64,000 nucleotides of DNA, from contig JAUYUB010000018.1 of assembly GCA_030692765.1 (NCBI GenBank), positions 1-64,000 on the forward strand, in the 5' to 3' direction. Origin of the DNA: Sulfuricurvum sp. (lineage in GTDB: Bacteria; Campylobacterota; Campylobacteria; Campylobacterales; Sulfurimonadaceae). The notes under the pieces were generated by a model. That model saw only the letters and a list, made by a program, of their open reading frames with translations, made no database searches and was not told the DNA's origin. Of this stretch, positions 1 to 64,000 are shown piece by piece. Made by a program: the position numbers and the translations under genes. How positions within the stretch are numbered: the first letter of the stretch is position 1; each line of letters begins with the position of its first letter.

Positions 1-831
1 GAGGCTTCAACCTTGCTTCTTTTTTCCGCATCTGATTATTCTGATAGAAAACGGATGATAGATACACAAAGTGATTCTCCCTATAAAAAACTGGCATTAG
101 ATAAACTGGAAGCAACCTCTAGATACGCTTCCTCAGAAATATGTCGCCATGTCCTAATAGCTGAGTATTTTGATGATCACTCACAGCCCTGTACAACACA
201 ATGCGACAACTGTACGCAAGACGATAAAAAAAGTGTTGATATCACACAAGATGCACTTAAGCTCTTATCATCTGTGTATCGCACTGGACAAAAATTTGGT
301 CTTCATTATGTGGTGGATGTTTTATTGGGCAGTATCAATGAAAAAATAGAGAATAACGGTCATCAAACACTCAGCGTATATGCCATAGGAAAAGATAAAA
401 GCCGTCACTACTGGTTAACGCTTGGGGATAGACTCTTAGAGTTAAAAGCACTAAAACAGGGGGATTTTCGAGTTTTAATGTTGGATGAGTTTGGTATGGA
501 AATAATCAAAAAATCACTCAGTATTACAATACGTAAAGAACGTTTAGTAGAACAAAAACGCTATACGAAAACGGTAATGGCTAACTACTCATCTGATGAG
601 TATCATCCGATATTTGAACAACTTAGAGGGTTACGCTCATCCATTGCAAAAATCAATGGTGTTCCGCCCTATGTAGTTTTTAGTGATAAGACGCTACAGG
701 AAATGGCCCTAAGACTGCCTCAAAACAAAAGTGAAATGTTGCAAGTTGGTGGGATAGGGGATGTTAAATTCGAAAGATACGGAAAAGAGTTTATAGAGTT
801 GTGCGGATCTATAAAAGAAAAATCTCCTTAA
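1..831 (+). CDS. recQ: ATP-dependent DNA helicase RecQ, C-terminal part (5' end outside window)
   Basis: The reading frame is already open at base 1, so the helicase core lies upstream of the window. The visible 276 residues hold the RecQ zinc-binding module (Cys at about 48, 64, 68 and 71 of the fragment, pattern C-x15-C-x3-C-x2-C), then the RQC winged-helix domain (about 80-170), then a C-terminal HRDC domain (about 200-272). RecQ is a 3'-5' helicase that acts on forked and recombination intermediates. The HRDC domain sets DNA-substrate preference. The order Zn-RQC-HRDC is that of full-length bacterial RecQ. The stop overlaps the stop of the converging small gene by 4 bp. Confidence 0.9.
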   Translation, partial: EASTLLLFSASDYSDRKRMIDTQSDSPYKKLALDKLEATSRYASSEICRHVLIAEYFDDHSQPCTTQCDNCTQDDKKSVDITQDALKLLSSVYRTGQKFGLHYVVDVLLGSINEKIENNGHQTLSVYAIGKDKSRHYWLTLGDRLLELKALKQGDFRVLMLDEFGMEIIKKSLSITIRKERLVEQKRYTKTVMANYSSDEYHPIFEQLRGLRSSIAKINGVPPYVVFSDKTLQEMALRLPQNKSEMLQVGGIGDVKFERYGKEFIELCGSIKEKSP

Positions 832-1040
832 TTTTCTCCCCATGCAGATCTTAGTTTATTGGTGTAGTAAGCTAATGCCTCTTCACGTTGCATACGTTTT
901 GGCTTGTCTTTGATATGTAGTGTGGAAACAAATTGCCCATGAATCATACGTATGGATAGGAACTCATCATGCAGGCATTCACCTAATGTTCTTCCATTTG
1001 GACTTTCAATAGTAATAAGATCATCTTTTTTAATTTTCAT
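828..1040 (-). CDS. Small hypothetical protein (70 aa)
   Basis: The 70-residue frame starts at ATG 1040 and converges on recQ with a 4-bp overlap. The protein is basic and soluble-looking. It opens with KIKKDDL, has a central region rich in His, Met and Arg, and ends in a tyrosine/Lys helix. There is no signal peptide or membrane segment. A Shine-Dalgarno-like AAAGG lies rather far upstream of the start. I do not recognise the family. Coding status rests on length, an intact frame in a compact region and sensible amino-acid content. Confidence 0.5.
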   Translation of the reverse strand: MKIKKDDLITIESPNGRTLGECLHDEFLSIRMIHGQFVSTLHIKDKPKRMQREEALAYYTNKLRSAWGEN

Positions 1041-1271
1041 GCGTTATGGTGATAACCTTTGCGATCGGAGTTAAATTTAATTATTTATACAGAATAATAC
1101 TCTATTTTTTAGCAGATAGGTGAGTTTAATAGAAAAATTGGCTAAATTTTAGTAAATATAAGGTAAATATTTAAAAATTTCTGTTCATCCTGAGAAAATG
1201 TCATTATATCGCTAAGGTATATTTGGTTAAACTTATATCTATAGCATGTTAAATACGTTCGAAGGAATACG

Positions 1272-1787
1272 ATGCGTTCTCTTTTACTTACCACTTTTTT
1301 TATTCTAATGATTACAGGATGCTCAGTTACTACCTACAATAAAACGATTAAACAAGGTAAAATTGAGAATCCGGATATTGTTATCACAGCTTTGGACAAA
1401 AGCTTCAGACTTCAGGGGCATTTTACTGCTCCTTTTCAAAGTTCTACACGTTTTAACTCACTGGAAATGCCTGATCGCGACCTTCTAAAGGCGTATAGAC
1501 AAGCATTGCATCATGGGGCAAAGCATGTTCGTATCAAAGTACCTAATAGCGATAAAGGGTTGTTCGGTGTTTTGGCATTGGATAAAGCAGATGATGAGGG
1601 CGTAGGCCCAAGCACGCAGTCGTATAAAATCATTATTCCTCAGCCTTATATAGATGCGGCTAAAAATGGAAAAATTTCGGTTGTGTATGAGTACTATAAA
1701 CTCAAAAATGACGGTCTGATCGATGTGAGTAAGATTAAGGAGCGTTCTTGGATTTTATGGTTAAGTGATCAGGATGTTTTTAAATGA
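1272..1787 (+). CDS. Hypothetical lipoprotein (171 aa)
   Basis: The N-terminus is a clear lipoprotein signal: Met-Arg, a hydrophobic stretch, then the lipobox I-T-G-C with the lipidated Cys at residue 17. The start ATG has AAGGA about 5 nt upstream. The mature part (about 155 residues) is mixed alpha/beta in appearance and I do not recognise it. The stop overlaps the start of the next exported protein (ATGA, 4 bp), so the two are translationally coupled. They are probably made together in the envelope. The membrane side (inner or outer) cannot be told from sequence alone. Confidence 0.7.
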   Translation: MRSLLLTTFFILMITGCSVTTYNKTIKQGKIENPDIVITALDKSFRLQGHFTAPFQSSTRFNSLEMPDRDLLKAYRQALHHGAKHVRIKVPNSDKGLFGVLALDKADDEGVGPSTQSYKIIIPQPYIDAAKNGKISVVYEYYKLKNDGLIDVSKIKERSWILWLSDQDVFK

Positions 1788-2380
1788 GATTTTTTTTCCT
1801 GTTATTGGCCAGTATTACTGCCAATTCAGCCGATTTGATTCATCTTTCGAATGACTCTTCTACTGCAAATCTTGAAATTTTAATTGCTAAGTATCAACAA
1901 ACACTTTTGCTGAGCGACAACAGTGTCTACCTAATCCCAATCGAATGTCAAAGTGAACGTTATTTTGGCGGTGCAAGTGAGGGGGTTTTGAATATTATCA
2001 AAGGACCAATACGTACAGAAACGGTTTTAAATACCCAAGACGTTTTTGAAGCAAAACATGAAAAAGATATTGTCAAAAAAATTGAGTTGGAAAAAACATT
2101 TGCAATAGCAGAGGGGAAGATTTCTAGGGATTTTTTAGAGGATAAAGAGGGACGAGGTTATGGGGGTGCGAGTGAAATCCCCCTCATTATTCATAATGAC
2201 ATAGAAGCTGATGTATCAGAAACGTTAGTGACAGTACAGTCGAAAAAGGAAGTCATACATCCGGCTTGCCAACTGCTTGAAGATGGATCAGGATATAAAA
2301 TAACTCCCTTGAACAATGGACGGTTATACATCGATGGTGTAGTTTCGCCTATTTCAAATAATACAGTTTTATTTCGATAA
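1784..2380 (+). CDS. Hypothetical exported protein with two YxGGASE repeats (198 aa)
   Basis: The short N-terminal hydrophobic segment (MRFFFLLLASITANSA) reads as a Sec signal peptide. The mature protein contains the motif Y-(F/G)-GGASE twice, near residues 65-70 and 126-131. Each copy is followed by a hydrophobic strand, which suggests a duplicated domain. The two halves are separated by a charged Glu/Lys-rich stretch. The start overlaps the upstream lipoprotein gene by 4 bp, and the MlaE-type permease gene begins within 10 bp downstream. The three genes therefore look like one transcription unit serving the envelope. I do not recognise the family. Confidence 0.65.
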   Translation: MRFFFLLLASITANSADLIHLSNDSSTANLEILIAKYQQTLLLSDNSVYLIPIECQSERYFGGASEGVLNIIKGPIRTETVLNTQDVFEAKHEKDIVKKIELEKTFAIAEGKISRDFLEDKEGRGYGGASEIPLIIHNDIEADVSETLVTVQSKKEVIHPACQLLEDGSGYKITPLNNGRLYIDGVVSPISNNTVLFR

Positions 2381-2388
2381 GGATTTTG

Positions 2389-3180
2389 ATGGAAAAAATA
2401 TTAGGTTTTATTGGCCGTCCTTTTTTAAACATAACAGAGGTGATTGAACGCTTTGGTGTTTTTATTTTATTTCAAATACGATTAGCACCGCTTTATACAC
2501 ACGTTATGAAACGTCCCAAAATCCTTTTAACACAAATAGACGTCATAGGGCTAGGGTGTGTAGGGGTTGTGACACTGACGGCATTGTTTACAGGTATGGT
2601 TGAGGCGATTCAACTTTACAGCGGATTCCATCAGTTTGGAATTGAAAGCTTTATCGGTTACACTATTTTCCTCTCTATTACCAAAGAGCTTGGACCTGTG
2701 TTCGCGTCATTGATGCTCATCTCCCGTTCTATCAGTGCAATGGCGGCAGAATTAGGGACAATGCGTGTTTCGGAACAAATAGATGCAATCGATATACTGG
2801 GAGTCAATTCAAAAGAGTATTTGATCACTCCACGTATCATCGCCACAGTTATTTCACTACCTTTGCTTGTCATCTGGTTTGATTTTATTGCTATTGGTTC
2901 TGCGTACATAATATCTACAAATGTGCTTGGTATCAATCCGATTGCCTATCAAGATACGCTAATGCGTTTGGGTGAGTTTGATGATATTATGACAGGGGTT
3001 ATCAAAGCTGCTGTATTTGGATTTATTGTAAGTTCGATAGGAACTTATATCGGTTATCACACCAATGGGGGAGCACGGGGAGTAGGGGAATCAACGATCA
3101 ATGCTGTTGTTTACTCTGCAGTAGCAATTTTTATTACCAACTACTTCTTATCATCACTCTTTTTATATTTGGATTGGTAA
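2389..3180 (+). CDS. mlaE: MlaE/YrbE-family ABC transporter permease
   Basis: This is an inner-membrane permease of the MlaE (DUF140) family, which moves phospholipid or related lipids between membranes with an MlaF-type ATPase and MCE proteins. Visible features are about five hydrophobic segments, the cytoplasmic coupling motif ELG-x-M-x-V-x-EQIDAI near residues 122-135, and a total of 263 residues, usual for the family. ATG 2389 is preferred over TTG 2386 because AAGGA lies 5 nt upstream. No ATPase or MCE gene is adjacent, so its partners must be encoded elsewhere. The two exported proteins upstream may be accessory. This last point is inference from operon position only. Confidence 0.85.
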   Translation: MEKILGFIGRPFLNITEVIERFGVFILFQIRLAPLYTHVMKRPKILLTQIDVIGLGCVGVVTLTALFTGMVEAIQLYSGFHQFGIESFIGYTIFLSITKELGPVFASLMLISRSISAMAAELGTMRVSEQIDAIDILGVNSKEYLITPRIIATVISLPLLVIWFDFIAIGSAYIISTNVLGINPIAYQDTLMRLGEFDDIMTGVIKAAVFGFIVSSIGTYIGYHTNGGARGVGESTINAVVYSAVAIFITNYFLSSLFLYLDW

Positions 3181-3190
3181 AAAGAGCGGA

Positions 3191-4543
3191 CTAAAACCAC
3201 TCTAACAATTTACTGACTTCATCAATCTCGTAGCATTTGATAGAAGTTTTTTCCAACGGTTTTTTTGGTATGAGTGCTTTGGTAATCTGCTGAGAAGCTG
3301 CCTCTTTGAGTCGTACATCTATACTGTATACTTCACGTATATCTCCTGTCAGCGAAACTTCCCCGATAAATACCGTCTCTTTTGAGATAGCACGATTGCG
3401 AAAACTACTGATTATTGCGGCAAGGATTGCCAAATCCGCAGAAGTTTCCATAATCTTAATACCACCCGTAATATTTACAAAAACATCATAGCTATTGAGC
3501 GGTATTTCAAGTTTACGTTCCAAAAGGGCAAGCAGCATGTTAAGACGGTTATTGTCAAAGCCAGTTGCCTGACGTTTTGGATTGGGGGCATGGGTGTCAC
3601 TGACCAGTGCCTGAACTTCCAGTACGATCGGACGAGAACCCTCCATGATGACGGTGAGAGCCGAACCGCTTTGGGATTTACTGCGGTTAAAAAAGCGCGA
3701 AGAGATATCTTTGGCGGACACTAATCCCTCTGAACGCATTTCAAATACACCGATCTCACTTGTAGGGCCAAAACGGTTTTTAAATCCGCGTAAAATACGC
3801 AGTTCATGACTGCTGTCCCCCTCAAAATACAAAACGACGTCTACCATGTGTTCCAAAACTCTTGGACCTGCAATCGACCCTTCTTTGGTAATATGCCCGA
3901 TGATAAATATCGCGATTTGACGCTCTTTGGCAATACGCATCAAATCAAAGGTGATTTGGCGTACCTGTGTCACGGAACCCGGTGCTGAACCAATCGTTTC
4001 GGAATACATGGTCTGGATAGAATCGATGATGATACATTCATAGGCTCGTTCATGCAGCTCTGTAAGAACTTTTTCGAGACTTATCTCGGCGAGTAAATAG
4101 AGGTTGTCAACATTGGCTTGGAGTCTATTGGCACGCAGTTTGATCTGTCCTGCACTCTCTTCACCCGAAACATAAAGGACATTACGCTTTTGACGGGCAA
4201 GATTGGAGCCGATCTTAAGCAACAGTGTCGATTTTCCTACACCAGGACTGCCGCCGATGAGCACCAAAGACCCAGGAACAACCCCGCCACCCAATACCAT
4301 ATCCAACTCCGCATCATCACTGGTATATCGCTGGACATTCTCTTCTTCGATTTTCGTAATCTCTTGCGCTTTTGCACCATCCAATGGTGAAGAGGAAGCG
4401 ACGAGTTTGACAATATCCTGCTGTTGTTCATTAAGCTCGACCATACAGTCCCAACCGCCACAGTTGGTACATTTACCCATCCATTTAGGAGTTGTAAATC
4501 CGCAGTGCTGACATTCAAAAAGAGTTGTTTTTTTCTTGGCCAT
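3191..4543 (-). CDS. radA: DNA repair protein RadA
   Basis: RadA (Sms) is a RecA-related DnaB-type helicase that promotes branch migration in recombination. The sequence shows the N-terminal zinc finger CxxC-x10-CxxC (residues 10-27), the Walker A motif GGSPGVGKST (about 98-107), the RadA signature KNRFG (about 255-259), and a Lon-protease-like C-terminal domain. Its length of 450 residues is normal. The ATG overlaps the ftsY stop by one base (TAATG), so RadA is translated after FtsY in one mRNA. The same ftsY-radA pairing is, as I recall, conserved in Campylobacter. Confidence 0.97.
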   Translation of the reverse strand: MAKKKTTLFECQHCGFTTPKWMGKCTNCGGWDCMVELNEQQQDIVKLVASSSPLDGAKAQEITKIEEENVQRYTSDDAELDMVLGGGVVPGSLVLIGGSPGVGKSTLLLKIGSNLARQKRNVLYVSGEESAGQIKLRANRLQANVDNLYLLAEISLEKVLTELHERAYECIIIDSIQTMYSETIGSAPGSVTQVRQITFDLMRIAKERQIAIFIIGHITKEGSIAGPRVLEHMVDVVLYFEGDSSHELRILRGFKNRFGPTSEIGVFEMRSEGLVSAKDISSRFFNRSKSQSGSALTVIMEGSRPIVLEVQALVSDTHAPNPKRQATGFDNNRLNMLLALLERKLEIPLNSYDVFVNITGGIKIMETSADLAILAAIISSFRNRAISKETVFIGEVSLTGDIREVYSIDVRLKEAASQQITKALIPKKPLEKTSIKCYEIDEVSKLLEWF

Positions 4544-5430
4544 TATGCGGTAGGTTCCGCCACGTAAATCGCATCCAAAATACCGTCTACAAATGCGTAT
4601 TTGTCAAATGGTATCAGATGTTCAGGCTGTTCGCCCACACCGATATAGAGGATAGGTAGCTGCAGGGCGTACGCTATGCTGAATACGGATCCACCCTTGG
4701 CAGTTCCGTCGAGTTTGGTGATGATGATTCCATCGACTCCAACCATCTCGTTAAACGCTTTTGCTTGTGCGATAGCAGAACTGCCTTGTGTACCATCAAG
4801 AATGAGGATTTTACGGTGAGGCGATCCAGTGTGTGCTTTATCACAGATACGGACGATTTTTTTGAGCTCATTTCCTAGATTGGTCTGGGTATGAAGACGT
4901 CCTGCCGTATCGATAATCACCTGCTCAAACCCTCTGGCTTTGGCAGATTCGATTGTGTCATACGCAACAGCGCTGGGATCATGTCCTTGACGTGAAGATA
5001 CGATCGGAATTTCGAGTTTATCGGCCCAACGGGTAAGTTGTTCAATCGCCGCGGCACGAAAGGTATCTGCCGCGCCTAGAATGACGCGTTCGCCGTTGTT
5101 GAGATAATGTTGTGCCAGTTTAGCAATCGTAGTAGTCTTACCTGCACCGTTAACACCGATGATGAGGGTTACCGTCGGTTTATTCGGATTGTCCGGAAGA
5201 GTGTTTTGCGCGTAACTCAGCGTTGCAAGCAGTTTTGCGCGCAATTGTTCACGATTAATATCGTTTTGATACAGCTCTCGCATGATAATCTCAACAAGAT
5301 CGTATTCGACATCGGATTCAAGAAGAATGTTTTCAAGCTCGTCTTTGGAAATGGTGAGCTTTTTTTCAGGTACCATTGCCGAAATGGCATCAACGGTTTT
5401 TTGCAGCCCTTTTTTAATAAATGAAAACAT
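4543..5430 (-). CDS. ftsY: Signal recognition particle receptor FtsY
   Basis: FtsY is the SRP receptor GTPase that docks SRP-ribosome complexes at the membrane. The protein has an N-terminal helical N domain followed by the G domain. The G domain shows the P-loop GVNGAGKTTT, the DTAGR motif and the TKLDGTAKGG motif. At 295 residues it lacks the long acidic A domain of enterobacterial FtsY, as is usual in this phylum. Only two bases separate its start from the stop of the upstream thioredoxin gene, and it overlaps radA by one base. The three genes form one minus-strand operon. Confidence 0.97.
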   Translation of the reverse strand: MFSFIKKGLQKTVDAISAMVPEKKLTISKDELENILLESDVEYDLVEIIMRELYQNDINREQLRAKLLATLSYAQNTLPDNPNKPTVTLIIGVNGAGKTTTIAKLAQHYLNNGERVILGAADTFRAAAIEQLTRWADKLEIPIVSSRQGHDPSAVAYDTIESAKARGFEQVIIDTAGRLHTQTNLGNELKKIVRICDKAHTGSPHRKILILDGTQGSSAIAQAKAFNEMVGVDGIIITKLDGTAKGGSVFSIAYALQLPILYIGVGEQPEHLIPFDKYAFVDGILDAIYVAEPTA

Positions 5431-5432
5431 CC

Positions 5433-5978
5433 TTATTTACCCAATGCTGATGCGATATCACGATCTATGATCTCTTCTTGTGTAGCACCCATATAGTGCG
5501 TCACGTATTGACCGTTTTTATACAAAACCATAAGCGGAATAGGAAATTGCTGTCCAACACCTATTGTAGATGCGATGGAACGTGCGAGTGATTGATTTTC
5601 GGCTTTATTGGAAATGAGGTAGTCTCCGCCATAGGTTTCTTTGAATTTTTCAAGCTCATCGTTGGATACATCATCTTCGATAGTTATCCCCATAATGATT
5701 AAATCATCAGCGTATTTCTTTTGAAGATTTCCCAGATGGCGTACTTCTGCTTGGCAAGGTGGGCACCAGGTTGCAAAAACATCGAAAAGAACCACTTTGT
5801 CTTTTCCCGCATCAAGAGTGAAATTGGTTCCTCTCTTTTCAACAGTGTACGCTTTTCCGTTGGTATCGAGTAGATGAAATGAGGCAGTCGATACAATCGC
5901 TTCTTCTGCGGTTTCTTCACCGCATCCAGTTAGTAATAATAAACTCATAAGAGGAATAATAAGTGTGCTAAAACGCAT
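5433..5978 (-). CDS. TlpA/ResA-type thioredoxin-fold lipoprotein
   Basis: This periplasm-facing thiol-disulfide protein has a lipobox L-L-T-G-C with Cys at residue 19, then a TlpA/ResA-like fold with the active-site motif WCPPC and a cis-Pro region near the C-terminus. Proteins of this family reduce or shuffle disulfides, often for cytochrome c maturation. The start at ATG 5978 is chosen because GGA lies about 10 nt upstream and the lipobox then falls at the normal distance. It also leaves a roughly 20-nt leader after the TATAAT at 6006-6011. ATG 5990 is the alternative. It is the first gene of the operon with ftsY and radA. Confidence 0.88.
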   Translation of the reverse strand: MRFSTLIIPLMSLLLLTGCGEETAEEAIVSTASFHLLDTNGKAYTVEKRGTNFTLDAGKDKVVLFDVFATWCPPCQAEVRHLGNLQKKYADDLIIMGITIEDDVSNDELEKFKETYGGDYLISNKAENQSLARSIASTIGVGQQFPIPLMVLYKNGQYVTHYMGATQEEIIDRDIASALGK

Positions 5979-6005
5979 TTTAATGTCCATTTGATAGAAT
6001 ATGTG

Positions 6006-6011
6006 ATTATA
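6006..6011 (-). promoter_or_regulatory. Promoter -10 box for the thioredoxin-ftsY-radA operon
   Basis: The minus strand reads TATAAT here, preceded by GT. The expected transcript start falls about 7 nt downstream, giving a leader of about 20 nt before ATG 5978. No good -35 hexamer is visible, which is common for vegetative promoters in this phylum. Confidence 0.5.
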
Positions 6012-6027
6012 ACATGAAAGGATTAAT

Positions 6028-6621
6028 GTGACCAAAAGCGATTTCCGCTCCCATTGTCTTAAACAAATGAAAAAACTTTCACCGATCGGAAAGTTATACC
6101 GTGATGCAAAAGTGAACCGTCATCTAATCCGTATCTTACGCGAAGAGAAGGGGAAGCGTATTTTATTCTATTGGCCTTTTGGTTTTGAAGTAGATATTCG
6201 TAAAAGCATTTGGGCATTGCGTGCTAAAAAAACAATATATTTGCCATTTATGGATGGCGAAAGTTTCAAAATGGTACCATTAAGATTACCGTTGGAGCAT
6301 AAAGCTTTTGGGATTTACGAGCCTCGGTATTCAAATCTAAATATTAAAATAATTGATATAGCTATTGTCCCTGTTGTAGGTGTGGATGGATCATTTTGTC
6401 GAATCGGTTTTGGCAAAGGGATGTATGACCGATTTTTCCCCACACTTAAATCGAAACCATTAACCATTTTTATACAATCGCTAGCCTGTGTTACATCGGA
6501 AAAGTTATGTGACCATCATGATATATCAGGCGATTTGTTGATCACACCACACGGGGTGGATGCTAATAAGGAATTTCATGTTAAACGAACTACTCATAGG
6601 GGGCGGTACAGCCGCTCTTAG
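6028..6621 (+). CDS. 5-formyltetrahydrofolate cyclo-ligase
   Basis: The enzyme converts 5-formyl-THF to 5,10-methenyl-THF with ATP, recovering folate from an inactive form. Family marks are the N-terminal basic helix, a central FYWPFGFEVDI-type strand, the phosphate-binding region VPVVGVDGSFCRIGFGKGMYDR near residues 119-140 (consensus RlGyGgGyYDR), and a total of 197 residues. Translation starts at GTG 6028 with AAAGGA 5 nt upstream; the overlapping ATG at 6026 is closed at once by a stop. It overlaps the RNase Y gene by 44 bp, so the two are cotranscribed. Confidence 0.9.
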   Translation: MTKSDFRSHCLKQMKKLSPIGKLYRDAKVNRHLIRILREEKGKRILFYWPFGFEVDIRKSIWALRAKKTIYLPFMDGESFKMVPLRLPLEHKAFGIYEPRYSNLNIKIIDIAIVPVVGVDGSFCRIGFGKGMYDRFFPTLKSKPLTIFIQSLACVTSEKLCDHHDISGDLLITPHGVDANKEFHVKRTTHRGRYSRS

Positions 6622-8146
6622 TGGGGTAGTCGGATTTTTAATTTCAAAAAAAATATCTTCTGCAAACTCTGAACTTTATTTGGCGCAAGCCAAAGCCAAA
6701 GCCAGTGTTATTGAATCAGAAGCGCATATCATTTTAGAACGTGCCACTTTTCGTTCCAGCGAGATTGAAAAAGAAGCCAAACGCAAATACGACGAGGCTT
6801 ATACTCAAGTAAAGCGGGATTTAGCCGATCAGGAAAGTAAAGTTGCCTTGATCGAGCGCGATTTTGAACAGTTTCGTCAAACCGAGACCGAAGCATTGCG
6901 CTTACAGCGTACAGCGATCGATAGTTCACGGCTCAATTTGGAACGTAGTGAGAATGCACTAGAGAAATTAAAAGAAGACTATCGCGAAAAAGGAAAAAAA
7001 ATAGTCTCGGTGCTCGAGGAGCGCTCACATCTTTCAGCACAAGAAGCAAAAGCCATGCTGATGGATCATATACGTGAAAACGCACGATTGGAAATAGCAC
7101 GGTTAACCCGCGACCTTGAAGCACAAAGTAAAGATCAGCTCAAGCGTAAAGCAGATTATATATTGGGGCAGGCAACGGCACGATTTGCCGGTGAATTTGC
7201 ATCTGAACGCCTTATCAGTGTTATTCATTTGGACAGTGATGAGCTCAAAGGGCGCATCATTGGTAAAGAAGGTCGCAATATTAAGAGTTTGGAACTTATA
7301 TGTGGTGTCGATATTATCATCGATGAAACGCCTAATACGATTTTGGTAAGCTCTTTCAACCTCTTCAGACGTGCGATTGCTACTAAAACGATTGCCTTGC
7401 TTGTTGAGGATGGACGCATTCAGCCTGCTCGTATCGAAGAGGTCTTTCAAAAAGTCACCGATGAATTCGAAGATGCCATTTTGCGTGAAGGCGAAGATAT
7501 TGTCTTTGATTTAGGAGTAGGGGCTATGCATCCGGAACTGATGCGTCTTATCGGACGTCTTCGTTACCGATCCAGCTATGGTCAGAACGCTCTTGCACAT
7601 ACCCTTGAGGTGGCTCATCTGGCTGGTCTTATGGCAGCTGAAATGGGAGGTGATGTAAAACTCGCACGTCGTGCAGGACTTTTGCACGATATTGGCAAAT
7701 CGCTTACTCATGAAACAGCTGGAAGTCACGTAGATTTAGGGGTAGAGGTCTGCCAACGTCACAATGAAGATCCGGTTGTTATAAATGCTATTTATGCGCA
7801 TCATGGGCATGAAGAGATGAAGAGTGTTGAATGTGCTGCGGTGTGTGCCGCTGACACGCTTTCTGCAGCTCGTCCGGGTGCACGACGCGAAGTGTTGGAG
7901 AGTTTCTTGCGCCGTGTTGCGGAGATTGAAAACATTGCAACGCAAAAATACGGTGTTAAACAAGCGTATGCCATTAATGCAGGACGTGAAGTACGAGTTA
8001 TTGTCAATGCACAAAGCATTAACGATGATGAAAGTTTTTTATTAGCACGTGAAATTGCCGATGAAATCTCTCAAAAAGTGCAGTTTCCAGGTGAAATCAA
8101 AGTAAACGTTATCCGTGAAAGCCGTATAGTCGAATACGCACGATAG
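6578..8146 (+). CDS. rny: Ribonuclease Y
   Basis: RNase Y is a membrane-anchored endoribonuclease that starts mRNA decay where RNase E is absent. The 522-residue protein shows the expected order: one N-terminal membrane helix (about 1-22), a long charged coiled coil (about 30-200), a KH RNA-binding domain with GRIIGKEGRNI near residue 223, and an HD domain with the HDIGK motif near residue 367. ATG 6578 is chosen because AAGGA lies 5 nt upstream. An upstream in-frame start would add six residues before the membrane helix. It lies inside the end of the cyclo-ligase gene. Confidence 0.97.
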   Translation: MLNELLIGGGTAALSGVVGFLISKKISSANSELYLAQAKAKASVIESEAHIILERATFRSSEIEKEAKRKYDEAYTQVKRDLADQESKVALIERDFEQFRQTETEALRLQRTAIDSSRLNLERSENALEKLKEDYREKGKKIVSVLEERSHLSAQEAKAMLMDHIRENARLEIARLTRDLEAQSKDQLKRKADYILGQATARFAGEFASERLISVIHLDSDELKGRIIGKEGRNIKSLELICGVDIIIDETPNTILVSSFNLFRRAIATKTIALLVEDGRIQPARIEEVFQKVTDEFEDAILREGEDIVFDLGVGAMHPELMRLIGRLRYRSSYGQNALAHTLEVAHLAGLMAAEMGGDVKLARRAGLLHDIGKSLTHETAGSHVDLGVEVCQRHNEDPVVINAIYAHHGHEEMKSVECAAVCAADTLSAARPGARREVLESFLRRVAEIENIATQKYGVKQAYAINAGREVRVIVNAQSINDDESFLLAREIADEISQKVQFPGEIKVNVIRESRIVEYAR

Positions 8147-8165
8147 ATGCCATTTACGGCATCTA
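8144..8165. terminator. Stem-loop between convergent rny and DUF3365 genes
   Basis: A perfect 8-bp stem (8144-8151 with 8158-8165, loop ATTTAC) begins inside the rny stop codon itself. It sits between two converging genes, so it could end transcription from either side. No long T run follows on either strand, so it may instead protect the rny mRNA 3' end. Confidence 0.45.
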
Positions 8166-8170
8166 TACCC

Positions 8171-8728
8171 TTATTCTACTGTAGGAATATCAACTACGAT
8201 CATTCCTCGTAGATCTCCCATTTTATAGCCTGTAGCACGATCATTTGGATAGGCAGCTTTGAGTACTTGACCTAAAGGTGTAGTAGAATCAACCGTTCCG
8301 TGGCATTTCAAACACACATCATTATTAATGACAAGAGGTTTGTAGTAAGTAAATCCTGTTGGTGTATTTGTTAAAACAGCTGTTGGCTGTTGTGCTTTAG
8401 CCATTTCAGACATCCATCTATTCATGATATTGATCTCTTCAGTGGTAGGGCGATTAACCGGATTTCGCTGTTGCAGAGTAACACGTTTCATTTTGACCCC
8501 ATGCGCTTTTGAAACTTCGTGCGTTAAAGAAATAGCATTTTTTGAACAGAAATTTACGGCTTCCACGGGCCCCTCTTTTTGCATAATTCCCTTGACTTGA
8601 CTGCCAAGTTTTTGTACTAATGCTGTTGAGGCACTTTCGCCGTTCTGTTGTGCGGTGGTCTCATTAAGCGATGCGCCCATTAAGCTTGTTCCCAAAAGGA
8701 TTACGGCTAAGCAGTATGATTTTTTCAT
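8171..8728 (-). CDS. DUF3365 (Tll0287-like) periplasmic c-type haem protein
   Basis: A Sec signal peptide (MKKSYCLAVILLGTSLMGAS) directs this 185-residue protein to the periplasm. It carries one c-type haem motif, CLKCHG, near residue 140. It also has the family block around RVTLQQRNPVNRPT, typical of Tll0287-like/DUF3365 domains, which are small haem-binding redox or sensory modules. Here the domain stands alone, with no kinase or cyclase attached, so it is a free electron carrier or a periplasmic redox probe. It converges on rny and is not obviously in an operon. Confidence 0.85.
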   Translation of the reverse strand: MKKSYCLAVILLGTSLMGASLNETTAQQNGESASTALVQKLGSQVKGIMQKEGPVEAVNFCSKNAISLTHEVSKAHGVKMKRVTLQQRNPVNRPTTEEINIMNRWMSEMAKAQQPTAVLTNTPTGFTYYKPLVINNDVCLKCHGTVDSTTPLGQVLKAAYPNDRATGYKMGDLRGMIVVDIPTVE

Positions 8729-8798
8729 GGTATTGCCTTTGTAGTATGTAGTAATTTAGATCATTATTGTATGTAATGGAGATGAAAAAATCATGAAA

Positions 8799-9671
8799 TT
8801 ATATTTGTGAATCGTCATAGGGGTCAAGATGGATTAGTGGATGAACCATATTGTCGGGGAATAATTTTACCAATGCGGATTCGATACTATCGCCAACTTT
8901 ATGAGCATCGAATAACGATGTACTTACATTAAAAACAACATGAGCACTGATGTATATATCAGAGCCTGATTGACGTGTTCGTAGATCATGATAAGAGTTG
9001 ATATTTTTTTCATTATCCAATATCTCAGTGATTAAGGTAACACTATGAGGATCCAGTGCCGCATCCAAAAGCATCATAACGCCTTCTTTGATAAGTGGAA
9101 ATGCCGAATATAGCATATAGATACTGATTGCTATTCCCAATAGGGGATCGATAAAAGTGTAATCTGTTAGGGAAATAAAGAGCAAAGAAAGTAATACCGC
9201 TGCATTACTGAGTAAATCGGTTTGATAATGCAATGCATCGGCCTTGATAACCATATTGCCTGTTTTTTTTGCAACGTATTTTAAAAAAATGACCAAACCT
9301 GCAGTAATAACAATCGAGACACCCATGACAATCAGCGAAGTATCAAGATGGGTGATAACACTTCCCTGTACCATTTTTGAGATGGCTTCATAGAGGATAA
9401 ATAATGCGGAAAGGCTTATAATCGTCCCTTCGATAACTGCGGCGAGCGGTTCGAGTTTACGACGTCCGAAATTAAACTTTTCATCGGCTTCTTTGTCTGA
9501 ATTGTGTAAGGCAAAATAGTTAAAAGCAGAGACAATTAGATCAAGCAAAGAGTCGATAGCGGATGCCAAAACAGCAACGGAACCGCCAATGATACCAACG
9601 GTGAGTTTGAGCGCCACTAGGACAAGTGCAACACTGCTGGAGATAAGGGTGGCTTTTTTTTCGATTCGCAT
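8799..9671 (-). CDS. Cation diffusion facilitator family metal exporter (FieF-like)
   Basis: CDF proteins export divalent metals (Zn, Fe, Mn, Co) in exchange for protons. About six membrane segments fill residues 1-200. The metal-site pattern S-A-I-D-S-x2-D is in TM2 (ASAIDSLLDL), with its partner HYQTD in TM5, followed by a cytoplasmic ferredoxin-like domain containing conserved His and Asp residues. The length of 290 is normal. No Shine-Dalgarno is visible before ATG 9671, and a TAAAAT box ends only 6 nt upstream, so the message may be leaderless. The metal cannot be assigned from sequence. Confidence 0.92.
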   Translation of the reverse strand: MRIEKKATLISSSVALVLVALKLTVGIIGGSVAVLASAIDSLLDLIVSAFNYFALHNSDKEADEKFNFGRRKLEPLAAVIEGTIISLSALFILYEAISKMVQGSVITHLDTSLIVMGVSIVITAGLVIFLKYVAKKTGNMVIKADALHYQTDLLSNAAVLLSLLFISLTDYTFIDPLLGIAISIYMLYSAFPLIKEGVMMLLDAALDPHSVTLITEILDNEKNINSYHDLRTRQSGSDIYISAHVVFNVSTSLFDAHKVGDSIESALVKLFPDNMVHPLIHLDPYDDSQI

Positions 9672-9677
9672 GATAGG

Positions 9678-9683
9678 ATTTTA
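9678..9683 (-). promoter_or_regulatory. Candidate -10 box placing the CDF transcript start at its ATG
   Basis: The minus strand reads GGCTAAAATCC, with TAAAAT at this position. Six bases separate it from the ATG, so the expected transcript start coincides with the A of the start codon. A back-to-back TAAAAT on the plus strand (9696-9701) could serve cmoB. Confidence 0.35.
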
Positions 9684-9700
9684 GCCTAATATTGTTAAAA

Positions 9701-9717
9701 TCAACTCTTTAAGTTGA
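9701..9717 (+). other. Small hairpin in the cmoB leader
   Basis: A 6-bp stem, TCAACT with AGTTGA around the loop CTTTA, lies directly before the GAGGGG ribosome-binding sequence of cmoB. It could affect access to the start, but may be chance. Confidence 0.3.
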
Positions 9718-9726
9718 GGGGTTACA

Positions 9727-10620
9727 GTGGATTTACAAGCGATACGCAATGAGCGTGAGGGATGGATGAGATGGAAAAATATTGCACCGTTGCGTACTGC
9801 ACTTGAAAATTTACCCAATGTTGATTCAACGGTTACTTTGGGTGACACCGTAACGCTCCAATGTGATGAACCCATTGATATTGATGCTTTAAAGACAATT
9901 GCCAGATTGATGATGCCATGGCGTAAAGGTCCATTTGATCTGTTTGGTCTATTTATTGATACCGAATGGCGCAGTGATCAAAAATACAACTTTCTTCGCC
10001 AAAATTTTAATCTTACGGATAAAAAAGTAGCCGATATTGGATGTAATAACGGCTATTACATGTTCCGTTTTCTGGAAGATTCTCCTAAAAAAATTGTCGG
10101 ATTTGACCCATCTGCACTTTTTAAATCCCAATTTGATTTGATTAACCATTTTGTGAAAAGCGATATTGTTTATGAATTGTTAGGTGTTGAACATTTACCT
10201 TTTTACGAAGAAAAATTTGATGTTATTTTTTGCTTGGGTGTTTTGTACCACCGAAGTGATCCTGTTGCGATGTTAAAAGCACTTTTTCAAGGTTTGGAAA
10301 AAGGTGGTGAGATTTATCTCGATACGTTTATCATTGAGGGAGCGGAGCCTTATGCCCTTTGTCCGCAAGGAAGCTACTCAAAAATAACCAATGTTTATTT
10401 TATTCCGACACTCAAAGCATTAGAAAATTGGTGCATCAAAGCCGGATTTACAACCTTTGAGGTATTGGGTAGTGTAGTAACAACTGCTGACGAACAGCGA
10501 AAAACCGATTGGATAGAATCTCAAAGCCTTGAAGATTTTCTCGATGTGGACGATAGTACTAAAACAGTAGAAGGATATCCTGCGCCAGTGCGTGGTTATG
10601 TTCGAATCAAAAAGGAGTAA
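9727..10620 (+). CDS. cmoB: tRNA U34 carboxymethyltransferase CmoB-like
   Basis: CmoB carboxymethylates 5-hydroxyuridine at tRNA position 34 from carboxy-SAM, widening codon reading. The Rossmann methyltransferase core is seen with the SAM motif [13 protein letters not shown] (about residues 101-113), [11 protein letters not shown] and [12 protein letters not shown], which fit CmoB better than generic methyltransferases. The start is GTG 9727 with GAGGGG upstream. The length is 297 residues, slightly shorter at the N-terminus than the enterobacterial enzyme. The next gene, a hotdog protein, starts 2 bp on; this pairing resembles Cj0976-Cj0977. CmoA, which makes carboxy-SAM, is not in this window. 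Confidence 0.85.
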
Positions 10621-10622
10621 TT

Positions 10623-11105
10623 GTGGATGATGATATAGAAGTTCAAGATGAGTTATCGCATCTAATTAATAAAGAGCAGACCGACTTAATTACACATATG
10701 AAAATCAATACGAACTTGAGTGGTGAAGTAGTTACCATTAATCCGGGATATGCAAAAGTTGTTTTGGACACGCTTGAAGTGATGAGAGCTGATGAGATGG
10801 GGATGGTCCATGGAGGATTTATCTTTGCTGGAGCAGATTTCGCAGCAATGGCTGCAGTCAATGAGCCGAATGTTGTTCTTGCATCATGCACGTGTTTGTT
10901 TCTATCGCCTGTACGCGTAGGGGATCAGGTTACTTTCATAGCAGAAGAGCATCAAAAAGAGGGAAAAAAGCGTACCGTACAGGTTAAAGGGTATGTTTAC
11001 GATATTAAAGTATTTGAAGGGGAGTTCAAGACAATCATCACTGATCGTCATGTGCTTAGGTTGGATTTATTAAAAAACACACAAGAATTGAACAAAGAAA
11101 TTTAG
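10623..11105 (+). CDS. Hotdog-fold PaaI-like thioesterase, Cj0977-type
   Basis: This is a 160-residue acyl-CoA-thioesterase-like protein. After a variable acidic N-terminus, the hotdog fold shows M-VHGGFIFAGADFAAM-AAVNEP, the long central helix of the PaaI group, followed by beta strands ending in the FEGEFKTIITDRHVL region. The start is GTG with AAGGAG 5 nt upstream. Its location immediately after cmoB matches Campylobacter, where the homologue Cj0977 is reported to be needed for virulence and to be under sigma-28 control. The acyl substrate is unknown, and I see no sigma-28 site directly before this copy. Confidence 0.82.
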   Translation: MDDDIEVQDELSHLINKEQTDLITHMKINTNLSGEVVTINPGYAKVVLDTLEVMRADEMGMVHGGFIFAGADFAAMAAVNEPNVVLASCTCLFLSPVRVGDQVTFIAEEHQKEGKKRTVQVKGYVYDIKVFEGEFKTIITDRHVLRLDLLKNTQELNKEI

Positions 11106-11106
11106 T

Positions 11107-11703
11107 CTATTCCAGTCTATTCAGCCAATAACCAACATTGTGCTGTTCATGAAAAAGACTAGTCGAATTTCCATGCCCTGGGTAGAGCGTCTTGTTCTCT
11201 TTCATCGAGCTCATTTTCATCAAACTTTTTTTCATATCCTCTGGACTTGAATACGGAAAATCATACCGTCCGATCGAGTCATGAAATAAAAAATCCCCGC
11301 TAAACATCACATCTTCGATTTCGATCATGGAGCATCCCGGACAATGTCCTGGAAAATGGTGAAACTTCACCTGAACTCCATCAAAATCAAAGCTTTGATC
11401 CCCTATTACTTCCACATCAGGGTAGGAGGGTGGGAGATCAGGCATCCATTCACTACTTTGGAGTAAAAAAACATCTCCCTGTGGGGTATACAATGGGATT
11501 TTCAATTTTGTTTGCAGTTCGTCATTACTCCATACATGATCAAAGTGCCCGTGTGTATTGAGTATAGCGATAGGATTAGTGACATTGTCAAGCACCCATT
11601 GTGTGGCTCCAACGCCCGGATCGATAATAAAGTCTTTGCCATCGATTTTAGCAATATAGCAATTGGTCTGATAGGGGCCCATAGGCTGTTTGAGGATTTC
11701 CAT
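11107..11703 (-). CDS. Metallo-beta-lactamase-fold hydrolase (glyoxalase II-like)
   Basis: The protein has the MBL-fold metal motif T-H-G-H-F-D-H (about residues 53-59), a second His in FPGHCPG, and Asp in MFSGDFLFHDSIGRYDFP, followed by the final LYPGHG. This is the arrangement of the small YcbL/GloB-like hydrolases that cleave thioesters such as S-lactoylglutathione. The start ATG 11703 is preferred because the protein then opens with MEILKQPMGPYQTNCY, the usual family start. Length is 198. The stop lies directly against the converging hotdog gene stop. The physiological substrate is unassigned. Confidence 0.88.
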   Translation of the reverse strand: MEILKQPMGPYQTNCYIAKIDGKDFIIDPGVGATQWVLDNVTNPIAILNTHGHFDHVWSNDELQTKLKIPLYTPQGDVFLLQSSEWMPDLPPSYPDVEVIGDQSFDFDGVQVKFHHFPGHCPGCSMIEIEDVMFSGDFLFHDSIGRYDFPYSSPEDMKKSLMKMSSMKENKTLYPGHGNSTSLFHEQHNVGYWLNRLE

Positions 11704-11746
11704 AATGTTAGCTCTTTTTTTAGTCAAATTCTATCATAATACGCGC

Positions 11747-12559
11747 ATGGAACTCTACAGCACTCTTGAATATTTATTGACACTTCAGAATTCATCTCAA
11801 AAAGTGGAAGAATTTAAAACATTTTACGACCAATATATCTCTGGTAAAGTGACTAAAGATATGGCTGCCGATACATTAATCTTTGAGAAGCCATCCTATG
11901 CAGGACATCTCAATTATTGCGATCAAAAAGAAGCACCCAGACGATCAAAGCTCGGAGCCGTACGCGGACAGATATTGTTGCTTCATTCCGTTGCTCATAT
12001 CGAATACAGTGCTATTGATTTGGCACTGGACGCGGCTTACCGTTTTCGCGATGTTGGGGATGAATTTATCAATGATTGGCTCAAAGTAGCCAGCGACGAA
12101 GTTAGCCATTTTGTCATGATTAATGAGCTGCTTCATGAAATGGGAAGTTTTTACGGTGAGCATATGGTTCATGATGCATTGTTTGAGGCTTCGAGACAGA
12201 CGCAGACACTCCTGGAGCGTATGGCGGTAGTACCTCGCTATTTAGAAGCAAACGGGTTGGATGCTACCCCTCTGATATTGCATAAACTAGAGCCTTTACG
12301 CAAAGATCCGATGGTGGAAAAAATAATTGCTGCTTTACAGATAATATTAGATGAAGAAGTAGATCATGTACGCAGAGGAGATCGATGGTTCCACTATGCG
12401 TGTGAGCAAGAAAACGTATCTCCTGATGTATTTTTTGAAATCATAGAACGTCATTATCCACAAAGTTTTCCTCGCAAGACAGCTATTAACTGTGAAGCAC
12501 GTAAATCGGCAGGTTTTGAATGCAGTGAACTAAAAAAAATATCAGTTATAGAGTGCTAA
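11747..12559 (+). CDS. DUF455 ferritin-like protein
   Basis: This 270-residue helical protein is of the DUF455 (MiaE-like, ferritin superfamily) group. Candidate di-iron ligands are visible in the regular helix pairs: HIEYSAIDLALDA, DEVSHFVMINELLHEMG and EEVDHVRRGDRWF. These E-x2-H patterns suggest an iron oxygenase or peroxide-related enzyme. The start ATG 11747 is chosen because the family begins soon after it. No Shine-Dalgarno sequence is evident. It diverges from the MBL hydrolase with only 43 bp between starts, so they share a control region. Confidence 0.85.
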   Translation: MELYSTLEYLLTLQNSSQKVEEFKTFYDQYISGKVTKDMAADTLIFEKPSYAGHLNYCDQKEAPRRSKLGAVRGQILLLHSVAHIEYSAIDLALDAAYRFRDVGDEFINDWLKVASDEVSHFVMINELLHEMGSFYGEHMVHDALFEASRQTQTLLERMAVVPRYLEANGLDATPLILHKLEPLRKDPMVEKIIAALQIILDEEVDHVRRGDRWFHYACEQENVSPDVFFEIIERHYPQSFPRKTAINCEARKSAGFECSELKKISVIEC

Positions 12560-12589
12560 CAACCTCACATGAAGGGTTCCGTGAACACT

Positions 12590-15500
12590 CTAGTCTGAAT
12601 CCATTACTTGTTTGCTGTAAGGAATAAAATGGGTCAGGGCATTAAGTAATGATGCATTGGATAACGGCTTAGTCAAAAGCATATCAAAGCCGAGACCTTC
12701 AAGCTTTTCTTGATCACTTTCCAACACTGCTGCTGTCAGAGCAATAACCGGTATTTTTTTGTATGATTCATGCTCCATTAACTTCTTTTTTAGTGTATAG
12801 CCATCCATTACGGGCATTTGCAAATCAAGAAGGATTAAATCTACTTTATGAATGGCTAGCTGTTCTAATGCTTCTATCCCATTCATGGCTTCAATAATCT
12901 CAAATGGATAGGGATCCAGTCTTGCACGTACCAACATCAAATTAAGATCTACATCATCAACAGATAAAATTTTTGCATTGGAAAAATCATAATGAACATC
13001 TTGTTCATCATTTTTATTGATCACTTTGGAATAATCAAATTTCAAAGCAGGGAAATGAATCTTAAATCGGCTTCCGCGGCCAAGTTCACTCTCTACTGAA
13101 ATCTTCCCATCCATAGCAGTTGCCAACTTTTCACTAATAGCGAGCCCCAGTCCAGTTCCACCATATTTACGATTATCTTGTTGATCACTTTGCTCGAAAT
13201 TATTAAATATTTTATCTTGCTCATGTGCAGCGATACCAATACCTGTATCTGTGACTATCAAAGTAATATTGGCAATACGTTCTTCTTGATCTATTTGATG
13301 TACATGTATTTCAAGAGAAATTATTCCTTTGTCTGTAAATTTAATAGCATTACTGAGAAGATTGAAAAGAATCTGTCTCAAGCGTACTTCGTCAAGTACC
13401 CATATATTAGGCATATCGGATGGATAATGAAGGTTGAATTGTAGATTTTTATCAAATATTACCGGCTGAAAAACACTTTTGATCTCTTCGATCAATGCTC
13501 CCATATCAAATTCTTTATTGTCGATAGTAAGCATGCCTGCTTCAATTTTTGAGAGATCCAAAATGTCATTGATAATTTGGAGTAAACTTTTGGCACCGCT
13601 TTTAATCGATTTCAGATAGCTGATCTGTGCCATGTTTAAGTCTTCACTTTTTTCTAACAATTCGCTAAATCCCAAAACAGCATTCATGGGTGTTCGTATT
13701 TCATGACTCATGTTTGCCAGAAAAAGACTCTTGGCACGATTGGCAGACTCAGCTTCATTACGTGCTGAGATCAAAGCAAGTTCATTTTGCTTTTGCTCAC
13801 TAATATCAAAAAGACTGATAAGATAGTCTTCAGAAACACCTTCATCCAATAGGGAAGCACTAACTAGGAATGTTTTTGTATAATCATCTTTACATCGGAT
13901 ATCGATTTCGAGAGGAACAAATCGGTTGTACGAAGAAAGCATGTCATTTAGATTCTGTTGCCATGATTTAATGACCCATTGGCGATACTCTTCATCAGGA
14001 TATGCACGTGGCCACCAATCTTCGAGGGTTGGTATCTCATCCAAAGTATATCCGAGTGTGTTGATAAAAGCATTGTTAATAAAAGTAATATTTCCATATT
14101 TATCATTAATGACTAGTGGTACTGGGGATGCATCAATAATAGTACGAGAGCGTTTTTCACTTTCTCTTAAGGCTTCTTGACGTAACAGTACCTGTTTCAT
14201 TTCTTTTTGTTGCGTAATATCACGCTGTACACCAAGCCACACTTCACCGTGTACCGGATGGGTAAAAGTTGAGAAGTCAGCAGAACACCAAATCGCTGTG
14301 CCGTCTTTTTTTACATTTTTGAGCTCACCTTTCCAGGTCCCTTTTTCATTTAAAATTGAAAAAGGATGTAAATGCATGTTATCCTCATTGGTATCATCTA
14401 AATCATAAAGTAAGCCAATGGATTGTCCAATCAACTCACGTTTTTCATATCCGAACATCATCTCTGCACCAAGATTGGTATAAACAATGGTGTTTGTTGA
14501 TGAATCAACAAGCAGTACCGCTTCTGACATCTGCTCTAATATTCTGGCCTGTAATCGAATATCGTCTTCCAATGTTGCTTGATTATTAATCCGCTGGTGA
14601 TTGTAGCGCTCCGGCATTATTGGCGGATTCATACCAAATTTTTCGATTATAGTAAATTCACCGTCTTCATTACAGCGTGACAAATAGGTATTGACAGAGG
14701 CATGATGAGTAACGGGGTCCATCTGTACCGTTCCCTGCGGAGAGGAGACTTGAATATTTTGCAATATTTCTACGAGTGCTTCTGAGTCTAGACTTCCGGC
14801 TGCATTGGCAGCTTGCGCAAAAGCTTTGACACACAGATACGCTCCCTCACCAAAGTTAGTCAAAATACCGTTACCATGCGGCCATATGCCATTGACACCT
14901 GGAAGTTTTGACAAACTGTTCTTGTATTTGTTGTTTGCTTCAGTGTCAATCGTCATAAAATAGGTATTGCTGGAGTAAAAATCTTCACGTACGGACGATG
15001 GAAGAATACTTGCCATGATCTCATCATAATGTCCCATGACTACAGCAATTTTATTTTTAAGACCGCGTTCGGTAAAGCGAGTAAGCAAGTTGATTTGATC
15101 CGCACCGGCAAAATAGGGGACAAACACATCCGGTGCTGCTTCTTCGATAGCATCCAGAAGGTGTTCAATCTCATCTAAAGGTGTTCCGATAGGACAATAT
15201 TTTTCACCGACAATCTCTCCGCCTGCTTTTAACAGCGCACGCTTGGCAGCATCTATCGAACCGCGGGGCCATTCGTAATTATTACCTGCAAAGAACATTT
15301 TTGGACCGTATCTTTCCCGCATATAGGGAATCATCTTATCGATTTGCTGATTTGGAAGAGCAGCAAAATGGAAAAAATAGCGGCTGAGAATACTTCCTTC
15401 ATAAAATGAAAAATTGAGCAAAGGAATCTTGCGCGGTTCAGCTACTTGATAAGCAACCGCAATACGTGAATTGGACAGCAGATTTCCAATGATCGCACTG

Positions 15501-15721
15501 CAATGATGCTGATCAACAAGTTTAAATGCTGCTGCAACCGCACTGTCAGGCAAGCTTCCATCATCTTCAATGATCAATTCAAGTGGTTTGCCCAGAACAC
15601 CACCATTTTCATTGACTTCATCACATGCTATTTGTGCAGCACGGGAAATCTCCATTCCATAGATACCAACTAGCCCTGTTAGCGGAGGCATAATTCCTAA
15701 TTTAACTGTTTGTTTAGACAT
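12590..15721 (-). CDS. Hybrid histidine kinase with N-terminal ABC-type amide/urea-binding domain, two PAS domains and receiver
   Basis: This is a 1043-residue sensor. Residues about 1-350 match the type I periplasmic-binding fold of AmiC/FmdD/urea-binding proteins (opening VKLGIMPPLTGLVGIYG, then NENGGVLGKPLELIIEDDG). Two PAS domains follow (about 385-500 and 520-640), then the H-box MSHEIRTPMN (His near 673), an HATPase domain with DTGIGI and GGTGLGLAIS, and a receiver with phospho-acceptor Asp in LLDLQMPVMDG (near 963). There is no signal peptide and no membrane segment, so the binding domain appears cytoplasmic. ATG 15721 is chosen because AGGTG lies 6 nt upstream. The ligand is probably a short amide or amino-acid-like molecule (inference). 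No cognate regulator is adjacent. Confidence 0.9.
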   Translation of the reverse strand: MSKQTVKLGIMPPLTGLVGIYGMEISRAAQIACDEVNENGGVLGKPLELIIEDDGSLPDSAVAAAFKLVDQHHCSAIIGNLLSNSRIAVAYQVAEPRKIPLLNFSFYEGSILSRYFFHFAALPNQQIDKMIPYMRERYGPKMFFAGNNYEWPRGSIDAAKRALLKAGGEIVGEKYCPIGTPLDEIEHLLDAIEEAAPDVFVPYFAGADQINLLTRFTERGLKNKIAVVMGHYDEIMASILPSSVREDFYSSNTYFMTIDTEANNKYKNSLSKLPGVNGIWPHGNGILTNFGEGAYLCVKAFAQAANAAGSLDSEALVEILQNIQVSSPQGTVQMDPVTHHASVNTYLSRCNEDGEFTIIEKFGMNPPIMPERYNHQRINNQATLEDDIRLQARILEQMSEAVLLVDSSTNTIVYTNLGAEMMFGYEKRELIGQSIGLLYDLDDTNEDNMHLHPFSILNEKGTWKGELKNVKKDGTAIWCSADFSTFTHPVHGEVWLGVQRDITQQKEMKQVLLRQEALRESEKRSRTIIDASPVPLVINDKYGNITFINNAFINTLGYTLDEIPTLEDWWPRAYPDEEYRQWVIKSWQQNLNDMLSSYNRFVPLEIDIRCKDDYTKTFLVSASLLDEGVSEDYLISLFDISEQKQNELALISARNEAESANRAKSLFLANMSHEIRTPMNAVLGFSELLEKSEDLNMAQISYLKSIKSGAKSLLQIINDILDLSKIEAGMLTIDNKEFDMGALIEEIKSVFQPVIFDKNLQFNLHYPSDMPNIWVLDEVRLRQILFNLLSNAIKFTDKGIISLEIHVHQIDQEERIANITLIVTDTGIGIAAHEQDKIFNNFEQSDQQDNRKYGGTGLGLAISEKLATAMDGKISVESELGRGSRFKIHFPALKFDYSKVINKNDEQDVHYDFSNAKILSVDDVDLNLMLVRARLDPYPFEIIEAMNGIEALEQLAIHKVDLILLDLQMPVMDGYTLKKKLMEHESYKKIPVIALTAAVLESDQEKLEGLGFDMLLTKPLSNASLLNALTHFIPYSKQVMDSD

Positions 15722-15867
15722 AATTGGCACCTATAGTTTTATACTTTACTGGAGTTTACAGTAATTACTTTATGATAAAAAAAACTAATGTATGTAAGTT
15801 ATAAACTTAAATAAATACAAAATTTTATTACATTTTTATTACATTTCACTTACGTAGTAAAAAACAA

Positions 15868-16923
15868 TTAAAAAACAACCCAAGCACCGTCTCGATAGAC
15901 CACTTGGTCTCCCAGTGTAAAGGTGTGTGTATCCGCAAAAACATCAACATGATATCGGCCGTCTCTACGTTTAAAACCGGGCTTGCCATATATCCCGTGT
16001 TTCGCACCTAACGATAAATGAACACCACACATACGCTCATAGGTCCCTGTATCTGCAACCGTACGTGTTTTGGTAAATGCTCTGTTTAGACCAAAACCCA
16101 GTTCACGAACCCATACCACGCCCCCTTCATCTCTGCGTATGTTGGAAAGTATTTGATCAAATTCAGGCGTTGAATTTTCACACTTCACTACTTGACCTTC
16201 TGATATGGCAAGGGTTATAGAGGTTTTGGGATAATTTAGTTTGTACGTGACATCCCCGAAACTGAAAATTTTGACACGTCCGTTTACGGCTGTCAAATCC
16301 TGTGCTTCGGTAAAAACTTCGCCAAGCGGGAACTGACCGCCCACATTGGTCATCTGTGAATAATCACCAATATTGAGCTTCGCCGATTCAAACGGCGATC
16401 CGTATACCAATAGTTCGCCACCGGTGTCTAATACACCTGAGGGTGCGAAATCAATTTTATCTTTGAGTGCATGACCGACACCGCGATAATAAGCAGAATC
16501 ATAGGCAAGCGAATCGATGTAATAGGGTGCCTCATCATCTGACATTCTGCTTAGATGAGGATGTTCAATAACTTTTATTTTACGTTTAAACAACTCAATA
16601 CGCATACGAAAGTCATTGAGACGAAAACTTGTTGATTGGACCAACGCTACAAAATCAGATGGCTGCAGTGAATTGAGGACCTCTAATATCTCATCAGGAG
16701 TTGTCGCAGAAAAATCGATAAATACGGCATCCGGCAAACAACGCTTATACCCATGTGACAACACCGTTGAGAGCAGACAACCCGTGTCATACACCACTAC
16801 TGCACGCTCTTGTGCTGTATAGTGAAATACTTCGTTCAATAGCCCCATTAAATTTTTTTGGGCGTTTAAAATCAATTTTTCATAAGTGTGTTCAAAATTC
16901 AAGTTTTCATCCATAGTGATCAT
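15868..16923 (-). CDS. M29-aminopeptidase/NicX-like metalloprotein
   Basis: The 351-residue protein resembles the aminopeptidase-T (M29)/2,5-dihydroxypyridine-dioxygenase superfamily. A stretch GGQFPLGEVFTE (about 195-206) matches the family's NxPxGEVFxxP block. Near the C-terminus ELGFGLNRAFT, then GTYERMCGVHLSLGAKHG and YHVDVF, match the metal-ligand Glu/His/His-x-Asp region. There is no signal peptide. ATG 16923 sits only about 7 nt after the predicted transcript start and has no Shine-Dalgarno, so ATG 16914 is also possible. The family assignment is by motif memory. Peptidase activity has not been shown for such distant members. Confidence 0.65.
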   Translation of the reverse strand: MITMDENLNFEHTYEKLILNAQKNLMGLLNEVFHYTAQERAVVVYDTGCLLSTVLSHGYKRCLPDAVFIDFSATTPDEILEVLNSLQPSDFVALVQSTSFRLNDFRMRIELFKRKIKVIEHPHLSRMSDDEAPYYIDSLAYDSAYYRGVGHALKDKIDFAPSGVLDTGGELLVYGSPFESAKLNIGDYSQMTNVGGQFPLGEVFTEAQDLTAVNGRVKIFSFGDVTYKLNYPKTSITLAISEGQVVKCENSTPEFDQILSNIRRDEGGVVWVRELGFGLNRAFTKTRTVADTGTYERMCGVHLSLGAKHGIYGKPGFKRRDGRYHVDVFADTHTFTLGDQVVYRDGAWVVF

Positions 16924-16936
16924 TTATTTTTATGAA

Positions 16937-16942
16937 ATTATA
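16937..16942 (-). promoter_or_regulatory. Promoter -10 box for the M29-like gene
   Basis: The minus strand reads GCTATAAT, the commonest -10 form in this window, 14 nt before ATG 16923. Confidence 0.45.
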
Positions 16943-17031
16943 GCTAAGCCTATGAAGTTACGAATAGGCTAAATAGAAAATAAACGATTTTAGTGCGATA
17001 ATTACTATCATATATTTTAAAAAGGTACTTT

Positions 17032-17370
17032 ATGGAAATGATGTTTGGATTTGCCTTGGTGTTCTATAGTATGATCATTGGGGTATTTATTCTCTGGCTA
17101 TGGGCACTTGTGGATATCATCACCTCAAAATTTAAAGAGAATCTAATGCAGATCGTTTGGCTTCTTATCGTTTTCTTTTTACCTTTTATCGGGGTAATAC
17201 TCTATTTACTTCTAGGAAAGTCGATGAAAGTATCTAATGATATTTGTCAGGACAACGCAAATCAGGTATACGACCAATTATCAAAAATAAAAGAACTTCT
17301 AGACAATGGAGCTATCACCCAAGAAGAATTCGAAACCGAAAAAGAAAAAATATTAAATCGAAGCAAATAA
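17032..17370 (+). CDS. Two-TM PLDc_N/SHOCT-type membrane protein
   Basis: This 112-residue protein has two membrane helices (about 5-27 and 38-60) in the arrangement of the phospholipase-D-nuclease N-terminal (PLDc_N) domain, with WLWALVDI and FLPFIGVILYLLLGK. It ends in a short SHOCT-like helical tail (QLSKIKELLDNGAITQEEFETEKEKIL), a module that mediates oligomer contacts. AAAAGG lies before the ATG. It is 20 bp upstream of the MscS gene in the same direction, so the two probably form an operon related to membrane stress. The specific role is unknown. Confidence 0.8.
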   Translation: MEMMFGFALVFYSMIIGVFILWLWALVDIITSKFKENLMQIVWLLIVFFLPFIGVILYLLLGKSMKVSNDICQDNANQVYDQLSKIKELLDNGAITQEEFETEKEKILNRSK

Positions 17371-17390
17371 ATAAAACAGGATCATAATCA

Positions 17391-18221
17391 ATGACACAGC
17401 AATTACAGTACGTTGGAGAATTCTACAATCAAACAATCGAATTTCTAGCAAATTACAGTTTTCAAATAATCGGTGCGTTAATCATCACCTTAATCGGCTG
17501 GTTTCTCTCAAAATACATTTTCACACTGCTGATTAAATTTTTCGATAAACATGATTTTGATTCGACTCTTGGTAGATTTGCGGCTAATGCCATTAGAATC
17601 TTGGTATTTGGTGCCATGATTATTGTAGCGATTGGTAAACTCGGAATTTCAGTTGCTCCGTTTATAGCTGCGGTTGGTGCAATTTTTCTAACAGCAGGCT
17701 TGGCGATTCAAGGAAGTGTTGCCAACTTTGCTGCCGGTATTTCGCTTATCATCAGCCGCCCGTTTAAAATAGGGGATACGATTTTGATCAATAATATCTA
17801 TGGTGAAGTAGAAGAGATAAAGTTGGCTTACACAACACTGCGTACCGAAGATGAAGAACTGATCACTGTTCCAAACAAAAACATGATCGGAGAGGTGATT
17901 GTCAATTCATTCAAATATCGCATTGTAGAGTCAACGGTAGGAATTTCATACAATGATAATATTGACAAGGCAATCACAATTATCAAAGAGGTTATTGATG
18001 GTTTTGAAAATATCTCCGCCGATAATAAGGCGATAGTGGGGATCGAAAAATTCGGAGATAATGCTGTGGAAATAGGGATGCGGTATTGGGTTCCGACTCG
18101 ATCATTTTTTAAGATGCAGTATGAGGTCAATCTGGCTGTCTACAAAGCGTTAAATGAAGCCAAACTTACCATTCCCTACCCACAGCGTGATCTGCATGTT
18201 TACGGGCAAACTGTAGTCTAA
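17391..18221 (+). CDS. mscS: Small-conductance mechanosensitive channel MscS
   Basis: MscS opens under membrane tension and releases solutes after hypo-osmotic shock. The 276-residue length is that of the minimal channel: three membrane helices, the pore-lining TM3 with its Gly/Ala-rich face (VGAIFLTAGLAIQGSVANFAAGISLI, written here as the region at residues 97-122), then the cytoplasmic beta domain with SRPFKIGDTILI and a C-terminal alpha/beta cage with VPTRSFF. AGGAT precedes the ATG. It follows the PLDc_N/SHOCT gene closely and converges on the DUF234 gene. Confidence 0.95.
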   Translation: MTQQLQYVGEFYNQTIEFLANYSFQIIGALIITLIGWFLSKYIFTLLIKFFDKHDFDSTLGRFAANAIRILVFGAMIIVAIGKLGISVAPFIAAVGAIFLTAGLAIQGSVANFAAGISLIISRPFKIGDTILINNIYGEVEEIKLAYTTLRTEDEELITVPNKNMIGEVIVNSFKYRIVESTVGISYNDNIDKAITIIKEVIDGFENISADNKAIVGIEKFGDNAVEIGMRYWVPTRSFFKMQYEVNLAVYKALNEAKLTIPYPQRDLHVYGQTVV

Positions 18222-18227
18222 AAGATT

Positions 18228-19142
18228 TTAGTACTTCTTGTTCGTATTGACGAGTAGATCTTTTGGCTTGAGGTTATCCATCAAATAGATGAGATTTTTG
18301 AGAGACATTAGTCTCACAGCCTCTCCCTTCTCTTTTTTTAACTCACTTGAGAAGCCGCTTTTTGAAAAGATGACAAACACATTGATATCGATTTGGGCTT
18401 GTTCGCATTTCTCTTTGAGTTTCGTAAGTTCGCTCTTATTGGCTTTTGCTTTGGAATACTTGCAGGCACCCGCGATGACTTTTCCTGATTTTGTCCGTGC
18501 CAAAATATCTATCTCGGTCTTTTTATCCCAGTAAGAGCCGATTTTTTCAATCGGATCATTAGGAAAATCGAGTTTGATCAACTCCATGACCAATTGATCG
18601 TAAATTAGATCATAAAACTCATACTGAAGATGGCTCCAGCGCTCTTTTACCTCTGCAAAATCGCCTTCTTTTATCCCTTTGTAATACGGTGAAATACTGG
18701 AGAACCAAAAGCGCATAAAAGGCTGTGTGAAGTGAAACTTGTCCGAAACAATTTCATTTTCATCCGCAGGCTGGTCTTGTGAAACATCGCGCATCAAGAG
18801 TCCGTTGTCTATTAAAAATTTAATAGAGGCTCTTCCGTCTTCTCGTACGGCATCGGCACGTTTGAAGGCTGAAAACTCCCTGCGATCGCCAACAGCCAAA
18901 GCACTTAAAAGTGCATGATGCGTTTGATTGCTCTGCGTGATCTTTGCAATATCTCCATGGATGTAGCGGTAGTTTTTCAACACTTTTTCTTCAATCAGTT
19001 CATCCAGAGGCTTAGACATATCTACATTCCAGCCCATACCGCCGAATACAGCAAAATATTTGACCGCCTCTTCAAAATCGGTAGCATTGTTTTGAAAACA
19101 AAAAGAGCGGAATTGCTGTAAGAGTGTCGGAAATTTTGCCAT
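18228..19142 (-). CDS. DUF234 domain protein without an ATPase half
   Basis: Many DUF234 proteins carry an N-terminal AAA ATPase followed by a DUF234 domain. This 304-residue version has no P-loop. It begins with helical and winged-helix-like segments, then the DUF234 hallmark FHFTQPFMRFWFSSISPYY (about residues 165-183). It ends in a PD-(D/E)xK-nuclease-like fold with E-I-D-I-L-A and, after a turn, AGACKYSK, where the usual E/Q before Cys-Lys is replaced by Ala. It might be a nuclease or a DNA/RNA-binding remnant. Its own TATAAT lies 29 nt upstream of the start. The function is unknown. Confidence 0.75.
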   Translation of the reverse strand: MAKFPTLLQQFRSFCFQNNATDFEEAVKYFAVFGGMGWNVDMSKPLDELIEEKVLKNYRYIHGDIAKITQSNQTHHALLSALAVGDRREFSAFKRADAVREDGRASIKFLIDNGLLMRDVSQDQPADENEIVSDKFHFTQPFMRFWFSSISPYYKGIKEGDFAEVKERWSHLQYEFYDLIYDQLVMELIKLDFPNDPIEKIGSYWDKKTEIDILARTKSGKVIAGACKYSKAKANKSELTKLKEKCEQAQIDINVFVIFSKSGFSSELKKEKGEAVRLMSLKNLIYLMDNLKPKDLLVNTNKKY

Positions 19143-19170
19143 AAGTGAAAAGCCTTGAATGTTTTTTGTA

Positions 19171-19176
19171 ATTATA
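19171..19176 (-). promoter_or_regulatory. Promoter -10 box for the DUF234 gene
   Basis: The minus strand reads GGCTATAATTAC, 29 nt upstream of the DUF234 ATG, directly after the stem-loop at 19181-19209. Confidence 0.5.
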
Positions 19177-19180
19177 GCCT

Positions 19181-19217
19181 AATGGGGCAGGGACTATCGT
19201 CCCCCCATTATTTTTTT
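19181..19217 (+). terminator. GC-rich stem-loop followed by a T run on the plus strand
   Basis: AATGGG and GGGAC pair with GTCCC and CCCATT (small bulge GCA, loop TATC), and ATTTTTTTAAT follows on the plus strand. That is a textbook intrinsic terminator in plus orientation, yet both flanking genes are on the minus strand. On the minus strand the hairpin lies after the lipoprotein gene but lacks a following T run. Confidence 0.5.
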
Positions 19218-19231
19218 AATATAGAACGTGA

Positions 19232-19591
19232 TTATTTAATATCAGTCATAATAAAATCATTAAAATCATCAGTATTTCCCCATTTAAAGGTCACCACAAT
19301 TTCACCACAACCTTTGCAACCATTGCTGTAATTACCTTTTATCATTAAGCCTGTATCAATGGTCGCATTGGGCATATTGTAGTAGTACTTATAGATAAGC
19401 TGTTTTCGAAAACTCATCTGACTGGTGGCAGGCTCTCCCAAGGTATTAACTACATCTGACAGCGTACTGATGTTGGGTGTTAACCTTTGGATATTCGGTT
19501 TATTGTATAGGTAACCTGGATTGGTGTTAGAACTAGTGCATACGGCTAAAAGAAAGACATTTAAAGACAATAATAGAATAATGGTTTTCAT
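19232..19591 (-). CDS. Small putative lipoprotein (119 aa)
   Basis: The start ATG 19591 is set by a strong AAAGGAG 7 nt upstream and a TATAAT 22 nt upstream. The N-terminus (MKTIILLLSLNVFLLAVC) looks like a lipoprotein signal, but the residue before Cys is Val rather than the usual Gly/Ala/Ser. The mature part has a GxP-x-SQMSFRKQLIYKYYYN stretch, reminiscent of SmpA/BamE-like small outer-membrane lipoproteins (G-x-P hinge followed by W/Y-Y-Y strand). It also carries a later CKGCGE motif. The BamE-like resemblance is loose and I would not name it. Confidence 0.6.
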   Translation of the reverse strand: MKTIILLLSLNVFLLAVCTSSNTNPGYLYNKPNIQRLTPNISTLSDVVNTLGEPATSQMSFRKQLIYKYYYNMPNATIDTGLMIKGNYSNGCKGCGEIVVTFKWGNTDDFNDFIMTDIK

Positions 19592-19612
19592 AATAGCTCC
19601 TTTAGAACTGAA

Positions 19613-19618
19613 ATTATA
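19613..19618 (-). promoter_or_regulatory. Promoter -10 box for the small lipoprotein gene
   Basis: The minus strand reads ACTATAATTTC, 22 nt before ATG 19591, with AAAGGAG between them. Confidence 0.5.
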
Positions 19619-19714
19619 GTATATCTTGGGTATAGTTGATGGAGTAAACATTTAAATAGAATATATATTATGTTAACCAAATACAATTCAGCAATCGTTA
19701 GGTAAACTTTTACC

Positions 19715-19924
19715 ATGGAATCTACAAAACAACAACTAATTGATGATATACAAAACTTACTTAACCGTTATGAGGGACTCTCTACCACAACCATCAACCC
19801 TGCACTGTTGGAATTTATGGATCGAGACACTTTATTAAGCATCATCAATTCACTCTTAAAGCAACAAGAAAACACCAATAAAGATAATCTTGATTGGCTG
19901 GAACAGTTCAAACATTATCAATAA
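19715..19924 (+). CDS. Small hypothetical protein (69 aa)
   Basis: This is an acidic, helical, soluble 69-residue protein with no signal or membrane segment. It opens MESTKQQLIDDIQNLL and ends LDWLEQFKHYQ. The ribosome-binding site is weak: AGG lies 12 nt upstream, within a small inverted repeat GGTAAA-CT-TTTACC whose second arm abuts the ATG. The gene lies just upstream of the receiver-RHH regulator and in the same direction, separated by 113 bp that hold that gene's promoter. I do not recognise a family. Coding status rests on an intact frame and reasonable composition. Confidence 0.5.
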   Translation: MESTKQQLIDDIQNLLNRYEGLSTTTINPALLEFMDRDTLLSIINSLLKQQENTNKDNLDWLEQFKHYQ

Positions 19925-19951
19925 TAGCTCATTATATTTATAATAATACAC

Positions 19952-19988
19952 CTTTAAGTTGCTAATTGGACTTCTTTAAGTTGTTAAT
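19952..19988 (+). promoter_or_regulatory. Paired direct repeats upstream of the receiver-RHH gene
   Basis: CTTTAAGTTGCTAAT (19952-19966) recurs as CTTTAAGTTGTTAAT (19974-19988): 14 of 15 bases are identical and the starts are 22 bp apart, about two helical turns. The second copy overlaps the presumed -35 region (TTGTTA at 19981-19986). Such spacing suits two regulator dimers on the same DNA face. Confidence 0.55.
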
Positions 19989-19997
19989 AATAGTTTT

Positions 19998-20020
19998 GTT
20001 ATATAATTTCACTATATAAC
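19998..20020 (+). promoter_or_regulatory. Palindrome over the promoter of the receiver-RHH gene
   Basis: A perfect 8-bp inverted repeat, GTTATATA and TATATAAC separated by ATTTCAC, covers the -10 box TATAAT (20002-20007) and the expected transcript start. AGGAG (20026-20030) and ATG 20038 follow. It is positioned to act as an operator for repression or autoregulation. Confidence 0.5.
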
Positions 20021-20037
20021 ACATCAGGAGAATAGCT

Positions 20038-20586
20038 ATGTCAAACGTTGATTTAATCCAACTCACTGAACAAACTAAAAAACTTACGGCAATGATCGTA
20101 GAAGACGAAGTTGTTGCCAATGATCTTTTAAGTTCTACTTTTAAAAACTTTTTTGCTGATGTCACATCAGCATACAATGGTGCTGAAGCATTACGTATGT
20201 ATGAAAAAGTTAATCCGGATATCGTATTCGTTGATATCGTAATGCCTGAAATTGATGGAATCGAACTCGCGCGCCGTATCCGTTCTATCAACCCTTCACA
20301 AATCATTATTGTTATTTCTGCAAGCAACGATATTCAAAAGATTTCTGAATCGATTGAGGTAGGTGTAAACAGCTTTATCCAAAAGCCTATCGATACAAAA
20401 AAGATTCTTGAAATGCTCCAAAATATTACAGCAATGATCGCTAAGCGCAAGAAAATTGAAACAAAAACATTCTCTATTTCTTTACCTCTTGATGTTTATG
20501 AGTTGGTTGATGATAATGCAAAAGCTGAGAGTATCTCAAAAAATGCCGTTATTATCCGCGCGTTGCGTTCATTTTACAACGATTAA
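20038..20586 (+). CDS. Response regulator: receiver domain fused to a ribbon-helix-helix DNA-binding domain
   Basis: Residues about 15-130 form a receiver domain with the acidic pocket E22-D23, phospho-acceptor Asp66 in FVDIVMPEIDG, the switch Ser94 in VISAS and Lys116 in QKP. After a basic linker (MIAKRKKIETK), residues 144-182 read as a CopG/Arc ribbon-helix-helix unit: a beta strand TFSISLP, then helices LDVYELVDDNAKAE and SKNAVIIRALRSFY. RHH proteins bind DNA as dimers through the strand, so phosphorylation could control dimerisation. AGGAG lies before the ATG. No histidine kinase is adjacent; a sensor must be elsewhere. A strong terminator follows. Confidence 0.82.
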   Translation: MSNVDLIQLTEQTKKLTAMIVEDEVVANDLLSSTFKNFFADVTSAYNGAEALRMYEKVNPDIVFVDIVMPEIDGIELARRIRSINPSQIIIVISASNDIQKISESIEVGVNSFIQKPIDTKKILEMLQNITAMIAKRKKIETKTFSISLPLDVYELVDDNAKAESISKNAVIIRALRSFYND

Positions 20587-20607
20587 TTTCACTCCCCTAT
20601 TCTCTTC

Positions 20608-20643
20608 CTAAAATCTGTAATTATTTACAGGTTTTAGTTTTAT
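20608..20643 (+). terminator. Intrinsic terminator after the receiver-RHH gene
   Basis: A 13-bp stem (20608-20620 with 20625-20637, one U-G pair, loop TTAT) is followed by TTTTATTTTA. It separates the regulator gene from tRNA-Glu. Confidence 0.8.
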
Positions 20644-20659
20644 TTTAGCTTTTATTTAC

Positions 20660-20665
20660 TATAAT
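20660..20665 (+). promoter_or_regulatory. Promoter -10 box for tRNA-Glu
   Basis: ACTATAATTTC gives a perfect TATAAT 48 nt before the tRNA 5' end. It falls just after the previous terminator. Confidence 0.45.
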
Positions 20666-20713
20666 TTCAGCTCAGGAATTGATCCTTCCTTTAATAACCT
20701 TCCACTTTAACGT

Positions 20714-20788
20714 GGCTCCATCATCTAACGGTTAGGATCCCAGGTTTTCATCCTGGTCACAGGGGTTCAAATCCCCTTGGAGTCACCA
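20714..20788 (+). tRNA. tRNA-Glu (anticodon UUC)
   Basis: The 75-nt cloverleaf has the acceptor stem GGCTCCA/TGGAGTC with one G-T pair. The D-arm contains AACGGTTAGGAT, and the anticodon stem CCAGG/CCTGG surrounds the loop TTTTCAT with anticodon TTC. The T-arm is AGGGG-TTCAAAT-CCCCT, and an encoded CCA end is present. There is no long variable arm. Confidence 0.96.
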
Positions 20789-20896
20789 TACAATCCCCAT
20801 ATTTTACATACTTTATCCACTATAGGCTTTACTAAGCGCCGTATAATTGACAAGCTTATCTTTTCAAAAATAATTGATTTATACAAGGAACATACT

Positions 20897-21265
20897 ATGC
20901 CATTTACACCAGAACAACGTCTTATTATCAAAGAGTCAAGTGAACTTTACGCTCATGAGGTTACATGTATCAATGCTTTATTAGAAAATGAGAATGATGA
21001 CAGTCGATGTGACAAACTCTATTTACTGCGTGCTCTTTCTACTATCGAGCATACACAGCGTATTGGACTCTTAAATAACGAAGAAATGAGTGATAAACAG
21101 CTTGAAGCACTGACGCAAGAAGTAAACTGCTTTTTCCCTCAAAAAGATGACTCGGAGCTATTTGACGATATTGCCATTTTAGAAGATGATGTAAAAGCTC
21201 GCTTCTTTAACAATCCTGCCAAAGAAAAACAAACTCTTTTAACTGCATTGGGGATAACACTCTAA
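20897..21265 (+). CDS. Hypothetical protein (122 aa)
   Basis: ATG 20897 is chosen because AAGGA lies 7 nt upstream. Longer in-frame starts would run back into the tRNA-Glu gene. The 122-residue protein is acidic and almost wholly helical, with the opening MPFTPEQRLIIKESSELYAHEV. It has no signal peptide, membrane segment or recognisable catalytic motif. It may be co-transcribed with the tRNA, since no terminator is visible between them. The family is not recognised. Confidence 0.65.
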   Translation: MPFTPEQRLIIKESSELYAHEVTCINALLENENDDSRCDKLYLLRALSTIEHTQRIGLLNNEEMSDKQLEALTQEVNCFFPQKDDSELFDDIAILEDDVKARFFNNPAKEKQTLLTALGITL

Positions 21266-21285
21266 AGAGTATTAGTCCCAAAAAA

Positions 21286-22431
21286 TTAAGCATATCCCAA
21301 TATATCTTCAATACTTTGAACCGAATAATCATTTCCCATACCCCATAATATACCTAGTGCATAAGCATTTTGTGCAATATCCAGTATCGATTCTCGAGGT
21401 ATGTTGCCCGCACTTAATGACACGGGTGCACCTATGGAATCAAACCATGTGCTCAACGCGGCGATCCCCTCATCGGCGGTGCTTTTACCAAATACTTCTT
21501 TGGCAAAGCGTTCAAATTGTGCAAGATTTTTGTTTTTATACCATTTCATCCATGCAGGGATGACGATTGCAAGCCCTGCCCCATGTGCGATATTAAACAA
21601 GGCAGACAATGCGTGTTCGATCATATGATTGGGAAAGTTTCCACCACCCGTACCTGAGCTGGTTAAGCCGTTTAATGCTTGAGAAGAAGCCCATGCAAAT
21701 TCTGCACGCGCGTCATAATCTGTAGGGTCTTTGATGAGTATTTCAGTCGTTTCAATGACACTCTTAATGATCGATTCTACCAATCGTGATTGAAAGTTAG
21801 GATGATCGGTAGCCGTAAAGTATACTTCAATAGAATGGGCGATAATATCAACAGCTGAATAAGCAAGATACTCTTGAGTGACACTCATCATTAGTTCTGG
21901 ATTGACAATTGATATTTTAGGATTTAACAGTACGGATGCAATGGAGTATTTTTGCTTCGTGACTTCATTGGTAATGACCGAATTGCCGTTCATTTCACTC
22001 GCTGCTGCCGCAAGAGTGACAATCGTGTAGACTGGTAAAGCTTTCTCTATAGTAGCTTTATTAATAAAGAAATCCCATACATCCGTATCTACTACAGCCC
22101 CTGCTGCTATAGCCTTGGCTGAATCGATAACAGAACCCCCTCCAACAGCCAAAATAACATTAATATTATTTGATTTTACAATGTCAATGGCATCATAAAC
22201 GTGTGAAAGTAATGGATTACTGACAATACCGCCAAACTCAATGTATTCGATACCTGATTGATTCAATGAATCAATAACACGTTGATGCAATCCGTTCTTT
22301 TTTATCGACCCTGTTCCGTAAACGAGCAATACCCGTTTCACGCCATCATTGGCAAGAAGCTCTCCGATAGTCTTTTCTTTATCACGTCCAAATTCAATCC
22401 GAGTTGGATTATAGTAGGTAAAATTATTCAT
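21286..22431 (-). CDS. Iron-containing alcohol dehydrogenase (YqhD/BdhA type)
   Basis: This is a group III NAD(P)H-dependent alcohol/aldehyde dehydrogenase of 381 residues. The N-terminal nucleotide-binding half has the family motif VGGGSVIDSAKAI. The C-terminal helical half carries the metal ligands, including IAHSIEVYF and the HGAGLAIVIPAWMKWY motif. A third ligand block, GTGGGNFPNHMIEHALSAL, matches butanol-dehydrogenase/YqhD proteins. The start is ATG 22431 with AAGGA upstream. It probably reduces or oxidises short-chain or toxic aldehydes. The gene stands alone between divergent and convergent small genes. Confidence 0.93.
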   Translation of the reverse strand: MNNFTYYNPTRIEFGRDKEKTIGELLANDGVKRVLLVYGTGSIKKNGLHQRVIDSLNQSGIEYIEFGGIVSNPLLSHVYDAIDIVKSNNINVILAVGGGSVIDSAKAIAAGAVVDTDVWDFFINKATIEKALPVYTIVTLAAAASEMNGNSVITNEVTKQKYSIASVLLNPKISIVNPELMMSVTQEYLAYSAVDIIAHSIEVYFTATDHPNFQSRLVESIIKSVIETTEILIKDPTDYDARAEFAWASSQALNGLTSSGTGGGNFPNHMIEHALSALFNIAHGAGLAIVIPAWMKWYKNKNLAQFERFAKEVFGKSTADEGIAALSTWFDSIGAPVSLSAGNIPRESILDIAQNAYALGILWGMGNDYSVQSIEDILGYA

Positions 22432-22559
22432 AAATATCCTTGAGCATGTCAATATAGGTAGGATTGTATAGAGCTTGGACTTCGTAAAGGCTGAAGTTAT
22501 CCTGCTGTGTTATACTGCTGAACTTTATACTTCTTACAATCAACACTAAGTGATTATCA

Positions 22560-22841
22560 ATGAAAACTTTTATTATTTTGTTTATTATTTTCAATCTGAT
22601 TACATTTATTATATTCGGTATTGACAAATTACTTGCACGCATGAATCGAAAACGCATTAGTGAAAAAATACTCATTTCTTTTGCAATAGCTGGAGGAAGT
22701 GTGGGAGCTGTTTTTGCGCAAAAGATCTTTCGTCATAAGACACAAAAATTTCGATACCTTTTTTGGGTTATATTAATTGTTCAATTTGTTATTTTTGAAA
22801 TAATATGGAACTTTTCGGCAATAATGAGCTATATAAACTAG
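22560..22841 (+). CDS. DUF1294 membrane protein
   Basis: This 93-residue inner-membrane protein has three hydrophobic segments: 4-22, 40-55 and 68-90. Between the first two lies the family signature GIDKLLARMNRKRISEKIL, then GGSVGAVFAQKIFRHKTQKFRY, typical of DUF1294 proteins (small membrane proteins of unknown role, sometimes fused to cold-shock domains). No strong Shine-Dalgarno sequence is visible. It converges on the next minus-strand gene with a 4-bp overlap of stops. Confidence 0.82.
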   Translation: MKTFIILFIIFNLITFIIFGIDKLLARMNRKRISEKILISFAIAGGSVGAVFAQKIFRHKTQKFRYLFWVILIVQFVIFEIIWNFSAIMSYIN

Positions 22842-23260
22842 TTATCATCTCGATCTTTGATTTTAAAATTTGCAAATGCCCCTTCAACACTCATTGCATT
22901 TTTATAATTGGATGGGGTAAACTTAACACTTTTATCTCTCAAATTACATACAGCGAGACGAAAATAGGAACCCATGAATGGCTCAACAATACAGATGATG
23001 AATCCATCGACTTGCCGTGTTGTATGTATTACCCCTTGTAAATTAGGGAAAAAATATTTAGGATAACTCAGAGGTGTGATCTCTACAACTTCGGCATATC
23101 GCTTTTTATCAAGAGTACTGGCAATGGTTACCGCGTCATCAAAATTATCAAATTGCACGCACCAATCATCAAATATTTTGTTAAAGTGTTTTAGATCTTC
23201 ATCCAAAAATCCGCCTGCCGGGGATTGCAATGCATAGATACTCACAATATTCCCATTCAC
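22838..23260 (-). CDS. Hypothetical protein downstream of RNase HI (140 aa)
   Basis: This 140-residue soluble alpha/beta protein has several aromatic-rich strands. Its start overlaps the rnhA stop by 4 bp (ATGA), so it is translationally coupled to RNase HI, and its stop overlaps the converging DUF1294 gene. No catalytic motif or targeting signal is seen. The family is not recognised. The tight coupling suggests a nucleic-acid-related role, but this is inference from position only. Confidence 0.65.
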   Translation of the reverse strand: MNGNIVSIYALQSPAGGFLDEDLKHFNKIFDDWCVQFDNFDDAVTIASTLDKKRYAEVVEITPLSYPKYFFPNLQGVIHTTRQVDGFIICIVEPFMGSYFRLAVCNLRDKSVKFTPSNYKNAMSVEGAFANFKIKDRDDN

Positions 23261-24012
23261 CCTGCACTCAGGGCAATCACATGATCAATACTCTCATATG
23301 AATATTCCATAAAGGTACTGTTTCCCTTTGATGCGGCAATGACAGCCATTCTATCCGCTAATTCATTCCCCTCAACACCGGCATGACCTCTAACGTGGGA
23401 TATAAGCACTTTGTTTTTAATACCGTCATAAATAGCATGAGCGGTTTGGATAATCTCGAGATTTTTGATCTCTCCACCTTGCTTGGTCCAACCCTTTGCT
23501 TTCCATCCGTATGCCCAATTTACGACACACTCAATACTGTATTTTGAATCCGATAAAATCGCCACCTTGTCATGCGGAGCCTCTACGGCAAGTTCAAGTG
23601 CTTTTAGTAAAGCTTTTAATTCTGCGGTATTATTGGTTCCGATTACATCTGCTGCACCGTACAATAAGACCGGTTTGTTATCATCTTCATAGATAGCAAG
23701 ACCACTGCCAGAGCGTCCAGGGTTGCCTGAACATGCTCCATCACAATAAATACGAAGACGGATATCATCTGATAATAGCAATGGAGAATCAACTGTAGAA
23801 GTCATACCTGCACTTTTTTTTGATGGTATCTTTGCAGAAGGTGATTTGGCTATTAATGTGTTTGATTCAAAAGCTACTCGCGCTTCTTCTTGGCTCTGAT
23901 AGCTTTTATAGACAGCACCTGCGAATTTATCTACTTGTCGCAAACACTCCGCCCATGTCGTGTATATTCCGGGAACCCTCCCCTTCTTCACTACGTAAAA
24001 CTTACCGGCCAT
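23257..24012 (-). CDS. rnhA: Ribonuclease HI with N-terminal viroplasmin/hybrid-binding domain
   Basis: RNase HI cuts the RNA strand of RNA-DNA hybrids. Residues about 3-48 form the viroplasmin-type hybrid-binding domain (KFYVVKKGRVPGIYTTWAECLRQV) found in eukaryote-like RNase H1. After a linker, the catalytic domain (about 86-235) shows the four acidic residues in YCDGACSGNPG, TAELKALLKAL, LSDSKYS and GNELADRMA, with HVRGHAG before the last. The total is 251 residues, longer than the single-domain E. coli enzyme because of the extra domain. It is followed by an overlapping gene of unknown function. Confidence 0.93.
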   Translation of the reverse strand: MAGKFYVVKKGRVPGIYTTWAECLRQVDKFAGAVYKSYQSQEEARVAFESNTLIAKSPSAKIPSKKSAGMTSTVDSPLLLSDDIRLRIYCDGACSGNPGRSGSGLAIYEDDNKPVLLYGAADVIGTNNTAELKALLKALELAVEAPHDKVAILSDSKYSIECVVNWAYGWKAKGWTKQGGEIKNLEIIQTAHAIYDGIKNKVLISHVRGHAGVEGNELADRMAVIAASKGNSTFMEYSYESIDHVIALSAG

Positions 24013-24036
24013 ATTTACACTTCCAACTATTTATTT

Positions 24037-24351
24037 TTAGTCCTCATAGGTTGGTGAGGTATAGTCGAATCCGAATTTCATTTTTCGACTAATTTCTTCA
24101 TCCACTTCATCGATAATTTTCTCATTTTCATCATCAATGGCAGTTATAAATCTATTTTTTTGTTTTTCCGAATCAAAGGAATTGATTTTATACGGTCTGT
24201 CTGCATTGTATGTCTCGAAAAAAATTTCGAGAGTATCTTCCCAAACCAATGTAATTTCTCTCTCAAGGTGCTCTTTTTCTTCTGTTCCAGGTACTGTATA
24301 GTTGAAAATAGCAATGTCTTCATAGGTTATTACGTCGTATTTTTCACTCAT
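24037..24351 (-). CDS. Acidic hypothetical protein (104 aa)
   Basis: This is a strongly acidic 104-residue protein (many Asp/Glu), with no signal or membrane segment. It has a beta-rich first half and a helical second half ending FGFDYTSPTYED. The gene lies 25 bp upstream of rnhA in the same direction and may be in its transcript. The family is not recognised. Very acidic composition can indicate a nucleic-acid mimic or simply a small cytosolic protein, and nothing here decides between them. Confidence 0.55.
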   Translation of the reverse strand: MSEKYDVITYEDIAIFNYTVPGTEEKEHLEREITLVWEDTLEIFFETYNADRPYKINSFDSEKQKNRFITAIDDENEKIIDEVDEEISRKMKFGFDYTSPTYED

Positions 24352-24470
24352 CTTGCTTAATATCCTCTTTTAGTATTAAGCGGATTATATTCAATGTATT
24401 TAATAAAGCTATGAATAATAATAATTACTTTATTTTTTAAGACCATAATGCAACATCTGACTCTCTGATA

Positions 24471-25823
24471 TTACCCCAATAGCCACATGCGATGGCGTTT
24501 ACCTTTGATGTTCGATTTACTAAGTGTGTTATAGCATTTTTCGCTAAGCTCGCGTGGAAGTGCAACATAGCTTAGATGATCAAGTTGATCAATCTTTCCA
24601 ATATCGTCTTTAGTCAGTTTGCACTCATGTATCAAAGCCCCAACTATATCCCCGGCACGTAGTTTTTCTTTTTTTCCCGCATCGATGCATATGGATCTCA
24701 TCTTTGTAGTGACATCCTGGTGCTTTGTAAGCGCTGGAAGATCTGTAAGCTCAATACCGCGATCAAGACCATAAAAGCCTTCTGTTTGATGGGGATTGAC
24801 TAGGGTAATGGCCAAACCATCCATACCTGCACGTCCTGTACGCCCTATTCTGTGTACATAACGATCGAGTTGCTGCGGGACATCGTAATTGATGATCGCA
24901 TCCAATCCCTGTATGTCAATACCACGACCTGCAACATCCGTCGCTACCAAAAAAGGTGCGCTTCCATTGCGAAATTGAATGATGGTTTCATTACGATCAA
25001 ATTGCTCCATATCACCGTGCAAAGCCAATGCATGTATCCCTGAGTATTTGAGTGTTTCACACAATTCGGATGCAGCAACTTTAGTGTTACAGAAAATGAT
25101 AGCATTGGTAATATCATGATGATGAACCAGGGTATTTAAAGCAGTCGCTTTATCCGATACACGATAGGCTATTTCAGTAATAGAGGGTTTAGCCTCTGTA
25201 TTGACGGACTTTATAAAGGTAGCATCTTGAGTCAGTTTTGAAGAGAGTTCTCGTATAGAATCTGGATAGGTAGCGGAGAAAAGCAGTGTTTGTTTTGGGG
25301 ATGGCAAATAGGCAAAAATAGCTTCGATATCCTCAATAAAACCCATATCAACCATTTGATCCGCTTCGTCTAAGACGGCGATCTTACACGACTTCAGGTC
25401 AAGGTTATCCAAGCTCAAGAGCTTAAGGACACGCCCTGGCGTACCAACAATGATATGAGCGCCATGCGTGAGGGAATGTCTCTGTCCTTTCATCGGAACA
25501 CCACCGCACAGAGTAAGCAGTTTGATGTTTCCAATTTCGCTAGCACATGAGCGTATAACATTGGCTACTTGTTCGGCAAGTTCTCGTGTTGGGCATAAAA
25601 CCAATGATTGAGCGGCAAAAAAACGCGGATTGACGTTTTGTAAAATACCCAAGGCAAAAGCCAGTGTTTTTCCACTGCCGGTAGAGGCTTGCGCAATGAT
25701 GTCTTTTCCATTAAGGATGACGGGCAAGGATTCTGCTTGAATGGGAGTCATAGAGGTAAAATTTAAACGCTCTAAAGCAGTTTGTAGTGGTGCATGTAAA
25801 GAAATGGATTTAAAAGAGGACAT
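24471..25823 (-). CDS. dbpA: DEAD-box RNA helicase DbpA
   Basis: DbpA remodels 23S rRNA during large-subunit assembly. The 450-residue protein has the helicase motifs Q-motif TPIQAESLP, ASTGSGKT, PTRELAEQV, DEAD (VLDEADQMVD), SAT and HRIGRTGRAG. Its C-terminal domain (about 380-450: GDIVGALIHE, LPRELSEKCYNTLSKSNIKGKRHRMWLL) matches the DbpA RNA-binding domain that recognises 23S hairpin 92. ATG 25823 is chosen because the family begins FKSISLHAPLQTAL. A TATAAT lies 28 nt upstream. Confidence 0.92.
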   Translation of the reverse strand: MSSFKSISLHAPLQTALERLNFTSMTPIQAESLPVILNGKDIIAQASTGSGKTLAFALGILQNVNPRFFAAQSLVLCPTRELAEQVANVIRSCASEIGNIKLLTLCGGVPMKGQRHSLTHGAHIIVGTPGRVLKLLSLDNLDLKSCKIAVLDEADQMVDMGFIEDIEAIFAYLPSPKQTLLFSATYPDSIRELSSKLTQDATFIKSVNTEAKPSITEIAYRVSDKATALNTLVHHHDITNAIIFCNTKVAASELCETLKYSGIHALALHGDMEQFDRNETIIQFRNGSAPFLVATDVAGRGIDIQGLDAIINYDVPQQLDRYVHRIGRTGRAGMDGLAITLVNPHQTEGFYGLDRGIELTDLPALTKHQDVTTKMRSICIDAGKKEKLRAGDIVGALIHECKLTKDDIGKIDQLDHLSYVALPRELSEKCYNTLSKSNIKGKRHRMWLLG

Positions 25824-25850
25824 TGTGTCGCTTTGGTATATAGATGTGCA

Positions 25851-25856
25851 ATTATA
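25851..25856 (-). promoter_or_regulatory. Promoter -10 box for dbpA
   Basis: The minus strand reads GCTATAATTGC, 28 nt before ATG 25823. It directly follows a hairpin, ACACCC/GGGTGT, after the acnB stop. Confidence 0.5.
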
Positions 25857-25890
25857 GCACACCCCAAGAGAGGGTGTAAAAAGAGAGGTT

Positions 25891-28500
25891 TTAAACTGCT
25901 TTAATAGTTACGCCATATTTCTCTTCAGCAACATCACGTGCTTGTAGTTTATAGTTCGTGATTTCGTTGAAGTTGAGATATTTGTAAACATCATCCGCTT
26001 TACCTGCAAGTTTTTGAGGAACAATACTCATGTACTCTTCAACCGTAGGAATACGTCCGAGTTTAGAACATACTGCTGCAAGTTCAGCAGAACCAAGATA
26101 AACTTGAGTCCCTTTACCAAGACGGTTATCGAAGTTACGAGTAGACGTAGAGAATACCGTTGAACCCTCACGTGAACTTGCTTGGTTACCCATACACAAT
26201 GAACATCCAGGAACTTCAGTGGTTGCTGCAATGGCATTGTAAACATCATAATAACCTTCGTTGATAAGCTGTTGCTCATCCATACGTGTAGGTGGAACAA
26301 CCCAGAATTTTTCAACTGCGATCTTACCTTCGCCGCGCATAACTTCTCCAGCAGCACGGTAGTGACCGATATTGGTCATACAGCTTCCCAAGAATACTTC
26401 GTCAATTTTTTCACCAGCAACTTCGCTAAGAAGTTTAACATTGTCCGGGTCATTTGGACATGCCAAGATTGGCTCTTTGATTTCGTTAAGATCGATTTCA
26501 ATGATTGCAGCATATTCTGCGTCAGCATCTGGTTCCATAAGTGTTGGATTAGCCAACCATTCATTCATTTTATCGGCACGACGACGCAGTGTACGTGCAT
26601 CTTCATACCCATCAGCGATCATTGCTTCGATCAATGCTACGTTTGATTTTAGGTACTCAATAACTGGTTCTTTGTTAAGGCGAACACTACATGCTGCTGC
26701 TGAACGCTCAGCAGATGCATCGGTCAATTCAAATGATTGCTCAATTTTCAAATTAGGAAGACCTTCGATTTCTAGAACACGACCATTGAATACATTGATC
26801 TTTCCTTTTTTCTCAACCGTCAAAAGACCTTGTTTGATTGCATAATAAGGAATAGCATTAACCAAATCACGCAATGTGATACCCGGCTGCATTTCGCCTT
26901 TAAAACGAACCAATACAGATTCTGGCATTTCAAGAGGCATTGCACCAGTAACACCAGCAAACGCTACAAGACCGGAACCCGCAGGGAAACTGATACCGAT
27001 AGGGAAACGTGTATGGCTGTCTCCACCTGTTCCTACCGTATCAGGTAAAACCATACGATTCAACCAGCTGTGGATAATACCATCAGCAGGACGAAGAGCA
27101 ACACCACTACGTGAACTAATGAATGCCGGAAGTGTAGCGTGCAGCTTCACGTCTGAAGGTTTTGGATACGCTGCTGTATGACAAAACGTTTGGAGTACAA
27201 AGTCAGCAGAGAAACCAAGAGCAGAAAGCTCTTTGATCTCATCACGTGTCATTGGTCCAGTAGTGTCTTGGCTTCCTACAGTTGATGTATGAGGCTCACA
27301 ATACATACCAGGACGTACACCTGCGATTCCACATGCTTTACCAACCATTTTTTGTGCAAGAGTATACCCTTTGCCTGTATCAGCAGGTTGGATCGGTTGT
27401 GCAAAGATAGTTGCAGCTGGCATTCCAAGTGCTGTACGTGCTTTTGCAGTCAAACCACGTCCAATGATCAACGGAATACGTCCACCAGCACGAACTTCAT
27501 CTTCGATTGTGTTAGGACGAAGGTTGAATGTTGCGATCTGAGTACCATTTTTAGTAATAGTTCCCGCTTTTGTATCGATATCCAATACATCACCTGTCTC
27601 CATTTGGCTAACATCCGCTTCGATTGGAAGTGCGCCGGAATCTTCACATGTTGCAAAGAAAATAGGAGCAATAATACTACCGATGACAACACCACCATTA
27701 CGCTTGTTAGGAATACCAGCAATATCATTACCCATTTGCCATTGAACAGAGTTAACCGCGGATTTACGGCTTGAACCTGTACCTACAACGTCACCGACAT
27801 AGGCAATTTGTTTACCCATCTTTTTAAGTTCAGCGATTTTAGCAAGACCTTCTGGCATTTTTGCAGCAAGCATAGTCGTTGCGTGAAGAGGGATATCTGA
27901 ACGTGTAAATGCTGCACTTGCCGGTGAAAGGTCATCAGTATTAGTTTCACCTGGAAATTTAAAGACAACAACACTGAATTTTTCATCCAGTGCTTTTTTA
28001 GAAGTGAACCACTCAGCATCTGCCCATGATTGTAGAACTTCTTTTGCAAATTTATTGGTTTTAGAAAGCTCGACGATATCATTAAATGCATCATAAACGA
28101 GGAGTGTGTGCTTAAGTTCATTAGCTGCATCTTGAGCTAAAGAATCAATACTAAGTGCATCAATCAGAGGTTTAACATTGTAACCACCAACCATTTTACC
28201 AAGGATCTTGATAGCAATTTTTTTCTGATCATCACTGTTAATGTCAGTGTTATCTGCCAAAAATGCTTTCACTTCACCTTGTACAACTTGGTGCAAGAAG
28301 GCTGCTTTTACATGTGCACCATCATCTACACCTGGATTAACACGCTCTGCGAGCATTTCAATTAACGTACTGTTTTTGCTTTTTTCAGCCGTAATCAATT
28401 CGACTAGACTCTCAACTTGCTCCTTAGTAAGGGGAAAGGGAGGGATTCCTTGCGCTGCGCGCTCTGCTACGTGTGCTGTATATTCGTCCATAAAAGCCAT
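25891..28500 (-). CDS. acnB: Aconitate hydratase B / 2-methylisocitrate dehydratase
   Basis: AcnB interconverts citrate and isocitrate in the oxidative or reductive TCA cycle. The 869-residue protein has the AcnB layout: an N-terminal HEAT-like helical domain, the swivel domain, then the catalytic domains. The [4Fe-4S] ligands are in [11 protein letters not shown] and CSLCMGNQ. Substrate-region motifs [11 protein letters not shown] and [11 protein letters not shown] are present. ATG 28500 is chosen over ATG 28491 because AGGAG lies 5 nt upstream, with TATAAT 29 nt upstream. In an autotrophic campylobacterote it would serve the reverse TCA cycle (inference). Confidence 0.97.
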
Positions 28501-28528
28501 GGGAACTCCTGCTAATTTTAATGGAGCG

Positions 28529-28534
28529 ATTATA
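28529..28534 (-). promoter_or_regulatory. Promoter -10 box for acnB
   Basis: The minus strand reads GCTATAATCGC, giving a leader of about 22 nt that contains AGGAG. Confidence 0.55.
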
Positions 28535-28628
28535 GCAGAATTGAAAGAGTCTTTTGGGATAGTGTTACTAAAGTAAACACTAAAATTTGAAAATTGGACA
28601 AGAGTGTGTATTTATGAAACATAATTAT

Positions 28629-30872
28629 CTATTCGATAATTATCTCTCGATTGCCTTTTGAATTAGGTGCTGAAAGTATTCCATTTTGTTCTAATTGCTC
28701 AATTAAACTTGCAGAACGGTTATAACCTATTTGAAGACGGCGCTGTAAATAACTGATAGATGTTTTCTGCTCTGTAAGAATAATATTTTTTGCCTCATCG
28801 TACAGTTCATCGAGAGGCTTTTCAGATCCACGTTCTGAACCACCATCACGAATAATCTCATCTTTGTTTCTCAAAAATCGACGATCATAGTCAGGTTCAC
28901 GTTGAGCTTTGATAAAATCAACGATCTTTTCTATTTCAGACTCACTGCTCCATGGGGCATGAAGACGCACTAATCCACTCATACCAGGAGGGGTGAAGAG
29001 CATGTCACCTCGTCCCAGCAATGATTCAGCACCCATACCATCCAGGATGATTTTACTGTCAATTTTTTGCCCTACCTTGTAGCTGATGCGAGAAGGAAGA
29101 TTGGCTTTGATAAGTCCTGTGACGACATCAACACTAGGGCGTTGTGTAGCAACAATGAGATGGATACCACTTGCGCGTGCCATTTGAGCCAAACGTGCAA
29201 TAGAGTATTCAACATCTTTACCGCTGGTCATCATCAAATCGGCCAACTCATCGATAATGACGACAATATAAGGCAGTTGTTCACGACCTTCTGCTTTCAT
29301 CTTTTCATTAAAATTTTCGATATTTTTAGTACGAGTTTCACTCATTAGCTGATAACGACGCTCCATCTCATACACCATATTGTTGAGGGCAGATATGGCT
29401 TCTTTTGGCTTAGTGATTACGGGTGTCAATAAATGAGGGATATCATTGTAAACGGAAAATTCCAGCATCTTAGGGTCTATCATCAATAATCGTAATTGAT
29501 CCGGTGAGTTTTTATACAACAAACTCAAGATCATCGCATTGATACCAACACTTTTACCGCTTCCGGTAGTACCCGCGATAAGCAGATGCGGGAGTTTTTT
29601 AAGATCGGTGATAAAAGGTTTACCAACAATGTCTTTACCTAAAACAAGAGTCAATGGAGAAGAGGCTTCTTGAAAAAGTTTACTCTCAAAGATATCGCGC
29701 AAATAGATCGTCTCAACGGTTTTATTGGGGATCTCAATACCTACAACGTCTTTTCCGGGAATAGGAGCCTGTATACGGATAGTCTGTGCACGCAATGCCA
29801 TAGCTAAATCATCTTGTAGTCCTAATATCTTTGAGACTTTGATGTTGGCAGCCGGTTTGAATTCAAATGTAGATACAACAGGACCAGCATAGGTACGAAC
29901 GACATCTCCATCAATGTTGAAATGGGCTAGCTTCTCAATCAAATCACGAATTTTATCGTCTAATTCGTTTTCGTCCACCACGTTTTGTTTTTTCGGAGGG
30001 TATTGTAAAAAGTCAGTTGGAGGGAGCTTAAAGTTTTTTGGTTTTTCGCTGACACCACGATCAATTTGATCTAATAAGAGTTTATTCTCTTCAAGTTCTT
30101 CAACGACTACAGCGTGTTGTTGCTTATTCTCTTTCACTTTTTTTGCAACTGAGAGTATCGTTGATTCTTTGGTAACAATTTGAATCTCGGGTTCTTCCTC
30201 CACAATCATTTCTATTTCATCGGGAACAAACGTTGATTCTGGAATAAGGCTTTCTTCTTGTACAAATACAGGCAAAGGCGCTTCTATAGTATTGGGTATA
30301 ATCGGCGAAACGGGAGAAGGAACCATATTAAAGTTTTTATAGGTGTCCTCCTCGTCCGTGTCTGCTTGAGAGGATGAAGTATCGGCTACATTATTGAGAG
30401 GTTTTGATGAGAAGGGCTGATTCATGAACTCCTTAAAAGGATAGGCAAGTTCTGAGAGTGTTTGCTCCAATACAATGATCATAGAAACCGCAATAAGCAT
30501 TAACCAAATGACCCATAATCCAAAACTGCCGACATAAACACCAATTGAATCCGTTATATATCCGCCGAATGCTCCCCGATACTCTCCAGTAACGACCATC
30601 GCTTGAAAAAATATGAGCGAAAAGAAGAGAAGAGCGAATACTCCGCCGATTTCCAGTCGGCGTTTATTGTCACTTTGACCTTTATAAAAATAAAAGAGCG
30701 GAACCATCAAAAGTAAAAGATAGGTATAGGCTACATAACCAAATAAATAAATATTTTCACTTGCAAAACCGGCACCCAAAGCACCAATAATACTTGCATC
30801 GCCAATAATTGTGGCAAGCCCTAAATAAAAAAGTATTCCAAAACTGCCGATAAAAAGTATATCACGTAAAAT
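28629..30872 (-). CDS. ftsK: DNA translocase FtsK, probable ATT start
   Basis: FtsK pumps chromosomal DNA at the division septum and activates Xer recombination. The sequence shows N-terminal membrane helices, an acidic/variable linker (about 150-270), the motor domain with Walker A GTTGSGKS and Walker B VVIIDELADLMM, and a C-terminal gamma winged helix (LQRRLQIGYNRSASLIEQLE). The first standard start codon, TTG 30779, has no ribosome-binding site and would cut off the first membrane helix. The frame is open further upstream, with ATT 30872 placed 6 nt after AAGGA and a TATAAT at 30905-30910. From ATT the protein has 747 residues. The downstream boundary and identity are secure; the start is inference. 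Confidence 0.93.
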   Translation of the reverse strand: MLRDILFIGSFGILFYLGLATIIGDASIIGALGAGFASENIYLFGYVAYTYLLLLMVPLFYFYKGQSDNKRRLEIGGVFALLFFSLIFFQAMVVTGEYRGAFGGYITDSIGVYVGSFGLWVIWLMLIAVSMIIVLEQTLSELAYPFKEFMNQPFSSKPLNNVADTSSSQADTDEEDTYKNFNMVPSPVSPIIPNTIEAPLPVFVQEESLIPESTFVPDEIEMIVEEEPEIQIVTKESTILSVAKKVKENKQQHAVVVEELEENKLLLDQIDRGVSEKPKNFKLPPTDFLQYPPKKQNVVDENELDDKIRDLIEKLAHFNIDGDVVRTYAGPVVSTFEFKPAANIKVSKILGLQDDLAMALRAQTIRIQAPIPGKDVVGIEIPNKTVETIYLRDIFESKLFQEASSPLTLVLGKDIVGKPFITDLKKLPHLLIAGTTGSGKSVGINAMILSLLYKNSPDQLRLLMIDPKMLEFSVYNDIPHLLTPVITKPKEAISALNNMVYEMERRYQLMSETRTKNIENFNEKMKAEGREQLPYIVVIIDELADLMMTSGKDVEYSIARLAQMARASGIHLIVATQRPSVDVVTGLIKANLPSRISYKVGQKIDSKIILDGMGAESLLGRGDMLFTPPGMSGLVRLHAPWSSESEIEKIVDFIKAQREPDYDRRFLRNKDEIIRDGGSERGSEKPLDELYDEAKNIILTEQKTSISYLQRRLQIGYNRSASLIEQLEQNGILSAPNSKGNREIIIE

Positions 30873-30904
30873 GGGAGATCCTTGAAATAAAAAAAGTAAC
30901 TTTG

Positions 30905-30910
30905 ATTATA
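30905..30910 (-). promoter_or_regulatory. Promoter -10 box for ftsK
   Basis: The minus strand reads GCTATAATC. The expected transcript start near 30898 leaves a short leader holding AAGGA (30884-30880) and then ATT 30872. This supports translation beginning well upstream of TTG 30779. Confidence 0.5.
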
Positions 30911-30948
30911 GCAAAAAAGGGAAGAAGAGACCCTTTTATTGCAATATG

Positions 30949-33303
30949 CTATAAATAATTTACCAATGAAAGCTTAGAGACTTTTGAGATATTAGAGAGT
31001 AAAGCCTGATAATTAAGACTTAGTTGCTGCATTTTTAATGTCGCTTCAGCAATGTCAGTATCGATCACATCTGAACGCAAAGTCATTGTATTAACAATCA
31101 ATAATTCAGAACGGTTGACTGTCAAATCTAAGACTTGTGAATATGAACCTGCTTCTGTCTGTTTGCGAGAAACATGTTCAGTCAATAAATCAAGCATATG
31201 AATAGAATTTTGAACACCAATATTTCTAGGGTCCAATGAATCAGTTCCAATTGGACGTTTTTTACCCTCTTCAACTGATTTGATCATGCTCTCTATTTGC
31301 GTAAAAAAATCATTATTAGGATCACCAATTGTAAGTGCATTATTGGCGTTAAATACCATGGCACTTCCACTTGAAACAACATTGGCTGCAGCAGAATAAA
31401 TATTTGAAGTGTTGTCATACATTGCAATTGAGGCGGAAGTAGTTGGGCTAAATTTATCGAAAAAGACTATATGACCCGTCTGATCAATATTTACTGACCC
31501 TAAAGAATTAGCATCATTAATTGCTTGTGCATAAGTCAATGCAACAGGAAGCTTATTGGTTGTGGCCATATTCAAAACATCCATAAGCTGTCTGTATGTG
31601 ACACTATCAGCCGGTGTTGGATTACCTGTTGCATCTTCTAAATCAAAAGAAGTCCCTGCAGCGACACCTTGCGCATTGTTGATGGTAACAGTGCTACCTG
31701 CAGTTAACAAATTGATTTCTAAATCAAATGCATTGCCATTAACATCATTACCCTGCAATTTTATGATTGATCCATTCAAACTAACCCCGGATGCAACAGC
31801 AGTCAATAGAGTAGATGGGGTAGCATAACTATTATCCGATTTTACTATCTGAGAGACATTAGATACAAGCTTTGGGCCATCTGTTTTAAACAGTACTCTG
31901 TCGTATTGCAAGGATCCAAGATTATAAGTGTTATTTGAGAGTCCAGAAATTACACCATTGTCAGTTCCGCTGACAGCTATATCCAGTCCCGTATTAGAGT
32001 TTAAAACAATTTGACCAGCCGAATCATGCGTAGCTATAACACCGGTAAATTTTGATTTTGCATTTATAGCATCCAATAATGCATCATCAGTATCACCGGG
32101 CAATACGGCTACGGCACCTATATCCTGCCCATTTATAATCACCCCGCCAGCAGGCAATGCTCCACCTGCCGGGGCAGCACCTGTTACATAATTATTTCCG
32201 CTTTTGATAAATTCTTTGAGAAATAGTCCCGGAGTAGTAATTGCCGCTGTTAAAAAGTCTGTTGTTCCTATTTCTAAAGCATCTATATTGGTAACGTCAG
32301 CCGTATCTACACCTGCTGGATCAAAATCAATAGCACCTACCATATGAAAATCCAACTTACTAGAGCCTTTTTGATTATCGGTTATCTCAATTTGACCATG
32401 TGAATTCATACTGACACGTACATTATCAGCAGACGGATTAAGCTGATTAATATCATAAGCAAGTGCAATTTTAGTCATTAAATCATCGACTGTATCAGTC
32501 ATATTCATTGCAATCTTAGACTTAAAGGATGTTCCATCAGAACGGGTCCCTTGCAAATAAAAAAATGCTGCCTTAGCAATATCATTAGTTGAACTGGTAT
32601 CACTATCACCCATCAGGTCACGCATAGTATTTTCCCCTGATATATAAATCTCTTTTCCAAGGGTTCGAGGAATACTAGGATCTTGCATGATATCTGGATA
32701 GAGATCTGTCACACTTAACTGTCCAATATTGGAAGTAATAGTTCTTTGTACGCTACTTTCCTGACCTAAAAATAATTGAGTTCCAGAAACATTATACTTT
32801 TGTTTTATACCAGAACCTAAAAATGCATAGATATCTTTGTCATTACCTTGATAAACGCCGCTGGCATCAATCGGTTTTGTACCTGTAGATGTACCTGAAA
32901 ATACATATTGACCATTTATTGATGTATTAGCAAGTGCTTTTAGATGGTTTTGTATCCCTCTTAGCTCTTTTGCAATTGCTTGCAGACTAGCATCTGACTG
33001 GCTGTCATTAGCTGCATTAAGCATTTTGACCTTCATTGATTCGAGTGTTTTAACTATTTCACCGACAGCTGTATCGGTTTGTGCAGATTGTTTATAGGCA
33101 TTTTGAGCACTGCTCCTCGTTTGACTTAAAGTTGCTATCTCATTATCAAGTCGTAATGTATCAATAAAAATTCCAGGATCTTCATGAGAGTACTGGATCT
33201 TAAGTCCTGAGGAAATTTGTTTATTAACATCAAATAATTGACGGTTTAGCTTGTTATTTTCACCATAAATATTATTATAAAATGAAGATGCTGTAACTCT
33301 CAC
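30949..33303 (-). CDS. flgL: Flagellar hook-filament junction protein FlgL
   Basis: FlgL (HAP3) joins the flagellar hook to the filament. The conserved N-terminal helix region (MRVTASSFYNNIYGENNKLNRQ, then QISSGLKIQYSHEDP; given here as residues 1-42) and the C-terminal coiled-coil (about 700-784, ending TLKMQQLSLNYQALLSNISKVSKLSLVNYL region) match flagellin-fold proteins. A large variable insert of about 550 residues, rich in Thr, Asn and Asp, lies between them, giving 784 residues as is typical of campylobacterotal FlgL. The start is GTG 33303 with AAGGA 7 nt upstream. A sigma-28-like CGATAT box lies 56 nt upstream. It is the only flagellar gene in the window. Confidence 0.92.
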   Translation of the reverse strand: MRVTASSFYNNIYGENNKLNRQLFDVNKQISSGLKIQYSHEDPGIFIDTLRLDNEIATLSQTRSSAQNAYKQSAQTDTAVGEIVKTLESMKVKMLNAANDSQSDASLQAIAKELRGIQNHLKALANTSINGQYVFSGTSTGTKPIDASGVYQGNDKDIYAFLGSGIKQKYNVSGTQLFLGQESSVQRTITSNIGQLSVTDLYPDIMQDPSIPRTLGKEIYISGENTMRDLMGDSDTSSTNDIAKAAFFYLQGTRSDGTSFKSKIAMNMTDTVDDLMTKIALAYDINQLNPSADNVRVSMNSHGQIEITDNQKGSSKLDFHMVGAIDFDPAGVDTADVTNIDALEIGTTDFLTAAITTPGLFLKEFIKSGNNYVTGAAPAGGALPAGGVIINGQDIGAVAVLPGDTDDALLDAINAKSKFTGVIATHDSAGQIVLNSNTGLDIAVSGTDNGVISGLSNNTYNLGSLQYDRVLFKTDGPKLVSNVSQIVKSDNSYATPSTLLTAVASGVSLNGSIIKLQGNDVNGNAFDLEINLLTAGSTVTINNAQGVAAGTSFDLEDATGNPTPADSVTYRQLMDVLNMATTNKLPVALTYAQAINDANSLGSVNIDQTGHIVFFDKFSPTTSASIAMYDNTSNIYSAAANVVSSGSAMVFNANNALTIGDPNNDFFTQIESMIKSVEEGKKRPIGTDSLDPRNIGVQNSIHMLDLLTEHVSRKQTEAGSYSQVLDLTVNRSELLIVNTMTLRSDVIDTDIAEATLKMQQLSLNYQALLSNISKVSKLSLVNYL

Positions 33304-33358
33304 GTCAAATCCTTCTAAATTCAGTAATTACACTAAAGCAAATAAAGTTCCATCTATT

Positions 33359-33364
33359 ATATCG
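33359..33364 (-). promoter_or_regulatory. Candidate sigma-28 -10 element upstream of flgL
   Basis: The minus strand reads TGTCGATATAATAG. CGATAT fits the CGATWT -10 core reported for Campylobacter FliA promoters. An overlapping TATAAT means a vegetative promoter is equally possible. Confidence 0.35.
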
Positions 33365-33424
33365 ACAATCTACATCTTCTTGTTAAATATATCTTCTTTT
33401 ACAATAGTTTAAGTAAAGAGTACA

Positions 33425-33430
33425 TATAAT
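33425..33430 (+). promoter_or_regulatory. Promoter -10 box for tRNA-Leu
   Basis: ACATATAATTCC contains TATAAT, ending 18 nt before the tRNA 5' end. Confidence 0.5.
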
Positions 33431-33448
33431 TCCCGTCTCCAAACACAT

Positions 33449-33532
33449 GCCAGTGTGGTGAAATGGTAGACACGCCGGATTCAAAATCCGGTGGCGCAAG
33501 TCGTGGCGGTTCGAGTCCGCCCACTGGTACCA
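33449..33532 (+). tRNA. tRNA-Leu (anticodon CAA)
   Basis: The 84-nt class II tRNA has the acceptor GCCAGTG/CACTGGT and the D-arm TGGTGAAATGGTAGACACG. The anticodon stem CCGGA/TCCGG surrounds the loop TTCAAAA (anticodon CAA). A long variable arm, TGGCGCAAGTCGT, is present, and the T-arm is GGCGG-TTCGAGT-CCGCC. CCA is encoded. A T-rich stretch follows. Confidence 0.96.
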
Positions 33533-33716
33533 CTTTTTTATTCAAAAAATCCCCTAAAATATGAACTTTCAAGCCTTTTCAATAGAAGCAATGAGCTTTT
33601 TGTTACACCTATATTACACCATTGAATGTTACATCTGTTCAAGTGATACTAATTGAAACAGTCGCTATAACAAATGTCAAGATGATATGATTATAAATTT
33701 CCTTTGGAGGATTTAT

Positions 33717-33881
33717 TTGAACGATTTGCTTGAATTGATAGATGGAAGCATTAAAAATGGTATTACTAGTGGCAAAACATTAGATGCAATTACATTGATG
33801 AGAGGTAGTGATCTAATCAATGCTTTCGAAAAATTCCCATTTTTGCCTATTGAAGTTAATTCTGGAATGACCCCCAAATAG
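33717..33881 (+). pseudogene. Truncated 54-residue frame ended by an IS-like terminus
   Basis: GGAGG lies 6 nt before TTG 33717, a near-ideal ribosome-binding arrangement, so this was probably the start of a real gene. The frame reads NDLLELIDGSIKNGITSGK and continues in good coding style until EVNSG, then ends MTPK-stop. Those last codons are the sequence ATGACCCCCAAATAG, which looks like the end of an IS3-family element. The original protein was therefore cut by an insertion. Its family cannot be told from the remaining residues. An alternative start at ATG 33687 lacks a ribosome-binding site. Confidence 0.45.
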
Positions 33882-33893
33882 TAGACACTTTTT
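33867..33893 (+). mobile_element. Possible IS3-family terminal repeat, solitary
   Basis: TGACCCCCAAATAGTAGACA resembles the TGxxCTGACCCC-AAA-x-TAGACA ends of IS3-family elements. No transposase frame follows and no matching opposite end (TGTCTAC...TTTGGGGGTCA) was seen in the window. It would be a deletion relic. The family call is from motif memory. Confidence 0.35.
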
Positions 33894-34261
33894 TATTCGT
33901 TTATTATGTCTTAAAATGTTCGTATATCAATGTTCGTTAGTGTTCGTTTACCACAACTTTACAACACACGAAGCCTTTAAATATTCGTGTGGATAAGCTG
34001 CTCACTCTTCACTAAAATTTTCATACATTTATTCGTGCCAATAAATACCGTTAAAACAGTCGATTGCTTGATATGCGTGGATTGATATTTTCACGGTAAT
34101 TTTCATAAATGTAGTGGGTATTTCGCAAAACTGCGCGTGAGTGAAGAAACGACGTGTTGCTTTGAAAATGAAACACAAGTTATTTGCGCTTAAAACTCCC
34201 TATTTTAGGGATTCTCGCCTTTTTGGAATCACTCTCATTTCATCCTACCCCTCACATTTAT

Positions 34262-34290
34262 TTGCCACATTAAATAAAGTGGCAATTTTT
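34262..34290 (+). terminator. Intrinsic terminator, plus orientation
   Basis: The 7-bp stem TTGCCAC/GTGGCAA around a 10-nt AT loop is followed by five T. It points toward the converging pgi gene and ends whatever transcript comes from the tRNA-Leu side. Confidence 0.6.
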
Positions 34291-34303
34291 ATAACGCGGG
34301 AAA

Positions 34304-35539
34304 TTATTTATTTAAAAAGTAAGCTTCTAATATTTTTTTTCCATGCTCAACACCCGGTTGATCATAGGTGTTTATCTCAAGCAGGGCACCTGCGGCAGAT
34401 GTCAACAATTCATAATACATAATCATTTTACCAACAGATAATTCATCAATACATTCCCATGTAATATCATCGACACTGACACCGCTTTGAAGTACACTTT
34501 GCATTGTTGATTGGCACTGTGCATTAATGAGGCTATTAAAGGATTCACCATTAACAAAATCTGATTTTTCTAGAAATGGAAGTGAAAGTTTCGGAATCAT
34601 AAGCTCGTCACGAGAATGTTCGATATGCATAAAGGTAACCGTTTTATTCAGAGGTCCCTCAATAATCAGTTGTAAAAATGAATGTTGATCGACTGAACCT
34701 ATCAAAGAAATCGGGGTTAACCCCACACGCTCACCGCGCGTATTACGTTTTCCTAATGATTCTCCCCATATTTGAACAACCCATTTTCCAAATTCTTCAA
34801 AGGTATCTGAATACGAAAACAACACATTAATTGGAGATACTTTTGCATTAGAAACATAAAATGCTGCTTTTTGAAGTAAATGCTCCTCTTTACGTGCCCA
34901 AAAATTGTCAGCAAAGCTTTGGGCTCCTTCAAGGACGGTCACCACATTAAACCCTGCCAAAACCAAAGGAATGACACCCACCGCACTTAGCACGGAAAAC
35001 CTTCCCCCGACATTGGAAGGGATCACAAAACGTTTTAAAGCATAATGATCCGCAAATTTGCTTAAAACTGAACTATCATCGCTCACTACAACAACCTGAG
35101 CAGAATTTTGCAAATCAATATTAAATTTTGAAATCAGGTATTTGAAAATGGAAAGTGTTTCGACCGTTCCACCTGATTTTGATATGACTACAAAAAGAGT
35201 TTTAGCAAATTCAATACGAGAAGCCTCATAGGCGATACTAATTGGATCAGAATTTTCAAAATAAACGATTTTTTTGGCATGGGGAGTTGAAGCTCTAAGC
35301 AAACGGTCAATGGCTTTGATTCCCAAAGAAGAACCGCCAATACCTACCACTGCAATGGTATTAAAAAAAACTGTACTGCTTAATAATGATTCTTTAACAT
35401 CCGCACATAGAGATATGGATGAGTTTGGCAGATCATAGTAACCAATCGTACCACGCTCATATTTTAACGCTTCGTAGGCTTTTTCGAGAGTAAAAGGGTC
35501 AAGATTTTTCGTTTCATAATACCCTTTAAAACTTGGCAT
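34304..35539 (-). CDS. pgi: Glucose-6-phosphate isomerase
   Basis: Pgi interconverts glucose-6-P and fructose-6-P. The 411-residue protein is of the compact bacterial size and shows the two SIS subdomains. Seen motifs are VGIGGSSLGIKAIDRLL, SKSGGTVETLSIFKY and the family signature NVGGRFSVLSAVGVIPL, with the C-terminal GVEHGKKI carrying the active-site His/Lys region. Its ATG follows the gap stop by one base, so it is in an operon with GAPDH, supplying gluconeogenesis or glycolysis. Confidence 0.97.
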   Translation of the reverse strand: MPSFKGYYETKNLDPFTLEKAYEALKYERGTIGYYDLPNSSISLCADVKESLLSSTVFFNTIAVVGIGGSSLGIKAIDRLLRASTPHAKKIVYFENSDPISIAYEASRIEFAKTLFVVISKSGGTVETLSIFKYLISKFNIDLQNSAQVVVVSDDSSVLSKFADHYALKRFVIPSNVGGRFSVLSAVGVIPLVLAGFNVVTVLEGAQSFADNFWARKEEHLLQKAAFYVSNAKVSPINVLFSYSDTFEEFGKWVVQIWGESLGKRNTRGERVGLTPISLIGSVDQHSFLQLIIEGPLNKTVTFMHIEHSRDELMIPKLSLPFLEKSDFVNGESFNSLINAQCQSTMQSVLQSGVSVDDITWECIDELSVGKMIMYYELLTSAAGALLEINTYDQPGVEHGKKILEAYFLNK

Positions 35540-35540
35540 A

Positions 35541-36536
35541 TTAATGATTACCGATCAATACAGTCATATCAACTAAACGACTGCTGTATCCCCATTCATT
35601 GTCATACCATGCTAGGACTTTAACCGTATTGCCGTTGACGACACTCGTCATATCAGGGACATAGGTTGCACTGTAGGTAGATCCGATAAAATCACACGAA
35701 ACACGCATGTCATTATCCACTTCAATCAACCCTTTGAATGCACCATTACTTGCAGCAGTAAAGGCAGCATAGATATCTTCTTTTGTAACGTTTTTAGATA
35801 AATTAGCCGTTAAATCAACAACAGAGACATCTGGGGTAGGAACACGCATAGCATACCCGTTAAGTTTTCCCAGCAAATGTGGCATTACCTTACCGATGGC
35901 TTTAGCAGCACCTGTTGATGTTGGAATCATATTCAAAGCAGCTGCACGAGCACGACGTGGATCTTTTGCATGCTTAACATCCAAGATATTTTGGTCATTT
36001 GTGTATGAATGTATCGTTGTCATAAGAGCATTTTCAATACCGAATGCATCATCAAGAACTTTACAAACAGGACCTAAACAGTTGGTCGTACAGCTTGCAT
36101 TAGAGATAATGGACTCTCCTTTGTACTCATGTGAATTAACACCGATAACGTACATAGGAGTATCGTCTTTTGCAGGTGCTGATATGACTACTTTACGTAC
36201 ACCATTTTTAAGATGTTTTTTGCAACTTTCTGTATCTAAAAATACACCGGTACATTCAATGACCACCTCTGCACCTGTACTACCAAAATCTACTTTATCC
36301 GCATCACGTTCACGAAACATACGTACGTTTTTTCCGGCAATAGAAATGGTATTTTCATCAATCACTTTTGCATCAACACCACGATGGACACTGTCAAACT
36401 TCAACAGATACTCCAACATTTCTGGTTTAGATGTTGTATTAAGCGCTACTAACTCGATATCGTTACGCTCAGAAATTATTTTGGCTACACTAATCCCTAT
36501 ACGCCCTGTTCCGTTGATTGCTACTTTAAGTGCCAT
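35541..36536 (-). CDS. gap: Glyceraldehyde-3-phosphate dehydrogenase, type I
   Basis: The 331-residue enzyme has the N-terminal Rossmann motif INGTGRIGISVAK (note Ser where many have Arg/Val) and the active-site SNASCTTNCLGP with the catalytic Cys. Also seen are the partner His in TTIHSYTNDQNILD, the substrate-binding RRARAAALNMIPTSTGAAKAI, and the C-terminal WYDNEWGYSSR. It is the first gene of the gap-pgi unit. AGGAG lies upstream of its ATG. Direction of flux cannot be told from sequence; in an autotroph gluconeogenesis is likely. Confidence 0.97.
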   Translation of the reverse strand: MALKVAINGTGRIGISVAKIISERNDIELVALNTTSKPEMLEYLLKFDSVHRGVDAKVIDENTISIAGKNVRMFRERDADKVDFGSTGAEVVIECTGVFLDTESCKKHLKNGVRKVVISAPAKDDTPMYVIGVNSHEYKGESIISNASCTTNCLGPVCKVLDDAFGIENALMTTIHSYTNDQNILDVKHAKDPRRARAAALNMIPTSTGAAKAIGKVMPHLLGKLNGYAMRVPTPDVSVVDLTANLSKNVTKEDIYAAFTAASNGAFKGLIEVDNDMRVSCDFIGSTYSATYVPDMTSVVNGNTVKVLAWYDNEWGYSSRLVDMTVLIGNH

Positions 36537-36615
36537 GAAGTCTCCTGAAAAATTTCAATAATAATAATGTATGCTAACAAAATGTGGCTAAAAGTGGGAT
36601 AAATAAATGAAGGTT

Positions 36616-36634
36616 ACCCCATAAAATGGGGTAT
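36616..36634 (-). terminator. Hairpin after the glycine-zipper gene
   Basis: A perfect 8-bp stem, TACCCCAT/ATGGGGTA, with a 3-nt loop lies just past the stop of the glycine-zipper gene and before the gap operon. Only scattered T residues follow on the minus strand, so it is a weak intrinsic terminator. Confidence 0.5.
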
Positions 36635-36641
36635 TAAGGGT

Positions 36642-37160
36642 TTAGTAACTGTAAGTAACAGTAACAGGGATTTTCTTAAGTGGCTTATCGCTTTCAATAC
36701 GAATCTCTTGCCCTTTTAATTTAGCAATATTGGTATAACCGCTCACTACATTACGAGTTTTAGTGGTATAAACAGTCTCACATTTACGTACCATACGGTA
36801 AGAGCTATTTTGTGGTGTATTGTATTTGCTTCCAATATTTTGACCAGCCAATACACCTAAAACAGCACCGCCAACAGTTGCAGCTGTTTTACCTGATCCA
36901 CGACCTACATTACTCCCTAAAACTCCACCAAGAGCTCCTCCTGCAAGTGCTCCGAGTACATCAGCATTTTGGGTACCACTGCTAATATCTTCCTTAACGT
37001 CTTGGCAACGCTCTGATGGAACCTCTTCATTTAATGTTGTATAGGCAGGAACACTGCTTGAAACAGTTACGTATTCTGTTGTTGAAAAACTCTCCGCATT
37101 AAGCGTAGTACTTCCTACTATAACTGCAGCTAGAATACATGAAATTGTATATTTTGACAT
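36642..37160 (-). CDS. Glycine-zipper 2TM-domain envelope protein
   Basis: The 172-residue protein starts at ATG 37160 (AAGGA 9 nt upstream) with a Sec signal peptide ending near ...TTLNAES. Residues about 70-110 form a glycine zipper, ALAGGALGGVLGSNVGRG then AATVGGAVLGVLAGQNIGSK, as in Rickettsia 17-kDa/YcfJ-like surface proteins. Two Cys (in SERCQDV and RKCETVY) flank the zipper and could form a disulfide. It probably sits in the outer membrane or periplasm. Longer upstream starts have no ribosome-binding site. Confidence 0.82.
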   Translation of the reverse strand: MSKYTISCILAAVIVGSTTLNAESFSTTEYVTVSSSVPAYTTLNEEVPSERCQDVKEDISSGTQNADVLGALAGGALGGVLGSNVGRGSGKTAATVGGAVLGVLAGQNIGSKYNTPQNSSYRMVRKCETVYTTKTRNVVSGYTNIAKLKGQEIRIESDKPLKKIPVTVTYSY

Positions 37161-37190
37161 TGTGTAAATCCTTATATTTTGTGATAGTGT

Positions 37191-37196
37191 ATTATA
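37191..37196 (-). promoter_or_regulatory. Promoter -10 box for the glycine-zipper gene
   Basis: The minus strand reads CTCTATAATAC, 31 nt before ATG 37160. Confidence 0.5.
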
Positions 37197-37222
37197 GAGT
37201 ATAATCGTTAACAAATTGTGAA

Positions 37223-37840
37223 TTAGCTTGGATACAATAAACTGTTAATTTTTCCGTACAAATCCAAAATCTCACCTTTTTTCTCAAAAAAACTGTTTTT
37301 GTTTGCAATGAGATGCGTCGTGGATTCCATAATGGTTTCTACCACTTCCAACCCGTTTTGCTTCATGGTAGCACCTGTATCGACCACATCGACAATCATA
37401 TCTGCAAGACCGACAAGTGGGGCCAGCTCAATAGAACCATAAAGCTTTATGATGTCTGCCGCAACAGCACGTTCAGCAAAATAACGCTTGGTAATATTAA
37501 CCATTTTAGTTGCTACTTTGATCTCTGATTTCGTGAAATCAGGGCGTTCCCCTGCTCGCATGCCAATGGCTATACGGCATTTGCCTTTTTGCAGATCAAG
37601 AAGACGGATAACATCCAGCCCCTGCTCTTCAAGTGTATCAAGCCCTACTACGCCTATATCAGCCGCTTGATGATAAACATAAGTTGCTACATCTTGATTG
37701 CGAACAAGCAAAAATTTAAAATCGTCTGTTTCCAAAATTAATTTTCGATCATCAAATTTAAAAGAACTTCCAAATATTGATTCAAAAATCTCCAAGGTAT
37801 CTTCGGCAATCCGACCCTTTGGCAGTGCAACACTCAACAT
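37223..37840 (-). CDS. hisG: ATP phosphoribosyltransferase, short form
   Basis: HisG catalyses the first step of histidine synthesis. At 205 residues it is the short form, lacking the regulatory C-terminal domain, and would need a HisZ partner, which is not in the window. Family motifs are ALPKGRIAEDTLEIF, DIGVVGLDTLEEQ, RIAIGM and the PRPP-binding DMIVDVVDTGATMKQNGL. ATG 37840 is preferred over TTG 37843 because AAGGT lies upstream. It overlaps the coaX stop by one base. It is the last gene of the five-gene operon. Confidence 0.95.
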   Translation of the reverse strand: MLSVALPKGRIAEDTLEIFESIFGSSFKFDDRKLILETDDFKFLLVRNQDVATYVYHQAADIGVVGLDTLEEQGLDVIRLLDLQKGKCRIAIGMRAGERPDFTKSEIKVATKMVNITKRYFAERAVAADIIKLYGSIELAPLVGLADMIVDVVDTGATMKQNGLEVVETIMESTTHLIANKNSFFEKKGEILDLYGKINSLLYPS

Positions 37841-38451
37841 CAATCTACCTTTTCGATAAGCTTTATCATCCCTTTAAAAATCAAGAGATCATCTACGATA
37901 ACATCACCCAATAAAGGTGCTAGTACCTTTGAATCACCTCCCGTTACATAGATAGGTTTTCCTAAACTCTTGATTTTATCGATCAAAGGTGCCAGAAAAC
38001 CTACTGTAATTGCGTCAGGGGTATTTTTTGCCATTATAGTCAAATCAACCTCAAAGTTAAATGACTTAGCCAACGCAGGCGACAATTTGCCATAGGCTTC
38101 TTGCGCGCTTCTGAGACCTAAGGCAATAAAACCTCCATTATATTGCCTATCATGCATAACATCAACGGTTATAGCACTTCCTGCATCAACAATAACACCG
38201 GAATTTATAGCTTCACATGCCATTACTCTATCAATTCCCATAGTAGAGTAATACTTTGTCCAATCTACAAATTGTTCAATATTACACCAATTATCAAGTG
38301 ATTTCAGAAGTGACGATAGCTTCGCATTGACACTGATATAATAAATTTGTTCTGTATGCTCTTTAGGGTCAAAATCATTAACCCTTTGCTTGGAAAGCTT
38401 TCCATCAATATACCAATCCAATGTAGTATTTCCAATATCACACAATATCAT
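37840..38451 (-). CDS. coaX: Type III pantothenate kinase
   Basis: CoaX phosphorylates pantothenate, the first step of coenzyme A synthesis. The 203-residue protein has the acetate-kinase-like fold with MILCDIGNTTLDWY at the start (phosphate motif DxGNT), GIDRVMACEA, VDAGSAITVDVM and GGFIALGLRSAQEAY. ATG 38451 is set by AGGAAG upstream and the family's usual start. It overlaps the recombinase stop by 4 bp and hisG by one base. Confidence 0.95.
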   Translation of the reverse strand: MILCDIGNTTLDWYIDGKLSKQRVNDFDPKEHTEQIYYISVNAKLSSLLKSLDNWCNIEQFVDWTKYYSTMGIDRVMACEAINSGVIVDAGSAITVDVMHDRQYNGGFIALGLRSAQEAYGKLSPALAKSFNFEVDLTIMAKNTPDAITVGFLAPLIDKIKSLGKPIYVTGGDSKVLAPLLGDVIVDDLLIFKGMIKLIEKVD

Positions 38452-39275
38452 ACAGCTTCCTTTGACATAGGATGACAACTTATGACGGTTTCATGAAGAT
38501 GATGTTTCTGTACATGGGTATATATTTGCGTCGTCAACAAAGATGCATGACCAAGAAGCTCTTGTACTACTCTTAAATCTGCACCACCCAATATCAGCTC
38601 CGTAGCATACGAATGTCTTAACGTATGCGCAGAGGTACCCAAATATTTATGGCAAATTTTAAATGTGGATATACGGCTTAATAACTGACCACGATAATTT
38701 ACCCAAAGCGCATTGCAACGAAACGGTATCGCTTCTTGATAACGCCTGAGGGCATCAATGGCCTCTTGCGCTATTGGAATGTAACGCTCTTTATCCCCCT
38801 TGCCATGACGTACACGAAGCCACTGCCCCTGTATGTCTTCTTCCCTTACCTCTAAACACTCGCTTATACGCGTTCCGGTTGCGTATAAAAAAACAATCAA
38901 CGCATAATCACGCATCCCTATCCAGCTGCTTACATCAATCGACTGTAAGGCTCTCATGATAGATTCATAAGGGAGATATTTAGGCAACGATTTAGGAAGT
39001 TTTGAGAGAGAAAATTTAGAGAGGGCTGAATCATATTGATGCCGATAACAAAAATCCAAAAAGGAATTGAGCGCTGAAAGTTTTCTGTTGAGGGTTCTCT
39101 TATTAATAATAGATGACAGCGCCGCAAAAATCGACAATGAATCCATGTCGATCAGCGCTTTTTGGGAGGTTAGCTCGATTTCATGCAGATCACTACGATA
39201 AGCATCAACCGTTTTTAGACTTAAAGACCTGATAATGGTTATGTACTCCAAAAAGGCCTCAAGCTCTTTAGACAT
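38448..39275 (-). CDS. Tyrosine recombinase (XerC/D-like)
   Basis: The 275-residue protein has an N-terminal SAM-like core-binding domain (about 1-85) and a catalytic domain. The active residues are Arg in ATGTRISECLEV, Lys in the beta hairpin RHGKGDKERYIPI, His-x2-Arg in HTLRHSYATELI, His in ELLGHASLLTTQIYTHV, and Tyr in the same block. This length is that of XerC/XerD. The campylobacterotal XerH I recall is near 350 residues, so I do not assign XerH. It may resolve chromosome dimers with FtsK (encoded 8 kb away) or be a second recombinase. It sits inside a housekeeping operon, overlapping both neighbours. Confidence 0.9.
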   Translation of the reverse strand: MSKELEAFLEYITIIRSLSLKTVDAYRSDLHEIELTSQKALIDMDSLSIFAALSSIINKRTLNRKLSALNSFLDFCYRHQYDSALSKFSLSKLPKSLPKYLPYESIMRALQSIDVSSWIGMRDYALIVFLYATGTRISECLEVREEDIQGQWLRVRHGKGDKERYIPIAQEAIDALRRYQEAIPFRCNALWVNYRGQLLSRISTFKICHKYLGTSAHTLRHSYATELILGGADLRVVQELLGHASLLTTQIYTHVQKHHLHETVISCHPMSKEAV

Positions 39276-40270
39276 TATTTAATCGAAATATAGCGATCAT
39301 CAAAATAAAATCGATCTTTGCCTACAAACACAGGATCATGCTTCATATCAATATCATAGACATCGTAAGAGAGAAGATTTTTGGTAAGTGCTATCATATA
39401 TCCTTCTTGTTCAAGGACATAGACGCGATCATTTTGAACACTAATTCCTACAAAATGGGCAAATGGAAATTTTTGTTTTCCTTTATACTGCAAGGTAGGA
39501 CTTAGTGCAATGACTTCACCCTGCTTCGTTGTGAGCCAAATACCATCTTTAGTGTAAGCAATATCTCTGACTTCATACTTTTCACGCTGCTCTTTATCAG
39601 ACAATGCCAATATAGTATTTCCAGCAGAAGCGATCATATTATTTTCAATAACATTAAGATAGATGATATTATTAAAATACTCTTCCGAACCGACAATAAT
39701 TGAACGAAGCACTTGCTTATTAGCGATATTCACAATAACGATTTTTCCATCAAGTCCTAAAAATAAAGCCAAATCTTTTAAAAAGAATGGATTAGCAATT
39801 CGTGCATCAATAGCTATAGGAGCAGTAGAACTCTCTTTAAAGATGATTTTTTTTGCTGATAAAGAGTATAAAGCTATTTCATTATTTGCAAACAGTATTG
39901 CTGCCGTATCCTCTTGAATACTTGCAGCAGCAACCGTTCTGTTCAGATCTAAAATTACACGCTCACCTAATCCTTCTTCTGGATATAGCTCAAGATTATT
40001 ATCACTGTTTTGAGTAATCACCCAACCGCCACTGAGGTTTATCAAACGATTTTCATTAGAAATTTTAACTACTTTTTCACCCTCTTTGCTCAGGATATGC
40101 CCATTTTCAAGTACGGCTGCACTCTGTGATATCTGTTCAATCGATGCGCTCAAACGTCCTGCGTTTTTCCATTCACCTTTTAGATTTTCAGGTTTATAAA
40201 CCTCTTTATGAGAACATCCAGCTAAGAATAATGCGCTGCAAATGGACAAGCCAAGAAAAAAATGCTTCAT
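39275..40270 (-). CDS. BamB-like beta-propeller lipoprotein
   Basis: The 331-residue protein has a lipoprotein signal with lipobox F-L-A-G-C (Cys at residue 19). The rest is made of repeated short beta strands with hydrophobic and Gly/Asp turns, suggesting a beta propeller of PQQ-like type. Its gene directly follows, with 4-bp overlap, a single-TM/TPR protein resembling YfgM. In E. coli yfgM and bamB (yfgL) are also neighbours. I therefore call it BamB-like, a possible outer-membrane assembly factor. The sequence itself does not show classical PQQ repeats clearly, so this is inference. Its stop overlaps the recombinase start by one base. Confidence 0.65.
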   Translation of the reverse strand: MKHFFLGLSICSALFLAGCSHKEVYKPENLKGEWKNAGRLSASIEQISQSAAVLENGHILSKEGEKVVKISNENRLINLSGGWVITQNSDNNLELYPEEGLGERVILDLNRTVAAASIQEDTAAILFANNEIALYSLSAKKIIFKESSTAPIAIDARIANPFFLKDLALFLGLDGKIVIVNIANKQVLRSIIVGSEEYFNNIIYLNVIENNMIASAGNTILALSDKEQREKYEVRDIAYTKDGIWLTTKQGEVIALSPTLQYKGKQKFPFAHFVGISVQNDRVYVLEQEGYMIALTKNLLSYDVYDIDMKHDPVFVGKDRFYFDDRYISIK

Positions 40271-40866
40271 TCTTTGACTCCAAAATGACTCAACGTTTGA
40301 GCAGTAGGATACATTGCAGAATCCTCTTTAATCAATGCCAATTTACTGTGGGCAGATACAGTATCGCCTTTTTGAATCAGCGTAACTGCCATTTCAATCA
40401 GTGCCATATCCTGATAAACTGCATCCTGCTTTTTTGCATAATTTTCCAATGCTTTTTGATCCTTTGTCAAAACAGCTGTTTCATATGCTGCAATATCAGC
40501 AATTTCAGGTGATTTTGCTTGTACAAGAGACTTTAATGCTTTTGTATCACTTGCTTTAATTGCTTTAGATAAAGTGTATAATTCATACAGTGAACTATTT
40601 TCTTTTTCAAGATTTTTTAGCGCTTCGGTATTGTCAGGATTAGCTAACAAAGCATTTAAAGCAGTATTTGAATTCTCTATTTTGGCTTGATCGTAAGCCT
40701 GATATCCAATGGCTCCGCCAACTGCCAATAATAATGAAACAACAGACGCCATTAATGGCTTTTGGTATTTTTTGACAAAACGCTCTGTACGTATTGCATT
40801 TTCAATAAATTTTTCTTCTGCGCTAAGATCATCTTTTAACGTCTGAATATTCTCTTTAATGCTCAT
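40267..40866 (-). CDS. YfgM-like single-TM protein with TPR-type periplasmic domain
   Basis: The 199-residue protein has a charged cytoplasmic N-terminus (about 1-38), one membrane helix (about 39-58: MASVVSLLLAVGGAIGYQAY), and a helical, Ala/Leu-rich periplasmic part with TPR-like pairs (TALNALLANPDNTEALKNL, AAYETAVLTKDQKALENYA). That is the layout of YfgM, an ancillary SecYEG/periplasmic chaperone-network protein. AGGAAG precedes the ATG. It heads a five-gene minus-strand operon ending with hisG. Confidence 0.7.
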   Translation of the reverse strand: MSIKENIQTLKDDLSAEEKFIENAIRTERFVKKYQKPLMASVVSLLLAVGGAIGYQAYDQAKIENSNTALNALLANPDNTEALKNLEKENSSLYELYTLSKAIKASDTKALKSLVQAKSPEIADIAAYETAVLTKDQKALENYAKKQDAVYQDMALIEMAVTLIQKGDTVSAHSKLALIKEDSAMYPTAQTLSHFGVKE

Positions 40867-40942
40867 ATAGCTTCCTGCCTGTTGTGTTAAGATACAATAA
40901 TATCCCAGAGATTGTTAAAGTTTAGTAAACCCATAATTTCGC

Positions 40943-40948
40943 TACAAT
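40943..40948 (+). promoter_or_regulatory. Candidate -10 box for gatC
   Basis: GCTACAATTAAG gives TACAAT, 34 nt before GTG 40982 and divergent from the YfgM-like gene. Confidence 0.4.
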
Positions 40949-40981
40949 TAAGCTAATACATTTCAGACCAAAGGTCCAAGC

Positions 40982-41272
40982 GTGAAAATTGACGAAAATT
41001 TATTACAGCGATTAGAAAAACTTTCTTATCTTCAAATACCCCAAGATCAAAGAAGTGAAATGATCGCACAGCTTAGTGAAATTGTTTCCTTTGTCGACAA
41101 TCTCTCGGAACTTTCGACAGAGGGTATCAATCCGACATTTACAATGAATGATTCTGCAACACAGTTGCGCGATGATACAAGCCGCGTCAATCGAACTATC
41201 AATGATGACATTTTGTCTAATGCACCACATTCAAAGGATCATTTTTTTATTGTTCCAAAGATTATTGAGTAA
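40982..41272 (+). CDS. gatC: Asp-tRNA(Asn)/Glu-tRNA(Gln) amidotransferase subunit C
   Basis: GatC stabilises the GatAB amidotransferase that makes Gln-tRNA and Asn-tRNA from mischarged precursors. The 96-residue protein has the family opening (LLQRLEKLSYLQI), the motif LSEIVSFVDNLSELSTEGINPT, and a C-terminal DHFFIVPKIIE tail. The start is GTG 40982 with AAAGG upstream. gatA and gatB are not in the window. A YffB-like gene follows by 5 bp. Confidence 0.95.
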   Translation: MKIDENLLQRLEKLSYLQIPQDQRSEMIAQLSEIVSFVDNLSELSTEGINPTFTMNDSATQLRDDTSRVNRTINDDILSNAPHSKDHFFIVPKIIE

Positions 41273-41277
41273 TTTTG

Positions 41278-41622
41278 ATGGTCACTGTTTATGGAATAAA
41301 AAACTGTGATTCTGTTAAAAAAGCACTCAAATTTTTGAATGAAAAATCGATGCCTTACACTTTTGTTGATTTTAAAACTTCCCCCGTACAAATTGATAAA
41401 ATAGAAGAATGGCTTAATCACATTGATATGTACATTTTATTCAATACAAAAGGTACCACCTACAGAACTTTAGGTCTTAAATCGTTTGATTTGAACGATA
41501 ACGATAAAGCACAGTGGATGTCAAAAGAAAATTTACTTATTAAACGTCCCGTGATACAATATAGTTCAAATGTTATAGTCGGTTTCGATTTATCCAAATA
41601 TGAAGGAATCTTTCACCCATGA
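41278..41622 (+). CDS. YffB/ArsC-family protein
   Basis: This 114-residue thioredoxin-fold protein matches E. coli YffB almost throughout: YGIKNCDSVKKALKFL at the start, FNTKGTTYR in the middle, and IKRPVI with a final GF-x-YEGIF block. There is one Cys (residue 9) and no second redox Cys, as in YffB. Relatives include arsenate reductase ArsC and Spx, but arsenate reduction is not established for this subgroup. ATG 41278 is used rather than TTG 41275. Its stop overlaps the pilT start by 4 bp. Confidence 0.88.
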   Translation: MVTVYGIKNCDSVKKALKFLNEKSMPYTFVDFKTSPVQIDKIEEWLNHIDMYILFNTKGTTYRTLGLKSFDLNDNDKAQWMSKENLLIKRPVIQYSSNVIVGFDLSKYEGIFHP

Positions 41623-42689
41623 GCCAAGCACTAGATATTCACAAACTTCTTAAAAGCGTCGTTGCTTATAAATCGTCTGACTTGCACTTAGTAAGCCGTT
41701 CTGAGCCACAGATTCGTATAGATGGCCGATTGGTTGCTCTTAACTTACCTGTACTTGACGGAAAACAGATCGAAGAGATGGCCTATTCTCTTTTGACGGA
41801 AAAACAAAAAAAGGCGTTTGAAGAGCATAATGAGCTAGATTTCTCTATCGTTATTCCTGATGTAGGCCGTTTTCGTGCCAACTACTACAAAACGATGGAT
41901 GAAATCGCATGTGCCTTTCGTATCATTCCGGTCATTATCCCCTCATTAGATGATTTGAATGCTAAAAAAATATTCAAAGAACTCATAAAACGTGAAAAAG
42001 GGCTTATTCTCGTAACCGGACCAACCGGTAGTGGTAAATCAACAACTCTCGCAGCCATGCTTAATGAAGTCAATCTTAATGAAGCTCGTCATATTATCAC
42101 CGTTGAAGATCCTGTCGAGTTTGTCCATACCAATAAAAAATCGCTTTTCTCTCAAAGAAATGTTGGAACCGATACTGCAAGCTTTTCTGCCGCACTCAAG
42201 TTTGCCTTGCGTCAGGACCCGGATGTTATTTTGATAGGGGAAATGCGTGACCGTGAAACCATAACGGCCGCATTGACAGCAGCAGAAACGGGGCACTTAG
42301 TTTTTGGAACACTTCACACCAATTCTGCCCCTAGTACAATTAACCGTATTATTGACGTTTTTAATGGAGATGAGCAACCACAGGTACGTGCACAACTCTC
42401 AACCTCACTCGTTGCTGTTATCTCACAAGCACTACTTCCAAAAATAGGTGGAGGTCGTATCGCAGCGCAAGAAGTCATGATTACCAATCCAGCGATTGCC
42501 AATTTAGTACGTGAAGATAAAGTACACCAGATCTATTCGCAAATGCAACTCAATCAAACATCAACGGGTATGACGACACAAACCCAAGAACTTGTAGAGT
42601 TTTTGCGTAAAAAAATGATTAGTAAAGATACGGCGATACAATATTCAAATAAGCCGGATGAGCTATTACGAATTATTGAGTCAATGTAG
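41619..42689 (+). CDS. pilT: Twitching-motility retraction ATPase PilT
   Basis: PilT powers type IV pilus retraction. The 356-residue protein shows Walker A GPTGSGKST (about 132-140), Asp box ITVEDPVEFVH, Walker B DPDVILIGEMRD and the His box GHLVFGTLHTNSA. A PilT-like N-terminal PAS-like domain opens with KLLKSVVAYKSSDLHL. The C-terminal part lacks an obvious AIRNLIRE motif in exact form but has AIANLVRE. It starts inside the YffB-like gene (ATGA overlap). Other pilus genes are not in the window. Confidence 0.93.
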   Translation: MSQALDIHKLLKSVVAYKSSDLHLVSRSEPQIRIDGRLVALNLPVLDGKQIEEMAYSLLTEKQKKAFEEHNELDFSIVIPDVGRFRANYYKTMDEIACAFRIIPVIIPSLDDLNAKKIFKELIKREKGLILVTGPTGSGKSTTLAAMLNEVNLNEARHIITVEDPVEFVHTNKKSLFSQRNVGTDTASFSAALKFALRQDPDVILIGEMRDRETITAALTAAETGHLVFGTLHTNSAPSTINRIIDVFNGDEQPQVRAQLSTSLVAVISQALLPKIGGGRIAAQEVMITNPAIANLVREDKVHQIYSQMQLNQTSTGMTTQTQELVEFLRKKMISKDTAIQYSNKPDELLRIIESM

Positions 42690-42711
42690 TTTTTCCCCCT
42701 AAAAGGAAAAA
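42690..42711. terminator. Weak bidirectional hairpin between pilT and DAHP synthase
   Basis: TTTTTCC pairs with GGAAAAA around CCCTAAAA. A/T tracts on both sides would supply T runs for both converging transcripts. Confidence 0.4.
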
Positions 42712-42729
42712 TTATAAATGAGTAATTTA

Positions 42730-44079
42730 TTAAGGATGTGCTTCTCTCAGAGTGTCTGCAATAAGGAAAGCCAGTTCAAGTGATTGATCCGCATTAAGAC
42801 GTGGGTCACAATGGGTATGATAGCGGCTTTGTAGGTTTTCTTCCGTAATCTCAAATGATCCGCCTAAACATTCGGTCACATTCTTACCTGTCATCTCCAA
42901 ATGAACACCGCCTGCATAGGTTCCTTCAGATTTATGGACTTGGAAAAACTGCTTCATCTCTTTGAGAACTGCATCTACTGGTCGTGTTTTATAACCATTG
43001 CCACTGGTAATGGTGTTACCATGCATCGGATCACAGCTCCAGAGAACTTTCTTACCTTCACGTTCAATCGCTTGTATGAGCTTAGGCATTCCATCACCTA
43101 CTTTATCAGCACCCATACGAACAATAATATTTAAACGACCCGCTTCATTATTTGGATTTAGAACATCACACAAACGTATGAGATCATCCGTATCCATCGA
43201 TGGACCAGCTTTAATTCCTATAGGGTTGTTTATACCACGCATAAACTCAACGTGCGCACCGTCAAGCTGACGCGTGCGATCACCAATCCATAGCATATGC
43301 GATGAAACATCGTACCATTCTCCTGTCATTGAGTCTTGCCGTGTAAATGCTTCTTCGTAAGGCAATAAAAGTGCTTCATGAGACGTATAAAAATCAGTTT
43401 CACGAAGAGTACGATACGTGTCAGATGTTATTCCGCATGCAGCCATAAAGCGTAAAGAATCATCAATTTGTCGTGAAAGCTCTTCATATTTTTTGGTTAA
43501 TTCATTTTGCCCTACAAATCCGAGATTCCACGCATGGACTTGATGTAAATCAGCCAATCCGCCTGATGCAAAGGCACGAAGTAAATTCAATGTTGCGGCG
43601 GATTGATTGTAGGCCTGGACCATTCGTTGCGGATCCGGTACGCGTGAAGCATCCGTAAAATCAACACCGTTGATAATATCTCCACGATAACTCGGTAGCG
43701 TAACACCATTGACTGTTTCAAGATCAGAAGATCGAGGTTTGGCAAATTGTCCGCCCAAACGTCCCACTTTGACTACAGGGACCCCCCCTGCGAATGTCAT
43801 AACGACTGCCATTTGCATCATAACTTTAAAAGTGTCTCGAATATTATGTGCATGAAATTCTGAAAAACTCTCCGCACAATCTCCACCTTGCAATAAAAAG
43901 GCTTTCCCGTTACACACATCAGCAAGACTTTTTTTCAAATTGCGTGCTTCACCTGCAAATACAAGTGGCGGATAGTTTTTTAATAGAGATTCGACCTCTT
44001 CTAAATGTTTTTTATCTGGATAAATAGGTTGCTGTTTTATAGGCATATCTCTCCAGCTAGAACGACTCCAATTACCCAT
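42730..44079 (-). CDS. 3-deoxy-7-phosphoheptulonate synthase, class II
   Basis: This enzyme condenses phosphoenolpyruvate and erythrose-4-P in the first step of the shikimate pathway. The 449-residue plant-type (class II) protein shows [59 protein letters not shown] and [24 protein letters not shown] lies upstream of its ATG. It contains a run of seven C (43782-43788) within the VPVVK codons. aroE and trpE lie about 7 kb away on the other strand. Confidence 0.96.
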
Positions 44080-44207
44080 ATTCTACTCTCCTTGCAATTT
44101 CAATAAAATTTTTAAAGTTTATTTATCTTTGAATATGAATTCTATCGGATTATCCTAAAAATGGACTGATATTGCCTATATGAAAGCTCTATTTATGTTT
44201 TAAAAAG

Positions 44208-44213
44208 TATAAT
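44208..44213 (+). promoter_or_regulatory. Candidate -10 box for the diguanylate cyclase gene
   Basis: AAGTATAATTGC contains TATAAT about 66 nt before ATG 44279, in the 199-bp divergent region shared with the DAHP synthase gene. Confidence 0.4.
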
Positions 44214-44278
44214 TGCGTAATTATAAGTACTAATATACACTGTAAAAATTTTGCATCAAGCCTATTTAAAGAGAGCCC

Positions 44279-45205
44279 ATGGAATCAACTCAAATTCAGC
44301 CATTTCTTTCTCTTTTTTGTCAAGAGCTCTCTTTTCATCTTGAAACTGCAAGTGCTAGACAAAAAAATATAACTTCCAGTGAATTTGCTGAACTCGTTTC
44401 GACTGTAACAAAAGTAATTCTGGACTCACATCTTGAAGGTTCTCTCGATTTGCAGGAATACCATAACTCTAAGAGCAATGGATACAAAGAAATAGCCATC
44501 CAAAGTATTGACTCATTTGCCAAAAGCAATAAAATAATAGAAGATATAAGTGATCAGCAATCTGATATTCTTGACTGCGACAGTGTAAAAAACTATATCG
44601 ACTTTTCCATGATTTCTGAAAAAATGTGTGATTTACAGTCACACCTTAACAATGAAGTTAATCGTGCCAATCAAGTAATTCAAGAGCTTACCAACCAAGT
44701 ACACGAATTGGAAATCACAACAACGCTCGACCCGCTTACAAAAGCCTACAATAGACATGCATTGCAAAAAAATTTCACTGAGCTATTGTCAAAAGATCGA
44801 TTTTCGCATGAGATGTTTATCCTAATGATTGATATTGACAATTTTAAATCAATTAATGATAAATACGGCCATATTGCTGGTGATAAAGTTTTGATATTTA
44901 TCTCAAAATTACTTAAAAAAACGCTGAGAGATGGCGATAAACTCTATCGGTTTGGAGGAGAAGAATTCGTTATTCTTCTTAATAGAACCAATTTAGAAGG
45001 AGCAACACTCATTGCAACTCGCCTATTAAATCTAACGCGTCAGAACAAGCCTTTGTATCAAAATGAACAAATTGGTGTAACCCTGAGTATTGGATTAACT
45101 TCTGTTCACGATGACGATACACTGGATACTCTTATTCATCGCTCTGATGTTGCACTCTATCGTGCTAAAAAATCCGGTAAAGACCGTTTAGAAATGGAGG
45201 TATAA
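44279..45205 (+). CDS. GGDEF diguanylate cyclase, cytoplasmic
   Basis: The protein makes cyclic di-GMP from two GTP. Residues about 150-308 form the GGDEF domain: DPLTKAYNRHAL, DIDNFKSINDKYGHIAGDKVL and the active-site variant FGGEEF, followed by the C-terminal VALYRAKKSGKDR. The N-terminal 140 residues are helical with a coiled coil just before the catalytic domain (NRANQVIQELTNQVHELE). They carry no membrane segment or known sensor domain. An RxxD inhibitory site is not obvious. It could signal to surface attachment or pili, but no target is adjacent. Confidence 0.92.
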   Translation: MESTQIQPFLSLFCQELSFHLETASARQKNITSSEFAELVSTVTKVILDSHLEGSLDLQEYHNSKSNGYKEIAIQSIDSFAKSNKIIEDISDQQSDILDCDSVKNYIDFSMISEKMCDLQSHLNNEVNRANQVIQELTNQVHELEITTTLDPLTKAYNRHALQKNFTELLSKDRFSHEMFILMIDIDNFKSINDKYGHIAGDKVLIFISKLLKKTLRDGDKLYRFGGEEFVILLNRTNLEGATLIATRLLNLTRQNKPLYQNEQIGVTLSIGLTSVHDDDTLDTLIHRSDVALYRAKKSGKDRLEMEV

Positions 45206-45209
45206 AATT

Positions 45210-45770
45210 ATGAATTATTTTGATGTTGCCGTAGGAAGTATCGTATTGCTTTTGGGTCTTAAAGGGCTCATGAATGGATTTTCAAAAGAACTGTTTGGTT
45301 TAATAGGTATCGTAGGAGGTCTCTTTGTGGCTTCTCATATCGGTGGACCAATTGGTTCTTTTTTAAATGAGTCTTTGTTGCACTTCGAAACAGCGGCTGC
45401 AGTCAATCTTGTAGGTTTTGTTTTTACCGTCGGTATCTTTTGGCTCTTGATGGTTGCGCTTGGAAGCGGGTTTAAACGTCTTAGCACCCTTAGCGGTTTA
45501 GGTGTACTTGATCAAATACTTGGCTTTTTTGTAGGTGCCAGCAAGTTTTTCTTTATTGTATCCGTAATTGTCTATGCATTGTTTAGCGTAACGGCTATCG
45601 AAGAAAATTTTGGTGAAAAGATGAAAGATAGTATTTTCTTTGAACCAATGCTAGCAACTGGAGATTTTATTCTTCATATCGAAACCGAAAAAGTTACAAA
45701 TCTCCTTAGTGATGCAAATCAAACTGACACCAATGTAACAGAAGAAACAACTCCAAAGAAAAAGAAATAA
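45210..45770 (+). CDS. cvpA: CvpA family membrane protein
   Basis: This 186-residue inner-membrane protein has four hydrophobic segments in about 1-130. It shows the CvpA pattern (MNYFDVAVGSIVLLLGLKGLMNGFSKELFGLIGIVGGLFVA at residues 1-41, abbreviated here). The tail is charged and ends in KKKK. GGAGG precedes the ATG. CvpA proteins influence envelope integrity and colicin V export in other bacteria. It is followed closely by fur and lysS, an order I recall from Campylobacter. Confidence 0.88.
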   Translation: MNYFDVAVGSIVLLLGLKGLMNGFSKELFGLIGIVGGLFVASHIGGPIGSFLNESLLHFETAAAVNLVGFVFTVGIFWLLMVALGSGFKRLSTLSGLGVLDQILGFFVGASKFFFIVSVIVYALFSVTAIEENFGEKMKDSIFFEPMLATGDFILHIETEKVTNLLSDANQTDTNVTEETTPKKKK

Positions 45771-45773
45771 AGA

Positions 45774-46256
45774 ATGGCTGCTCACACAGATTTTACACAA
45801 CGAAGTGTTGAATACAACAAGCTATTAAGTGATTTTAAACAGTTACTTCGCGATAATGGATTGAAATTTACCATACAGCGTGAAGTGATTTTGGAAATGC
45901 TTTATAACTGTGATGAGCATCTAACCCCCGAATCCCTTCACCACCTGATACAAGACAAGCATCCTGAACTCAATACCGGTATTGCAACGGTTTATCGAAC
46001 TCTTTCATTACTTGAAGATTCAGAAATGGTCACCTCTCTCTCATTTGGAGCACAGGGTAAAAAATATGAGTTAGGTTCCAAAGATCACCATGACCATATC
46101 ATCTGTACTAAATGTGGCTCCATTAGTGAGTTTATGGATGATGAGATTGAAACCAGACAAAAAAAAATAGCAGAAGAATTGGGTTTTGTAATGCAAGAAC
46201 ATTCCATGCAGATCTATGGCATCTGTCAATCATGCCAAACTAAAATGAAAAAATAA
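45774..46256 (+). CDS. fur: Ferric uptake regulator Fur
   Basis: Fur represses iron-uptake genes when bound to iron. The 160-residue protein has an N-terminal winged helix ([16 protein letters not shown], then [19 protein letters not shown]) and the dimerisation domain. Metal ligands are in [15 protein letters not shown] (HxHx3-CxxC) and the C-terminal CQSCQ gives a second CxxC, so structural zinc binding is likely. The N-terminus is slightly longer than E. coli Fur, as in other campylobacterotal Fur. It lies three bases after cvpA and 11 before lysS. Confidence 0.94.
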
Positions 46257-46267
46257 AGGGCACACCA

Positions 46268-47785
46268 GTGACTTTCGACAATCAATACGTTCTACAACGA
46301 ATCGAAAAAGCCAACCAGTTACGTGAAATGGGTATCGATCCATACTCCAATAATTCGAATCGTAACACCACCATTGAAAAATATCACAATGTTAACTCGG
46401 ATATTGCTCAAAGGCATGAAAAACGTGATGAGAATCGCCATTATACGGTTGCAGGAAGAATAAAACTTTTTCGCTTAATGGGGAAAGCCAGTTTTCTTAA
46501 AATAGAAGATGAAAGCGGTATGCTGCAAATTTATGTGGCACGAGACAACCTTCCTGAAAACTTTTACAATGATGTCTTTAAAAAGCTTATTGAAGTCGGA
46601 GATATTATCGAAGTAACCGGCTATCCGTTTGTTACCCAACAAGGTGAGCTTTCTCTGCATGCGCATGAGTTAACACTTTTAACCAAAGCCATCTCTCCTT
46701 TACCTGAAAAATTCCATGGTCTTCAAGACAAAGAGATGCGTTACCGTCAGCGTTATCTTGATCTGATAATGAATTCTGAAGTACGTAAAACATTTCATAT
46801 CCGCAGTAAAGTGGTAAGCCTTACCCGACGTTTCTTTGAAGATAAAGGATTTTTAGAGGTCGAAACACCGATGATGCACCCGATTGCCGGCGGTGCGAAT
46901 GCTAAACCGTTTATGACCCATCACAATGCTCTTGGAGTGGATCGTTTTTTACGTATTGCCCCTGAACTTTATCTCAAGCGTCTTATCGTTGGCGGCTTTG
47001 AGGCAGTATTTGAAATCAATCGGAATTTTCGTAACGAAGGAATGGATGCAACCCATAATCCAGAGTTCACCTCTATCGAGTTTTACTGGGCATTTAAAAC
47101 CTATAAAGATCTGATTCACATAACAAAAGAATATTTTGACTATTTGTTTGATCATCTTAATCTTCCAAAGCGTCTTCCCTATGGAGAATTCGAAATAGAT
47201 TTTGACCAATTCACCGAAATTGAACTTATCAAGAGCCTCAGCGAAATTGGCGGAGTCCCTGAAGATGTCGTCAATGACAAACAAGCGATATTGGATTATC
47301 TAAAGTCTCATAATCTTGAAGTCAAGCCAAAAATGAACCTTGGACAGCTCCAAGGTGAATTATTTGATGAGTTTGTAGAAGCAAAACTGATCAATCCAAC
47401 GTTTATCACCCATTATCCAGTTGAAATATCTCCCTTGGCACGTCGCAATAATGAACGTCCAGAACTCACAGATCGATTTGAACTCTTTATTGCCGGCCGT
47501 GAAATTGCCAACGCGTTTAGTGAACTCAACGATCCGGTTGATCAGCTTGAACGTTTTGAAGGTCAAATGGCAGCAAAAGATTCAGGCGATGACGAAGCAC
47601 ACGATATGGATGAAGACTTTGTTACGGCACTCTCATATGGAATGGCCCCTACTGCAGGTCAAGGCATCGGAATAGACCGTCTGGTCATGATGCTCACCAA
47701 CCAACACTCAATTAGGGATGTATTGCTGTTCCCTGCAATGAAACCGATACACCACAACCAACTTAACAACGGAGAAGAAGAATGA
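46268..47785 (+). CDS. lysS: Lysyl-tRNA synthetase, class II
   Basis: LysS charges tRNA-Lys. The 505-residue protein has an OB-fold anticodon-binding domain (about 60-150) and the class II core: motif 1 [18 protein letters not shown], motif 2 [22 protein letters not shown], and motif 3 [13 protein letters not shown]. The start is GTG 46268, with AAAGGG about 8 nt upstream. Its stop overlaps the glyA start by 4 bp. Confidence 0.97.
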
Positions 47786-49029
47786 GTTTCCTAAAAGAAT
47801 ACGATAATGAAATCTACACACTGTGTGAACAAGAGCTAGAGCGCCAAACAGATCATTTAGAGATGATCGCTTCTGAAAACTTTACTCTACCTGCAGTTAT
47901 GGAAGCAATGGGAAGCGTATTTACAAATAAATATGCTGAAGGCTATCCTGCAAAACGTTATTACGGTGGATGTGAATATGCTGATGGTGTTGAACAATTG
48001 GCGATTGACCGTGCGTGCAAGCTTTTTGGTTGTAACTACGCAAACGTCCAGCCACATTCAGGTTCATCAGCAAACGGTGCCGTTTATGCAGCACTTCTGC
48101 AAGCGGGTGACAAATTACTCGGAATGGATTTGAGCCATGGCGGTCACTTGACACACGGTTCTAAAGTTAGTTTCTCAGGTAAAAACTATCACAGTTTTTC
48201 ATACGGTGTCGAGCTTGATGGACGTATTAATTATGAGCGCGTATTGGATATTGCTAAGATTGTTCAGCCTAAAATCATCGTTTGTGGCGCTTCTGCCTAT
48301 GCGCGTGAGATTGATTTTGCTAAATTTCGTGAAATCGCTGATGCTGTTGGTGCTATTTTATTTGCAGACATTGCTCATATTGCAGGTTTAGTGTGTGCAG
48401 CTGAGCACCCTAGCCCATTCCCATATGCTGATGTTGTGACTACTACAACCCATAAAACACTTGCTGGACCACGCGGTGGTATGATCATGACTAATGATGA
48501 AGATATAGCTAAAAAGATCAATTCAGCTATTTTCCCTGCACTTCAAGGTGGACCATTGGTACATGTAATTGCAGCAAAAGCTGTAGGATTCAAATTCAAT
48601 CTTTCTAATGAATGGAAAGTCTACGCCAAACAAGTTAAAGCGAATGCAAAAGTATTAGCAGATGTATTGATTAAACGTGGCTATGACATTGTTAGCGGCG
48701 GCACGGATAACCATCTTATTCTTGTATCCTTCCTCAATAAGCCATTTAGCGGTAAAGAAGCAGATGCTGCATTGGGCAATGCCGGTATTACTGTCAATAA
48801 AAATACTGTCCCAGGTGAAACACGTTCTCCATTCGTTACCAGCGGTATCCGTATTGGAAGCCCTGCTCTTACATCTCGTGGGATGAAAGAGAAAGAATTT
48901 GAAATTATTGCCAACAAAATTGCCGATGTTTTGGATGATATTGAGAATACAGACAAACAATCTACTATCAAAGAAGAGTTAAAAGCCCTTGCGCGTGGAT
49001 TTATCATTTACAAACAACCAACTTATTGA
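47782..49029 (+). CDS. glyA: Serine hydroxymethyltransferase
   Basis: GlyA converts serine and THF to glycine and 5,10-methylene-THF, feeding one-carbon metabolism. The 415-residue PLP enzyme shows LIASEN-type [43 protein letters not shown], and the PLP-lysine motif [14 protein letters not shown]. The ATG overlaps the lysS stop. It belongs to the fur-lysS-glyA unit. The cyclo-ligase at 6 kb acts in the same folate pool. Confidence 0.97.
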
Positions 49030-49074
49030 TACAATGGCTTTGGATTTTCCAAGGCTATTTAAAATGGAGCTAAA

Positions 49075-49617
49075 ATGACTTCTATGGATTTGAAATTGAT
49101 AAAGATCGTTTCAGACCATTACTGGCTGAAACATGATGAAATGGTCAGTAAAATAGAGTATAAGGGTCGAACATTTTTCAATAAATATGAGCGTATAAAT
49201 AAAATGTTGAGTCAATCACTTATCGATCAACACCTAAAAAAACAAATTACTATTGCTCACTCACTTATCAATCAGCATAACAAAGTGGAGAATATTGTCA
49301 TTGATTATAACGGTAATGATCCACAGCGTTTTTATCATAAGGCACAGTTATTGCTACGTGAAGAAGGATACATCAATTTTACCGCTTATGAAACCAAAAC
49401 TCCCGGGCATTTGCATGTGTACATACACAAGGGGCATACAACATTTCAAGAAGCGATACAATTGGGAAAAACGATTTCAATGAAATTGGCTGCAAAACAG
49501 CCTAAACAATGGAGAATGTTCCCAACGGACGAATTACCGCTGGAATATAATATCCTTAACTTGCCTTATGAAGTATATGCTAAAGAACGCGGTGCTTCTT
49601 GGTCAAAACATATGTAA
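49075..49617 (+). CDS. DUF1882 family protein (Cj0403-like)
   Basis: This 180-residue soluble protein of unknown function belongs to the campylobacterotal family annotated as DUF1882. It opens [20 protein letters not shown] and contains an aromatic HYW motif, then a second half with [24 protein letters not shown] precedes ATG 49075. It follows glyA and precedes the SPOR protein, the same order as Campylobacter Cj0402-Cj0404. Nothing in the sequence indicates catalytic activity. Confidence 0.8.
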
Positions 49618-49635
49618 CGCTAACAGGAGCAAAAG

Positions 49636-50523
49636 ATGGAAGAAAAAAACGAACTTAACGATATCATATTAAATAAAAGCAGTTCCAATAGCGCTAGCAA
49701 AAAACTTTTACTGGCAATTGCAACTTTTACATTAATATTGATTATTGTATTGGTCATTATGAACTCGCTTAAAAATGATGAAGTTCAAAAGTCACCGCAA
49801 GCTATTTTGCCGCCGGAGCCTACTGCACCTACTGAAATCATTAATGATCCATTATTTGAGCCAGTAGAAATCATTCAAGAAGGCAATGAAACAGTACAAG
49901 GTACATCTGATCTCAATCAAGTTGCCCAAAAGATTAAAGAGGAATCATTGCAAAATGTACCTGTAGCTCAAAATACGGTTATTGAACCTGTCGCGGCTAG
50001 TATTCCTGCAGTGAAATCAAATATTCAAGCTGCACCTGTTGCTGCTAAACCAACACCTGCACCTAAACCTGTAAAAATTCAGCCGACTGTTACTGCTGAA
50101 AAAGCTCAAGGAAAGCCTGTTATCAAACAAAATAAACCAGTTGCGGTCAAAGCAGTTCAACCTAAAAAAACTGTATCATCAGCTGTGATTAGTCCAACTC
50201 CGGTCAATACAACTCCTAAAGAGACTGCTGCTCCGGTTGTCACTCCTAAAACTTCTGAAGCGAAAACAGAAACAAAAGCATCCACTGCATTATCAACCGG
50301 TGCACAAGTAACCTATTATATTCAAGTTGGATCGTTTACCAATGAGCCGAATAAAGCTTTGTTTGATCGTCTCAATGCAAGCGGAATGAAATACACAACT
50401 CAAAAATCAGGTTCTGTCAGCAAAGTCCTTGTAGGACCATTTCAAGGTGAAAAATCCGCGCAAGATGCGATGGGTACAATTCGCCAAAATGTTGAGGCAA
50501 AAGCTTTCAGAATAAAGGGATAA
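49636..50523 (+). CDS. SPOR-domain inner-membrane protein
   Basis: The 295-residue bitopic protein has a short cytoplasmic N-terminus, one membrane helix (about 24-44) and a long Pro/Ala/Lys/Val-rich flexible linker (about 50-210). It ends in a SPOR domain (about 222-295: YYIQVGSFTNEPNKALFDRL). SPOR domains bind peptidoglycan stripped of stem peptides at the division septum, so a role in cell division or wall remodelling is likely. AGGAG precedes the ATG. It sits between the DUF1882 gene and trpE, one base from the latter. Confidence 0.9.
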   Translation: MEEKNELNDIILNKSSSNSASKKLLLAIATFTLILIIVLVIMNSLKNDEVQKSPQAILPPEPTAPTEIINDPLFEPVEIIQEGNETVQGTSDLNQVAQKIKEESLQNVPVAQNTVIEPVAASIPAVKSNIQAAPVAAKPTPAPKPVKIQPTVTAEKAQGKPVIKQNKPVAVKAVQPKKTVSSAVISPTPVNTTPKETAAPVVTPKTSEAKTETKASTALSTGAQVTYYIQVGSFTNEPNKALFDRLNASGMKYTTQKSGSVSKVLVGPFQGEKSAQDAMGTIRQNVEAKAFRIKG

Positions 50524-50524
50524 T

Positions 50525-51937
50525 GTGATTCACTCTCACCGTTTTACGCTCGACCAATTTGCTCCTATTAGTATCTATGAAAAGCTCAAAGAGCTTTTCC
50601 CCAATGAAATCTCTTTTCTATTTGAAAGTGCCGGAAACAGTAATGGCAATTACACCATCATAGCACTTGGCGCTCGTGAACGTCTTAGCTATTCCAATGG
50701 GATTGCCAACTATACTGACGCCAGTGGAACCACCTGTGTTATCCCAGAATCTCCTTTTGATTTTTTGAAGCGCTATTACCGTTCATGTGACAGTGAGTAT
50801 TTTCGTGCTCAAACCAAAAAACTTGATATTGGCTATGTCGATGGATTTATAGGCTATATCGGATACGATATGGCGAAAGTTTTTGAGCCAACCTTAGCTT
50901 CATCCATGAGTAATTTAGAAGATCAAACCCATACTCCTGACATGGATTTGATCTTGCCAAAACTGGTAGTGGTAGTTTCACACAAACACTCTACAATTAC
51001 TCTTGTATCGACTTTATCAACCTTTCAAACTCAATTCAATGACATCGAAGCAAACTTTAAATCTACCTATCACTACACCCCATTGATCCCACTGAAAAAT
51101 GACAAAGGCGGCGATTTCATCTACAGTAAAGATAAGTTTTTCGATATGGTCGATAAATCAAAAGAGATGATTAAAAGCGGTGATGTCTTTCAGATTTTAA
51201 TGACCAATCGTTATATACGTAATGTCACCGTTGATCCTTTTAGCTTTTACCGTGTGCTGCGTATTAAAAATCCTTCTCCCTATATGTATCTTATGGAGTA
51301 CGGTGAGTTTAGTATTGTGGGCAGTTCACCAGAGGTTATGGTTAAGCTGGATGATGGGGATATCTTACTTCGCCCTATCGCCGGTACACGTAAGCGTGGT
51401 ATTGATAAACAGCGTGATTTAGAACTTGAAAAAGAATTGTTGGCTGATCCAAAAGAGCTGGCAGAGCATTTGATGCTGATTGATTTGGGCCGTAATGATG
51501 TGGGCCGTGTGGCTAAAACAGGTACAGTACGTGTCGAAGAGATGATGCATGTTGAGCGTTATTCTCACGTCATGCACATTGTTTCTGATGTCCATGCACA
51601 ACTGCGTGATGATAAAAACATGTTTGATCTTCTTGCGGCAACCTTTACCGCTGGGACCATGACGGGAGCTCCAAAAATACGAGCAATGGAACTCATCGCA
51701 CAGTTTGAAGGGGTAAAACGCGGTTTTTACAGCGGAACCATTGGTTATTTTGGATTTGATGGCAATATGGACACAGCGATTACGATCCGTACCGCACTCA
51801 TCAAGCCTGATAAAATCATCCTACAAGCGGGTGCAGGAATTGTGGCAGACTCTGTTCATGAGATGGAATACCTTGAAGTTACGAACAAGTTAGGAGCTCT
51901 TACGAGTACCCTCAACGACCTTACCAACCCTCAATAA
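50525..51937 (+). CDS. trpE: Anthranilate synthase component I
   Basis: TrpE makes anthranilate from chorismate with glutamine-derived ammonia. The 470-residue protein has the feedback-site-like FLFESAGNSNGNY near the N-terminus, then the chorismate-binding core with PIAGTRKRG, HLMLIDLGRNDVGRV, TAGTMTGAPKIRAMELI, YSGTIGYFGFDGNMDTAITIRT and GAGIVADS. The AGT-x-TGAPK form favours TrpE over PabB, but PabB cannot be excluded. The start is GTG 50525. No trpG or other trp gene is next to it, so it is detached from a trp operon. aroE starts right after its stop. Confidence 0.82.
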   Translation: MIHSHRFTLDQFAPISIYEKLKELFPNEISFLFESAGNSNGNYTIIALGARERLSYSNGIANYTDASGTTCVIPESPFDFLKRYYRSCDSEYFRAQTKKLDIGYVDGFIGYIGYDMAKVFEPTLASSMSNLEDQTHTPDMDLILPKLVVVVSHKHSTITLVSTLSTFQTQFNDIEANFKSTYHYTPLIPLKNDKGGDFIYSKDKFFDMVDKSKEMIKSGDVFQILMTNRYIRNVTVDPFSFYRVLRIKNPSPYMYLMEYGEFSIVGSSPEVMVKLDDGDILLRPIAGTRKRGIDKQRDLELEKELLADPKELAEHLMLIDLGRNDVGRVAKTGTVRVEEMMHVERYSHVMHIVSDVHAQLRDDKNMFDLLAATFTAGTMTGAPKIRAMELIAQFEGVKRGFYSGTIGYFGFDGNMDTAITIRTALIKPDKIILQAGAGIVADSVHEMEYLEVTNKLGALTSTLNDLTNPQ

Positions 51938-52729
51938 ATGAAGCTGTTTACTATTTTTGGAGATCCGGTGAGCCACTCACGTTCTCCGCTGATGCACAAT
52001 CATGTTTTTAAGACGCTTGAAATCGACGCTTGCTATACACGTACCCATCTTTGTGATGGTTCAAAATTGCGTGAGGTATTCTTTGCCAAAGCACTTAGTG
52101 GTGCGAACATTACGGTACCGCACAAAGAAGCCGCATTTGATGCATGTGATGAGATACGAGGCATTGCCAAAGAGATCGGTGCTGTAAATACGATCATTAA
52201 TGAGAATGGCCGTCTTATCGGCTACAACACCGATGCTGACGGTTTTGTAGCGGCTATTGCATCATTTGGCCCGTTGCGAAACGCTTTGATCATAGGAGCC
52301 GGTGGAACAGCCAAAGCACTGGCTACTGTTTTGCGCCAAAACAAGATTGAGCCTGTCATCCTAAATCGCTCATCCAATCGTTTGGACTTTTTTCTTCAAA
52401 ACGGCTATGGGGCCTACAGTTGGGAAACCTTTACACCCAACTCATATGATCTGATTATCAATACGACATCAGCAGGCCTCAGCGATGATCTCCTGCCGCT
52501 AAACGCTTCTTTGCTTACCCAGTTGCTCTCGCAGGCACGTTGCGCCATTGACGTCATTTACGGCAAAGAGACCCCGTTTTTACGTGAAGTCAAAAAAGTA
52601 GGACTGCCATTTAAAGACGGATCGGATATGCTGCTCGAACAGGGAGTTTTAGCAAACCATCTCTTTATGCACAGCACTGTTTCTACTGATACTATCCACC
52701 CGATTATGAAAGAAAGCTTTTTATATTAG
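51938..52729 (+). CDS. aroE: Shikimate dehydrogenase
   Basis: AroE reduces 3-dehydroshikimate with NADPH. The 263-residue protein has the N-terminal substrate motif FGDPVSHSRSPLMHN, ANITVPHKEAAF with the catalytic Lys, NTDADGF, and the Rossmann motif IIGAGGTAKALA followed by LNRSSNR, which favours NADP. The C-terminal GSDMLLEQGVLA is present. The ATG directly follows the trpE stop, so the two aromatic-pathway genes are coupled. Confidence 0.96.
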   Translation: MKLFTIFGDPVSHSRSPLMHNHVFKTLEIDACYTRTHLCDGSKLREVFFAKALSGANITVPHKEAAFDACDEIRGIAKEIGAVNTIINENGRLIGYNTDADGFVAAIASFGPLRNALIIGAGGTAKALATVLRQNKIEPVILNRSSNRLDFFLQNGYGAYSWETFTPNSYDLIINTTSAGLSDDLLPLNASLLTQLLSQARCAIDVIYGKETPFLREVKKVGLPFKDGSDMLLEQGVLANHLFMHSTVSTDTIHPIMKESFLY

Positions 52730-52744
52730 AAACCAAATAACCGC

Positions 52745-52750
52745 TATAAT
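52745..52750 (+). promoter_or_regulatory. Promoter -10 box after aroE
   Basis: CGCTATAATTAC gives TATAAT, 27 nt before GTG 52777, with AAAGG between. It suggests that the following gene and modA have their own promoter. Confidence 0.55.
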
Positions 52751-52776
52751 TACATATCTTAATTCAAAGGCCAATT

Positions 52777-53325
52777 GTGTGCCACTTTTACAAACTTTCT
52801 GACGATCAAAAAATACTTCTACGGGATCAACTCTTAGCATACGCAGCTTTAATCGGTGGAAAAAACTCTTTACTAAAACTTCTTGAGACCATCCGTAATA
52901 CATCGCCTCATCCGTTGATTTCAAAAACGGCTTTACTACGATTCCCAAAAGGGCTTATAAAATGGAACAAAAACGTCCATCGTGATAATCTCTCGTTGCT
53001 TAGTACGCGTATGAATGCACGAACGGAAGAAAAGCCTAATCTAATGGTTTCAAAAGAAGACAAATCGTATAAAAATGTGGCCAATATGCTTCGTTCATTG
53101 GGACCATTAACGTTTACCGTAGCCATGAACAAAGAAGAAGACGGATTAGGTTTTAATTTCAAAGCATTTGAGATCGTTGATAGCGATACAACCCTCATGA
53201 CACCTATGTTTGAACTTTTCTTCTTTTGTTCTGTGAGCATCACTAAAAAAATTCTCAATTTCAACCCTGAGATTAACAATGATACTGAAACAGAAGAATC
53301 GGCTGAAGATGATCAAACTCTTTAA
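52777..53325 (+). CDS. Hypothetical protein upstream of modA (182 aa)
   Basis: This is a 182-residue soluble protein with a helical first part (LSDDQKILLRDQLLAYAALIGG), a basic middle, and a beta-rich second half. It ends in an acidic tail (NNDTETEESAEDDQTL). It starts at GTG 52777 with AAAGG upstream and its own TATAAT. Its last 17 bp overlap the modA start, so translation is coupled to the molybdate-binding protein. The family is not recognised, and no metal-binding motif is clear. Confidence 0.7.
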   Translation: MCHFYKLSDDQKILLRDQLLAYAALIGGKNSLLKLLETIRNTSPHPLISKTALLRFPKGLIKWNKNVHRDNLSLLSTRMNARTEEKPNLMVSKEDKSYKNVANMLRSLGPLTFTVAMNKEEDGLGFNFKAFEIVDSDTTLMTPMFELFFFCSVSITKKILNFNPEINNDTETEESAEDDQTL

Positions 53326-54070
53326 ACTTTCCCTCTTTATCGCGATAATAATAAGCAGCAGTCTATACAGTCAGACCATCACGGTTGCTGCTGCATCCAA
53401 TCTCAAATATGCGATGGATGATATCATTTTAGAGTTTACCAAAGAGACCGGCATTTCCGTTAAACCGATATTTGGCGCATCCGGTAAACTCGCCCAGCAA
53501 ATACTCAGCGGTGCTCCATATGATTTGTTTTTATCCGCTGATATGGAATTTCCCTCAAAACTTGCACAAAACGGTTTTACTCTTACCAATCCAAAAGTGT
53601 ATGCCTACGGTACATTGGTGTTATGGAGTGCCAATCAAACCCCTCTAAAAGGTGGAATATCAGAACTGTGCAGCAAAAAAAACTTGACACTTGCCATTGC
53701 AAATCCAAAAACTGCCCCATACGGTATCGAGGCCATGAACGCCCTGCACTTCTATAACGAGAATAATACTTGCAATGCGAAAATTGTAACGGCTGAGTCC
53801 ATCTCACAAGTAGGCAGTTATGTAACCACACAAGCAGCTGACGTTGGATTTATCGCTAAATCCGTTGTCCTGTCTGATGAAATGCGTAAAATCGGGAAAT
53901 GGGTAGATATCAATCCTAAAGCGTATAAAGCAATCGGCCAAGCTATGGTAATGCTCAAGAGCAATTCAGCGGAGAATCATGCATCAGCAAAACGCTTTTT
54001 TGATTTTATGAGCTCACCCATAGCACAGGGTATTTTAAAAAGAAATGGATACATTGTACCTAAGCCATGA
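53309..54070 (+). CDS. modA: Molybdate ABC transporter substrate-binding protein ModA
   Basis: ModA captures molybdate/tungstate in the periplasm. The 253-residue protein has a Sec signal (about 1-21, ...SSSLYSQ), the opening ITVAAASNLKYAMDDI, FGASGKLAQQI and GAPYDLFLSADMEFP. The ligand-pocket Ser residues in AAASN and ASGK are typical. ATG 53309 is used because longer starts precede the signal peptide. The TOBE gene, modB and modC follow after an intervening unrelated gene. Confidence 0.94.
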   Translation: MIKLFKLSLFIAIIISSSLYSQTITVAAASNLKYAMDDIILEFTKETGISVKPIFGASGKLAQQILSGAPYDLFLSADMEFPSKLAQNGFTLTNPKVYAYGTLVLWSANQTPLKGGISELCSKKNLTLAIANPKTAPYGIEAMNALHFYNENNTCNAKIVTAESISQVGSYVTTQAADVGFIAKSVVLSDEMRKIGKWVDINPKAYKAIGQAMVMLKSNSAENHASAKRFFDFMSSPIAQGILKRNGYIVPKP

Positions 54071-54126
54071 GCAGTAGAGAGTTATCAAGTATTCACTTAA
54101 GTTATAAATTTTAAAAGGATTGAATG

Positions 54127-55272
54127 ATGACAAATGAAAGTCTCATAAAAAGAGTTATAAATGACATTGATTACATAAAAATAAAATCTGAAGATACAGA
54201 AAAAAAACTTGTCAACCATAACCTCTCTCTTGAGATTTCAAAACAAATTCAAATAGTCTTTGATTATTTTGCGGTAACAGATTTTTCTTTTATTTCAAAA
54301 GTTATGCATCAAGAAGAGTTATTAACCATAAAAAACCGCTATTCCCCTTACAAACTTGCTATGGAGGCTTTCCTTACCTATGGTGATAACGATAAATTAA
54401 AAATATTTATTGATGCAAATTCAAAAATATATGATTACATAGAGCATATCAATAGTGGAGCAGAAAAAGCAATATTTCCTCCAATCGATCCTGAAAATTT
54501 ACATGATGAGCTTCAAGAAATATATAAAAGAATTGATAACTTAGAAAATAAACCCGATAAACTTCTAAATGAAGCACAAAAAACTCTTAATGAAATTGAC
54601 AAGCTTCAACTGGTAACCGAAGGCAAGGAACGAAAATCTACGCAAATCTATGAAAATATTCAAAATATAGCCAATCAAACGGAAGAAAAAGCAAAAGAAT
54701 TAATCACAAATCTTGAAAAATTACGCAACAAAGAGATTTCTGTCGAATTAGCTAATCAGCTTGAAAATAAAGCCAATAAATTACGTATTTCATCTTTTGT
54801 AAAATTTGTATTTTTTATACTTTCTATTCTATTATTGGTTGCATTCAATACAGAATTTATAAATGCCTATTTATATAAAACAGCTCCCGAGAATGCACTT
54901 ATATCTCATCAACTTATTGGAAATATCAATCGTTTAAGTTTTTGGCAAGTAATGACATTAAAGCTATCCATGAATATCCCTTTCTTTGTTTTGATTGGAT
55001 TCACACTAAATGAATATTCTAAATCCAATAAACTTTATGAAGAATATGAGTTTAGAAGAATATCTGCAATTACCCTTTTCAATAACTACTCCAGACTAAT
55101 CAATGAACTCAATATGGAAAAAGAAGATTTACACGAGTCACTTAAATCTTCATTAGAAAAAATCTTCGATAACCCCGTTCACAGTATCTACGGTGACAAA
55201 AGCGGAGACAAACATATAGGTCTTGATCAACTCGAAAAAATTACTTCAATTATTGAAAAAATGAAAAAATAA
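54127..55272 (+). CDS. Coiled-coil membrane protein inserted in the mod operon (381 aa)
   Basis: This protein has an N-terminal helical region (1-130), a long charged coiled coil (about 130-225: EIYKRIDNLENKPDKLLNE and following), two membrane helices (about 228-250 and 280-302), and a cytoplasmic C-terminal tail. Its DNA is visibly more A/T-rich than its neighbours. AAGGA lies 7 nt before ATG 54127 (ATG 54124 is 4 nt away). It separates modA from the TOBE-modB-modC block, which is normally contiguous. It has no transport or metal motif. The family is not recognised. Recent acquisition is inference. Confidence 0.8.
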   Translation: MTNESLIKRVINDIDYIKIKSEDTEKKLVNHNLSLEISKQIQIVFDYFAVTDFSFISKVMHQEELLTIKNRYSPYKLAMEAFLTYGDNDKLKIFIDANSKIYDYIEHINSGAEKAIFPPIDPENLHDELQEIYKRIDNLENKPDKLLNEAQKTLNEIDKLQLVTEGKERKSTQIYENIQNIANQTEEKAKELITNLEKLRNKEISVELANQLENKANKLRISSFVKFVFFILSILLLVAFNTEFINAYLYKTAPENALISHQLIGNINRLSFWQVMTLKLSMNIPFFVLIGFTLNEYSKSNKLYEEYEFRRISAITLFNNYSRLINELNMEKEDLHESLKSSLEKIFDNPVHSIYGDKSGDKHIGLDQLEKITSIIEKMKK

Positions 55273-55275
55273 TTC

Positions 55276-55674
55276 ATGAACACTCTTAGCGCCTGCGTTA
55301 CCACCATAGAGAATTCTAGCCATCTGTGTGCATTGAATGTCGCCTATGGCAATGATTTATTTGAACTTATCCTTGTAGAATCACTTGCCCTAAGCGATGG
55401 TGATACCGTGACACTTGTATTCAAAGAAACCGAAGTTATTTTACAAAAAACCTCTGCCCAAGTATCGTCCGCAAATACACAAAAAGGGACAATAGCCTCT
55501 ATAGAATCAGGAATCGTACTGACATCGGTTACTCTAACCTATCGCGATACAACAATCACTTCACTCATCACCACAAATGCGTATAAGCGTCTAGAGCTCT
55601 CAATCGGTGATGAAATCATATGGATGGTTCAGCCCAGTGAAATATCTCTACTAAGGGGCAATGATGGAGTCTGA
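55276..55674 (+). CDS. Molybdate-binding TOBE/Mop-domain protein
   Basis: The 132-residue cytoplasmic protein is made of two Mop/TOBE-like beta domains: about 1-65, then 68-130 with KGTIASIESGIVLTSVTL and the closing LELSIGDEIIWMVQPSEISLLRG. Such proteins bind molybdate as oligomers for storage or sensing. It lacks the winged-helix half of ModE. The start is three bases after the upstream stop with no Shine-Dalgarno, so it depends on translational coupling. It overlaps modB. The order modA-TOBE-modB-modC resembles Campylobacter Cj0303c-Cj0300c. Confidence 0.85.
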   Translation: MNTLSACVTTIENSSHLCALNVAYGNDLFELILVESLALSDGDTVTLVFKETEVILQKTSAQVSSANTQKGTIASIESGIVLTSVTLTYRDTTITSLITTNAYKRLELSIGDEIIWMVQPSEISLLRGNDGV

Positions 55675-56338
55675 GTTCATAGGCACAATGGTGCTGACGT
55701 TTAAACTCGCATCCATTACAACCTTTATTCTATTGATCATTGCTATTCCTTTGGCCTGGGTATTGACTTTTAGCAAAATGCGTTTTAAAAGTATTATTGA
55801 AACCATCGTCTCTATGCCTCTCGTGCTACCGCCCTCGGTTTTGGGTTTTTATCTACTCCTCGCCTTTAGCCCCGCTTCAATAATCGGCAGTTTTCTCACC
55901 GAACATGGTATTCGCTTGGCTTTTAGTTTTGAGGGGTTGGTGATCGGTTCAGTCCTTTTTAGCTTGCCATTTATGGTTCATCCCATACAAGCGGCCCTCT
56001 CTCAAGTCCCGCTCTCTATTATTGAAGCTTCGTATACATTGGGTAAATCACCGCTTATTACTGCATTGCATGTTGTCTTCCCCTCAATCCGTCACGGCCT
56101 TATTTCAGGCATTGTCCTCGCATTTGCCCATACGGTTGGAGAGTTCGGAGTTATCCTTATGATTGGCGGAAATATACCGGGAGAAACACGCGTGGCCTCG
56201 ATCGCTATCTATGATGAAGTGGAATCGCTCAACTACGCCATGGCACACCAATATGCTCTCACCCTCTTTGTCGTCACCTTTGTCATACTGCTTCTCGTCT
56301 ATACACTCAACAAAAAATCGCTTGGGGGGATTCGATGA
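55664..56338 (+). CDS. modB: Molybdate ABC transporter permease ModB
   Basis: The 224-residue inner-membrane permease has five hydrophobic segments and the cytoplasmic EAA loop (EASYTLGKSPLITALHVVFPSIRHGLISGIVLAFAHTVGEFG, spanning about residues 120-161) with the HTVGEFG signature typical of ModB. AAGGGG lies before paired ATGs at 55661 and 55664; the latter has better spacing. It overlaps the TOBE gene by 11 bp and modC by 4 bp. Confidence 0.94.
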   Translation: MESEFIGTMVLTFKLASITTFILLIIAIPLAWVLTFSKMRFKSIIETIVSMPLVLPPSVLGFYLLLAFSPASIIGSFLTEHGIRLAFSFEGLVIGSVLFSLPFMVHPIQAALSQVPLSIIEASYTLGKSPLITALHVVFPSIRHGLISGIVLAFAHTVGEFGVILMIGGNIPGETRVASIAIYDEVESLNYAMAHQYALTLFVVTFVILLLVYTLNKKSLGGIR

Positions 56339-57210
56339 TATTTATTAATATCACAAAGCATCTCGATACTGCTGATGGCTCAATCAATGCCCATTTCGAA
56401 CTTACCATTAATGATGGAGAATTTCTTACCCTTTTCGGCCCCTCAGGAGCAGGGAAAACAACTCTTTTGCGGATGATCGCAGGACTCGAACAGCCCGATA
56501 GCGGTACGATCTCAGTCGATGAGACCATATGGTTTGACAGTGCAAAAAAGATCAATCTTCCGCCGCAAAAACGCAGTATCGGGTTTGTTTTTCAAGACTA
56601 TGCCCTCTTCCCGACCATGAGTGTACGTGAAAATCTTCTCTTTGCGGCTCATTCTGAATCATCCATATCCTTTGTAAACGAACTGCTTGAACTAACTGAA
56701 CTCACCCATCTGCGCGATCGTCGTCCTGAGACTCTCTCAGGGGGGCAGAAACAGCGTGTTGCACTGGCACGTGCACTTGTTCGAAAACCAAAGATCCTGC
56801 TGCTGGATGAGCCACTTTCAGCACTTGATTCAGCTATGCGCCTAAAACTTCAAGATGAACTTGGATTAATCCATACACGCCTGGGTATCACCACACTGCT
56901 TGTAAGCCATGATATTGCTGAAACGGTCAAACTCTCCAATCGTCTCGCACAGATCGAATCCGGTAAAATCGTTCGTATTGCAAAGCCACTGGAGCTTTTT
57001 ACTACCCATACTCTTAGCGGAAAGCTGCAGTTTGTGGGAGAAATTTTGTCGATTGAGTGTGATACTCCCGTATATATCATAACCCTATTAGTAGGGCAGT
57101 CTGTTGTAAAAACAGTAGTCAGCGCCCACGAAGCTCAATCCTTGAAAGTTGGCGATAAAACGATTATTGCTTCAAAAGCATTCAATCCCATCCTGCTTCC
57201 TATGAGCTAA
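56335..57210 (+). CDS. modC: Molybdate ABC transporter ATPase ModC
   Basis: ModC energises molybdate uptake. The 291-residue protein shows Walker A GPSGAGKTT, the Q-loop in FVFQDYALFPTMSVREN, signature LSGGQKQRVALARAL, Walker B ILLLDEPLSALD and the switch His in LVSHD. The C-terminal part (about 225-291) is one short TOBE-like unit, shorter than E. coli ModC. The separate TOBE protein upstream may make up for this (inference). It is the last gene of the mod operon. Confidence 0.94.
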   Translation: MIFINITKHLDTADGSINAHFELTINDGEFLTLFGPSGAGKTTLLRMIAGLEQPDSGTISVDETIWFDSAKKINLPPQKRSIGFVFQDYALFPTMSVRENLLFAAHSESSISFVNELLELTELTHLRDRRPETLSGGQKQRVALARALVRKPKILLLDEPLSALDSAMRLKLQDELGLIHTRLGITTLLVSHDIAETVKLSNRLAQIESGKIVRIAKPLELFTTHTLSGKLQFVGEILSIECDTPVYIITLLVGQSVVKTVVSAHEAQSLKVGDKTIIASKAFNPILLPMS

Positions 57211-57322
57211 TTATTTAAAATTATTATACTAGTTTATTCTTCTTACGCTATTTTCATCCATAAAGTGAGATGATTACAGACTTCATTATTTTCTAACTCT
57301 CGTTTATATAAAAGGAGATGTC

Positions 57323-58204
57323 ATGAAACGTATTGTCACCCTTTATACCGAACATAAAAACAGTATTCACCATTATCTGCGTCGTACTCTTGAAAATTTT
57401 ACAGCTACATCCATAGAAGCCAAGAATCTTCAACGTTTTTTTGATACCGAAAAAGCAGCAGAAATTATCTATGCCATTAGTCATGATTATATACAAATTA
57501 CCCCTGATTATGGACGCAACTATAGTGACAATAGTCGCTCTGGAAAAAATAAGAGTAATTATTTTCAAGGTTTGCTTTTTGAGAAAGAACCCATTTACAT
57601 AACAAATCCATATTTACACGGAATTACGGGCATGCCATGTGTTACGGTTATCAAACAGGAAAAAGAGCATTATATTGTCGTGGATTTTGATATGTTGAAA
57701 TTGTTGGAGGAACTGCGTTTAATAGAGTACAACAGCCAATTTGACAAGATCAATAAAGTCGTTATAGGTGGAGGAAGTGTCCTATTGGGATTGCTATCAA
57801 TCTTTTTGATCTTGTATGGCGGGTACATTTTTGTCAGAGCGATCATGTTCTCATTTAGCAGTAACATAATTTTTCATGAGGTATTTAGCTCGGTCATATC
57901 TATCACCATAGGATTGGCTATCTACGATTTATCTAAGACCATGATCGAAAACGAAGTCCTCTTCAAGAGTCTTGACTCTGCCAATGAACTTCAAAGCAAA
58001 ATTTTAAGCAAGTTTCTGACGTCCATCATCATTGCCTTGTCTATCGAATCACTTATGGCTGTTTTCAAAATAGTACTTGATGATTACAGCAAAATCATTA
58101 ATGCGTTTTATCTTATCGTAGGGGTCACCCTCTTGATCGTCGGAACAGGGTTCTATAACTACTTCAGTAGACCACAACGAAAAAGCGATAATCGCTCTAA
58201 TTAA
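57323..58204 (+). CDS. PDC/Cache-like sensor membrane protein without output domain
   Basis: The 293-residue protein has an N-terminal soluble domain (about 1-130) with helical opening and then TPDYGRNYSDNSRSGKNKS, EKEPIYITNPYLHGITGMPCVTVI and YIVVDFDM, reminiscent of PDC/Cache ligand-binding folds. Four membrane helices follow (about 148-172, 178-200, 232-255 and 260-282). No kinase, cyclase or methyl-accepting domain is attached. AAGGAG lies 5 nt before the ATG. It could sense a small ligand and pass the signal through a partner; the 7TM cyclase gene converges on it. The assignment is tentative. Confidence 0.7.
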   Translation: MKRIVTLYTEHKNSIHHYLRRTLENFTATSIEAKNLQRFFDTEKAAEIIYAISHDYIQITPDYGRNYSDNSRSGKNKSNYFQGLLFEKEPIYITNPYLHGITGMPCVTVIKQEKEHYIVVDFDMLKLLEELRLIEYNSQFDKINKVVIGGGSVLLGLLSIFLILYGGYIFVRAIMFSFSSNIIFHEVFSSVISITIGLAIYDLSKTMIENEVLFKSLDSANELQSKILSKFLTSIIIALSIESLMAVFKIVLDDYSKIINAFYLIVGVTLLIVGTGFYNYFSRPQRKSDNRSN

Positions 58205-58209
58205 TTATG

Positions 58210-59904
58210 TCAATCACTTTGTGTTTTAACGGAAATTTGATTTCTTCCTGCTTCTTTGGCAGCATAGAGGGCTTCATCTACTCTCTTTTGCGCTTCTTTT
58301 ATATCCATCTCATCAATCCTATACTCTGTAATACCAAGACTGACCGTCGTCGAAATTGTATGATTAAAATATAATACGCTCATATTTTCGATTGCTATTC
58401 TGAGTCGTTCAGCTAAATGTGCTGCATGATTACCCCCTGTTTCAGGCAGGACTACCATAAATTCTTCACCTCCAATGCGAAACGCATAATCATATTCCCG
58501 AAGCATACTTTTTAAAACACCCACTATACCTAGCAACACTTGATCCCCAGCTGCATGACCAAAGGTGTCATTTATGTTTTTAAAATAATCAATATCTAGC
58601 ATGATCAAACTCAATTCTCCACCATAACGCTGGCATCGATGCACTTCATTCAAAGTGATCTCATCATAAGCTCTTCGGTTAAACAATCCCGTGAGCTCAT
58701 CCGTTTTAGCTTCTAATTGTGCGGTGAGCTTCTCATCTTGAAGCATTCTAACACGTTCACCAAGCGCAAGAGACAGCAAGATAGCATCAATTGCCATCCC
58801 ATAATCAACAGCCTTAAATCCAATGTCACTGTAAGGTATCAATGCCATTACCGTCAAAGCCGTGATCGATGATCCAATCAATCCCGCTGACGTCCCCAAT
58901 AAGAAAAACAATGCATATCGATATCCCTTGAATAATGAATAAAAAGCAATACTAAATGCATAAAGGCTAAACACTACGGTTAATGCTACGGCAACCATTA
59001 CATGATAGTGATATCCCATAATAGGCGTCACTATCATCATACCGATAAAAATAAGGATGATACTATTGGTCATACGATGGAGGATGGGAAAATGCTTCTT
59101 CAAATTTAAAAATGATTGCGTGAAGAACAATCCGATGATGTTAAAGAGAAAAATAGTTGTCGATTCTGCCCAGTTTTGTACCGTTGGATTGTCGTAAAAG
59201 AGCCATTCGAATGTAAAACATCTATAAGAGGCATTTGTGATTAAAAAAGCACTCAGATACAGCACGTAAAAAGCATAAAAACGAACCCTAATACTCAAAA
59301 ATATAAAAAGATTATAAAAGAGCATACCAACAATAATCCCATAAATAAATCCAGTCTGATTTGACTCAGTTGCCGCTTCTTCCAAGAAGGTTAATTGATC
59401 GGTTATTGATATTGGGACAATAAAAGGATCGCGCGTCTTGATCTGGATGTATACGGTAGAGTATCCAGGTGCAAACTCATGTGAAAAATTAGGAAATGTG
59501 TGGTTCAGTGCACGTTTTTCATACGCAAAGGTATCGCCACCTTCATAGATCGATTCTTTACCATTGTGATCAATCACTGCTATCTTGATGCTATCAAGCC
59601 ATGGAATACCAAAAATAATTAATCTGGAAAGGGGAGTGGATTTATTATTACGCACCTCAAACCGATACCAAAATGCAGATGTCGTGAAGAGATGCGTAGC
59701 AACGTTCTTGTTTAGGGGGGTAAATTCATTGAGGGATAGATTTTTAATCTGAGCCAAGCTCATCTCGCCGCTGGTGTCCTCAAAAAAAGCAAGATTTTTT
59801 CCAATATTTTTATTAGGAATAGAAAGATCAAGAGCTTCCGGAACGCTCGACGAATAAAGCAGTGCAGTAAAAATATAAAATACTAAAAATAGGATCTTTT
59901 TCAT
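58210..59904 (-). CDS. Membrane diguanylate cyclase with 7TMR-DISM sensor
   Basis: The 564-residue protein has a signal peptide, then a periplasmic beta-rich 7TMR-DISM extracellular domain (about 25-170; carbohydrate-binding-like, with FWYRFEVRN). Seven membrane helices follow (about 180-385), then a cytoplasmic GGDEF domain (about 400-560) with DELTGLFNRRAYDEI, DIDYFKNINDTFGHAAGDQVL and active-site GGEEF. It synthesises cyclic di-GMP in response to an outside ligand, possibly a sugar or wall fragment. The stop lies only 5 bp from the converging sensor-like gene. Confidence 0.92.
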   Translation of the reverse strand: MKKILFLVFYIFTALLYSSSVPEALDLSIPNKNIGKNLAFFEDTSGEMSLAQIKNLSLNEFTPLNKNVATHLFTTSAFWYRFEVRNNKSTPLSRLIIFGIPWLDSIKIAVIDHNGKESIYEGGDTFAYEKRALNHTFPNFSHEFAPGYSTVYIQIKTRDPFIVPISITDQLTFLEEAATESNQTGFIYGIIVGMLFYNLFIFLSIRVRFYAFYVLYLSAFLITNASYRCFTFEWLFYDNPTVQNWAESTTIFLFNIIGLFFTQSFLNLKKHFPILHRMTNSIILIFIGMMIVTPIMGYHYHVMVAVALTVVFSLYAFSIAFYSLFKGYRYALFFLLGTSAGLIGSSITALTVMALIPYSDIGFKAVDYGMAIDAILLSLALGERVRMLQDEKLTAQLEAKTDELTGLFNRRAYDEITLNEVHRCQRYGGELSLIMLDIDYFKNINDTFGHAAGDQVLLGIVGVLKSMLREYDYAFRIGGEEFMVVLPETGGNHAAHLAERLRIAIENMSVLYFNHTISTTVSLGITEYRIDEMDIKEAQKRVDEALYAAKEAGRNQISVKTQSD

Positions 59905-59922
59905 ATTTGTTCTTTTTAGGCT

Positions 59923-61263
59923 TTATCTTCCACGGTTAGCCGGTTTTTTGCCTCTAGCGGAATTATTCGCTTTTACTTCAGGCTCTTCACGAATCGCTCT
60001 TGGTCCGCGTTTTCCTGTAAACTTAGGTTGAACAGGATCTTTTTTACGTTTATTACCAAAGGCTCCTGCTGTTTTTCCTTTTTTCTCACCGTCTTTACTC
60101 ATACTTTTACCGTGAGTCTTTTTCCCTTCCAATGCGACTGGCGGAACAAAACCCTCAACTGTAATCCATTCAGGTTTTTTACCCAGCATGGTTTCAATTT
60201 TTTTCCATGAGATATGCTCTTTGGATGAAAGCAATGTAATGGCAACACCCTCTTTTCCAGCACGCCCTGTTCGTCCGATACGGTGGATATAATCGCTGCT
60301 AACGTGTGGAATATCATAGTTGATCACCACACCCAAATCATCAATATCAAGACCCCGTGCCGCAATGTCTGTTGCCACCAAGATTTTGATCGCGCCTGAT
60401 CTGAAATCTTTGAGTGCTTTATCTCGTGCACCGTGCTTTTTATCACCGTGTATGGTTGCACATTCCAATGCACTTTCACGCAAGTAGGTAGTGACTTCAT
60501 CCGCAGCTACTTTCGTACGTGTAAATACGAGAACTTGTGGATAGTTATTTGAACCGATCAAATAGGCTAAAAGCTCACTCTTTTGCTCCATCTCGACAGG
60601 ATGAACGATTTGACGAATCGTAGCATCTGCAGGAGAAAGGTTATCGATTTCTACCAAGAGAGGCTTGTTCAATATTTTTTCACTGAGTCGCTTAACCGAA
60701 GGGGTCATGGTTGCCGAAAAAAGAATGGTTTGACGTTTGATCGGTAATAAATCTATAATCTGTTCAACTTCTCTGATAAAACCCATATCTAATATGGTAT
60801 CCGCTTCATCCAAAACTAAAAATTGAATTTTGGACAGAGGGATAAAGCCCTGTTTATTAAGCTCAATAAGACGACCAGGCGTAGCGACAATAATATCGAC
60901 ACCTTTGTTCAAGGAGGTCGTTTGCTTAGACATATTCATCCCACCAGCGATGTTCAAAATCCTCATATCCATTTCCAGCGCATACGAACGCATTGCTTGA
61001 GTGATTTGTGCTGAGAGCTCGCGAGTAGGAACAAGTACTAATGCGCGTACACGTGCCAGTTCACCCGGTGCACTTTTAGAGAGCATTTGTAAAATCGGTA
61101 AAGTATAAGCTGCTGTTTTACCAGTTCCTGTTTGAGCCGCACCCATGATGTCTCGACCACGCAGAATAAGGGGAATCGCTTTGACTTGTATCGGAGTAGG
61201 AGAAGTATGCTCCAAAGCTTCCAAATTGGCACGAAGCTGTTGGTTTAATTGTGTAAATGGCAT
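59923..61263 (-). CDS. DEAD-box RNA helicase, RhlE type
   Basis: The 446-residue helicase shows the Q-motif (SPTPIQVKAIP), AQTGTGKTAAY, PTRELSAQ, GRLIEL, DEADTILDMGF, SATMT, ARGLDIDDLGVVINYD and HRIGRTGRAG. A basic, Lys/Arg/Gly-rich C-terminal tail (about 380-446) would bind RNA without specificity, as in RhlE and CsdA relatives. It lacks the DbpA-type C-terminal domain seen in the other helicase here. RhlE helicases assist ribosome assembly and RNA decay. It may work with RNase Y, but this is inference. Confidence 0.92.
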   Translation of the reverse strand: MPFTQLNQQLRANLEALEHTSPTPIQVKAIPLILRGRDIMGAAQTGTGKTAAYTLPILQMLSKSAPGELARVRALVLVPTRELSAQITQAMRSYALEMDMRILNIAGGMNMSKQTTSLNKGVDIIVATPGRLIELNKQGFIPLSKIQFLVLDEADTILDMGFIREVEQIIDLLPIKRQTILFSATMTPSVKRLSEKILNKPLLVEIDNLSPADATIRQIVHPVEMEQKSELLAYLIGSNNYPQVLVFTRTKVAADEVTTYLRESALECATIHGDKKHGARDKALKDFRSGAIKILVATDIAARGLDIDDLGVVINYDIPHVSSDYIHRIGRTGRAGKEGVAITLLSSKEHISWKKIETMLGKKPEWITVEGFVPPVALEGKKTHGKSMSKDGEKKGKTAGAFGNKRKKDPVQPKFTGKRGPRAIREEPEVKANNSARGKKPANRGR

Positions 61264-61370
61264 ATTTTTCTCTTTTGTAGTTATTTAATGATTCATTTTA
61301 CCATTTTTATGCTTGGATTGGCTCGTTTTTTGCTACGATGACGCGACTGAAACTATCTTGAGGAAAATCA

Positions 61371-62636
61371 TTGAAAGCATTAGCACTATTAGCTGCCTAC
61401 GTTACATTGTCATGGGGAACTATGATTAGCGGTACCGTTTATGACAAAGCAAATTTAAAAGCAATCGAAAACGCTATTGTTATTGCCAACGGTAAAGAAT
61501 ACCGTACTGACTGCAATGGCAGTTTTACTGTTCCAACGTCTCAACATATTGGCATACGTGCCATCGGATATGATCGTAAGTTTTATAAAACCGGTGGAAA
61601 AATGTATTTGAATCGCTTTATCCCAAAAGCGCTCTATCTTTCAAGTTTTGGTGCTACTAGCGGTAAAATCATGGGAAATGCCAAACGATTGATTCGATCA
61701 ACCGAAATCAATGCATTGGTTATCGACATTAAAATGGACCGTGGACAAATCGCTTTTAAAACCCAAAATGCCATTGCCAATAAAATCGGTGCACAAGAGA
61801 TTATTCTTTTTAAAGATATCAAAAAATTTGTTGCAGACCTGCATCATGAAGGGATTTATACCATTGCACGCATTGTTTCGTTTAAAGACACCCCCTATGT
61901 AACCGCTTTTCCACAATATGGGGTTAAAAAAAGCGATGGTACCCTGTTTAAAGACAAGGAAGGTCTCTATTGGATCGATGCTTCTCATACCCAGCCTCGT
62001 GATTACATCATCAGTATTGCCGCAGATGCAGCGGCTGCAGGATTTGATGAAGTACAATTTGATTATGTCCGTTTTCCTGATCGTAAAGGAATCAAATTTG
62101 CCGTTGAGAATACTCAAGCTAACCGTGTTAAAGCAATTTCGGGATTCTTGGAAACAGCACGTGAACGTTTAAAACCCTACAATGTCTTTATTTCTGCAGA
62201 TATTTTCGGTTACGTAGGATGGCACGATGCTGATATTGAAATCGGCCAGCGCGTTGATGCTCTCGCACCGTTTGTGGATTATCTTTGCCCTATGCTTTAT
62301 CCAAGCGGGTTCAATGCCGGAATTCCTGGATACCCAAATCCGGTTAAAGCGAACTATGAAATTGTCAAACATTCATTGGAGAAATCACTCACAAAATCCG
62401 GTAACTCTCCTTTGTGCTATCGTCCATGGCTACAAGCATTTAAAGATTACGCCTTTGACCGTCGTGTATACGGTGAACAAGAGATCCGTGATCAAATTCG
62501 CGGAAGTGAAGACTTTGGTAGCTGCGGATGGATTCTCTGGAACCCTAGAAATGTCTATACCGGAGCAGGTTTACTTCGTCTAAAAAAAGAAGCTTGCGAT
62601 ACTGCTATTAAGCCTGCTACAAAGCCAGCCGTTTAA
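61371..62636 (+). CDS. DUF4015 glycoside-hydrolase-like protein with N-terminal regulatory-like domain
   Basis: Translation starts at TTG 61371 with GAGG upstream; a signal peptide follows (LKALALLAAYVTLSWG). Residues about 18-75 look like a carboxypeptidase-regulatory-like beta fold (SGTVYDKANLKAIENAIV). Residues about 95-405 form the DUF4015 TIM barrel related to GH13/GH-like enzymes: INALVIDIKMDRGQIAF, IYTIARIVSFKD, GFDEVQFDYVRFPD with a candidate catalytic Asp, ADIFGYVG and WILWNPRNVYTG. It probably cleaves or binds a surface or wall polysaccharide; the substrate is unknown. Confidence 0.85.
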   Translation: MKALALLAAYVTLSWGTMISGTVYDKANLKAIENAIVIANGKEYRTDCNGSFTVPTSQHIGIRAIGYDRKFYKTGGKMYLNRFIPKALYLSSFGATSGKIMGNAKRLIRSTEINALVIDIKMDRGQIAFKTQNAIANKIGAQEIILFKDIKKFVADLHHEGIYTIARIVSFKDTPYVTAFPQYGVKKSDGTLFKDKEGLYWIDASHTQPRDYIISIAADAAAAGFDEVQFDYVRFPDRKGIKFAVENTQANRVKAISGFLETARERLKPYNVFISADIFGYVGWHDADIEIGQRVDALAPFVDYLCPMLYPSGFNAGIPGYPNPVKANYEIVKHSLEKSLTKSGNSPLCYRPWLQAFKDYAFDRRVYGEQEIRDQIRGSEDFGSCGWILWNPRNVYTGAGLLRLKKEACDTAIKPATKPAV

Positions 62637-62707
62637 TTAGCAAGCTTTTCTTTAATAATTTGGAATGATGAAGTACAATATATTAATTTTTCAACAGAGG
62701 TTAATTC

Positions 62708-63085
62708 ATGAATTCTGAAAAAGTTATTTCCGGTTTTTTTATTATTTTGGCTCTCACACTTAACTTCGGGTTTTTTATCGGTGATATAGATGTCATAGCT
62801 TTTCACAGTGTCTACGAACTCTTTGCGGCCATTGTCGTCAATCTCATTGCCACCATTATGAAACTAGGGGATAAGACACAAACAGGATCCGTTCTCCTTG
62901 CTACCAGTTTTGTTGCCGATTTACAGCTCATTGCCGCTGCTGTCGTTTGGGGTGTCATCAATATGACCAGCGTTATGACCCCTGAACTTTTTACTGCAGT
63001 CGTTTCTTTATCAGGAGGTGCATTGATCGCTAATATTATCTCTGTTACTTTATTTGTTGGCGAAACCCTTTTGCTAAAACGATAA
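62708..63085 (+). CDS. Four-helix membrane protein next to potassium channel (DUF6394-like)
   Basis: The 125-residue inner-membrane protein has four hydrophobic segments (about 6-24, 33-52, 65-88 and 100-120) and few charges. GAGG precedes the ATG. It begins 71 bp after the glycoside-hydrolase-like gene and ends 13 bp before the potassium-channel gene, so it is probably co-expressed with the channel. It resembles small campylobacterotal membrane proteins grouped as DUF6394 (from memory). Its function is unknown; a channel accessory role is inferred from position. Confidence 0.75.
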   Translation: MNSEKVISGFFIILALTLNFGFFIGDIDVIAFHSVYELFAAIVVNLIATIMKLGDKTQTGSVLLATSFVADLQLIAAAVVWGVINMTSVMTPELFTAVVSLSGGALIANIISVTLFVGETLLLKR

Positions 63086-63098
63086 TCGCCTCGCTTTT

Positions 63099-64000
63099 AT
63101 GAATCACGAATCATCAATCTGGCTTTTTTTGCGCAAGATGAGAGCTCCTCTCATCGTTCTAAACCTTGCTCATGCAATTCCGGTACTTCTTCTTACGCTT
63201 GCTCCTGGTATAGATGCGCAAGGCAATTCAACACATCTTACCATCTTTGATGCCATGTATATCGTTGGTTATACGGCAACCACCATTGGATTTGGGGAAA
63301 TTCCTTATGCATTCAGCTATCCACAACGCATCATTGTCTTAATCACCATCTATACTACGGTTCCTGCATGGTTTTATGCACTGGGTTCACTCATCGCACT
63401 CTTTCAAGAAAAGACCTTTATCAATGCGGTAAAAATGAATACCTTTAGACGTAAGGTTCGCCAAATTAAGCAAGATTTTATCATCATCTGTGGTTATACT
63501 GATTCTGCAAAACTTCTTATTGATAAACTCAATGAAGATAATCTCTATCGTTTGATTGTTATTGATAAAAACAGTGATAAAATCGAAGCTTTGCAAAGTG
63601 AGCTTTATATGCCATCTATTCCGGCTATTGCTGCAGATGCGTCTATGACCGATGTCCTAAAAGCATCAGGTATCCAGTCACCTAACTGCAAGTTTCTCGT
63701 TACCTTATTTGACGATGATCAGCTCAATCTCAAAATTTCTGTACGTGCTCGAATATTAAATGAAGACATCAAAATTATTGCCCGATCCGGCGTAAAACAT
63801 GGAGGAGAAAACCTTACCAATATTGGTGTAGACCATGTCATAGATATCTTTTCCATTATTGCGAGACGTATTGATTTTGCCCTTAAATCGCCTTATCTGT
63901 TTAACCTTCTCAATTGGGTACAAGGGGGTAATCTACATGTCAGTAAAACGGATATTTTACCTACAGGTAAATACATCGTTTGCAGCCGTGGCCGTTTTGG
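63099..64000 (+). CDS. Potassium channel with RCK/TrkA-N-like domain (3' end outside window)
   Basis: The frame starts at ATG 63099 and is open to the window edge (300 codons seen). Two membrane helices flank a pore loop with the filter-like TTIGFGE (about residues 64-70; the classical filter is TxGYGD). After a basic linker comes a cytoplasmic Rossmann-like RCK domain (about 125-270) with IICGYTDSAKLLIDKL, where the usual GxGxxG is altered to GYTDSA, and IVIDKNSDKI. A second domain begins before the edge. It resembles ligand-gated K+ channels of the Kch/MthK type. The altered nucleotide motif may change the ligand. Confidence 0.88.
   Translation, partial: MNHESSIWLFLRKMRAPLIVLNLAHAIPVLLLTLAPGIDAQGNSTHLTIFDAMYIVGYTATTIGFGEIPYAFSYPQRIIVLITIYTTVPAWFYALGSLIALFQEKTFINAVKMNTFRRKVRQIKQDFIIICGYTDSAKLLIDKLNEDNLYRLIVIDKNSDKIEALQSELYMPSIPAIAADASMTDVLKASGIQSPNCKFLVTLFDDDQLNLKISVRARILNEDIKIIARSGVKHGGENLTNIGVDHVIDIFSIIARRIDFALKSPYLFNLLNWVQGGNLHVSKTDILPTGKYIVCSRGRF

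Follow-up and report, generated by a model that had tools for sequence, protein, structure and literature searches.

A receiver–ribbon-helix-helix response regulator of the Sulfurimonadaceae and a candidate operator at its own promoter

Analysis of a 64,000-nt stretch of Sulfuricurvum sp. DNA (hereafter, the window) confirmed that one of its genes encodes a response regulator in which a receiver domain (REC) is joined to a C-terminal ribbon-helix-helix (RHH) domain, an architecture on which profile matches, predicted fold, and conservation agree (Table 1). New here is the observation that, throughout the family, the regulator's promoter is strongly enriched in TAACA/TGTTA half-sites. The reading we favor, and regard as probable on balance, is that of a phospho-switched REC-RHH protein served by a distant kinase, which binds TGTTA/TAACA sites and counts negative autoregulation among its effects.

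Table 1. Coordinates of the regulator gene, its domains, and flanking elements in the window
Feature	Position	Strand	Basis or remark
69-aa conserved ORF, syntenic neighbor	19715..19924	+	Upstream of regulator in 70/80 loci
15-bp direct repeat CTTTAAGTTG(C/T)TAAT, two copies 22 bp apart	19952..19988	+	Confirmed by pattern search; absent from the repeat tool's list
Extra TGTTA half-site, 15 bp upstream of inverted repeat	19982..19986	+	
Perfect inverted repeat TGTTATATA-N7-TATATAACA, 25 bp, candidate operator	19997..20021	.	Sequence, genome search
Probable -10 box TATAAT	20002..20007	+	Sequence; within inverted repeat
REC-RHH response regulator, 182 aa	20038..20586	+	ATG-start ORF and orthologues
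Receiver domain, residues 18-131	20089..20430	+	Pfam, CheY-like fold, conservation
Receiver residues: pocket E22/D23, phospho-acceptor D66, S94, switch F113, K116	20233-20235 (D66)		
Helix alpha5 extension and basic linker, residues 132-141	20431..20460	+	Model, variable stretch
RHH, residues 142-181	20461..20580	+	Profile, fold, conservation
RHH elements: strand TKTFSISLP (142-150), helix A 151-164, turn 165-167, helix B 168-181			
Intrinsic-terminator-like hairpin, T-rich tail	20608..20637	+	

The N-terminal part of the window protein matched Pfam Response_reg over residues 19-127 (E 7e-26), and a fold search performed with the whole-protein model returned receivers as the sole matches, the fold being CheY-like (Z about 19). 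The acidic pair, phospho-acceptor Asp, Ser/Thr, and Lys were complete in 71 of 72 distinct homologues, S94 and K116 being invariant in all 72 and D66 in 71, and F113 was identified as the aromatic switch residue. Entropy was low in beta5 (0.02) and alpha4 (0.29), which are among the best-conserved elements of the receiver, as compared to 1.51 in alpha2. In the predicted model, a helix spans residues 120-139 unbroken and pLDDT falls below 50 at residues 139-143; the linker after alpha5 is short, flexible, and basic, and its sequence varies between homologues. No winged-helix or LuxR-type helix-turn-helix Pfam domain was found C-terminal of residue 127.

The tail was assigned to the RHH class by several lines of evidence. 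RHH_1 (PF01402) matched residues 145-180 of the window protein with an E of 0.0049 at full length and 5.6e-4 for the tail alone, a marginal match whose tail-alone score of 20.2 bits falls about 0.3-0.4 bits short of the curated cut-off of 20.5; on homologous tails, the profile matched 40/40 (best E 4.1e-6). An AlphaFold model of residues 134-182 as a single chain (mean pLDDT 90.5) showed an extended N-terminal segment followed by two helices. The RHH strand needs a partner chain, and hence it appears as extended coil in a single-chain model. Comparison of this model with the PDB gave PutA (Z 6.3), Arc (Z 6.2), and CopG (2cpg, Z 6.2), the last with an rmsd of 1.1 A over 42 residues and 29% identity. 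The 50 PDB matches listed were small DNA-binding or antitoxin-type proteins, by title mostly RHH, and included PutA, Arc, CopG, NikR, AmrZ, and ParD at Z 5-6.3, values that are modest because only 42 residues were compared; the match list is consistent. Searching PDB sequences with a profile of the tail returned nothing relevant (FucU, E 0.23). When CopG 1-42 was aligned to residues 141-182, its R4, T6, and T8, which we take to be the DNA-contacting positions, corresponded to T144, S146, and S148, all invariant among homologues. Indeed, the entire DNA-facing strand had zero entropy, being identical in 72/72 distinct sequences, and the RHH was the best-conserved part of the protein (mean entropy 0.34 bits vs. 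0.58 for the receiver). A preliminary description had proposed a standard receiver (Asp66, Ser94, Lys116) followed by a CopG/Arc-like RHH in place of a winged-helix or LuxR output, and had suggested structure prediction of the tail as a check. The three positions were correct, with E22/D23 completing the acidic pocket, and the tail, modeled as a single chain, takes the RHH fold that had been expected of it.

Orthologues were present in 125/151 Sulfurimonadaceae genomes (102 of the 117 good genomes), covering 16 of the 18 genera, and also in Thiovulum. Named Sulfuricurvum assemblies contained copies that were 99-100% identical. A second campylobacterial family (f4) carries a form that is ~60% identical, and in an even draw of 298 genomes of the phylum the regulator was found, at E 1e-40, only in Sulfurimonadaceae and f4. 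Changes between homologues fell mostly at third codon positions, and this bias, together with conservation of the RHH, argues that the ORF is not a product of chance. The receiver-RHH pair has apparently been inherited vertically. Since the gene is missing from some genomes (e.g., G067), it must be dispensable in places. One Sulfuricurvum lineage (locus L031, genome G003) combines D66E and D23S with an almost unchanged RHH; its promoter gap contains one TGTTA, and the usual small ORF upstream of the regulator was not found there. This pair of substitutions suggests a natural candidate for a phosphorylation-independent form.

To characterize the promoter, we defined gaps as the DNA separating the regulator from the ORF upstream of it and thinned the loci for similarity. 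Results showed 129 TAACA/TGTTA half-sites in 6,484 nt from 61 loci, as compared to 52 +/- 7 in shuffled sequences (z 11, a value that overstates independence, the shuffle control keeping the kinship between sequences), and TAACA/TGTTA ranked first among canonical 5-mers. Spacing of the half-sites varied between lineages, five of the 61 gaps had no half-site of either orientation, and a home-made expectation-maximisation procedure yielded low-information motifs only, with no single wide motif. TATAAT occurred 55 times in the regulator gaps vs. 16 in shuffles; the copy in the window went unreported by a generic promoter scan, which requires a -35 box. The inverted repeat over this -10 box recurs in the closest relatives. 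A regulon search of the 2.15-Mb genome found no second copy of it at one mismatch or fewer and no second site for a longer, 40-bp element. Of the direct repeat farther upstream, those related upstream regions that were read contain one copy only. Downstream, the hairpin suggests a one-gene transcript, and a tRNA-Glu gene follows the regulator. The regulator's own upstream region, put forward earlier as a DNA target, thus gains support from the half-site enrichment and from the inverted repeat. The protein probably controls its own gene and further genes.

According to the mechanism we favor, D66 would be phosphorylated by a kinase encoded elsewhere, the receiver would rearrange along alpha4-beta5-alpha5, and the extended alpha5 would relay this change to the RHH pair, whose affinity or cooperativity on TGTTA/TAACA half-sites would then be altered. 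The regulator's own promoter would be one target and, since the sites surround the -10 box, binding would most simply repress, i.e., negative autoregulation. Phosphorylation-driven dimerisation, as the preliminary description proposed, would be one form of this mechanism. We count against the favored mechanism that the operator was derived from the regulator's own promoter alone and that the shuffles keep the kinship between sequences, along with the variable half-site spacing, the lack of a wide motif, the five gaps devoid of half-sites, the mild enrichment of TAACA in other AT-rich gaps, and the D66E/D23S lineage, which probably does not need phosphorylation. A more ambitious version, which we offer tentatively and rate below an even chance, would describe a class of two-component transcription factors specific to this clade, whose receiver, through its phosphorylation, determines how the DNA-reading beta-ribbons pair or are spaced. 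Such factors would govern a core physiological regulon throughout the sulfur-oxidising Sulfurimonadaceae, and D66E/D23S would represent a natural phosphorylation-independent branch.

The main rival to phosphorylation-driven dimerisation is a constitutive RHH dimer that binds DNA in either phosphorylation state, phosphorylation serving to tune cooperativity between neighboring dimers, or to activate and not repress. Since the RHH units of CopG and Arc form stable dimers with no need of phosphorylation, the receiver's effect may instead lie in the spacing or cooperativity of dimers on DNA. Half-sites that are several in number and variable in spacing would suit such a protein, as would the variant in which D66E/D23S accompanies a nearly intact RHH. 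However, the acidic pocket is kept in all but one of the distinct sequences, arguing that phosphorylation matters in most lineages, and we consider a constitutive dimer rather unlikely.

It is also conceivable, if improbable, that the TAACA/TGTTA signal belongs to the promoter as such or is recognized by a different regulator, and that the REC-RHH protein acts elsewhere, without autoregulation. The full set of other intergenic DNA, being richer in G+C, was dropped as a reference, and low-G+C sequences and shuffles were used in its place. In AT-rich control intergenic DNA from the same loci, the half-site was mildly enriched as well (60 vs. 41 in shuffles; z about 3, calculated as 3.1), and when the window's gap was shuffled, 1.75% of the shuffles contained inverted-repeat arms of at least 9 by chance. 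Since that rate makes the repeat weak evidence when taken alone, it is the family-wide enrichment that carries the operator argument. Against an origin unrelated to the regulator, the signal is far stronger at the regulator gene, where it is the top-ranked 5-mer, and in the f4 family, whose form is ~60% identical, GTTA and AACA elements likewise lie on either side of the -10 region (judged by eye and unscored). That the tail mediates protein-protein dimerisation or binds a partner, rather than DNA, seems very improbable: the window protein's RHH_1 score does lie just under the cut-off, but the DNA-facing positions are invariant, the linker is basic, the nearest folds are DNA-binding RHH proteins, and no toxin-like partner gene was recognized in the conserved neighborhood.

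Genes near the regulator were considered as possible partners of the phospho-switched protein proposed above, and no kinase gene adjoins it in the window. The 69-aa protein encoded upstream has no informative Pfam match but bears the conserved motifs LLNxY, INPxLLEFMD, and WLEQFKK. Its family occurs in 94 of 298 Campylobacterota genomes, most of them without the regulator; being phylum-wide and persisting where the regulator is absent, it was rejected as an obligate partner. Three f4 genomes carry a FIST-domain histidine kinase gene that converges on the regulator, near or overlapping its 3' end (L146, 1067-5196, where there is a tandem pair; L147, 5674-7719; L148, 1446-3497), the FIST label being a reading of the sequence by eye and not a profile scan. 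These kinases are candidate partners in f4 only. As a general partner the FIST kinase was rejected, since the one FIST protein of the window genome is without a kinase domain. As a separate observation, positions 12590-15730 of the window encode a large hybrid kinase that combines Peripla_BP_6, two PAS domains, HisKA, HATPase, and a receiver, its ligand-binding domain starting near the predicted N-terminus.

Relatives of the two halves give some indication of how the fusion might have arisen. Among relatives, the other receivers closest to this one are those of REC-HD-GYP and REC-GGDEF proteins (37-40% identical), and the other RHH domains closest to the tail within the Sulfurimonadaceae are those of stand-alone regulators (E 2.6e-6; L181, 2418-2828, and L182, 1892-2287). 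The genes for the latter adjoin a replication-protein-like gene and a small gene of 88-89 aa, and their loci are probably filamentous-phage or plasmid-like elements. A plasmid search with the tail found no match, and one with the whole protein found receiver-level matches only, the best being an Aliarcobacter protein whose annotation is that of an ordinary response regulator transcription factor. A plausible origin would be that a local receiver became joined to a stand-alone RHH of the kind found in such phage- or plasmid-like elements.

The conserved receiver-RHH pair provides a clean test of receiver control over a DNA-reading surface that exists only in a dimer, and it does so in most genomes of an abundant sulfur-oxidising group (Sulfuricurvum, Sulfurimonas). 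Because the gene stands alone between promoter and terminator and has a concrete predicted operator, binding and its phospho-control are directly testable.

The output domains of DNA-binding response regulators are mostly of the helix-turn-helix, winged-helix, or LytTR type. Regulators of the OmpR/PhoB, NarL/FixJ, PrrA/Fis, and LytTR types likewise have an N-terminal receiver with an Asp pocket and a C-terminal DNA-binding domain; here, however, the output is a 40-residue RHH and not a winged helix, helix-turn-helix, or LytTR domain. Unlike these, RHH domains read DNA by a beta-ribbon contributed by two chains. The tail shares its fold, length, and strand pattern with the RHH domains of CopG, Arc, and PutA, but CopG and Arc stand alone, whereas the RHH described here is fused to a phospho-receiver. 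In nickel-sensing NikR, found also in Helicobacter pylori, the RHH is N-terminal and is accompanied by a nickel-binding ACT domain. NikR (2wvb, Z 5.7) resembles our protein in coupling an RHH with a sensory domain and differs in that our RHH lies at the C-terminus and takes its input from a receiver. The REC-HD-GYP and REC-GGDEF proteins of Campylobacterota have related receivers, but their output is enzymatic and directed at cyclic di-GMP. A described REC-RHH response regulator was not found in the open-access literature covered by the search, and the build's characterization as uncommon fits this limited search. The sole combination of RHH and receiver encountered was that of the Arc-type RHH-HisKA-REC proteins of Lokiarchaeum (PMC5847659), in which both domains likewise lie in one chain; the Lokiarchaeum protein, however, is a hybrid kinase with an N-terminal RHH and not a receiver-effector regulator (PMC5847659).
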